A stretch of 37,727 nucleotides of DNA from Paracoccaceae bacterium (GTDB taxonomy: Bacteria > Pseudomonadota > Alphaproteobacteria > Rhodobacterales > Rhodobacteraceae), in NCBI GenBank assembly GCA_007118295.1, contig SKRW01000038.1, positions 1-37,727 on the forward strand. Direction: 5' to 3'. Below are positions 1 to 37,727 of this stretch, one piece after another. Each line of letters begins with the position of its first letter. Within the stretch, counting starts at the first letter, position 1. A program made the translations under genes and the position numbers. The notes beneath the pieces are model-generated. The model was not told where the DNA came from. It saw only the letters and a program-made list of their open reading frames with translations, and made no database searches.

Positions 1-353
1 ATGGTCCTGTTCACCCCGTCGGGCATCAGGAACGCGACATCGGGCAAAAGCACCCTGTCCAGCCAGCCCTTCAGCATCGCGGGCAAACCGTACCACCATG
101 TCGGATAGACAAAGATCAGCGCGTCGCACCATGCGATATCCTCCGCTGCATTTGCGACAGGCGCGCGGTTGGCCGGGCTGTCCAGATAGCCCTGCCACTC
201 GCCCTGTGACAGACAGGGCTGAAACCCATCGGCATAAAGGTCGTGCAAGCGGATCTCGGCCCCGGCGTGTCGCAGCCGCTCCAGCACCACATCGCGCACG
301 GCAGCGGTAAAGCTGGCGGGGTCGGGGTGGCAATGCACGACAAGGGCGCGCAT
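1..353 (-). CDS. NAD(P)H-quinone reductase-like flavodoxin-fold protein (partial, C-terminus outside window)
   Basis: The minus-strand frame from 353 is open to the window edge, giving 117 complete codons; the ORF track omits it because it has no stop here. The N-terminus reads MRALVVHCHPDPASF, the flavin-phosphate loop typical of the NQO1/MdaB/KefF flavodoxin-like family. Further on are FVYPTWWYGLPAMLKGW and LDRVLLP, the family's flavin/substrate segment. The product is expected to be a soluble FMN/FAD enzyme that reduces quinones or other electron acceptors with NAD(P)H. Its ATG overlaps the stop of the upstream paralogue (TGATG), so it is the last visible gene of the operon that begins with the ABC binding protein. 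It aligns end to end with the neighbouring 193-aa gene and is evidently a tandem paralogue. The substrate is unknown. Confidence 0.85.
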   Translation of the reverse strand, partial: MRALVVHCHPDPASFTAAVRDVVLERLRHAGAEIRLHDLYADGFQPCLSQGEWQGYLDSPANRAPVANAAEDIAWCDALIFVYPTWWYGLPAMLKGWLDRVLLPDVAFLMPDGVNRT

Positions 354-934
354 CAGAATCGCTCCATTTCGGTGGTGACGCGGGCAAGAAAACCAGCGCG
401 CTGCGCATCGCGCGCGCGGTTCATGTCATAAAGCGCCAGATAGCGCAATTTCTCTGGCCGTGTCACATGCCACAGCGCACGTTTCACCACATGGCGCGGC
501 GGATCGCCTCCCAGAAGCGCGCGCATCCGCGTGCCGCCATAAGTGGTGACTGCCGCCAGCTTGCGGATATGGGTCAGGTTCGGGTGCACCTTGCCCCCTT
601 CCAGCCGGAACGACACGCCGGGCAGAAAGACCCGGTCGAAGAACCCCTTGAGGATGGCGGGATAGCCGAAATTCCACACGGGAAACACCAGCACCAGTGC
701 CTGCGCGGCCTGTAGACGCTTGACATACCCCTGCACAGGCGCGGTATTGGCGCCGACATCGTGATAGCTGCGCCGCTCGGCCTCGGTCAACACGGGCGAG
801 AAGCCCTCGGCATTCAGGTCGCAATCATCCACCTCCCATCCGCGCGCGGTCAGGCTGTGCACCACGCGGGCATGCAGCGCGGCAGAGAAACTCTCCGGGC
901 ACGGATGGGCAAAGAGGACCAGCGCGCGTGTCAT
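353..934 (-). CDS. NAD(P)H-quinone reductase-like flavodoxin-fold protein
   Basis: This is a complete 193-aa member of the NQO1/MdaB/KefF flavodoxin-like family. The N-terminal VLFAHPCPESFSAAL binds flavin phosphate. VFPVWNFGYPAILKGFFDRV is the conserved WxxP-type segment, and VTTYGGT is the following flavin-contact loop. The usual family length is about 180-200 aa. It should be a cytosolic flavoprotein that transfers electrons from NAD(P)H to a quinone or other acceptor. The start overlaps the stop of the FAD-linked oxidoreductase by 4 bp (ATGA), and the stop overlaps the start of a second paralogue, so the genes are translationally coupled. In this operon the pair may recycle electrons or reduce a pathway intermediate; that is inference. 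Confidence 0.85.
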   Translation of the reverse strand: MTRALVLFAHPCPESFSAALHARVVHSLTARGWEVDDCDLNAEGFSPVLTEAERRSYHDVGANTAPVQGYVKRLQAAQALVLVFPVWNFGYPAILKGFFDRVFLPGVSFRLEGGKVHPNLTHIRKLAAVTTYGGTRMRALLGGDPPRHVVKRALWHVTRPEKLRYLALYDMNRARDAQRAGFLARVTTEMERF

Positions 935-2331
935 TCGGCAGCCGTTTTGCCGGGATATTCATAGATGCGGTCAAACGCCCAGTTCGGCTTGTCCCATGCG
1001 ATCATCTTGCCGGGATTGAGCAGTCCCTTGGGGTCGGCCTCGCGCTTGAAGGTCAGTTGGCGGTCGTCGACGGTCTGGCGCCCGCCTTCTTCCAGCGTGA
1101 AACGATGCGGGTTGAAGATCATGCAACCTGCGTCCTCATGCATCCGCACGATCTCGTCAAGCCGTTCCTCGGTCGTGAATTTGACCAGCGACAACCCCGC
1201 GTACATGACCTTGCCATTCTCGCGGATGACTTCCAGATGCTGCAGCACCTCGGGCGAGAGGGCGGCGCGCATCGCCTGCACCTTCGCGATATGGTCCGGG
1301 TAGCCGTAGCGCACCTGCAGATAGGTGATGCTTGGGTCCACCTTCAGCGCGCGCAGGGTCGTGTGGTTCCAGCCATATTCAAACACATGGCCCGGATCAC
1401 GCGGCCAGTCATGGGCGTTGGACTGGTAGATCACGCGCGCCGCCGGGCGGCGGGCTGTGAAGGTGTTGAACCCGTCCATCGACTGCGGCGCGACCATCAG
1501 CCCCACCAGATGCGTGCCCGCCTCCACATGGGGGGCGACGCGCTGGAAATAGGCATGCGCGGTTGGCGCTTCATACACGGAAGCGATCTTGATCAGGATG
1601 CCGTCCTGATTGGCAAGTTCCTCGGTATACCGGATTGCAGTGTCGAAATCGTCAAAGGCCACGAACAGACCCACCCAGTCATAGGCGGGTGCCAGCGGCA
1701 TTTCCAGTTCGGTGATGATGCCGTTCGTGCCATAGGCGTGACTGACGCGCGCCAGTTCCTCGCCCCGGAAGTCCAGCACGCGCGGGGTTTCTTCCATCGT
1801 CACTACGCGCAGGCGGATGATGTTGCCCAGATCGCGCAGACTGCCCCATGTGCAGGACCCGACCCCGCCAGATCCGCCAGCGACAAAACCGCCGATGGTC
1901 GCGGTCGCCCATGTGCTGGAAAACATGCGCAACTCCTGACCCGAATGCGCCTTGCAGGCGGCATCCACATCCTTGAGCAGGCAGCCCGGTTCCACGATCA
2001 CGCGACCAGGATGCACCTCTTTGACCGATGCCATGTTCTTCATATGCAGGATGCAGCCGCCCGCCATTGGCATCGCCTGCCCGTAATTGCCCGTCCCGGC
2101 CCCGCGTGTGGTCACGGGCACATCATGCGCGTGGCAGGTTTTCAGCACCTCTATCACTTCGGCCTCGTTGCGGGGCGCGACCACGAAATCGCCTTCGAGA
2201 TGGTCCATGCGGGCCTTGAGGACGGGCGAATACCAGAAGAAATCGCGCGATTTGGCGCGGATGGAGACGGGATTTTCGTCTAGTTCCAGATGCGACATGG
2301 CCGCTTTGGCGGCAGCGAGGTTGGTGGTCAT
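931..2331 (-). CDS. FAD-binding oxidoreductase of the GlcD/FAD_binding_4 (PCMH) type
   Basis: The 466-aa protein has a PCMH-type FAD domain in its N-terminal half. After residue 50 comes DFVVAPRNEAEVIEVL, then the pyrophosphate-binding segment RGAGTGNYGQAMPMAGG, and a second FAD loop GGFVAGGSGGVGSCTWG near residue 170. The C-terminal half ends with a short conserved segment (GLLNPGKMI) that is standard in GlcD, D-lactate dehydrogenase and related oxidases. Members oxidise hydroxy acids, alcohols or amines with FAD; the substrate here is not evident. The start overlaps the amidohydrolase stop by ATGA and the stop overlaps the quinone reductase start. It probably acts on the product of the amidohydrolase in the same catabolic pathway, which is inference from the operon. 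Confidence 0.85.
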   Translation of the reverse strand: MTTNLAAAKAAMSHLELDENPVSIRAKSRDFFWYSPVLKARMDHLEGDFVVAPRNEAEVIEVLKTCHAHDVPVTTRGAGTGNYGQAMPMAGGCILHMKNMASVKEVHPGRVIVEPGCLLKDVDAACKAHSGQELRMFSSTWATATIGGFVAGGSGGVGSCTWGSLRDLGNIIRLRVVTMEETPRVLDFRGEELARVSHAYGTNGIITELEMPLAPAYDWVGLFVAFDDFDTAIRYTEELANQDGILIKIASVYEAPTAHAYFQRVAPHVEAGTHLVGLMVAPQSMDGFNTFTARRPAARVIYQSNAHDWPRDPGHVFEYGWNHTTLRALKVDPSITYLQVRYGYPDHIAKVQAMRAALSPEVLQHLEVIRENGKVMYAGLSLVKFTTEERLDEIVRMHEDAGCMIFNPHRFTLEEGGRQTVDDRQLTFKREADPKGLLNPGKMIAWDKPNWAFDRIYEYPGKTAAE

Positions 2332-3602
2332 GGTGTCCTCATCAGATGGTCAAGCTCGGCATAGTCAGGCAGGCGGCGGTCAATCACGTGGCCTGCACGC
2401 AAGACGATTCGGTCGGATTGGGGACGCGCAAACAACTCGCCCCAGCCGCGTGCGCGTATGATGACCAGATCCGCAGGCGCACCGGCCACAAATCCGGGCG
2501 GGCCAAAGCCGCAGGCGCGGGCGGGATTGGTAAGGAACGCATGGACCCAGTCCTCGCCGGAATGGTCCAGATGCGCGATGCGGGTCGCTTCGCGCATGAC
2601 CTCGACCATATCCAGATCGCCATACGCATAGAACGGGTCGCGCGTGTTGTCAGACGCAAAGCTGACATTGATCCCGCACGCCTTCATCTCGTGCACCAGC
2701 GTGACCCCGCGCCAGCGCGGGGTGCGGTTGGGGATGCGGTCCTGCAGATACATGTTGCACATCGGCAGGGACACGATGTTGAGGCCCGCCTTTGCCACCA
2801 GATCAAGCGTGTCCATCGCCTCGGCTTCTGGTTGCACTGCCAATGAACAGCAATGACCCACGGTGATCGGTCGCGCAAAGCCTGTCTCCAGGGCAATCTC
2901 GGCAATCGCGCGCAGGGTTGCGGCGCTTGGGTCGCCGGTTTCATCGGCATGGAAATCGAGTTCCAGCCCGCGGTCTTTCGCCAGACCGAACAGGGCGCGC
3001 AAGCGGTCATGCAACCCATCGACCGGATAGGTGACCATGCCAAGAACGCCGCCGTGATCTGCGACGATATCGGCAGTGCGGACATAATAGCCCGTCAGGT
3101 CTGCGCGGTCGATCCCGGCCAGCGATGACCCTTGCAGCGTAATGTGCCCGGCCCATTTGTCGCGCAACTGGGCAAAGACCGGCCAGGAAATGCTATCTTG
3201 CGGCGCAATGCTGTCGATATGGGTGCGGATTGCGCGCGTGCCGTGCGCGTAGGCGCAGCGCAGGGCAAAATCCATACGCGCGTGGACATCCTCTGCGGTC
3301 CAGTTGGCCTCGCGGTCCGCTGCGACCGTGTCGAGCGCGCCGGGGAAGCTGCCATCAGGATTGGCCGCGCGGGGCCAGATATGGCCCTTGTCGAGGTGCG
3401 TATGCATATCGACGAAACACGGCAGCACCAGTGCGCCAGCCATATCGATTGCGGGCACATCCGTCCGGCCGCTGATCTGGCCCGCGTCGATGGTCAGCGC
3501 GTGGCGCATCAGCCCGCCGGGCTGGCCCAGCAGGCACGCGGGCACCGTGATATTTTCCAGCCGGAACGGGCCAGTTGTGGGCAGGGTCTGAAAACCCATC
3601 AT
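2328..3602 (-). CDS. CodA-like amidohydrolase (cytosine/creatinine-type deaminase family)
   Basis: The 424-aa length matches the cytosine deaminase family (about 425 aa). Metal-dependent amidohydrolase motifs occur in order: VDMHTHLDKGHIW (HxH), DFHADETGD (HxxE), GHCCSLA, and FASDNTRDPF with the catalytic aspartate. E. coli CodA has a Trp after the DP pair where this protein has Phe, so the ring substrate may differ. The expected reaction is hydrolytic deamination or ring opening of a pyrimidine-like or cyclic amidine compound in the cytosol. The start is an ATGATG overlapping the permease stop, and the stop overlaps the FAD oxidoreductase start. Co-transcription with an NMT1/THI5-type importer suggests that the imported compound is its substrate. 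It is not claimed to be true CodA. Confidence 0.85.
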   Translation of the reverse strand: MMGFQTLPTTGPFRLENITVPACLLGQPGGLMRHALTIDAGQISGRTDVPAIDMAGALVLPCFVDMHTHLDKGHIWPRAANPDGSFPGALDTVAADREANWTAEDVHARMDFALRCAYAHGTRAIRTHIDSIAPQDSISWPVFAQLRDKWAGHITLQGSSLAGIDRADLTGYYVRTADIVADHGGVLGMVTYPVDGLHDRLRALFGLAKDRGLELDFHADETGDPSAATLRAIAEIALETGFARPITVGHCCSLAVQPEAEAMDTLDLVAKAGLNIVSLPMCNMYLQDRIPNRTPRWRGVTLVHEMKACGINVSFASDNTRDPFYAYGDLDMVEVMREATRIAHLDHSGEDWVHAFLTNPARACGFGPPGFVAGAPADLVIIRARGWGELFARPQSDRIVLRAGHVIDRRLPDYAELDHLMRTP

Positions 3603-4447
3603 GTCTCTCGCTTCAGCGCGCTTTCATGCCATTTGCGCAGAAGCATGTGACTTAGGAAAGAGAGCCCCGCGAAGATCACCACCCCTGTCATGGCGATCAG
3701 GATCAGCGCTGCGAACATGCGCGGGATGTTTAGGCGGTAGCCCGCCTCCAGGATACGAAATGCGAGACCAGAACCGATCCCGCCGGTTCCGGCCACGTAT
3801 TCCGCCACCACAGCCCCGATCAGCGCCAGCCCGCCCGCGATCCGCAAGCCGCCCAGAAAATAGGGCAGGGCCGAGGGCAGGCGCAGGTAGCGCAGAGTCT
3901 GCCAGCGGGTCGCGCCATAAATGCGGAACAGGTCGCGCAGGTTGTGATCGGCTGAGTTCAGCCCCAGCGTCGTGTTGGCAAGAATGGGAAAGAAGGCGAC
4001 CAGCCACGCGCAGATCAGCAGGCCCGCCGTGCGACTGTCGACATAGATGAAGATCAGGGGAGCGATAGAAACGACCGGCGTGACCTGCAGGATCACTGCA
4101 TAGGGGTAGAAGGACATCTCGACCAACCGGCTTTGCGTGAACAGAACCGCGAGCCCCACGCCCCCGATGACGGCAACTGCCAGCGCCATCATCGTGATCT
4201 GCAACGTGACCAGCAATGCGTCGAACAGCATCGGCCAGTCCTTGATCAGCGTTTCCAGCACCAGACCGGGGCGCGGCAGGATGAAATGCGGGATCTCGTT
4301 CCACACGACCAGTCGGTCCCAGAACCAGATCATGGCGATCATCACTGCGACAGGCAGCAGCCATTTGCCAAACCGCTCAAACCGTGCCGCGCGCTGGCGG
4401 CGCAGGTCTTCGGCATCGAACAGCGGAGTGTTCTCTGCAACGCTCAT
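3599..4447 (-). CDS. ABC transporter permease (SsuC/TauC/ThiX-type)
   Basis: This is an inner-membrane permease of the binding-protein-dependent superfamily, 282 aa from the chosen start. The ORF track extends 16 residues upstream. The ATG at 4447 is preferred because it overlaps the ATPase stop as ATGA and gives a standard cytosolic N-terminus (MSVAENTPLF). About six hydrophobic segments are visible. The EAA loop that contacts the ATPase is recognisable around LFRIYGATRWQTLRYLRLP. It should form the channel for the substrate delivered by the binding protein encoded two genes upstream. The family handles nitrate, sulfonate, taurine, pyrimidine precursors and related small molecules; specificity cannot be read from the permease. 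Confidence 0.9.
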   Translation of the reverse strand: MSVAENTPLFDAEDLRRQRAARFERFGKWLLPVAVMIAMIWFWDRLVVWNEIPHFILPRPGLVLETLIKDWPMLFDALLVTLQITMMALAVAVIGGVGLAVLFTQSRLVEMSFYPYAVILQVTPVVSIAPLIFIYVDSRTAGLLICAWLVAFFPILANTTLGLNSADHNLRDLFRIYGATRWQTLRYLRLPSALPYFLGGLRIAGGLALIGAVVAEYVAGTGGIGSGLAFRILEAGYRLNIPRMFAALILIAMTGVVIFAGLSFLSHMLLRKWHESALKRET

Positions 4448-5223
4448 GCAGGTTCTCCCATCGCGATATGCAAGGCTTCGGACGCCTCGCGGCACAGGGC
4501 GGCATATTCGGCAGAGGTGCGGAAAGCTTCGCTGCGTGGATATGGGGCGTCTACGGTCACTTCGCGGATCACCCGCCCCGGACGCGCCGCCATGACCACA
4601 ATCCGGTCCGACAGAAAGACAGATTCGAACACCGAATGCGTGACAAAGATGACGGTGCAGCCGATCTTGGCCTTGAGTTGCAACAGGTCATTGTTCAGCC
4701 GGAAGCGCGTGATCTCATCAAGCGCGGCAAAAGGTTCATCCATCAGAATCAGGCGTGGTTTGGTGACCATCGAGCGGGCGATGGATACGCGCATTTTCAT
4801 GCCGCCAGAGAGTTCACGGGGGTAGGCGTCAAGAAATTTTTCCAGCCCGACCAGTCGCAACACATCAAGGATCTCGTCCTTGACCGAGGCGTAGCTCTGC
4901 CCGCGCAAACGAAACGGCAGCCAGACATTCTGCGCCACGGTTGCCCATGGCATCAGCGTTGGTTCCTGAAAGACGACGCCCAGATCGTTCTGGGATTGCC
5001 CGCCCGCCCAGTTGATCCGGCCCGAACTGGTGGAAGTCAGCCCCGCGATCAGGCGCAGCGCCGTCGATTTGCCGCAACCGGACGGCCCGAGAAGCGAGAT
5101 GAAATCGCCTTCGTTTACGGACAGGGTCATATTTCGGAGCGCCACCACATCACCATTGAAGGTCTTGGTGACATTGCTCATTTCCAGCACAGGGGGGCGT
5201 TGCCCAAGGCGCTTGGTTTCCAT
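4444..5223 (-). CDS. ABC transporter ATP-binding protein (SsuB/TauB-type)
   Basis: The 259-aa nucleotide-binding subunit has Walker A GPSGCGKST near residue 46, a Q-loop at VFQEPTLMPW, the signature LSGGMKMRVSIARS, and Walker B LILMDEPFAALDE followed by the switch histidine in VIFVTHSV. This is the usual full length. It energises import by the neighbouring permease from the cytosolic side of the membrane. The 4-bp ATGA overlap with the permease implies coupled translation. It is separated by about 63 bp from the binding-protein gene upstream; that gap holds no gene and no obvious strong terminator. Confidence 0.93.
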   Translation of the reverse strand: METKRLGQRPPVLEMSNVTKTFNGDVVALRNMTLSVNEGDFISLLGPSGCGKSTALRLIAGLTSTSSGRINWAGGQSQNDLGVVFQEPTLMPWATVAQNVWLPFRLRGQSYASVKDEILDVLRLVGLEKFLDAYPRELSGGMKMRVSIARSMVTKPRLILMDEPFAALDEITRFRLNNDLLQLKAKIGCTVIFVTHSVFESVFLSDRIVVMAARPGRVIREVTVDAPYPRSEAFRTSAEYAALCREASEALHIAMGEPA

Positions 5224-5286
5224 TGTCGTTATGGTCCCGTCATCATGTCAGGGGCGCTGGCTTGCGCCCCCGAAGGAATTTCTGAC

Positions 5287-6282
5287 TCAGTCAGCGGGAC
5301 GCAGATCCAGCCCCAGCCCCTGATTGACAAAGCTGGTATTGTTCGCCGTGGACCAGTCCAGACCGCTCTCGACAACGCCGGAGTCCACCATGGAGGTGTA
5401 GAATTCTTCGACGGCGGCTTCAGTCATGGCGCCGACGCCCATCTCCAGTGCATCGCCGCTATCCACAATGCCGTTCTCGATCATCATCGAGATTGCAAAA
5501 TCGATCTTGTCCTGTGTCATGTCGGGGTTCGCCTCAAGGATCATCGCATTGGCAGCGGCATTGTCACCATAGAGGTAGTTATACCACCCAAGGATCGAGC
5601 CGTTGACGAAACACTCCACCACCTCGGGCCTGTTGTCGATCGTGCTCTGCATGACTTCGACTGTGGTCGCATAGGTCGAATAACCAGCATCCGCGATCAG
5701 AAAGACATTCGGCATAAAGCCTGCTTCGCTCTGGATGGCGTAGGGTTCTGATGACAGGAAACCCTGCATGCCCTTGCGCTTGTCCGCCAGAAACGGGGCA
5801 GGGTTGAAGGTATAGGGCTCACGCTGTTCGACAGTGAAACCATGCGCGGCGATCATCCACTGATAGTAAGACGTGAAGCCATTGTCACCGATCAGAAGCG
5901 TCAGGTCCTTCAACTCTTCCCAGCTATCGGCCTCGCCGGGATGCGAGATGATAACTTGCGGGTGCTTCTGAAAGGTCGCCATCACCGCGACAACCGGGAT
6001 ATTCTCGGCCACGGCATTGAAGGCTTGCAACAGATCACCGCCCATATGGAACTGGATGCGGTCCGCCATCATCAGCGCTCGGTTGTTCACCTGCGGTCCA
6101 CCCGAAACGATGGTCACATCCAGCCCGCATTCGGCATAGGTGCCATCGGCAACGGATTGATAGAACCCGCCATGTTCGGCCTGTGGCAGCCAGTTGGTTC
6201 CGAATGTGACAGGGGTCAGGGCGACAGCCGCAGTGGCCGTGGCAAAGAGCGCAGTGGCAGACAGCGCAGCAGGTTTCAACAT
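5287..6282 (-). CDS. ABC transporter substrate-binding protein, NMT1/THI5-like
   Basis: The ORF track runs 119 codons too far upstream. The start at 6282 gives MLKPAALSATALFATATAAVA, a clear Sec signal peptide with cleavage probably near ATAAVA-LT, and it has GGAG about 8 bp upstream. The mature part (331 aa in all) opens with VTFGTNWLPQAEHGGFY, which is typical of the NMT1/THI5 cluster of periplasmic binding proteins, and contains VSGGPQVNNRALM. There is no lipobox cysteine, so it should be a soluble periplasmic protein. It is the first gene of the operon ABC importer-amidohydrolase-FAD oxidoreductase-quinone reductases. Family members bind pyrimidine precursors, taurine, nitrate and others; the ligand is unknown. 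Confidence 0.88.
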   Translation of the reverse strand: MLKPAALSATALFATATAAVALTPVTFGTNWLPQAEHGGFYQSVADGTYAECGLDVTIVSGGPQVNNRALMMADRIQFHMGGDLLQAFNAVAENIPVVAVMATFQKHPQVIISHPGEADSWEELKDLTLLIGDNGFTSYYQWMIAAHGFTVEQREPYTFNPAPFLADKRKGMQGFLSSEPYAIQSEAGFMPNVFLIADAGYSTYATTVEVMQSTIDNRPEVVECFVNGSILGWYNYLYGDNAAANAMILEANPDMTQDKIDFAISMMIENGIVDSGDALEMGVGAMTEAAVEEFYTSMVDSGVVESGLDWSTANNTSFVNQGLGLDLRPAD

Positions 6283-6523
6283 GAGGAGCACTCCGAGGCA
6301 AAAGGATGACCAAGGGTTAAAATCCGCTGGGGCAGAGTCATTCGTATTCTGATCACGGCAAATGGGGCGGGCCGATACTGATCGAATTATGAGCACTCGA
6401 TGCAGCAGGTGCACGAAATAATCGGAGTTTTGCGCTGCGCTCAGCAGTTGACGCGCCCTGCAGAAGTTTAACCGGACTGAATCAGGCAAAAGCTCTGTTG
6501 TCACCATTCTGAAAGCAAATGCC
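6283..6523. promoter_or_regulatory. Divergent intergenic region between binding-protein gene and RidA gene
   Basis: About 240 bp separate the divergent starts and must contain both promoters. I see short inverted arms ATCGA/TCGAT with an 11-nt spacer near 6380-6404 but no convincing sigma-70 box pair. No reading frame here looks coding; the upstream extension of the minus-strand ORF through this region lacks family homology and carries no ribosome binding site. Confidence 0.5.
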
Positions 6524-6925
6524 ATGAAAGCCCTCTCACCCCCTGAACTGCCCGAACCTTTTGCGCGGTATTCGCATGGCATCGTCACATCTGTGACGGG
6601 ACAGTTGATTGTCACCTCCGGGCAATTGGCGATGCGCACGGACGGGACTATCCCGACAGGCGCGCAGGCACAGGCCGAACTGTGCTTTGCCTATATCGAC
6701 GCCATTCTTGCGCAGGCCGGGGCGGGGCGGGGCGGTATCCTGCGGGTGAACGCCTTTGTGACGGACCGGGAGCATATGGCAGGCTACATGGCGGCGCGCG
6801 ATACCTTCTTTGCGGATGTGTTGCCGCCGCCAGCCTCTACCCTGATGATCGTGGGCGGTTTCACGCGGCCCGAATTCGTGGTCGAGGTTGAAGCCCTAGC
6901 GATCCGGACGCCGATCATTGGATGA
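6524..6925 (+). CDS. RidA/YjgF/UK114-family protein
   Basis: The 133-aa sequence has the full RidA fold. The segment near residue 30 (IVTSGQLAMRTDGTIP) matches the substrate-pocket entrance, VNAFVTDREHMAGY follows in the middle, and PPASTLMIVGGFTRPEFVVEVEALA is the C-terminal core. The arginine normally contacting the imine carboxylate (RxxV in classical RidA) is replaced in this region by STLMIVGGF, so it may belong to a non-archetypal RidA subgroup. RidA proteins hydrolyse reactive enamine/imine intermediates, and subgroup members often sit in amino-compound breakdown operons, which fits the neighbouring deaminase and amine-oxidase genes. The start follows a weak Shine-Dalgarno. It ends 16 bp before the convergent GlxA-type regulator gene. 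Confidence 0.85.
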   Translation: MKALSPPELPEPFARYSHGIVTSVTGQLIVTSGQLAMRTDGTIPTGAQAQAELCFAYIDAILAQAGAGRGGILRVNAFVTDREHMAGYMAARDTFFADVLPPPASTLMIVGGFTRPEFVVEVEALAIRTPIIG

Positions 6926-6941
6926 GCGCGTGTATGTCGTG

Positions 6942-7925
6942 TCAGTCAGCGCCCATGTCTGCAAGGGCGGCGCTTGCGCGCCGGTCATTGCGGGGGCTGG
7001 TCGCATAGCGCCTTCTGTAAGCGTTCGAGAGATGCGCCGCATCGCCGAATCCGGTCGCCTCGGCGATGGCCGCAATCGACATGGCGCTGCGGCGCATCAG
7101 TCCGCGCGCGACCTCCAGCCGCATGTCCCGGTAGTAGGTCATCGTGCTGTGCCCCAGTGCGCGCCTGAACAGCCGGTTCAGGTGTCGGGGCGATACGCTT
7201 GCGATCAGCGCAATCTGCGGTAGCGTCAACGGGTCTGCGATATGGGTCTCCATCGCGGCGACAGCTTCGAGTATCTGGGGCGAAGAGTTCCCCAGCCGTT
7301 CGGCCAATCCGCTGCGCTGCGGCGCACTTGCGGCGCGGATATCGGTATGCAGAAACCAGTCGCTGACCTCGCGCGCGAAAGGGCTGCCATGCTGCGATGC
7401 GATCAGCGCATGCATAAGGTCAAGCGGGGCCGTGCCTCCGCCGCAGGTCACGCGGTCGCGGTCGATCACGAACAAGCGCTTTTCGATCAGCAATTCCGGG
7501 TAGCACTCTGCCAGTTCAGCGGCATGTTCCCAATGGACTGTCATGCGCCTGTCGCGCATCAACCCGGCGCGCGCCAGAATGACAGAGCCGCCCGAAACGC
7601 CCCCCAGCCGCACGCCGCTGCGGTCCATTCGCGCCAGACGGTCGAACACATCCGGATCGGCAAAGACAAAGGGGTTGCCACCTGCGACGACAAGCAAAAG
7701 GTCCAGTGAGGTGGCTGCCGCGAAGGGTTGCACTGGTGGCACCGCGCAGCCCCCGGAAGAGTGCACGTCAGGCCCGGTTGCAAGATGGGTCAGGTGATAC
7801 AAATTCCGCCCTGACAGCAGATTGGCCGCGCGCAAGGGCTCGACCACGCAGGCATAGGACAACAGCGCAAACCCTTCGATGGGCAGCACACCGATGCGAT
7901 AAGGCACGGATTCTGTCCGTTTCAT
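6942..7925 (-). CDS. GlxA-family transcriptional regulator (DJ-1/PfpI-like domain plus AraC HTH)
   Basis: The N-terminal half (about residues 8-190) is a DJ-1/PfpI-like domain (YRIGVLPIEGFALLSYACVVEPLRAAN). The position of the usual nucleophile reads GGVSGGSVILARAGL, so Cys is replaced by Ser; the domain is then more likely a ligand sensor than an enzyme. The C-terminal half is an AraC-type double HTH (LPQIALIASVSPRHLNRLFR and IAAIAEATGFGDAAHLSNAY). Proteins of this build include the carnitine, glycine-betaine and sarcosine sensors CdhR, GbdR and SouR. The ATG at 7925 (327 aa) is preferred to the one at 7964, which lies inside a palindrome that looks like an operator. It is divergent from the sarcosine-oxidase-like operon and probably controls it. 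Confidence 0.88.
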   Translation of the reverse strand: MKRTESVPYRIGVLPIEGFALLSYACVVEPLRAANLLSGRNLYHLTHLATGPDVHSSGGCAVPPVQPFAAATSLDLLLVVAGGNPFVFADPDVFDRLARMDRSGVRLGGVSGGSVILARAGLMRDRRMTVHWEHAAELAECYPELLIEKRLFVIDRDRVTCGGGTAPLDLMHALIASQHGSPFAREVSDWFLHTDIRAASAPQRSGLAERLGNSSPQILEAVAAMETHIADPLTLPQIALIASVSPRHLNRLFRRALGHSTMTYYRDMRLEVARGLMRRSAMSIAAIAEATGFGDAAHLSNAYRRRYATSPRNDRRASAALADMGAD

Positions 7926-7960
7926 GCAATAGAAGGTCCATAATCTGCATGTCCTGTCAG

Positions 7961-7978
7961 TCATATCGCGCGATATGA
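7961..7978. promoter_or_regulatory. 18-bp perfect palindrome, candidate operator
   Basis: TCATATCGCGCGATATGA reads the same on both strands. It sits between the divergent GlxA-type regulator and soxB-like genes, about 32 bp before the chosen soxB start. AraC-family proteins usually bind direct repeats, so the bound protein could be a different dimeric regulator. Confidence 0.55.
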
Positions 7979-8009
7979 TCTATGGCGAGTGCAATCTGGC
8001 AGGGCAGCA

Positions 8010-9260
8010 ATGCAATATTCGGCATGGCGTATCTTTACCCAAGCCCTGAAGGGCAATAGCGGCTGGAAACCTGTCTGGCGCGACCCTGACCCAAAGCCTG
8101 AATACGACATCGTCATCATTGGTGGCGGGGGGCACGGATTGGCGACAGCCTATTACCTGTCAAAGGTCTTTGGACAACACAAGGTTGCCGTGCTGGAAAA
8201 AGGCTGGATCGGGTCGGGCAATGTCGGGCGGAATACGACCATTATCCGCTCGAACTACCTGCTGGACGGCAACCAGCCCTTTTACGAATTTTCGATGAAG
8301 CTCTGGGAGGGGCTTGAACAGGATTTCAATTATAACGCCATGGTCAGCCAGCGCGGCGTTCTGAACCTGTTTCATTCGGACGCGCAGCGGGATGCCTATG
8401 TGCGGCGTGGCAACGCGATGCTGATGTCGGGTGCGGATGCTGTGTTGCTGGACCGCGCGCGTTTGCGCGCGATGTGTCCATTTCTTGATTTCGACAATGC
8501 CCGCTTTCCCATCCATGGCGCGCTATGGCAGCCGCGCGCGGGAACCGTGCGCCACGATGCGGTGGCATGGGGTTATGCACGCGGCGCAGACCAGAACGGG
8601 GTCGATATTGTCCAGAATTGCGAAGTCACGGGCCTGCTGGTGCAAAATGGCCGTTGCGATGGGGTCGAGACCACACGCGGTACGATCCGTGCGAAAAAGG
8701 TGGCGGTCTGCGTGGCCGGTTCGTCCAGCCGCGTCATGGCGATGGCCGGACTGCGCCTGCCAATCGAGAGTCACGTCTTGCAGGCTTTTGTCAGCGAGGG
8801 GCTGAAGCCGGTCATCCCCGGTGTCATCACCTTTGGCGCAGGTCACTTCTATGTCAGCCAGTCGAACAAGGGCGGGCTGGTTTTCGGGGGCGATATCGAT
8901 GGCTACAACAGCTACGCGCAGCGCGGGAACATGGCCACGGTCGAAGACGTCTGCGAGGGGGGCATGGGCATCATGCCTATGATCGGTCGCGCCCGTCTTT
9001 TGCGGATGTGGGGGGGCATCATGGACATGTCCATGGATGGCTCGCCTTTCATTGACCGCACGCCTATTGACGGGCTCTATTTCAATGGGGGCTGGTGCTA
9101 TGGCGGTTTCAAGGCGACACCCGCTTCGGGCTACTGCTACGCGCATCTGTTGGCCAGGGATGCGCCGCATGAGGTTGCGCGGGCCTACCGGCTGGACCGG
9201 TTCGCGCGCGGGGCACCGATTGACGAAAAAGGGGTGGGCGCGCAGCCCAACCTGCATTGA
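8010..9260 (+). CDS. soxB: Sarcosine oxidase-like subunit beta
   Basis: This FAD-dependent subunit of a heterotetrameric sarcosine-oxidase-type enzyme is 416 aa from the ATG at 8010, which is preferred for its AGGG Shine-Dalgarno and for the family-typical MQYSAWRIFTQALKGN opening. YDIVIIGGGGHGLATAYYL (about residue 32) binds FAD. AGTVRHDAVAWGYA contains a histidine near residue 182 that matches the covalent FMN attachment site of the family. WGGIMDMSMDGSPFI and GGWCYGGFKATPASG are the C-terminal FAD and active-site regions. The family oxidises N-methyl groups of sarcosine or related amines to formaldehyde or 5,10-methylene-THF. It is the first gene of a B-D-A-G operon; the substrate is not proven because the operon lacks the usual glyA/purU partners. 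Confidence 0.9.
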   Translation: MQYSAWRIFTQALKGNSGWKPVWRDPDPKPEYDIVIIGGGGHGLATAYYLSKVFGQHKVAVLEKGWIGSGNVGRNTTIIRSNYLLDGNQPFYEFSMKLWEGLEQDFNYNAMVSQRGVLNLFHSDAQRDAYVRRGNAMLMSGADAVLLDRARLRAMCPFLDFDNARFPIHGALWQPRAGTVRHDAVAWGYARGADQNGVDIVQNCEVTGLLVQNGRCDGVETTRGTIRAKKVAVCVAGSSSRVMAMAGLRLPIESHVLQAFVSEGLKPVIPGVITFGAGHFYVSQSNKGGLVFGGDIDGYNSYAQRGNMATVEDVCEGGMGIMPMIGRARLLRMWGGIMDMSMDGSPFIDRTPIDGLYFNGGWCYGGFKATPASGYCYAHLLARDAPHEVARAYRLDRFARGAPIDEKGVGAQPNLH

Positions 9261-9274
9261 CCAGAGGGTAAACG

Positions 9275-9562
9275 ATGATCATCAACCACCCCCTTCTTGG
9301 TCCGCGTGACGCAGCGGAGTTTATCTACAAGGGAGATGCCAGCCTGATTGACCGCCCCGATGGCATGGCAGAGGGGGCGCTCGCGGCATTTGACGCGTAT
9401 CTGCACCTGCGCGACAACCCCGCGGGTCTGCACCGCGAATTGTGGTATCACGAACAGGGTGATCGGTCGTGGCTGGTCGTGACCCGCAACACGCTGACGC
9501 ACGAGATCACAAGGGTGGAGTTGGCACGCGATGTGGCACGCGCACAGGGGAGGGGGCGATGA
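9275..9562 (+). CDS. soxD: Sarcosine oxidase-like subunit delta lacking zinc-ligand cysteines
   Basis: The 95-aa protein aligns along its whole length with SoxD: MIINHPLLGPRDAAEF matches the canonical start that normally holds a CPxCG motif, and LWYHEQGDRSW matches the WxHxxGCxxW motif. In the Stenotrophomonas enzyme, zinc is held by Cys6, Cys9, His59 and Cys63. Here those positions read His, Leu, His59 and Asp63, so three of four ligands are gone while the surrounding fold residues are kept. There is no stop or frameshift, and the start has an AGAGGG Shine-Dalgarno 12 bp after soxB. The stop overlaps the soxA-like start (ATGA). It is probably a functional structural subunit without zinc, or with a different metal. 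Confidence 0.85.
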   Translation: MIINHPLLGPRDAAEFIYKGDASLIDRPDGMAEGALAAFDAYLHLRDNPAGLHRELWYHEQGDRSWLVVTRNTLTHEITRVELARDVARAQGRGR

Positions 9563-12462
9563 CCCAGCCCTTCCGGCTGTCCGGTGGCCAGATTGACCGC
9601 TCGCGCCTTGTCAGGTTTCAGTGGAATGACCGCTGGATGAGTGGACACCCCGGCGATACGCTTGCCTCGGCGCTGATGGCGAACGGGGTGCGCTTGGTGG
9701 GCCGGTCGTTCAAGTATCATCGCCCGCGCGGTATCTTCTCGGCGGGCACGGAAGAGCCCAATGCGCTGGTGCAATTGCGCAAGGGGGCTGCACAGGAACC
9801 CAACACACGCGCGACGACGGTTGAGTTGTTCGATGGCCTTTATGCCACCAGCCAGAACCATCGCGGGTCACTGGAATGGGATCTTCTGGCGATCAACGAC
9901 CTGCTTGCACCGCTGCTTTCGGCGGGGTTCTACTACAAGACGTTCATGTGGCCCGCAAAGCTGTGGGAAAAGCTGTATGAACCTGCAATCCGGTCGGCTG
10001 CAGGGCTGGGTCGCCTGTCGGAACGGCCTGACCCGGATTGCTATGTCCACGGGTTTCTGCATTGCGATCTGTTGGTGATCGGTGGCGGCCCTGCCGGGCT
10101 TGCAGCCGCTCTGGCTGCCGGGCGCGCGGGGCTGCGGGTGATCGTCGCGGATGAGGATTTCCGCCTGGGTGGGCGGCTGAATTCGGATCGGGAAGAAGTC
10201 GATGGCCAGCCCGGCACAGACTGGGCAAAGGCTGCCGTGGCCGAGCTGATTGCGATGCCGCGCGTGCGGGTGATGCCCCGATCCACGGTCTTTGGCGCTT
10301 TCGACCATGGTATCTATGGCGCGCTGGAACGCATGACAGACCATCTGCGGCAGTCTGATGGCAAGCCGCGGCAAGTGGCGTGGCGGATCTATGCCAAGCG
10401 CGCACTGCTCGCGGCAGGGGCCACCGAGCGCGCCATTGCCTTTGGCAATAACGACCGACCGGGTATCATGCTTGCAGGCGCGGTGCGCAGCTATGTCAAC
10501 CGCTTCGGGGCTGCCCCCGGCAGGCGCGTCGCCGTGTTTGCCAACAATGACGATGGGCTGCGCACAGCCGATGATCTGCGCGCGGCAGGGATAGAGGTTG
10601 CCAGCGTTCTGGACGCGCGCACAGGGGCTGCGATTGTCGATACGCGCGGACGCAAGGCGCTGCGTCAGATCATTCTTGCCGATGGCACGCGGATCGATGC
10701 GGATTGTCTGGCGGTTTCGGGCGGTTGGTCGCCGAATGTGCACCTGACCTGCCACCAGCGCGGGCGTCCGGTCTGGTCCGACCGGATCAGCGGGTTTGTG
10801 CCGGGTGGCGTGTTGCCGCCGGGGCTGTCGGTGACCGGGGCCGCGAATGGGACGATGACCCTTGGTGCCGCCCTGCGCGAAGGCCATGTCGAGGGGTCAC
10901 GTCTTGCGGCAGAACTGGGGCAGCGGCCCGCAAAGGGTGGGCCCCCAGTAGCGGCGGATGCCTCTTTTGCGGTGACTCCCATCTGGCATGTTGGCGCTTC
11001 CCGCGCGCGGTCATGGGTCGATTTGCAAAATGATGTCACAACCAAGGATGTGACACAGGCATATCAGGAAGGGTTCCGCGCGGTCGAACATGTCAAGCGC
11101 TATACGACGCTTGGCATGGCGACGGATCAGGGGCGGACCTCTGGCCTGCTGGGGTTGGGGGTGCTGGCTGACTTGTCCGGCAAACCTGTTGCCGAGATCG
11201 GAACAACCATGTTCCGCCCACCCTATACGCCTGTTGCTATCGGCGCATTCGCTGGCCGTGCGCGAGGTAAGGCGTATCGCGCGACCCGCCTGACACCGTC
11301 GCATGACTGGGCAACCGAGACTGGCGCCAGTTTCACCGAAGCAGGGCTGTGGATGCGTGCGCAGTGGTTCGCGCGCGACGGCGAGGCGGGCTGGCGCGAC
11401 TCGGTAGATCGCGAAGTGATGATGACGCGGCGCTCGGTCGGGGTTTGCGATGTCTCGACTTTGGGCAAGATCGACATTCAGGGACGCGATTCTGCCGAAT
11501 TCCTGAACCGCGTCTATGCCAATGCGTTCCTCAAGCTGCCCGTCGGACGTGTGCGCTATGGTCTGATGCTGCGCGAGGATGGCTTTGTCTATGATGACGG
11601 CACCACCGCGCGGCTGGCGCAGACGCATTTCGTCATGACAACGACGACCGCGAATGCCGCAGGCGTGCTGCGTCATCTGGAATTTGCGCGTCAATGCCTG
11701 TGGCCGGATCTGGATGTCCATTTGATCTCGACGACCGACTCCTGGGCGCAGTTCGCAGTGGCAGGACCGAACGCGCGGGCGCTGGTGTCGCGCGTGGTCG
11801 ATGATCTGGACCTGTCGAACGATGCATTTCCGTTCATGGCCTGCGCGGAATGCACTGTGTTTGGCGGCACGCCCGCGCGGCTGTTCCGTATATCGTTCTC
11901 GGGCGAACTGGCTTACGAGGTCGCTGTCCCTGCACGCTTTGGCGATGCCATGATGCGGGCGCTGATGCAGGTTGGCGCGGCCTTTGATGCAGTCGCATAT
12001 GGTGTCGAGGCACTTGGTGTGATGCGCATCGAGAAAGGACATGCCGCAGGCGGAGAGTTGAACGGTCAGACCACGGCGCGCATGCTGGGTCTGGGCGCGA
12101 TGGTTTCGGACAGGAAGGATGCGATTGGCGGTACGCTGTCGCGCCGCCCTGAAATGCAGGCCGAAGCTGGTCTGCGTCTGATGGGCTTTCGACCAGTGGA
12201 CCGCACGCAAAACCTGATGGCGGGCGCGCATTTTCTGACACAGGGTGCCGCTACGGATACGGCGCATGATCAGGGCTGGCTGAGTTCGGTAGCCTGGTCG
12301 CCCGAGCTGGGCCATTCGATCGGGCTGGGGTTCCTGCTGAATGGCGAGAACCGGCTGGGCGAGAGGCTTCGTGCCTATAACCCTTTGCGGGGTCAGGATA
12401 TTCTGGTCGAAGTTTGTTCGCCCCATCATCTCGATCCTGAAGGAGTGCGGCAACGTGGATGA
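9559..12462 (+). CDS. soxA: Sarcosine oxidase-like subunit alpha
   Basis: The start at 9559 overlaps the soxD-like stop as ATGA, giving 967 aa, the usual alpha-subunit length; the ORF track begins 30 codons too early. Order of parts: a 2Fe-2S-ferredoxin-like fold at residues 1-110 (GRSFKYHRPRGIFSAG), a dinucleotide-binding domain at about 155-480 (LLVIGGGPAGLAAALAAGRAG), and a GcvT-like tetrahydrofolate aminomethyltransferase domain in the last 400 residues (SVGVCDVSTLGKIDIQG, then GVEALGVMRIEKGH). In this family the alpha subunit binds NAD+ and folate and receives the methylene group through a tunnel from the beta active site. This supports a tetrahydrofolate-linked demethylating oxidase. 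Confidence 0.92.
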   Translation: MTQPFRLSGGQIDRSRLVRFQWNDRWMSGHPGDTLASALMANGVRLVGRSFKYHRPRGIFSAGTEEPNALVQLRKGAAQEPNTRATTVELFDGLYATSQNHRGSLEWDLLAINDLLAPLLSAGFYYKTFMWPAKLWEKLYEPAIRSAAGLGRLSERPDPDCYVHGFLHCDLLVIGGGPAGLAAALAAGRAGLRVIVADEDFRLGGRLNSDREEVDGQPGTDWAKAAVAELIAMPRVRVMPRSTVFGAFDHGIYGALERMTDHLRQSDGKPRQVAWRIYAKRALLAAGATERAIAFGNNDRPGIMLAGAVRSYVNRFGAAPGRRVAVFANNDDGLRTADDLRAAGIEVASVLDARTGAAIVDTRGRKALRQIILADGTRIDADCLAVSGGWSPNVHLTCHQRGRPVWSDRISGFVPGGVLPPGLSVTGAANGTMTLGAALREGHVEGSRLAAELGQRPAKGGPPVAADASFAVTPIWHVGASRARSWVDLQNDVTTKDVTQAYQEGFRAVEHVKRYTTLGMATDQGRTSGLLGLGVLADLSGKPVAEIGTTMFRPPYTPVAIGAFAGRARGKAYRATRLTPSHDWATETGASFTEAGLWMRAQWFARDGEAGWRDSVDREVMMTRRSVGVCDVSTLGKIDIQGRDSAEFLNRVYANAFLKLPVGRVRYGLMLREDGFVYDDGTTARLAQTHFVMTTTTANAAGVLRHLEFARQCLWPDLDVHLISTTDSWAQFAVAGPNARALVSRVVDDLDLSNDAFPFMACAECTVFGGTPARLFRISFSGELAYEVAVPARFGDAMMRALMQVGAAFDAVAYGVEALGVMRIEKGHAAGGELNGQTTARMLGLGAMVSDRKDAIGGTLSRRPEMQAEAGLRLMGFRPVDRTQNLMAGAHFLTQGAATDTAHDQGWLSSVAWSPELGHSIGLGFLLNGENRLGERLRAYNPLRGQDILVEVCSPHHLDPEGVRQRG

Positions 12463-13021
12463 GAACCGTTTGCAGGCCAAAGCGCCGCTTGGCGGGCGCG
12501 ACAGGCAGATCGGGCGTGCACGTTTGCGCGAAAGAGATGAGCTTTCACTGGTTTCGCTAGCGATCCCTCTGGGCGGCGAGGCTGAACTCGGTGATGCGCT
12601 GAAACAGGCGTATGGGCTTGATATGCCTGACCCCCGGCGCGGTCGCTGCAAAGGTGATATATGGGCCTTGCGAACAGGCCATGATCAGATGCTGCTGATC
12701 TTTCCGCACCCGACCCCGGATGCGGGTGTTCATGTCAACGCAAGGTTGAGCACTCGCGCTTATGTGACCGATCAGACCGATGGTTGGGTCAAGCTGTTGC
12801 TTTCGGGAGCGGCTGGTCTTGATGCACTGGAGCGCCTTTGTCCGCTTGATCTGGAGCTTGCCGCCTTCCCGGTCGGGGCTTCGGCGCGCACGGTGATGGA
12901 ACATCTGGGCGTGATCCTGCTGCGGCTGGAGCAGGACCGCTTTCTGCTGCTTTCGGCGCGGTCCTCGGCAGAATCGTTCTGGGACGCAGTCGCGATGTCT
13001 TGCGAATTTGTCGTCGATTGA
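12455..13021 (+). CDS. soxG: Sarcosine oxidase-like subunit gamma
   Basis: The ORF track extends upstream, but the likely start is the GTG at 12455. It has AAGGAG about 9 bp upstream and overlaps the alpha-subunit stop by 8 bp, giving 188 aa (family about 200). The sequence shows the diverged gamma-subunit pattern: a conserved N-terminal LQAKAPLGG, the middle VTDQTDGWVKLLLSGAAGLD, and the C-terminal VILLRLEQDRFLLLSARSSAESFWD. Gamma resembles a piece of the GcvT fold and packs against alpha in the heterotetramer. It is the last gene of the operon; about 150 bp without any gene follow before galU. Confidence 0.85.
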   Translation: MDENRLQAKAPLGGRDRQIGRARLRERDELSLVSLAIPLGGEAELGDALKQAYGLDMPDPRRGRCKGDIWALRTGHDQMLLIFPHPTPDAGVHVNARLSTRAYVTDQTDGWVKLLLSGAAGLDALERLCPLDLELAAFPVGASARTVMEHLGVILLRLEQDRFLLLSARSSAESFWDAVAMSCEFVVD

Positions 13022-13170
13022 CCTGTTGCCCGCGTAGTTGGCAAATCAGGCGGCAATCGGCGCGAACGGGCCTATCTTGCGGCAGGTACCTTGTGATCCG
13101 GCCTTGATCCCCCTAAGTCTCTGAGCAGAGGTTCGTATTGAGAACCAATGAATTTTACAGGGAACAGGTA

Positions 13171-14058
13171 ATGACACGGGTAACGAAGGCGGTCTTTCCA
13201 GTTGCAGGTCTGGGCACGCGATTTTTGCCGGCGACCAAGGCAATGCCGAAAGAACTGTTGCCGATTATTGACAAGCCAATCGTACAATATGCTGTTGAAG
13301 AAGCTGTCGCGGCAGGCATTACCGAGTTGATCTTTGTCACCGGGCGCAACAAGCGCGCCGTGGGCGACCATTTCGATGCCAATCTGGAACTGGAGGCCCA
13401 ACTCGTTGCCAAGGGCAAGCCAGAGTTGCGCGATATGGTCCGCAACATCGTGCCCGAAGGCGTCGCGTGCATTTTTATGCGTCAGCCAGAACCTTTGGGT
13501 CTGGGCCATGCGGTTCTGTGCGCGGCACCAGCCGTTGGCAACAATCCCTTTGCGGTGCTCTTGGCGGATGATCTGATGCAGGGCGAGATCCTGCCGACCG
13601 TTGCGCTGGTCGAGGCATTCGCCCGTGACCCGCGTACTGTGCTGTCGGTGTCAGAGGTCGCGCGCGAGGAAGTGTCAAAATATGGCATCATTCGACCCGG
13701 TTCCATTGGGCCGGACGGTGTGATCACCGTAGACGGCATTGTAGAGAAGCCACCTGCCAACGAGGCACCGTCGCGGCTGGCCTCGTTCGGGCGCTATGTT
13801 TTCACGCCCGAGGTATTTGAAATCCTGCGCCACCTGCGCCCTGGCGCTGGTGGAGAAATACAACTTGCAGATGCAATCGACGAACTGGCCCGGCAGGGCA
13901 AGGTATCCGCGATCACCAATCCCTCTCGGCGATATGACTGCGGATCGAAATTTGGCTATCTGACAGCCCTTGTCGATGCAGCATTGGCAGACCCGGAGTA
14001 CAGCGCGCGCTTCCTTGAACTGATCCGCAATCGCGTGGAGAAACCTTTAGAAAAATGA
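13171..14058 (+). CDS. galU: UTP-glucose-1-phosphate uridylyltransferase
   Basis: The 295-aa nucleotidyltransferase starts at ATG 13171 behind an AGGGAACAGG ribosome binding site; the TTG upstream extension in the track is not needed. The N-terminal VFPVAGLGTRFLPATKAMPK is the nucleotide-binding signature, KELLPIIDKPIVQYAVEEA follows, then VLLADDLM with the metal-binding aspartate, and IVEKPPANEAPS with the active-site lysine region. It makes UDP-glucose from UTP and glucose-1-phosphate in the cytosol for exopolysaccharide, lipopolysaccharide or glycolipid synthesis. Together with the following sugar-phosphate transferase and the convergent phosphohexomutase, it forms a polysaccharide-precursor group. 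Confidence 0.95.
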   Translation: MTRVTKAVFPVAGLGTRFLPATKAMPKELLPIIDKPIVQYAVEEAVAAGITELIFVTGRNKRAVGDHFDANLELEAQLVAKGKPELRDMVRNIVPEGVACIFMRQPEPLGLGHAVLCAAPAVGNNPFAVLLADDLMQGEILPTVALVEAFARDPRTVLSVSEVAREEVSKYGIIRPGSIGPDGVITVDGIVEKPPANEAPSRLASFGRYVFTPEVFEILRHLRPGAGGEIQLADAIDELARQGKVSAITNPSRRYDCGSKFGYLTALVDAALADPEYSARFLELIRNRVEKPLEK

Positions 14059-14260
14059 TTTAAATACAAGAGTATAGTTACCCGTTGTTCGTTTCGGAAT
14101 CTGCCCTGTGTTGTTCTGAAAATATCGCGCATCTTGGACGCGGTCAGCACAGGGGGACCGGTTTTTTGCACCGGCCGTTTCATCGCACGGACCAAAACCA
14201 TCATACACGGATCAACCTGCGTACCCGGCAGCGCATTTTTTGTGCAACGTCTTTTTTTCA

Positions 14261-14274
14261 GGCAATTAATTGCC
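14261..14274. repeat. 14-bp perfect palindrome
   Basis: GGCAATTAATTGCC is identical to its reverse complement and lies in the AT-rich spacer about 137 bp before the sugar transferase start. Its size and position fit a dimeric repressor or activator site, but no specific regulator is suggested by the sequence. Confidence 0.5.
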
Positions 14275-14319
14275 GGTCGTCAGACCGCCCCCCTATTCTT
14301 ATGCGTGTATTTGTGTATA

Positions 14320-14338
14320 CGACTAGCCTAGATAGTCG
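14320..14338. repeat. Inverted repeat CGACTA-7 nt-TAGTCG
   Basis: Two 6-nt arms separated by 7 nt lie about 72 bp before the sugar transferase start. They could form a hairpin in the leader or be a protein-binding site. There is no U-tract on either side, so this is not a rho-independent terminator. Confidence 0.4.
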
Positions 14339-14410
14339 CATTTGGACTTGACGGTAGCAGTGTAGCGAGTCGCCCAGAGTGTGGGGGCATTTAAGCCAAC
14401 GGGTGACATT

Positions 14411-15523
14411 ATGACCGACTACTCGAAATTTCTTGTCGTTTTTCTGCTGTCGTTTTTGACATGCGCAATTTTGGTCGTGTCGCGCAGGTACTACATGCCG
14501 CGCCTGCGGCCTCGGGGCGATCTGTCCGCGTGTCAGGCCCTGCATTGTGATGAGACCCCGCGCCTGGGTGGCATTGGCATCATGCTGGCGATGACACTGG
14601 CCATGACGATCATGCCACAAAGTATGGAGCGTCTGTTCGGTATATTTGCCCTCTCGCTTGCCCCGGTTGTTTTCACAGGTCTGGCCGAGGACCTCGGGTA
14701 TCGCGTCTCGCCCAAGGGTCGTCTGTTTGCCGCTGTTGTTTCCAGCCTGGTCATGATCACCGCTCTGTCCGTCTGGATTCCGCCATCAAGTGGGATCGCG
14801 GTAATCGACTTTGTGTTGCAGTTTGCCATCATCGCTGTGCCACTCACAGTGCTGTGGGCGACCGGCATCTGTCATGGGTTCAACCTGATTGATGGTGTCA
14901 ACGGGCTGAGTGCTGGTCTGGCCCTCATGATCGCCACTGGATTGTGGTGGATTGCTGATGCCAGCGGCGCCCGAGAGCTTGCCTTGCTGAGTGCGGCGCT
15001 GATCCCTGCGCTTCTGGGCTTCATGCTGTTCAATTGGCCATATGGCCGGATTTTCCTTGGCGATGCTGGGGCATATGGTATCGGCCATCTGCTTGTCTGG
15101 TTCGCGATCCTGCTGGCATGGGCGCTGCCCGACATCTCTATTGTGGCGCTGGCGCTCATGTTTTTCTGGCCTGTTGCCGATACTTTTCTGGCAATCTGGC
15201 GGCGAAGGTATCTGGGGGCTCCGGTCGATGCCCCAGACAGGCTGCATTTCCACCAGTTCGTTTTCCGTATTCTGGCGCAAACGGTTGGCAAGAGGATGTC
15301 TGCGCGCGCTGTGAATTCGCTGACTGGGTTGGTGCTTCTGCCCTTGGCGGGGATGCCCGTTGTTGCAGCGGTGGTCTTGCGCGATGCGCCTTATCTGGCA
15401 GCGGCGGCCTGGGTCGGTTTCGGGATATTGTTCGTCGTTTGCTATGTCTGGGGTATCGCCCAGTTCAGAGGGCGCAAATTCCGCGGGGCACGGCCAGAGT
15501 TTCATGTGCATCCCGCAGAATAG
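14411..15523 (+). CDS. Polyprenyl-phosphate sugar-1-phosphate transferase, MraY/WecA (GT4) family
   Basis: This is a 370-aa inner-membrane protein from ATG 14411, chosen over the track's GTG because MTDYSKFLVVFLLSFLTCAIL gives a normal first transmembrane helix. About ten membrane segments are visible. Family motifs: DETPRLGGIGIML, TGLAEDLGYRVSPKGR (the usual DD pair reads ED), GFNLIDGVNGLSAG, FLGDAGAYGIGH with the magnesium-binding aspartate, and RLHFHQFVFR matching the HxH loop. Such enzymes move a sugar-1-phosphate from a UDP-sugar onto undecaprenyl phosphate to start O-antigen, enterobacterial-common-antigen-like or exopolysaccharide chains. The exact sugar cannot be told. It ends 19 bp from the convergent phosphohexomutase. 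Confidence 0.85.
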   Translation: MTDYSKFLVVFLLSFLTCAILVVSRRYYMPRLRPRGDLSACQALHCDETPRLGGIGIMLAMTLAMTIMPQSMERLFGIFALSLAPVVFTGLAEDLGYRVSPKGRLFAAVVSSLVMITALSVWIPPSSGIAVIDFVLQFAIIAVPLTVLWATGICHGFNLIDGVNGLSAGLALMIATGLWWIADASGARELALLSAALIPALLGFMLFNWPYGRIFLGDAGAYGIGHLLVWFAILLAWALPDISIVALALMFFWPVADTFLAIWRRRYLGAPVDAPDRLHFHQFVFRILAQTVGKRMSARAVNSLTGLVLLPLAGMPVVAAVVLRDAPYLAAAAWVGFGILFVVCYVWGIAQFRGRKFRGARPEFHVHPAE

Positions 15524-15542
15524 GGCTCCTGTCCCACATGCG

Positions 15543-16901
15543 CTATTGCAATATCAGCGCACGGAGTGCTGCCACCTGCTCTGACAGTAGCCTGGCGTTG
15601 CCGCGGGATTCTGCATTCAGCCTCATGACGGGCTCTGTATTGGAGGCGCGCAGGTTGAAACGCCAGTCCCCCATATCAAGGCTGATGCCGTCGGTTTCAT
15701 CCACTTCCAATGCACTCGGCATGTAGGTGGCACGGATGCGGTCCATCACCGACTGAGCATCGGCAAGGGTAAAGGACATTTCGCCCGAAGATGGAAAAGC
15801 CGAACGCCTCTGCGCGACCAGATCGCGCAAGGGGCCCTTGCGACTGACCAACTCGGCGATCAGCAGCCATGGGATCATGCCTGAATCACAATGGCAGAAC
15901 GCGCGAAAATAATGATGCGCCGACATTTCGCCGCCATAGACTGCCCCGGTGTCACGCATGGCTTGCTTGATATAGGCATGCCCTGTGCGCGACTGAACCG
16001 CCTGTCCGCCGGCGCGGGTGACCACATCGCGTGTGTTCCACAGCACGCGCGGGTCGTGAATGATTGTCGCGCCCGGTGTCCTGGACAAGAACACCTCGGC
16101 CAGAAGACCCACGATATACTCGCCCGCGACAAATTCACCCTCGTGGTCGAAAAAGAAACAGCGGTCGAAGTCTCCATCCCAGGCAACCCCGAAATCCGCT
16201 CCTGCGTCACGCACGCCCTGTGCGGTGGCGGGCTGGTTCTCGGGCAGAAGCGGGTTCGGGATTCCATTCGGAAAGGACCCGTCAGGCGCATGGTTCATAC
16301 GCCTGAATTGCAGACGGGCGCCGCGTGCGTCCAGTTCTGCGGCCAGCGCGTCAAAGGTCGGGCCTGCCGCGCCATTGCCCGCATTGACCAGAATTGTCAG
16401 CGGGCCAAGCGCGGGGGCGTCGACAACGGACATCAGTTTCTGAACATAGGCCAAACGCGCGTCTGCCGCGATATCTCGTCTGTGTCCGCCTGCCCGCGCA
16501 GCGCCGAACGCATTGCGCCCGGCGAGTGCCTTTATCTGTGCCAGACCAGTTGATGCGTCCAGCGGGGCCGACCCGGCGCGCACCATCTTCATGCCATTCC
16601 AGTCAATCGGGTTGTGCGATGCTGTCACGCAGATCCCGCCATCTGTATCGAAATGCGATGTTGCAAAATACATCTCTTCGGTGCCCGAAAGGCCCAGATC
16701 AAGCACCTCGACGCCTTCGTCGATCAGCGCTGATGCAACTGCATCAGCTAGCGTTTCAGAGGATGCGCGGCAATCTCGCCCCAGAATGACCCTTTGCGCT
16801 CCGAGTGTCCGGGCAAAGCCGCGCCCGATGCGATAGGCGATGCCTGCGTCCAGATCCATACCCAACCGCCCACGGATGTCATAGGCCTTGAAACAGGTCA
16901 T
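15543..16901 (-). CDS. Phosphomannomutase/phosphoglucomutase (alpha-D-phosphohexomutase)
   Basis: The 452-aa protein starts from ATG 16901 (MTCFKAYDIRGRLGMDLD); the track adds 51 spurious residues. A GTG three codons upstream with a better placed GAGAG is an alternative start. All four family loops are intact: the catalytic phosphoserine loop TASHNPIDWNGMKM, the metal loop DGDFDRCFFF, the sugar-recognition loop GEMSAHHYFR, and the phosphate-binding loop RASNTEPVMRLNAES. The GEMSAHH form is characteristic of the PMM/PGM (AlgC/ManB) group, which interconverts hexose 6- and 1-phosphates in the cytosol. With galU and the transferase it supplies activated sugars for surface polysaccharide. About 200 bp before the cytochrome terminator hold no gene. 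Confidence 0.92.
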   Translation of the reverse strand: MTCFKAYDIRGRLGMDLDAGIAYRIGRGFARTLGAQRVILGRDCRASSETLADAVASALIDEGVEVLDLGLSGTEEMYFATSHFDTDGGICVTASHNPIDWNGMKMVRAGSAPLDASTGLAQIKALAGRNAFGAARAGGHRRDIAADARLAYVQKLMSVVDAPALGPLTILVNAGNGAAGPTFDALAAELDARGARLQFRRMNHAPDGSFPNGIPNPLLPENQPATAQGVRDAGADFGVAWDGDFDRCFFFDHEGEFVAGEYIVGLLAEVFLSRTPGATIIHDPRVLWNTRDVVTRAGGQAVQSRTGHAYIKQAMRDTGAVYGGEMSAHHYFRAFCHCDSGMIPWLLIAELVSRKGPLRDLVAQRRSAFPSSGEMSFTLADAQSVMDRIRATYMPSALEVDETDGISLDMGDWRFNLRASNTEPVMRLNAESRGNARLLSEQVAALRALILQ

Positions 16902-17104
16902 TTCTGTCACGACAACTCTCCGGTAATCTGCGCCCCGCCATGATACCTGTCTGCCAGCAATGCCGGGGGCAGTAAAGCCGCGCTCTGATCTGCCCAATGG
17001 CTGATGTCGCATGATGACCAAGCGCAATGCCTGACCGGTGCAGAAGCGAAACATCTGGTGTCATTGTCACGCAACCAACCAGCATGGCGGGTCAGCAGCA
17101 CCCG

Positions 17105-17142
17105 AAAAAAACAAGGCCCCGAGGGTTTCCTCGGGGCCTTGT
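17105..17142 (-). terminator. Rho-independent terminator of the cytochrome gene
   Basis: Perfect 14-bp arms ACAAGGCCCCGAGG / CCTCGGGGCCTTGT enclose a 4-nt loop and are followed on the minus strand by a run of T. It lies about 20 bp beyond the cytochrome stop. This is the strongest terminator in the window and marks the 3' end of the photosynthesis superoperon/cytochrome unit. Confidence 0.93.
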
Positions 17143-17162
17143 TTGCATGTCTCGGCAAATGT

Positions 17163-17636
17163 TCAGTTGGTTGCTGCCGCTTCGTCTTCTTCGTCCTCAG
17201 CCTCGGGGGCAAGGCTGACCAGAAATGCAATGATATCACGCGCGGTATCTTCGTCGCGGACACGGAAGGACATCTGGCTACGCGCACGGCGATCATCCAG
17301 AGCTTCACGCAAATATGTGTTCGGGTCCAGCAGGTAAGGCACCATATCCTCTTCGGTCCAGACCAGACCGGCTTCGCCCGCCTCGACCAGTGAAGCGCCA
17401 TAGCGGAAACCGTCAATTATACCGGCCTGACGCCCGATGACGCTGTAAAGGTTCGGACCAGTGCGCACATTCGGGCGACCGGCCAGAACATCACCAGCCT
17501 CATTGATCACATTGTGACAGTTCTGGCACTGACTTGTGAACGCTGACGCCCCGGCTTCGGGATCCCCAGCGTGCGCGGCGAAAGCGGCAAACGAGAACGC
17601 AATCGCGCCAAGCGCCGTAGTGTTCAGTATTTTCAT
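17163..17636 (-). CDS. cycA: Acidic cytochrome c2-like protein
   Basis: A 157-aa precursor has a Sec signal peptide (residues 1-23, cleavage probably after AAHA), a haem c site CQNCH at residues 37-41, the class I motif TGPNLYSVIGRQAG, and the axial methionine at about residue 122 (SQMSFRV). The overall layout matches cytochrome c2, the periplasmic carrier between the bc1 complex and the photosynthetic reaction centre. Oddities: the mature protein has no lysine, about 25 acidic residues against 11 arginines, and an acidic tail (EAEDEEDEAAATN). It has a good GGGAGG ribosome binding site. It follows hemA by about 64 bp, with a TTGACT that could be the -35 of its own promoter, and it is closed by a strong terminator. 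The gene name is by position and homology. Confidence 0.82.
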   Translation of the reverse strand: MKILNTTALGAIAFSFAAFAAHAGDPEAGASAFTSQCQNCHNVINEAGDVLAGRPNVRTGPNLYSVIGRQAGIIDGFRYGASLVEAGEAGLVWTEEDMVPYLLDPNTYLREALDDRRARSQMSFRVRDEDTARDIIAFLVSLAPEAEDEEDEAAATN

Positions 17637-17700
17637 AGTTTTTCCTCCCGGATCAGACGGTTTAGATGTGGCTCAGAGCGCGCTTGAGTCAAGTCACTTT

Positions 17701-18912
17701 TCAGGCGACAGCATGGGCGATTGCACATTGTTTCCACAGTGATGTGAGCGCGTCGACCAGATGATCGATATCGGCATCAGTGTGAAGCGGGCCGGGCGTG
17801 ATGCGCAGCCGTTCCGTACCCTTGGGCACAGTGGGGTAGTTGATCGGCTGCACATAGACGCCCCAATCGTGCATCAGGATGTCCGAGATCATGCGGCACT
17901 TGACCGGGTCGCCAATCATGACGGGGATGATGTGACTTTCATTGGCCATATGCGGTATGCCTACTGAATCGAGCCGCGCCCGCAGACGTGCAACGCGAGA
18001 GCGCTGCGCCATGCGTTCGTGATCCGAATTTTTCAGATGCCGGATCGAGGTTGTCGCCGCCGCCGCAAGCGCCGGTGGCAGGGCGGTGGTGAAGATGAAA
18101 CCCGATGCGAAGGAGCGGATGAAATCACACAACGCCGTAGAGCCCGTGATATACCCGCCCATCACGCCAAACGCCTTGCCCAGCGTCCCTTCGATCAGGG
18201 TGATCCGGTCTGCCAGGCCACGTTCTTCCGAGATGCCACCGCCGCGCGGGCCATACATGCCCACGGCGTGCACCTCGTCCAGATAGCTCATTGCGCCATG
18301 CGCCTCGGCCACCTCGATGATCTCGCGCATCGGGCAGATGTCGCCATCCATGGAATAGACCGATTCAAACGCCACGATCTTGGGCCGGTCACCCACGGCT
18401 TTCAGCTTGCGGTCCAGATCGCGCCAGTCATTGTGTTTCCACAGCACCTTGTCGGCGCGCGAATGGCGGATGCCTTCGATCATGCTGGCGTGGTTTTTCT
18501 CATCCGACAGAATTACGGCGTTGGGGATTTTTGCGCCCAGTGTGGACAGGGCGGCCCAGTTCGACACATACCCCGAGGTGAACAGAAGGGCGGATTCCTT
18601 GGCATGCAGATCGGCGAGTTCCTCTTCCAGAATGCGGTGCATGTGGTTGTTGCCAGAGATATTGCGCGTGCCGCCCGCGCCGGTTCCACAGCTTTCAACC
18701 GCGCGCACCATGCTGCCAACGACCTCGGGATGATGCCCCATGCCCAGATAATCATTCGAACACCAGACCGTGACTTCCTGCACACCCGGACCGTTGAAAT
18801 GCTTGACCCGAGGAAAGGCACCACACTGACGCTCGACTTCGGCGAAGATGCGGTAGTTGCCTTCGGATTTCAGCTTGTCCAGTTCGGCGGCGAAATGAGC
18901 GTCGAAATTCAT
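17701..18912 (-). CDS. hemA: 5-aminolevulinate synthase
   Basis: The 403-aa PLP enzyme condenses glycine and succinyl-CoA to 5-aminolevulinate, the entry step to haem and bacteriochlorophyll in alphaproteobacteria. The start at 18912 overlaps the puhE stop as ATGA and matches the family opening ([21 protein letters not shown]); the track's extension lies in puhE. Motifs: [32 protein letters not shown] (glycine loop), [15 protein letters not shown], and [18 protein letters not shown] with the Schiff-base lysine. The size is that of Rhodobacter HemA. Placement at the end of the puh/bch operon ties precursor supply to photosystem synthesis. Confidence 0.96.
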
Positions 18913-19727
18913 GGGGTCCCCCTCGGGTGTGTTTTTGTCTTTCGGTTTGCCGGTGCCGGGATCATCCAGCGCCAGAGTTTGTCGTCGCGCACGCGCCAGA
19001 CCATGAACCAGTGTTCCAGCAATGCGAGGGCTGTCAGCATCGACAGCAGAGTAAAGCCGATTATGGCACCCTGATCGCCCACCTGCGTGGCGCGCCAGAG
19101 TCGTTCGAGAAAACAGCCTACCGCAAGCGCGATCAGCGTGACGGAAAGCGGGAAGAAACCGCTGATCGGCCCCTGACGGAAATAGCTTGCCAGATGCGCG
19201 AGCGGTGAGGGTAGAAAGTCCGTGTTGATGCGCGGAACACCCAGATACAGGTTCAGCTTGGCTGAAATGCGGGCAATGAACAGCACCAGAAAGGTCCACA
19301 GCGCGAACTGGTTTTCAGCACCCCATGCCGTGGTGACAAGGGCTACAAGAATACCCGCAAGAAGGATCTCGTGATAGGCGATGGTTCCGAAGGCCGCCCA
19401 GAAGCGCGCCTGCGGGGCAAGTCCGGATGCGCAGGCGCGCCTGTTCGGACCCGTGATGATACCCGAGAGGAATGCAAGCTCGACCCAACCCCAAAGGGCC
19501 AGCGCTGACAGGAAAGCCAGCCAGACACCTTGCGGGCTGGGGTCCATCAGAGTTGCACTGACGCCCAGCATGCCAAGCGCGAACATGGGCAGGGACAGGA
19601 TGACGGACCAGGCATGCTGGTCACGTCCGCCACGATCGGCCACATGGACGCGCCACAGCAAGATGCCGGTCGCAAACCACCACAGGAAGAGCGCAGCAAG
19701 GGCAGCGATCCAGGGGGTTTCGAACAT
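18909..19727 (-). CDS. puhE: Photosynthetic complex assembly protein PuhE
   Basis: This is a 272-aa polytopic membrane protein with about seven hydrophobic helices. The start at 19727 ([17 protein letters not shown]) is chosen for its GGAG Shine-Dalgarno and for family length. Recognisable PuhE segments are [20 protein letters not shown] and [20 protein letters not shown]. In Rhodobacter, PuhE influences reaction centre/LH1 assembly and pigment synthesis from the inner membrane. It lies between acsF and hemA, as in roseobacter and Rhodobacter clusters, with a GC-rich hairpin in the 54-bp gap after acsF. Confidence 0.9.
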
Positions 19728-19750
19728 GGGCGGGTCTCCGGTGGATATGG

Positions 19751-19773
19751 GGTGCCGGGGCAGGCCCGGCACC
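19751..19773 (-). repeat. Intercistronic GC-rich hairpin between acsF and puhE
   Basis: Perfect 9-bp arms GGTGCCGGG / CCCGGCACC enclose a 5-nt loop, all within the short acsF-puhE gap. No U-run follows on the minus strand, so it is more likely an mRNA processing, stability or partial-attenuation element than a full terminator. Confidence 0.7.
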
Positions 19774-19781
19774 TTGTTGGC

Positions 19782-20876
19782 TTAAAATGCGGGTTCCAGA
19801 CGGACCGATTCTGGCGGTGTCGTCTTCTTGACCGGGATCAGATAGAGCGAGGCAAAGGCAAAGGCGGCCTGTGCGCCTGCGGTCAGTTTGCCCATGGTCT
19901 TGCTCAGCCCGGTCGCTTTTTCGGCCGCCTCCATCTTGCGGAAGGCGCGTTCCATCCGCTTCAGGTTTGGCATCCAGCGCGGGTGGTCGATATCCACTTC
20001 CACCGGAAAGACCTGCCGCGCGATGGTGCTGGTCTTGCGGAACACTTCCTGATCATACCAGTCGATATCGACGCCAAGGGCTTCATGGAAAGCCGGGCGC
20101 GCATGGTCGCGCACATACATCGTCGAATAGACTGCGGTCAGAAAGAACCGGATCCACAGCTTGTTGACAAAACTCTCGGTCAGCTTGGGATCGGTGCGCA
20201 TCAGCAGGGCGAAAGCCTCGCCATGGCTGAACTCGTCGTTGCACCATTCCTTGAACCACTTGAAGATCGGGTGAAAGCGCTTGTCGGGGTTGGCCTCCAG
20301 ATGGCGGTAGATGGTGATGTAGCGCGCATAACCAATCTTTTCTGACAGGTAAGTGGCGTAATAGATGAATTTGGGCCGGAAATAGGTGTATTTCTTGGCC
20401 TTGGTCAGAAACCCGAGGTTCACCGCCACACCCGCTTCGCGCAGCGCGTCATTGATGAAACCGGCATGCCGCGCCTCGTCGCGGGCCATGTAGTTGAACA
20501 GCTCGCAAATATCTGGGTTCTTGCCGCGGCGCTTCATCTCTTTGTAGAGCACGCATCCCGAAAACTCTGCCGTGCAGGACGACACCAGAAAATCGATGAG
20601 CTCGCGCTTCAGGCCCGGCTCCATCGCGTCCCAGTCAACCTTGTCCCAGGCTTCGGTCTTCTTGAAATGGCCCTTGTTGGGGTCGGCCTTCATCTGACCG
20701 ATCAGCTTGTCCCATTCTTCGCGCACTGGCGTCACGTCGATACGGTCCAACTCATCAAAATCGGTGGTGTAGAAACGCGGATTCAGCAGGGTGGATTCCT
20801 GCGCCATGGCGTCGGTGTCGAACTTGTCCGCAATCTCTGCGTGCAGTTCATCATGTGTGGTGGCATGGACATTCAT
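19782..20876 (-). CDS. acsF: Aerobic Mg-protoporphyrin IX monomethyl ester cyclase
   Basis: The 364-aa diiron enzyme forms ring E of (bacterio)chlorophyll using O2. The sequence shows the family's ferritin-like helices with iron-binding motifs: SCTAEFSGCVLYKEM, ARDEARHAGFINDAL (ExxH), and DEFSHGEAFALLM (second ExxH-like). It also has the typical stretch YFRPKFIYYATYLSEKIGYARYI. The start overlaps the stop of the 98-aa gene by ATGA. The anaerobic counterpart bchE is also in this window, so the organism carries both routes. No bciE or ycf54 gene is visible nearby; the Rhodobacter type of AcsF is reported not to need them. Confidence 0.96.
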   Translation of the reverse strand: MNVHATTHDELHAEIADKFDTDAMAQESTLLNPRFYTTDFDELDRIDVTPVREEWDKLIGQMKADPNKGHFKKTEAWDKVDWDAMEPGLKRELIDFLVSSCTAEFSGCVLYKEMKRRGKNPDICELFNYMARDEARHAGFINDALREAGVAVNLGFLTKAKKYTYFRPKFIYYATYLSEKIGYARYITIYRHLEANPDKRFHPIFKWFKEWCNDEFSHGEAFALLMRTDPKLTESFVNKLWIRFFLTAVYSTMYVRDHARPAFHEALGVDIDWYDQEVFRKTSTIARQVFPVEVDIDHPRWMPNLKRMERAFRKMEAAEKATGLSKTMGKLTAGAQAAFAFASLYLIPVKKTTPPESVRLEPAF

Positions 20877-21169
20877 ACGCTCATCTCCTCTGAGAACGAG
20901 AATTCACAGAGTTCCATGAATTCAAAATCACCGGTCAGCCGGGTCCACAGCCGCTCCAGCGCATTGGCGCGGGTGATAACGGCAGTGCGATCCTCGGAGA
21001 TCACCTCACCCCATGCAGCAAGGATGGGCGGCCCCTGGACCAGCACCTCATCACCGGGATGGATGACCGAGCCGTCATTGAAACGCACATGCGCATGCAA
21101 TGCCTCGAACCGGTGGCTGACTTCGACCGTGCAGGGCACATGATCGATCTTTCGCGAGAAGAGTGACAT
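20873..21169 (-). CDS. Conserved 98-aa photosynthesis-cluster protein of unknown function
   Basis: A small soluble protein is encoded between puhC and acsF, where roseobacter-group clusters are described as carrying a hypothetical gene. It has no signal peptide or membrane helix. The middle (HARVRF-like HAHVRFNDGSVIHPGDEVLVQG) looks like a small beta-barrel strand set, and the C-terminus (LWTRLTGDFEFMELCEFSFSEE) is acidic and aromatic. The start has an AAGGGAAT ribosome binding site after an A-rich leader, and the stop overlaps acsF by ATGA, so it is translationally coupled to the cyclase. A role as a cyclase partner is plausible from that coupling but not shown by any motif. Confidence 0.8.
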   Translation of the reverse strand: MSLFSRKIDHVPCTVEVSHRFEALHAHVRFNDGSVIHPGDEVLVQGPPILAAWGEVISEDRTAVITRANALERLWTRLTGDFEFMELCEFSFSEEMSV

Positions 21170-21213
21170 TTGTTTATTCCCTTGTTTTGTTTTTTGGTTT
21201 TGGTTCCGGAAGT

Positions 21214-21696
21214 TCAGTCTATTTTCAGCAGCCGTTCGAATGCGGCCTGGTTGTCGCTGCCAAACTGGGTCAGTTCGACGCGGTAACTGGTGAGGGGGTC
21301 AATGGCGGCAAGGCGCCCATTCTCGAACCTGACGATGTCCAGCGGCAGCGTCGGGTCGATCCCGTGGCGGCGGCGCATCGTCATCAACCCGTTCTGGATC
21401 ACAGTGACAAAGCCGCCATGTGGCATGTCGGCCAGCATGTTGCCTTCGGAGTCATAGACAGTGACAGCCTGCGCATCATGGCCAACAAGGCTGATCGACC
21501 AACTTGCGACTACGGGTGCCTCGGGCGGGATGGCGACTTTTTCACGCCCGGTAAAGCTGGCATAGCCCACAAGCACCAAGGCAGCGACGGGCAGCGCAAA
21601 CATGGCGCGTACCAGCCCGATGGGGATCATGTCGTTCTGATCCTGCCGTTTGAAGCCGGGCTTGAAGGGTTGTTGCGGATTGGGGTCAGTTGTCAT
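21214..21696 (-). CDS. puhC: Photosynthetic complex assembly protein PuhC
   Basis: The 160-aa membrane-anchored protein starts at ATG 21696. A GTG at 21708 overlapping the puhB stop (GTGA) is an equally close alternative and would add four residues. A cytosolic N-tail (MTTDPNPQQPF) is followed by one transmembrane helix at about residues 24-47 and a periplasmic domain containing GFVTVIQNGLMTMRRRHG. These are features of PuhC, which supports assembly or reorganisation of the RC-LH1 core in Rhodobacter. It lies directly downstream of puhB. Confidence 0.9.
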   Translation of the reverse strand: MTTDPNPQQPFKPGFKRQDQNDMIPIGLVRAMFALPVAALVLVGYASFTGREKVAIPPEAPVVASWSISLVGHDAQAVTVYDSEGNMLADMPHGGFVTVIQNGLMTMRRRHGIDPTLPLDIVRFENGRLAAIDPLTSYRVELTQFGSDNQAAFERLLKID

Positions 21697-21704
21697 GGCA
21701 ATTC

Positions 21705-22346
21705 TCACTCGGCTGCGACCAGATCACCCGTGGGCGCGGTGGTCTTGCGTTCCAGAACAGGCTGCACGATCCGTGCCTCGGCTGCGTCGGCGAGAATCTG
21801 CGCCACTTCGGTTGCATCGGGGATGCAGCGCAACGCAGGCTTGGTCACGCGGACATGGCCGGGGCGGCAGTGGGGCCAGAGCACAAGATACGAAAACTTT
21901 GTCTCGCCCAATGTCTCCAGCGCGATGGTGCCGGTGCCGTTCTTGCGCAGTGACAGATCAGCATTGGCAATCTGGCGGAAGGGCAGGTTCAATGTGACAT
22001 TCAGCGCCGCACCGATCCGCATGGCCACGCGGGCGGTCGTGATAGTGTAAACTGTGCTTCGGGCCATGGCCATCGCAAGCAGGCCAATCACGATCATCGC
22101 CGCCGCCCACAGCCCCAGATAGGGTAGGCCGAACGCAATGGCGCCAGCGAGGCCAGCGTCGGCTGCGCCAACACTTGCCCGCCAGCCGACGATCACCACG
22201 AAATAGCCTGTCACCCAGTTGATCTTGAGGGCTTCGCGCGCAAGGGACCACGTATCAGGCCGGCCCTGCCACAGGATGTGTTCATGTTCAGGGGGGCGCT
22301 CGGGCAACCCCGTTACAGGTTCAAATGCAAAATCATCATGCGACAT
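21705..22346 (-). CDS. puhB: Reaction-centre assembly factor PuhB
   Basis: The 213-aa protein has the PuhB opening EHILWQGRPDTWSLAREAL, then hydrophobic segments at about 43-60 and 70-105, and a PH-like domain (STVYTITTARVAMRIG, LNLPFRQIANADL). PuhB is an inner-membrane factor that helps RC assembly. Start 22346 has GAGGAA about 8 bp upstream. The gene sits 40 bp after puhA and overlaps or abuts puhC, the standard puhABC order. Confidence 0.92.
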   Translation of the reverse strand: MSHDDFAFEPVTGLPERPPEHEHILWQGRPDTWSLAREALKINWVTGYFVVIVGWRASVGAADAGLAGAIAFGLPYLGLWAAAMIVIGLLAMAMARSTVYTITTARVAMRIGAALNVTLNLPFRQIANADLSLRKNGTGTIALETLGETKFSYLVLWPHCRPGHVRVTKPALRCIPDATEVAQILADAAEARIVQPVLERKTTAPTGDLVAAE

Positions 22347-22386
22347 GGGCCGGTTCCTCTGGTTTTTTATGGGTAGTCAGTGTGGT

Positions 22387-23181
22387 TCAGGCCGGATCGG
22401 TCAGAACCTTGCCAAGGGCTTTCAGTTGCGAGGCGCGCTTGTCGGCAGTGTAGAGATAGCCGCCCGCGACATAGCCCGAGATCTTGTCTTCCTCGAGCTT
22501 GGTCACCACCTCGGGCGATGCTGTGGTCGGGATGCCTGCAAAAGAGGCCGAGTCCAGTGCGTTGACAACAACCCGGTCCGCCTTGATGCGCACCATCGGC
22601 ATGGGGACCAGACGCTTTGTCCCGTCATCCAGCGTCACTTCGAGATAGCGCACCAGTTGTTCGGGCACGTCCACCCACATGTCGCTGATCTTGCCGGGCG
22701 ACTTGCGGTCATGGCACATCACTTGCAGGCCGCGCGGATCGCGCCCGGCAGAGACAGCAAAATCGCCGACCTTTGCCATGGGCTGAATCTTGGCGTGGCC
22801 ATGGCCATCCAGTTCCGGCTCGTCGCGGCGGGCGGCCCAGGATGCGGGGCCAACACCATCGGCCAGTGCATCGCCCGTGGGCGCAAAGGGGAAACCCCCG
22901 CCTTCGGACGTGCGCGCCAGTGCCAGATCGCGGCTTTCGCGTTCGTCATTCGGGGCTTTGAACTCGCCGCGGCCATGGGGCAGCACGAACGTCTTGGGGT
23001 CGGGCACGGGCAGCAGCGAATTGGCGTGGCTGCCATCCTCGTTTTCCAGCGGGTAGCCCTCGCGCATGTTCTCGCGCTGGATGTAGTAGATCAATCCGGC
23101 GAAAAAAATCCAGAACATGTAGAGAGAGATCAGCGCGAGGTCGAAATTGCCGAAAAATAGCCAGCCATAGGGGGTATCCAT
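22387..23181 (-). CDS. puhA: Photosynthetic reaction centre subunit H
   Basis: The 264-aa protein starts from ATG 23181, chosen for its strong GGAGGA Shine-Dalgarno and the correct H-subunit opening; the track adds 25 residues. One N-terminal transmembrane helix (about residues 10-32) is followed by [19 protein letters not shown], the hallmark of PuhA. The cytosolic domain has [19 protein letters not shown], which includes the glutamate of the QB proton pathway. H caps the L/M subunits and guides proton uptake to QB. Gene order lhaA-puhA-puhB-puhC is as expected. Confidence 0.97.
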
Positions 23182-23200
23182 GGGTCGTTCCTCCGTTAGG

Positions 23201-24637
23201 TCAGGTCGGGAAATCGGCAAGGCCGATCCGTTGGTTGCGTGGTTCGGTGGTGTCAATGATCCGGGTCCGCACCAGCGGCCCGAGGATGATGAGCGTCAGG
23301 AACAATAGCCCGATCTCGATATGGTAGACGACGGAATAGCCAATATCGGGTGTCATCAGGCCTGCGCCCAGATGGCCTGCATTGGCCAGTCCCTGCACAG
23401 TGTCGCGGATGCCGCCACCCAGTGCCACGGCCAGCCCGGCAGCAGTTGCCTGCGCCGCGCCCCAGGCCCCAAGCGCCAGGCCACCGCCAACCACACCGCG
23501 CCGGGGCATTTCCATGGCGGCGGTCAGGGTTGCGACCGCGAACAGCCCCAGCCCCAGCCCGATGCCCCAAGCCCCTGCAAAAAACAGCGGCGTTGACAAC
23601 AGGGGGCCTGCAAAGATCACGGCGGCAAATGCAAAGATTCCCACCAGTATGCCGCGTGCCGCAATACGGTATTGGTCCGTTCTTGCCGCAAGCCAGCGCG
23701 CCGCCAGCCAGAAACCAACCAGCGCCCCGCAAGCCCAGACGGCGGTCAGGGTCGTGGTCGCGCCGACGGACAGGCCCAGAATTTCACCGCCATAAGGTTC
23801 CAGCAGCACGTCCTGCATGTTGAAGGCAAGACCCCCGGCAAAGACCACCGCCAGCAGACGGCCAGCCTGTCCGCCGCTCATGTAGTCGCTCCAGGCTTCC
23901 CGAAACGAGGGGCGGGGTGCGGCGCGTTCTGCGCGGGTCATCGGACGAATTTTTTCTTGCCGCCACAGCGCGATGATGTTCAGCGCAAGCGTCGCAACCG
24001 CACAGCCCTGCACCACCTGAATCAGCCGCAGATCCGTAAAGTCGCGCAACAGGAAGCCGACGATCAGGGCCGAAATCGCCATCCCGGCCAGAAAGGTCAC
24101 ATAGAGCAGCGCCACAACGCGCGGGCGCGTGGCGTCATCTGCCCGGTCCGCCGCAAGGGCGACCCCGGCTGTCTGCGTCATGTGCAGCCCGAAACCTGTC
24201 ATCAGGAATGCCAGCGCGGCAATGACTTCGCCCGCAAAGGGCACGTCATGGACGACATCGCCGGTCAGAACCAGCAGCGCAAAGGGCATGATTGCCAGCC
24301 CGCCAAATTGCCAGAGCGAGCCGAACCACAGATAGGGCACCCGCTTCCAGCCGATGGCAGAGCGGTGATTGTCTGACTTGAACCCCAAGAGGGCGCGGAA
24401 CGGCGCAATCAGCACCGGCAGCGCGATCATGATCGCAACCAGCGAGGCCGCAAGTGACAATTCGACGATCATTACCCGGTTGAGCGTGCCCAGCAGCAGG
24501 ACCGAGGCCATACCGACCGACACCTGAAACAGGCTCAGCCGCAGGATCTGGTTCAGGGGCAACCCTTCTGACGCCGCATCGGCGAAGGGCAGCCATTTGG
24601 TGCCGATGGATTTGAACAGGCTCTTGGGGATGATCAT
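23201..24637 (-). CDS. lhaA: Light-harvesting 1 assembly protein (PucC/LhaA, BCH2-family MFS)
   Basis: A 478-aa polytopic protein of about 12 helices. Start 24637 overlaps the bchM stop (ATGA) and gives [20 protein letters not shown]. LhaA/PucC motifs include [25 protein letters not shown] and [19 protein letters not shown]. LhaA helps insertion of LH1 polypeptides and possibly bacteriochlorophyll delivery. It lies between bchM and puhA as in all Rhodobacter-type clusters, where the puhA transcript usually starts within upstream genes. Confidence 0.93.
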
Positions 24638-25307
24638 GGTGCCACCCTCAGACATTCCGAAATGTAGAAACCACGCGAGATACGCCCGACCCGCGCGAGG
24701 CCCGGAACGCCGATCTGCCGCCAGTCATGCGGGATCATCACGGGCGAACGATCCGACTGTGGAAAGACCTTGCCAACATTCCACATTGCCATCAGCAGCG
24801 CAGTGCGCGGAGCGACCGTAAACACGATCTGTCCCGCGCGGCTGCCAAGCCCGTCCAGAGCGGCTTCCAGATCGGGGCGCGTGTAATAGATCAGGCTGTC
24901 CATCGCGACCACATGGTCAAAATGCCCCAGATCCGCGGCCAGCATGTCACCCGCCCGAAACTCTACCCGCCCTGACAGCCCCTCGGGCAGGCGCGTGCGC
25001 GCGATCTCGATCAGCCGTGGTGAGATGTCGATCGCCGTGACATCCGCCCCCCGCGCTGCGAGTTCCGCCGCCGCCGTTCCCGTGCCGCAGCCTGCATCGA
25101 GGACGCGCGCGCCCCGCAGATCATCCGGCAACTGTGCCAGCATCAGTGCGCGCATGCTGTCGCGCCCTTCGCGCACAGTCTGGCGGATGCGCGAGACAGG
25201 CGCATCCGATGTCAGGCGCTCCCACACGCGGGTCGCCGTGCCATCGAAATAGCTGGCAACGCGCGAGCGGGTCGCATCATAGCTGGAGAGTGAAGCCAGA
25301 TCGCGCA

Positions 25308-25308
<1 letters not shown>
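24634..25308 (-). CDS. bchM: Mg-protoporphyrin IX O-methyltransferase
   Basis: The 224-aa SAM-dependent methyltransferase has motif I VLDAGCGTGTAAAELA near residue 70, ADVTAIDISPRLIE (acidic ribose-binding residue), and the BchM-typical MDSLIYYTRPDLEAAL. It methylates the C13 propionate of Mg-protoporphyrin IX, between Mg-chelatase and the cyclases. The start shares one base with the bchL stop (TGATG) and the stop overlaps lhaA by ATGA. Confidence 0.96.
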
Positions 25309-26283
<975 letters not shown>

Positions 26284-26334
26284 ATGGGGCTGGCCCCCTG
26301 CCCTGTCCTCGGGGCGATATCGTTGCGGGGTTGC

Positions 26335-29300
26335 TCATTCGGCGGCAATCCCTTCAACACGGTCTTCGATCTCGTCTGCGGCATCCTGCAACGCAGCGAG
26401 TGTCGCGGCATCAGGCTGCCAGTAGTTGCGTTCTGATGCCTCGATCAGGCGGCCTGCCAGACGTGCGCTGGCCTGCGGGTTCAACTCGGCCAGACGGCGG
26501 CGCATGGCCTCGTCCAGCACAAAGGTTTCGGACAGGCGTTGGTAGACCCATGGCTCGACCGTGCCGGTTGTGGCCGACCAGCCCAGAGTGTTGGTGACCT
26601 GCGCCTCGATCTGGCGCACGCCCTCGGCCTTGTGGGTCAGCAGTGCTTCGTAGAACTTGGGGTTCAGCGCGCGCGACCGGGTTTCCAGTGCGATCTGGTC
26701 GCGCAATGTACGTACCTTGCCTGCGCCGCGGGTCTGGTCCCCGATATAGACCGGCGTGTCCTGCCCGCCGCGCGCACGTTTTACCGCCCGCGCAATTCCG
26801 CCCAGCGTGTCAAAGTAATGGTCCACTGTCGTCACGCCCAACTCGACCGATTCCAGGTTCTGATAGGCCAGATCAACCGTTTTCAGCGTGGCTTTCAGCA
26901 GTTCGGGCTGCGCGACCGGTTTGCCATTCACACCATAGGCAAAGCCCTTGCGGGTCTGGTAGGCGTCGGCCAGCTCGTCTTCATTGCCAAAGGCCGAGCT
27001 GTCCACCAACGCGTTGACATTCGAACCATACGCCCCTTCTGCATTCGAGAAGACCCGCAAGGCAGCCGTTTCCATATCCACGCCCAGATCGCGGCAAGCG
27101 GCCATCGCATGGGCGCGGACGAAGTTCTGCGCTTCGGGTTCATCGGCCAATGCGGCCTTGCAGGCCGCTTCGGCCAGAAGGCGGGTTTGCAGGGGCAGCA
27201 GGTCACGGAAGATGCCCGACAGCGTCATGACCACATCAATGCGTGGGCGGCCAAGTTCTGATAGCGGGATCAGGTCGGCACCGGACAGGCGACCATAGGC
27301 ATCAAAGCGCGGCGTCGCACCAATCAGGGCGAGGGCTTGCGCGATCGGGCCACCATCGGACTTGATGTTGTCGGACCCCCAAAGGACCATCGCAACCGTG
27401 CGCGGCAGGGTCGGATGTGCATCGAGGATCTTTTGCGCCTGCACCGCACCTTCGCGCATTGCAAAGGCGGTTGGCATGCGGAACGGGTCGAAGGCGTGGA
27501 TATTGCGACCGGTGGGCAGGATCTCCGGGCTGCGGATCAGGTCGCCCCCTGGAACGGGCGCGATATATTCTGCCGAGAGGGCGCGCATCAGGCCGGTCAT
27601 TTCGGAATCGGATTGCAGGGCGGCATCCATTGCGGCGCGTTGCACATCATCGGCTTCGACATGTGCCAGCAGGTTGGCGCGGGCTTTCGCATCCATCTTG
27701 CGGCCCATGATATGCAGACCTTCGGGGATCAGTGCATCTTCGCATTCCAGCAGTCGGACCCAGAGGGTTTCGGGCGCACCGGACAGGTCCACAGCCGCGG
27801 CCTGTTCGGCAATTAGCACTTCCAGATCGGCCCTCGCGTCATCTTCGGGCTCCATCCGGCGCCAGCGTGTCAGGCTGTCTTTCAGTTCCTGCAGACCCTT
27901 GTAGAGACCCGCTTGCGCGACAGGTGGCGTCAGATGGGTGATCGTCACGGCACCAGAGCGGCGCTTGGCGAGGCTCGCCTCGGACGGGTTGTTGGCGGCA
28001 TAGAGATAGACATTCGGCATCTCGCCGATCAGGCGGTCGGGCCAGTCGCGCGCACTCATGCCGGCCTGTTTGCCGGGCATGAATTCAAGCGCACCATGCA
28101 TCCCGAAATGCAGGATCACATCGGCCGCATAGGTGTTGCGCAGCCAGAGATAAAACTGGGCAAAGGCATGCGTGGGGGCGAAACCGCGCTCGAACAGCAG
28201 GCGCATCGGATCGCCTTCATAGCCAAAAGTCGGCTGGACGCCGACAAAGACCTTGCCGAATTGCGCGCCCAGCACGAACACGCCACGCCCGTCGGACTGG
28301 ATGCGACCGGGGGCCGGGCCCCAGACGGATTCGATGGCGGCCAGCGGTGGGCAGTTACGGACCATTTCTTCGGCGGGGATATGTGCGGCGACATTGGCCT
28401 CTTGACCATAGGTGGCCGCGTTGCCCTTCAGCACGGCTGCGCGCAACGCGTCCGAGGTGGCAGGGGGCGTGATGTCATAACCCTCGCGCGCAAGGCGGTG
28501 CAGGGTGTTGTGCAGGCTTTCGAACACATCAAGATAGGCCGCAGTGCCGACAGCACCGGCATTGGGCGGAAAGCCAAAGAGCACGATCCCCACGCGCTTT
28601 TCTGCATTTTCCTTGCGGCGCAGCGCGACCGTGCGGGCCGTTTTCTCCGCCAGCGACGTGATGCGTTCGTGACAGGGCGACATCTCGCGGCTCGTGCTGT
28701 CAGCGTGGCATTTATGGGCGCAGCCAGTGCATGTGTCGCTGCCATGCCGACCCGCATAGACCATGGGACAGGTCGCGCCGTCGATTTCGGGCAATGCGAT
28801 CAGCATGGTGGTTTCCACCGGGCCAAGGCCGGTGCCGGATGCTGCCCATTGGCCGAGTGTCTGAAACTCCAGCGGATGCGCGACCAGATAGGGCACATTG
28901 AGAGCGCTCAATGTTTCTACTGCGGCGGGGCTGTCGTTATAGGCCGGTCCGCCAACGAGACTGAAACCGGTCAGCGACAACAGCGTGTCGATCTTGCCCT
29001 GATGAAATTCGGCAATCGCAGGGCGACCATCCAGACCACCGGCAAAGGCCGGGATGACGGCAAGGCCGCGAGCCTCCAGCGCGCGGATGACGGTATCATA
29101 ATGCGCCGTATCCGACGCAAGGATGTAGGACCGCATCAACAGCAGACCCACGGTGCCCTTTGCGTCCGGGGGACGTGGCAGATCAGCGGCGTTCGTGGTG
29201 ATACGCTGGGTCAGATCCGGGTGATAGAGACCAAGTTCGGGATAGTCGATCGGGGCCGCGGCCTTGACTTCCCGCCATTCGGGGCGCGACGCATAGCGCG

Positions 29301-29886
29301 AAATGAGGAAGCGCATCATCGCTTCGATGTTTTCGTCGGACCCGCCAAGCCAATATTGCATCGACAGGAACCATGCGCGCAGATCCTGTGCCTTGCCCGG
29401 AATGAAACGCAGGATTTTTGGTAGACGGCGCAAGAGGCTCATCTGCTTGGCACCGGATGCGGGTTTGGTCTTGTCGCCACCGCCACGCAGCTTTTTCATG
29501 ATCTTGGCGATGCCTGTGGCGGGCTTGGCCATGTCAAGATCGCCCATGCGCGTGAGTCTGACGATCTGGGGATCAGCAATCACGCCGACAAAGGCATCTG
29601 CGCGCGCGCGCGCCGCCTGAAGTTCCGGCAGGCAGGCGGTGACATGCTCTTCGATGAACAGCAGGTTCGCGACGACGATGTCGGCGGCGTTTATCGCGGC
29701 TTTGGCTTCGGCCAGTGCTGTCGGGTTTTCAGCCCATTCGGCGGCAGCATGGATCGACACTTCCAGCCCCGGAAAATCGCGGCGCAGACGTGGCAGCACG
29801 CGCATGGCCGGACCCGCCGCATGTGCATCGAGAGTGATGACGACAAAGCGATAGGGCTTGGGATGGATGTGCTGACTATCGAGCAT
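26335..29886 (-). CDS. bchH: Magnesium chelatase subunit H
   Basis: The 1183-aa protein starts from ATG 29886 ([20 protein letters not shown]). The track begins 41 codons earlier, inside bchB. Its length and sequence are those of BchH, the porphyrin-binding subunit of Mg-chelatase. Conserved CobN/BchH blocks include [36 protein letters not shown] (with the conserved HxxxE region), [20 protein letters not shown], and [19 protein letters not shown]. It inserts Mg2+ into protoporphyrin IX together with BchI and BchD, which are not in this window. It overlaps the end of bchB by 11 bp. Confidence 0.97.
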
Positions 29887-31438
29887 AATGGGCCTTGGCC
29901 TCGTAGAGGGTATCGACAGTGATTTCCTGCAATCCTTTTTCGACAGCGAATTTCTCGGTGTTGCGGCGGGCCTTTCCACGCACGAAAAAGGGGATTTTCT
30001 TGAGTTCACGCTCGGCGCAGGTCAGCCAGATGATGTTATCCATCGAGGGCGGAGCGGATGGCGGGGGCATCGAGCCCCCTTCATCCGCGGCCACAGTCGT
30101 GGCGGGCGCGCTCTGGGGCAGGACCTGGGCCTTGCCGCCATGATGCGAGGGGCCTGCTTCATCGTGGAATTCGAAATCCTCGCGGAACATGGTCAGCAGA
30201 TGCTCTTCCAGCCCCATGACCAGCGGATGCACCCATGTGTCGAACAGGACATTCGCGCCTTCGAACCCCATCTGCGGCGAATAGCGGGCGGGGAAATCCT
30301 GCACATGCACGGGGGCCGAGATCACCGCGCAGGGAATGCCCAGACGCTTGCCGATGTGGCGTTCCATTTGCGTCCCGAGGATCATCTCGGGTGCGGCGTC
30401 CTCGATGGCGGTCTCGACATCGAGGTAGTCATCGGTGATCAGCGCCTCAAGGCCGAATTCGCGGGCCAGCGCCCGCAATGGGCGGGCCTGTTCGCGGTTG
30501 TAGCAACCCATGCCACAGACTTCGAACCCCATCTCGTCGCGCGCGACCTTGGCAGCGGCCATGACATGGGTGCCGTCCCCAAAGAGAAACACGCGCTTGC
30601 CGGTCAGATAGGTCGAGTCCACTGACGCGGCCCACCAGGGTTGGCGCAGGCGCGAGTCGTCCACGGGCAAGGTCGAGCCGGACAGCGCGCGCACTTCCTC
30701 GATAAAGGCGCGGGTGGCATTGACGCCGATGGGAATGGTCCTGGTAAAGGGCTGGCCGAGTTCCTTTTCGCACCAACGCGCGGCAGATTCGGCGGTTTCC
30801 GGATAGAGCAGCACGTTGAAATGGGCCGCCCCCATGCGGGTGATGTCCGCGGGACTGGCCCCCATGGGCGCGGCCACATTCACTTCGATGCCCATTTCGG
30901 ACAGGAGCGCGGTGATTTCCTGCATATCGTCGCGATGGCGGAAGCCGAGTGCCGTGGGGCCGAGGATGTTGCAGGTCACGCGCTCGGTGCGGGCCATGGG
31001 TTTGGCCAGCGCGCGGCAGATCTGCAGGAAGGCCTCATCACAGCCGAAATTTTCCTTGCGCTGGTAGCTGGGCAATTCCAGCGGAATGACCGGCACCGGA
31101 AGCCCCATGGTTTCGGCCAGTCCACCAGGGTCGTCCTGAATGAGTTCGGCGGTGCAGGAGGCCGCGACCAGAAGCGCCTGCGGCTGGAAACGTGCATGTG
31201 CATCGCGGCATGACTGCATGAACAGCCCCGCCGTGTCGGCCCCCAGATCGCGCGCCTGAAAGGTGGTGTAGCTGACGGGTGGGCGATGGTTGCGCCGCTC
31301 GATCATGGTGAACAGGAGATCGGCATAGGTGTCGCCCTGCGGTGCGTGCAGGACCATGTGCAGATCGCGCATGCCAGTGGCAACGCGCATGGCGCCGACA
31401 TGGGGCGGGCCCTCATATGTCCAGACGGCGAGCTTCAT
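29876..31438 (-). CDS. bchB: Dark-operative protochlorophyllide reductase subunit B
   Basis: The 520-aa protein starts from ATG 31438 ([20 protein letters not shown]); 29 upstream residues in the track are spurious. HAPQGD places an aspartate at residue 36, matching the unusual Asp ligand of the NB-cluster in Rhodobacter BchB. NifD/K-like segments such as [17 protein letters not shown] follow. A flexible Ala/Pro-rich linker ([13 protein letters not shown]) joins the core to the C-terminal PCP-reductase domain ([20 protein letters not shown]). With BchN it forms the catalytic heterotetramer that reduces protochlorophyllide without light. Confidence 0.97.
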
Positions 31439-31455
31439 GGCTTGCGTCCTGTCTT

Positions 31456-31477
31456 GAGTATTTCTGGCAAGATGAAG
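31456..31477 (+). repeat. Short dispersed repeat, copy 2 (plus orientation)
   Basis: A 22-nt element, GAGTATTT followed by GCAAGATGAAG, lies in the 46-bp gap between bchN and bchB, opposite to the direction of transcription. It matches the copy before bchL at 20 of 22 positions. Confidence 0.7.
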
Positions 31478-31484
31478 ATGCAGA

Positions 31485-33336
<1,852 letters not shown>

Positions 33337-33461
33337 CACCTGACGCCCAAATCTGTCAGGGCTGGCTGCGGGGCTTTCCGCAACAAATCTTGCCGTAAAG
33401 CCGTATTATTCTGCATTTATAGGGGCTTCTGTATAGAATCTCTGGATGCCAGTGCGGCAAC

Positions 33462-33479
33462 TGTAAGTTTCTTTTGACA
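33462..33479. promoter_or_regulatory. Second PpsR/CrtJ operator in the bchF-aerR spacer
   Basis: TGTAAGTTTCTTTTGACA is an exact TGT-N12-ACA site, 143 bp (centre to centre) from the first and about 100 bp before the aerR start. Its last bases form TTGACA; a TATAAA lies 22 nt further, which is too far for a standard promoter. The rest of the 315-bp spacer shows no gene. Confidence 0.8.
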
Positions 33480-33577
33480 ACTGCGGCCAATCCTGCGACC
33501 GTATAAAGATTATCGCTGCTTGCGCCGAGTCGGCTATTTTGGGCCGCGTAACGCTGCTTGGACGAACGAGGGACGAT

Positions 33578-34375
33578 ATGGACAGCCTGAGCCATATGCT
33601 GGAATATCGTCAGCGCCCCGCGGAGGCCGTGCTGACAAAATTTGCACTTCGCTGCGTTTCCGAATTGACACGGACGCACAGGATAGAATCCGGAGAACCT
33701 CAGCGTGATGTTCTTCATCTGCTCATCCGGCATGCCATGACTGGCGAGCAAGGTGCGCTGACAGAGCTTTATGGCATGATTCAGCATAAAGGTGTGTCCG
33801 CAGAGCAGGTTGTCGACGTATACCTGCCAGCCGCGATAGACCGGATCGGTGCGGACTGGCACGAATGCGAGATGGACGTTCTGCAGACCTCGATCGCGCT
33901 GTCGCGCCTTCAGGGTTTGTTGCGTGAACTTGGTCGCGCGTGGATCTCCGATCGGGTGGGGCATACATCAGGACCATGTGTCCTGCTGGCCTTGCCTGCG
34001 GGCGAGCAGCACACGCTTGGAACCATGATAGCGGCCAATCAGTTAAGACGGGTAGGTGTGTCAGTTAAGCTGTGTTTGGTGCCGACTCAGGGCCATTTGC
34101 AGAAATTGTTGTCCGAGAGCCGGTATTCTGCCGTTTTTCTGTCTTGCTCAAACAGATCGTGTCTTGCGTCTTGTGCGGAATTGATAAAGACAATCCGCGA
34201 TTATTCCGGTCAGGGGATGCCTGTAGTCTGTGGAGGCGGGATTGTCGCCGAAATGGGGCAGGAGATGACCTCACGTGCACTGGCCGCCCAGATTGGTGCG
34301 GGCCTTGCGACAGCGGACATTTCCGAGGCACTCGCCTTTATTGGCGGTCAGAGCAGGCAGTTTGCTGCTGAATGA
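33578..34375 (+). CDS. aerR: Cobalamin-binding antirepressor AerR/PpaA
   Basis: The 265-aa regulator starts from ATG 33578, with GAGGGA about 5 bp upstream; the track starts earlier at a TTG. The C-terminal half is a B12-binding-like (SCHIC) domain: GPCVLLALPAGEQHTLGTM has a histidine at residue 145 in an ExHxxG version of the DxHxxG motif, and MPVVCGGGIVAE follows. The helical part before it (IGADWHECEMDVLQTSIALSR) should cover the cofactor. In Rhodobacter, AerR/PpaA binds cobalamin or haem and modulates CrtJ/PpsR. The protein carries eight cysteines, three clustered in SCSNRSCLASC. It is divergent from bchF and precedes ppsR by 56 bp, the usual pairing. Confidence 0.92.
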   Translation: MDSLSHMLEYRQRPAEAVLTKFALRCVSELTRTHRIESGEPQRDVLHLLIRHAMTGEQGALTELYGMIQHKGVSAEQVVDVYLPAAIDRIGADWHECEMDVLQTSIALSRLQGLLRELGRAWISDRVGHTSGPCVLLALPAGEQHTLGTMIAANQLRRVGVSVKLCLVPTQGHLQKLLSESRYSAVFLSCSNRSCLASCAELIKTIRDYSGQGMPVVCGGGIVAEMGQEMTSRALAAQIGAGLATADISEALAFIGGQSRQFAAE

Positions 34376-34431
34376 TCAGTTAGAAGTGAGAGTGCGGTCA
34401 CTATCGGGCCGTGAAAAGGAGCGGGCCGAGC

Positions 34432-35859
34432 GTGTCGAATGATGGAGTCAATATTCGATTGCATGGGTCACAACCCATACTGCAAGACCCGGTGGTTTCA
34501 TCTGTCGTGGCGGCGCTTTCGGACATTTCCCTGACGCTGGATCAGGATCGTGTCGTCACTGCATCTGTTGCAAGACCGTCATCGCCCTTTTCAAGCCATG
34601 TTGAAAATTGGGTCGGGCAAAGATTTACTGCGCTCATTCAGGGTGACTCGCTGCGTCGTTTTGAACAGCGTATATCGGAACTCGCCGAGCGTGCAGCGCA
34701 GGGCGAGGTCGCACCATTTCGCTGGGTCGAACTGGAACACCGTGACAGCGCGGGGCATTCCATGCCCGTGCGGTATGCCATGCACTGGATATCGTCGCGC
34801 GATGAGGTGTTGATGCTGGGACAGGACCAGCGCCCCATCATCGAGATGCAGCAACAGCTGCTGAATGCGCAGATTGCGCTGGAACAGGATTACGAAGCTC
34901 AGCGCGAAATGGATACGCGCTATCGCCTGTTGATGGATTTCACCTTGGATGCGATTGCGCTTGTCTCTGCCAGCACCGGGCGCGTGGTCGATATCAATCA
35001 CAACGCAGCCTCACTGTTCGGGATCAAGCGGGCCGACCTGATTGACACATTGTTCGCAGACCGGTTTGTAGCGCGTGGCAAGACCGGGTTGATTGCCAGC
35101 CTGACCACGCATGTTGCACTCGAATCGCCTGAACCTGTCGAGGTCGAGATCAAGGGAGCGCAACAGAATCTGTTGCTGTCCTCCAAACTGTTTCGCGCAG
35201 CCGGGGAACAGCTTATCCTTGTGCGCCTGATCGACCCCGAATTTGGCTCGGTCGCGGATGGGCGTCTGGTCGCGAATTTACGGCAATTGTTTTATCGTGG
35301 CCCGGATGCGATGGTCTTTACGGACCGAGACGGTCGAATTGTCGAGGCGAATGAGACGTTCCTGAACCTGACCGACGTCTCCAGCATGAATGATCTGCGC
35401 GGTGTGAGTATTGCCGAATTCCTGGCGCGCGGCACCGTTGACCTGAAAGTGCTGGTCGAGAACGCGCAGCGCGCAGGGCAGTTGCGCATGTATGCCACAA
35501 AACTGAAAACAGGGTTCGAGGCGCAGATTGCCGTTGAAATGTCAGCCACATGGCTGGATGACCGGATTGACCCGGTTCTGGCGCTGGTGATTCGCAACGC
35601 GTCCAATTCGGCCGCTCATCGTACCGAAAGCGCACCGCCCGATTCCGACATGCGCGGCGTGATGGAACTTGTCGGGTCTTCCACGCTGAAGGATATTGTC
35701 TCGGATACGACAAATGTCATCGAGAAGATCTGTATCGAGACAGCGATTGAACTGACCCGCAATAATCGCGTTGCCGCAGCCGAAATGCTGGGCCTGTCGC
35801 GGCAATCGCTCTATGTGAAGCTGCGCAAATACGGGATGATCAGCCGCGAGGATGACTAG
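34432..35859 (+). CDS. ppsR: Photosynthesis repressor PpsR/CrtJ, single-cysteine form
   Basis: The 475-aa protein is counted from GTG 34432, which has AAGGAG 10 bp upstream; the GTG at 34411 in the track is less likely because that ribosome site would lie inside the gene. Domains: an N-terminal PAS (about 25-135), a coiled Q-linker (MQQQLLNAQIALEQDYEAQ), PAS1 (about 160-270), PAS2 (about 285-395), and a Fis-type HTH at the end (NRVAAAEMLGLSRQSLYVKL). PpsR represses bch, crt and puc genes in oxygen and light by binding TGT-N12-ACA. The only cysteine is C434, just before the HTH (EKICIETAIE), equivalent to the redox-active HTH cysteine of Rhodobacter. The second cysteine, in PAS1, is missing. 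Confidence 0.94.
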   Translation: MSNDGVNIRLHGSQPILQDPVVSSVVAALSDISLTLDQDRVVTASVARPSSPFSSHVENWVGQRFTALIQGDSLRRFEQRISELAERAAQGEVAPFRWVELEHRDSAGHSMPVRYAMHWISSRDEVLMLGQDQRPIIEMQQQLLNAQIALEQDYEAQREMDTRYRLLMDFTLDAIALVSASTGRVVDINHNAASLFGIKRADLIDTLFADRFVARGKTGLIASLTTHVALESPEPVEVEIKGAQQNLLLSSKLFRAAGEQLILVRLIDPEFGSVADGRLVANLRQLFYRGPDAMVFTDRDGRIVEANETFLNLTDVSSMNDLRGVSIAEFLARGTVDLKVLVENAQRAGQLRMYATKLKTGFEAQIAVEMSATWLDDRIDPVLALVIRNASNSAAHRTESAPPDSDMRGVMELVGSSTLKDIVSDTTNVIEKICIETAIELTRNNRVAAAEMLGLSRQSLYVKLRKYGMISREDD

Positions 35860-35880
35860 ACGTCACCTGCGTTTGATCTG

Positions 35881-35898
35881 TGTCAATTACATCTGACA
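35881..35898 (+). promoter_or_regulatory. PpsR/CrtJ operator 1 upstream of bchE
   Basis: TGTCAATTACATCTGACA is an exact TGT-N12-ACA site located 22 bp after the ppsR stop and 58 bp before the bchE start. Confidence 0.85.
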
Positions 35899-35905
35899 TG
35901 TGCGC

Positions 35906-35923
35906 TGTCAATCTTGGCTTACA
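35906..35923 (+). promoter_or_regulatory. PpsR/CrtJ operator 2 upstream of bchE
   Basis: TGTCAATCTTGGCTTACA is a second exact TGT-N12-ACA site, 7 bp after the first (25 bp centre to centre). Closely spaced pairs with 7-8 bp between them are the arrangement known for cooperative CrtJ/PpsR binding. The bchE Shine-Dalgarno begins 5 bp downstream. Confidence 0.85.
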
Positions 35924-35938
35924 CAAGCGGAGGTTGGC

Positions 35939-37639
35939 ATGCGTATCGTCTTCATTCACCCGAACTACCATTCCGGCGGAGCCGAAATTGCTGGCAGTTG
36001 GCCGCCTGCATGGGTCGCCTACCTGACCGGGTCGCTGCGCTCGGCGGGTTTTGACGATATTCATTTCATCGACGCGATGACAAATCATGTGGATGACGAT
36101 GCCTTGCGCGAACGTCTGGCAGAGTTGAAGCCCGACGTCGTCGGCACCACAGCCATCACCCCCTCGATCTATGTGGCCGAAGAAGTCCTGAAGATCGCCC
36201 GCGAAGTTGCCCCGGATGCGGTGACGGTGCTGGGCGGTATCCATGCGACCTTCATGTTTCGCCAGGTGCTGACCGAGGCCCCGTGGATTGATGTGATCGT
36301 GCGCGGCGAGGGCGAAGAGATCGTTGTCAACCTGATGAACGCCATTGCCGAGGGGCGGTGGCCTGCCGACAAACGCAAGATTCAGGGACTCGCCTTTATC
36401 GACGAAGGCGAGATTGTCGCAACGCAAGCCGCCTCGACGGTCAAGAACCTTGACGGGATCAAGCCGGACTGGTCGATCCTTGAATGGGACAAGTATATCT
36501 ATGTGCCGCTGAACCGGCGCGTGGCCATCCCCAACATGGCGCGCGGCTGTCCGTTCACCTGCAGTTTCTGCAGCCAGTGGAAATTCTGGCGCGACTACCG
36601 GGTACGCGACCCCAAGAAAGTGGTCGATGAAATCGAGGATCTGGTCGAGAACCACGGTGTCGGCTTCTTCATCCTTGCGGATGAGGAACCCACGATCAAC
36701 CGCAAGAAATTCATTGAATTCTGCGAGGAACTGATCGCCCGCGACCTGCCGCGCCGCATTCAGTGGGGTATCAACACCCGTGTCACCGACATCATGCGCG
36801 ACAAGGATCTGCTGCCCTTCTACCGCAAGGCCGGGCTGGTGCATGTCTCGCTGGGCACTGAGGCTGCCGCACAGTTGAAGCTCGATCAGTTCAACAAGGA
36901 AACCACCGTCGCCGATAACAAGGAGGCGATCCGCCTGCTGCGCGAGGCCGATATCTTTACCGAGGCGCAGTTCATCGTCGGCCTGGATAACGAAACCGTC
37001 GAAACTCTGGAAGAAACCTTCCAGATGGCGTGGGACTGGCAGCCGGATCTGGCCAACTGGGCCATGTATACGCCCTGGCCCTTCACCCCGCTGTTTCAGG
37101 AATTGCGCGATCAGGTCGAGGTGTTCGACTATTCCAAATACAATTTCGTGACCCCGATCATGAAGCCAAAGGAAATGACGCGCGGCGGGTTGCTGGAAGG
37201 GGTGCTGAAGAATTATCGCCGCTTCTACATGCGCAAGGCGCTGTTCCACTACCCCTGGCGCGGGACCGGCTATCGGCGCAAATACCTGCTGGGTTGCCTC
37301 AAGGCGTTTCTCAAGGCGGGTGTGCAGCGGCAGTTCTATGATCTGGGCAAGACCGATTACTTCAGTATGAAATCGCGCGATGATCTGGACTTCGGCTTTG
37401 ACATGACCCGCACGATTGCCGATGCGCAGCTTGCCGATTGGGAAGATCACGCCGACAAGAAGCGCAAGGCACAAGAGCGCCGCGAGGCTTTGCGTGCCCA
37501 AGGCAAGGCGCGGGCCGAAGAGCGCAACGCAATCAAGGCCTGCGGCGGAGGCGGGCAGATGGAAGATCTGCGAGACGCCAAGCGCCCCTTCCGCATGCCC
37601 AATGGTGCGGCGCCCGCCATACGCACACCAGCGGAGTAG
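35939..37639 (+). CDS. bchE: Anaerobic Mg-protoporphyrin IX monomethyl ester cyclase
   Basis: The 566-aa radical-SAM enzyme starts from ATG 35939 with GCGGAGG upstream; the track adds 13 residues. The N-terminal B12-binding-like domain begins [20 protein letters not shown], with [13 protein letters not shown] further on. The radical-SAM cluster motif is [14 protein letters not shown] (CxxxCxxC). The C-terminus is basic and ends with the BchE-typical ACGGGGQM segment. It forms ring E with water-derived oxygen using SAM and cobalamin when oxygen is absent, complementing AcsF. Two PpsR operators precede it, and bchJ follows after 5 bp. Confidence 0.96.
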
Positions 37640-37644
37640 CACAA

Positions 37645-37727
37645 ATGGCATCCACAGCGCGGATCGGTCCCAATGCCGTCCTGCAGCACCTGCCGGTGCT
37701 GGACCTCGAAATCGGAGAGCGTCTGCG
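37645..37727 (+). CDS. bchJ: BchJ, V4R-domain protein of bacteriochlorophyll synthesis (partial, N-terminus only)
   Basis: Only 27 codons are present (MASTARIGPNAVLQHLPVLD). The start has GGAG about 9 bp upstream and follows the bchE stop by 5 bp. RIGPNA near the N-terminus and the position after bchE fit BchJ, a protein first assigned to 8-vinyl reduction and now thought to assist substrate handling at Mg-chelatase or the cyclase step. The identification leans on gene order because so little sequence is available. Confidence 0.75.
   Translation, partial: MASTARIGPNAVLQHLPVLDLEIGERL

Follow-up and report, generated by a model that had tools for sequence, protein, structure and literature searches.

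Organization of the locus

The window, i.e., the whole stretch of 37,727 nucleotides that was analysed, contains a four-gene operon coding for subunits of the SoxB, SoxD, SoxA and SoxG families (Table 1). The beta-subunit reading frame is open from GTG 7989 and its homologues start at ATG 8010; with numbering from 7989, the FMN-linking His (H189) and the catalytic Lys (K375) are retained, and the motif GWCYGGFK, of the N-methylglutamate (NMG) dehydrogenase type, is present. The delta-subunit gene starts 14 bases past the beta-subunit stop, with AGAGGG about 8 nt upstream of its ATG, and ends in an ATGA overlap with the start of the alpha-subunit gene (soxA) at 9559. The gamma subunit probably starts with a GTG at 12455, which has GGAG upstream and overlaps the end of mgdC. 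The soxG and soxD NCBIfam matches are below the cut-offs yet specific; for soxD the score is 79.5 bits against a cut-off of 116.5, as expected for a diverged subfamily.

Table 1. Genes of the operon and the divergent regulator (mgd names correspond to the probable assignment discussed in the text).
Feature	Position	Strand	Evidence
GlxA/AraC-family activator, TmaR/GbdR-like, divergent from mgdA	6942..7964	-	HTH_18 and DJ-1_PfpI; GbdR model 256 bits
mgdA / soxB-family beta subunit	8010..9260	+	TIGR01373 678.8 bits; 2gag_B E 6.5e-132
mgdB / soxD-family delta subunit, 95 aa	9275..9562	+	PF04267; 2gag_D fold match; zinc positions His5, Leu8, His59, Asp63
mgdC / soxA-family alpha subunit	9559..12462	+	TIGR01372 1271 bits; Pfam Fer2_4, NAD/FAD, SO_alpha_A3 and GCV_T (folate) domains
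mgdD / soxG-family gamma subunit	12455..13021	+	TIGR01375 75.8 bits, under the cut-off of 144

The operon is flanked upstream by a transporter/amidohydrolase operon with RidA, and downstream by other genes. The upstream operon (931-6925) is divergent and comprises an NMT1/THI5-type ABC transporter and a RidA gene, as well as two genes named from sequence, for a cytosine-deaminase-like amidohydrolase and for an FAD-linked oxidase. These genes look like a set for uptake and breakdown of a heterocyclic base, probably unrelated to the mgd operon; they were set aside as a clue to the substrate since they probably form a separate operon. The genes gmaS-mgsABC do not adjoin the operon of the window; direct linkage is common in mgd operons, not required.

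The delta subunit and its altered zinc site

The delta reading frame matches PF04267 with 97.8 bits over residues 2-82. Its best solved relative is 2gag_D, followed by 1vrq_D, and these are its sole significant relatives of known structure. Alignment with 2GAG gives Cys6->His5, Cys9->Leu8, His59->His59 and Cys63->Asp63 for the zinc ligands, i.e., CPNCG became HPLLG and HAAGC became HEQGD. The protein has the fold and the family membership of SoxD and lacks the ligand set Cys, Cys, His, Cys of the 2GAG type. The sequence-only reading had described a SoxD-family protein with three zinc ligands replaced and His59 kept, in an intact gene with a soxA overlap and a ribosome site, and the alignment, the ATGA overlap and the AGAGGG motif agree with it.

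The fold was modelled with alignment-based AlphaFold (mean pLDDT 83); a single-sequence model (pLDDT 49) was set aside. The predicted fold has a TM score of 0.70 to 2gag_D and 1vrq_D, with no other significant match (Foldseek, 2gag_D, E 2.5e-5). In the prediction the fold is independent of the cysteines, and it says nothing on metal content. Delta would be a small structural subunit with its fold kept. Against 13 orthologues, dN is 0.12-0.20 and dS is above 1 or saturated, thus the gene is under strong purifying selection. H5, L8, H59 and D63 are invariant in 30/30 aligned delta orthologues; in the same alignment Arg64 is invariant and Arg11 near-invariant.

Probably the site has lost its metal, Leu8 packing into the core and Asp63 pairing with a basic neighbour (Arg64, Arg11). 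The label "zinc-free" must be used with caution because His5, His59 and Asp63 are all invariant potential metal ligands. His, His and Asp form the classic 2-His-1-carboxylate set. It is thus conceivable, though unlikely, that the Cys3His structural zinc site became a His-His-Asp site binding a different metal, or binding zinc more weakly. If true, an enzyme of the methylamine pathway would have a metal-dependent property absent from the CCHC forms.

Distribution and single origin of the altered ligand set

The comparison covered 206 distinct delta sequences, three loci (two distinct sequences) being cut by contig ends. Over all loci compared, the ligand string is HLHD at 171 loci (143 distinct sequences), CCHC at 61 (60 distinct, including 2GAG) and HCHD at one. 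Chance or an oddity of a single genome is ruled out, HLHD being identical in 143 distinct sequences. The HCHD locus (L074), which keeps the second cysteine, branches at the base of the clade or outside it, where an intermediate would be expected.

Among 199 genomes of the family, 61 have a delta gene that shares 64% identity or more with that of the window. It was read directly in about 36 of these genomes, the remainder being classed by identity, and the ligand cysteines are missing in all of those read, save one Cys in L074. There is a clear identity gap: the next delta forms are at most 59% identical, and the 13 such loci that were read have CPxCG and His...GCxxW. The Cys-less set is found in Rhodobacterales, Rhizobiales (Mesorhizobium, Hoeflea, Methyloligella), Ferruginivarius and one gammaproteobacterial MAG. 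A further operon, close to that of Mameliella, is in a record named Enemella evansiae, an actinobacterium (L193, JAFKDC010000009.1); this record is likely mislabelled or contaminated.

The ligand residues sit in the delta gene, so that trees of the beta and alpha subunits are independent of them. In the beta (SoxB) tree, the Cys-less operons form one group (55/55; support 82/94; present in 83% of bootstrap trees), nested in a wider group of Cys-type operons of Hyphomicrobiales. A larger, quick beta tree puts 127 of 128 Cys-less rows together, the exception being a long branch (L052). In the alpha (SoxA) tree the 41 HLHD rows are all in one group, with support 99, and the place of L074 is unresolved. 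All roots are midpoint roots, for drawing. Since the HLHD forms are one clade in both trees, the ligand change happened once, and scattered cysteine losses among ordinary sarcosine oxidases are ruled out; the mapping of ligands on a homologue tree, proposed earlier as a check, gives clustered and not scattered Cys-less forms. One alphaproteobacterial mgd lineage would have undergone Cys6->His, Cys63->Asp and Cys9->Leu, once. The delta signature HPLLG / HExGDRSW is a clean marker of one large operon lineage, and not a proof of substrate.

It should be noted that most of the family's Cys-type sister operons (L056-L068) occupy a fixed chromosomal place by dnaG and rpoD, Tad pilus genes and a gene like that of glutamate dehydrogenase.

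Relation to N-methylglutamate dehydrogenase

The operon of the window is probably mgdABCD, i.e., the NMG dehydrogenase that catalyses the final step of the indirect methylamine pathway; this assignment rests on comparison of sequences and gene contexts. The clade is anchored by the mgdABCD genes published for Paracoccus aminophilus pAMI6 (PMC4543880): the mgdA of this plasmid (L259) falls inside the Cys-less clade, and the delta subunit encoded with it reads HPLLG...HEQGD. Moreover, the authors of a SAR11 analysis had earlier put forward NMG dehydrogenase as the product of operons annotated soxBDAG (PMC3160333).

Operon order and subunit families are the same in the window, in P. aminophilus JCM 7686 (pAMI6) and in Ruegeria pomeroyi DSS-3 (SPO1585-1588). 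The delta subunit is Cys-less as in the window, as read directly for P. aminophilus alone, and both known operons have an upstream GlxA/AraC-type regulator, as in the window, where the regulator is kept at the same place in many members of the subclade. In R. pomeroyi the AraC-type activator TmaR directly precedes mgdABCD and drives its expression, and attempts to delete mgdABCD in this species were unsuccessful (PMC13390433). The positional likeness of the regulator gene of the window to TmaR is a lead, and not a proof of orthology. The operon of the window differs in belonging to the sister subclade of that of P. aminophilus, and in being unlinked to gmaS-mgsABC or dmmDABC.

Shared gene neighbours of the Cys-less forms, another of the earlier proposed checks, were found: gmaS, mgs (mgsABC) or dmm (dmmDABC) genes are in the examined flanks of 35 of the 80 named Cys-less loci (the best 80), against 0/13 for Cys-type sister loci. 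Among the 199 family genomes, 44 have both gmaS and the Cys-less delta, 17 the delta only, 18 gmaS only and 120 neither (Fisher p 4e-16, a value not corrected for kinship). On the other side, 18 of the 62 gmaS-bearing genomes are without a Cys-less operon, and some members of the clade are in genomes without gmaS, so that not all need be NMG dehydrogenases.

The genome of the window (G000) contains XRE-mgsABC-gmaS on contig C312, at the end of which gmaS is cut, the remainder lying on C177. The identity of its gmaS, mgsB and mgsC is 79-88%. No second Cys-less operon was found in this genome, which has four further SoxD paralogues, all Cys-type. One of them, on C316 (L072), falls in a sister group and shares a large part of the beta signature, so that the NMG dehydrogenase of this genome could be this paralogue instead.

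In the methylamine pathway GmaS makes gamma-glutamylmethylamide, which MgsABC converts to NMG. MgdABCD would oxidise NMG at the flavin of the beta subunit, the methyl group would pass to tetrahydrofolate in the GCV_T domain of the alpha subunit, and glutamate would be released.

The subclade of the window and the question of another substrate

Of the two Cys-less subclades, the window belongs to the smaller one (support 100/97 in the beta tree and 100 in the alpha tree). It is rather unlikely that the operons of this subclade code for a dehydrogenase of another N-methylated (or N-alkylated) amino acid, akin to NMG dehydrogenase but distinct from it, the NMG dehydrogenase of the genome being another paralogue. 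The occurrence of gmaS in the subclade is patchy: it is present in 11/18 named genomes and 4/9 family-sample genomes, and missing in 7/18 and 5/9, respectively. Some of the gmaS-less genomes carry instead a diverged module, GS-like and MgsABC-like, in a few cases close to the operon, and its FMN glutamate-synthase-like protein is about 52% identical to MgsC. Where it lies near operons of the subclade (L149 13981-20282, L157, L171; also G721, G080, G1172), this module has a 511-aa GS-like enzyme, a class II amidotransferase, a GXGXG protein and a GntR regulator. Possibly the module constitutes an uncharacterised pathway of N-alkylglutamate that runs parallel to GmaS-MgsABC.

Two more observations go in the same direction. 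Firstly, in two genomes of the same genus as the window, G410:C112 (L251) and G469:C15 (L252), the Cys-less operon is from the other subclade (in L251, dmm and XRE genes are nearby), thus the operon of the window may be the result of exchange or of differential retention. Secondly, the Cys-less operons of the Phaeobacter, Ruegeria TM1040 and Aliiroseovarius branch (L084 8722-19875, L085, L095, L050, L054) sit with AraC, LysR, aldehyde dehydrogenase and dipeptidase genes, and in some cases BCCT genes. Several genomes with an operon of the L084 type are without gmaS, and the substrate of this branch may differ. In Shinella (L096) the context is like that of this branch, but the operon is Cys-type.

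An argument against another substrate is that gmaS occurs in Methyloligella sp. GL2 (complete chromosome), L214, G756 and G173, whose only SoxD operon is of the window type and therefore the only candidate NMG dehydrogenase there; among the examined members of the subclade, L214 alone has the operon directly beside gmaS-mgsABC. The genome of the window has gmaS-mgsABC and no other Cys-less operon. Because of the patchy gmaS and the diverged modules, function may vary within the subclade, and the assignment of the window to NMG dehydrogenase is held at probable.

Zinc site and active site

The FMN-linking His and the catalytic Lys are retained in 86/86 beta subunits. However, the canonical sarcosine oxidases and the Cys-less group each have a fixed residue, but not the same one, at 17 beta columns, which include the change of GWGTGGFK to GWCYGGFK beside the catalytic lysine; we infer that these columns determine the substrate. 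The four-subunit sarcosine oxidases (TSOX) of Stenotrophomonas (2GAG) and Corynebacterium U-96 (1VRQ) have in common with the window the four subunits, both catalytic residues and the delta fold (as predicted for the window), and differ from it in this loop and in the zinc ligands (C, C, H, C in TSOX; H, L, H, D in the window).

That the operon codes for an ordinary sarcosine oxidase, acting in the glycine-betaine route and with a delta subunit drifted at the zinc site, is thus very improbable. Automatic annotation names all these proteins "sarcosine oxidase", the gene order BDAG is the same and the beta subunit is clearly homologous to 2gag_B; nevertheless, the 17 columns, the published mgdABCD that anchors the clade, the links of the clade to gmaS, mgs and dmm genes, and a signature identical in 143 distinct sequences, to which drift is ill-fitted, all stand against it. 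As for a decaying delta subunit in an operon losing its function, the replacement of three of the four structural ligands would suggest it, but the dN and dS values rule it out and the replaced residues are invariant, the predicted fold is kept and the operon is intact, so that it can practically be discarded, as the sequence-only reading had already held decay to be unlikely.

The Cys-type mgd operons make it possible to separate the zinc site from the substrate. At each of the 17 beta columns they have the residue that prevails in the Cys-less group. The operons of Aminobacter SR38 (L090), Rhizobium leguminosarum (L091) and Methylobacterium DM1 (L087), all Hyphomicrobiales, have the same beta signature as the window and, unlike it, a delta subunit that keeps all four ligands (CPxCG...H...GC); those of L090 and L091 are directly beside gmaS-mgsABC. 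Since the beta signature is common to Cys-type and Cys-less mgd operons, the change of the active site would have come first and that of delta later, in one branch. With the change of substrate older than the change of ligands, neither would have caused the other, and zinc loss as the cause of the new substrate is ruled out by the very existence of Cys-type mgd operons. The earlier suggestion of a distinct subtype with another substrate is therefore to be divided: (i) the operon most likely oxidises NMG, as suggested by its clade and the links to gmaS-mgs; (ii) the missing zinc site defines neither the subtype nor the substrate.

Significance

Although the enzyme was known before from other members, the replacement of the delta ligands throughout the clade seems undescribed, no description of the altered site having been found in the literature searched. 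Abundant marine bacteria use NMG dehydrogenase to process methylamines, but in databases the enzyme is labelled sarcosine oxidase. The case is also a warning that a lost metal site should not be read as a change of substrate. Finally, since closely related enzymes of this pathway occur both with the cysteines and without them, the lineage constitutes a natural experiment on what the structural zinc does in the sarcosine oxidase family.
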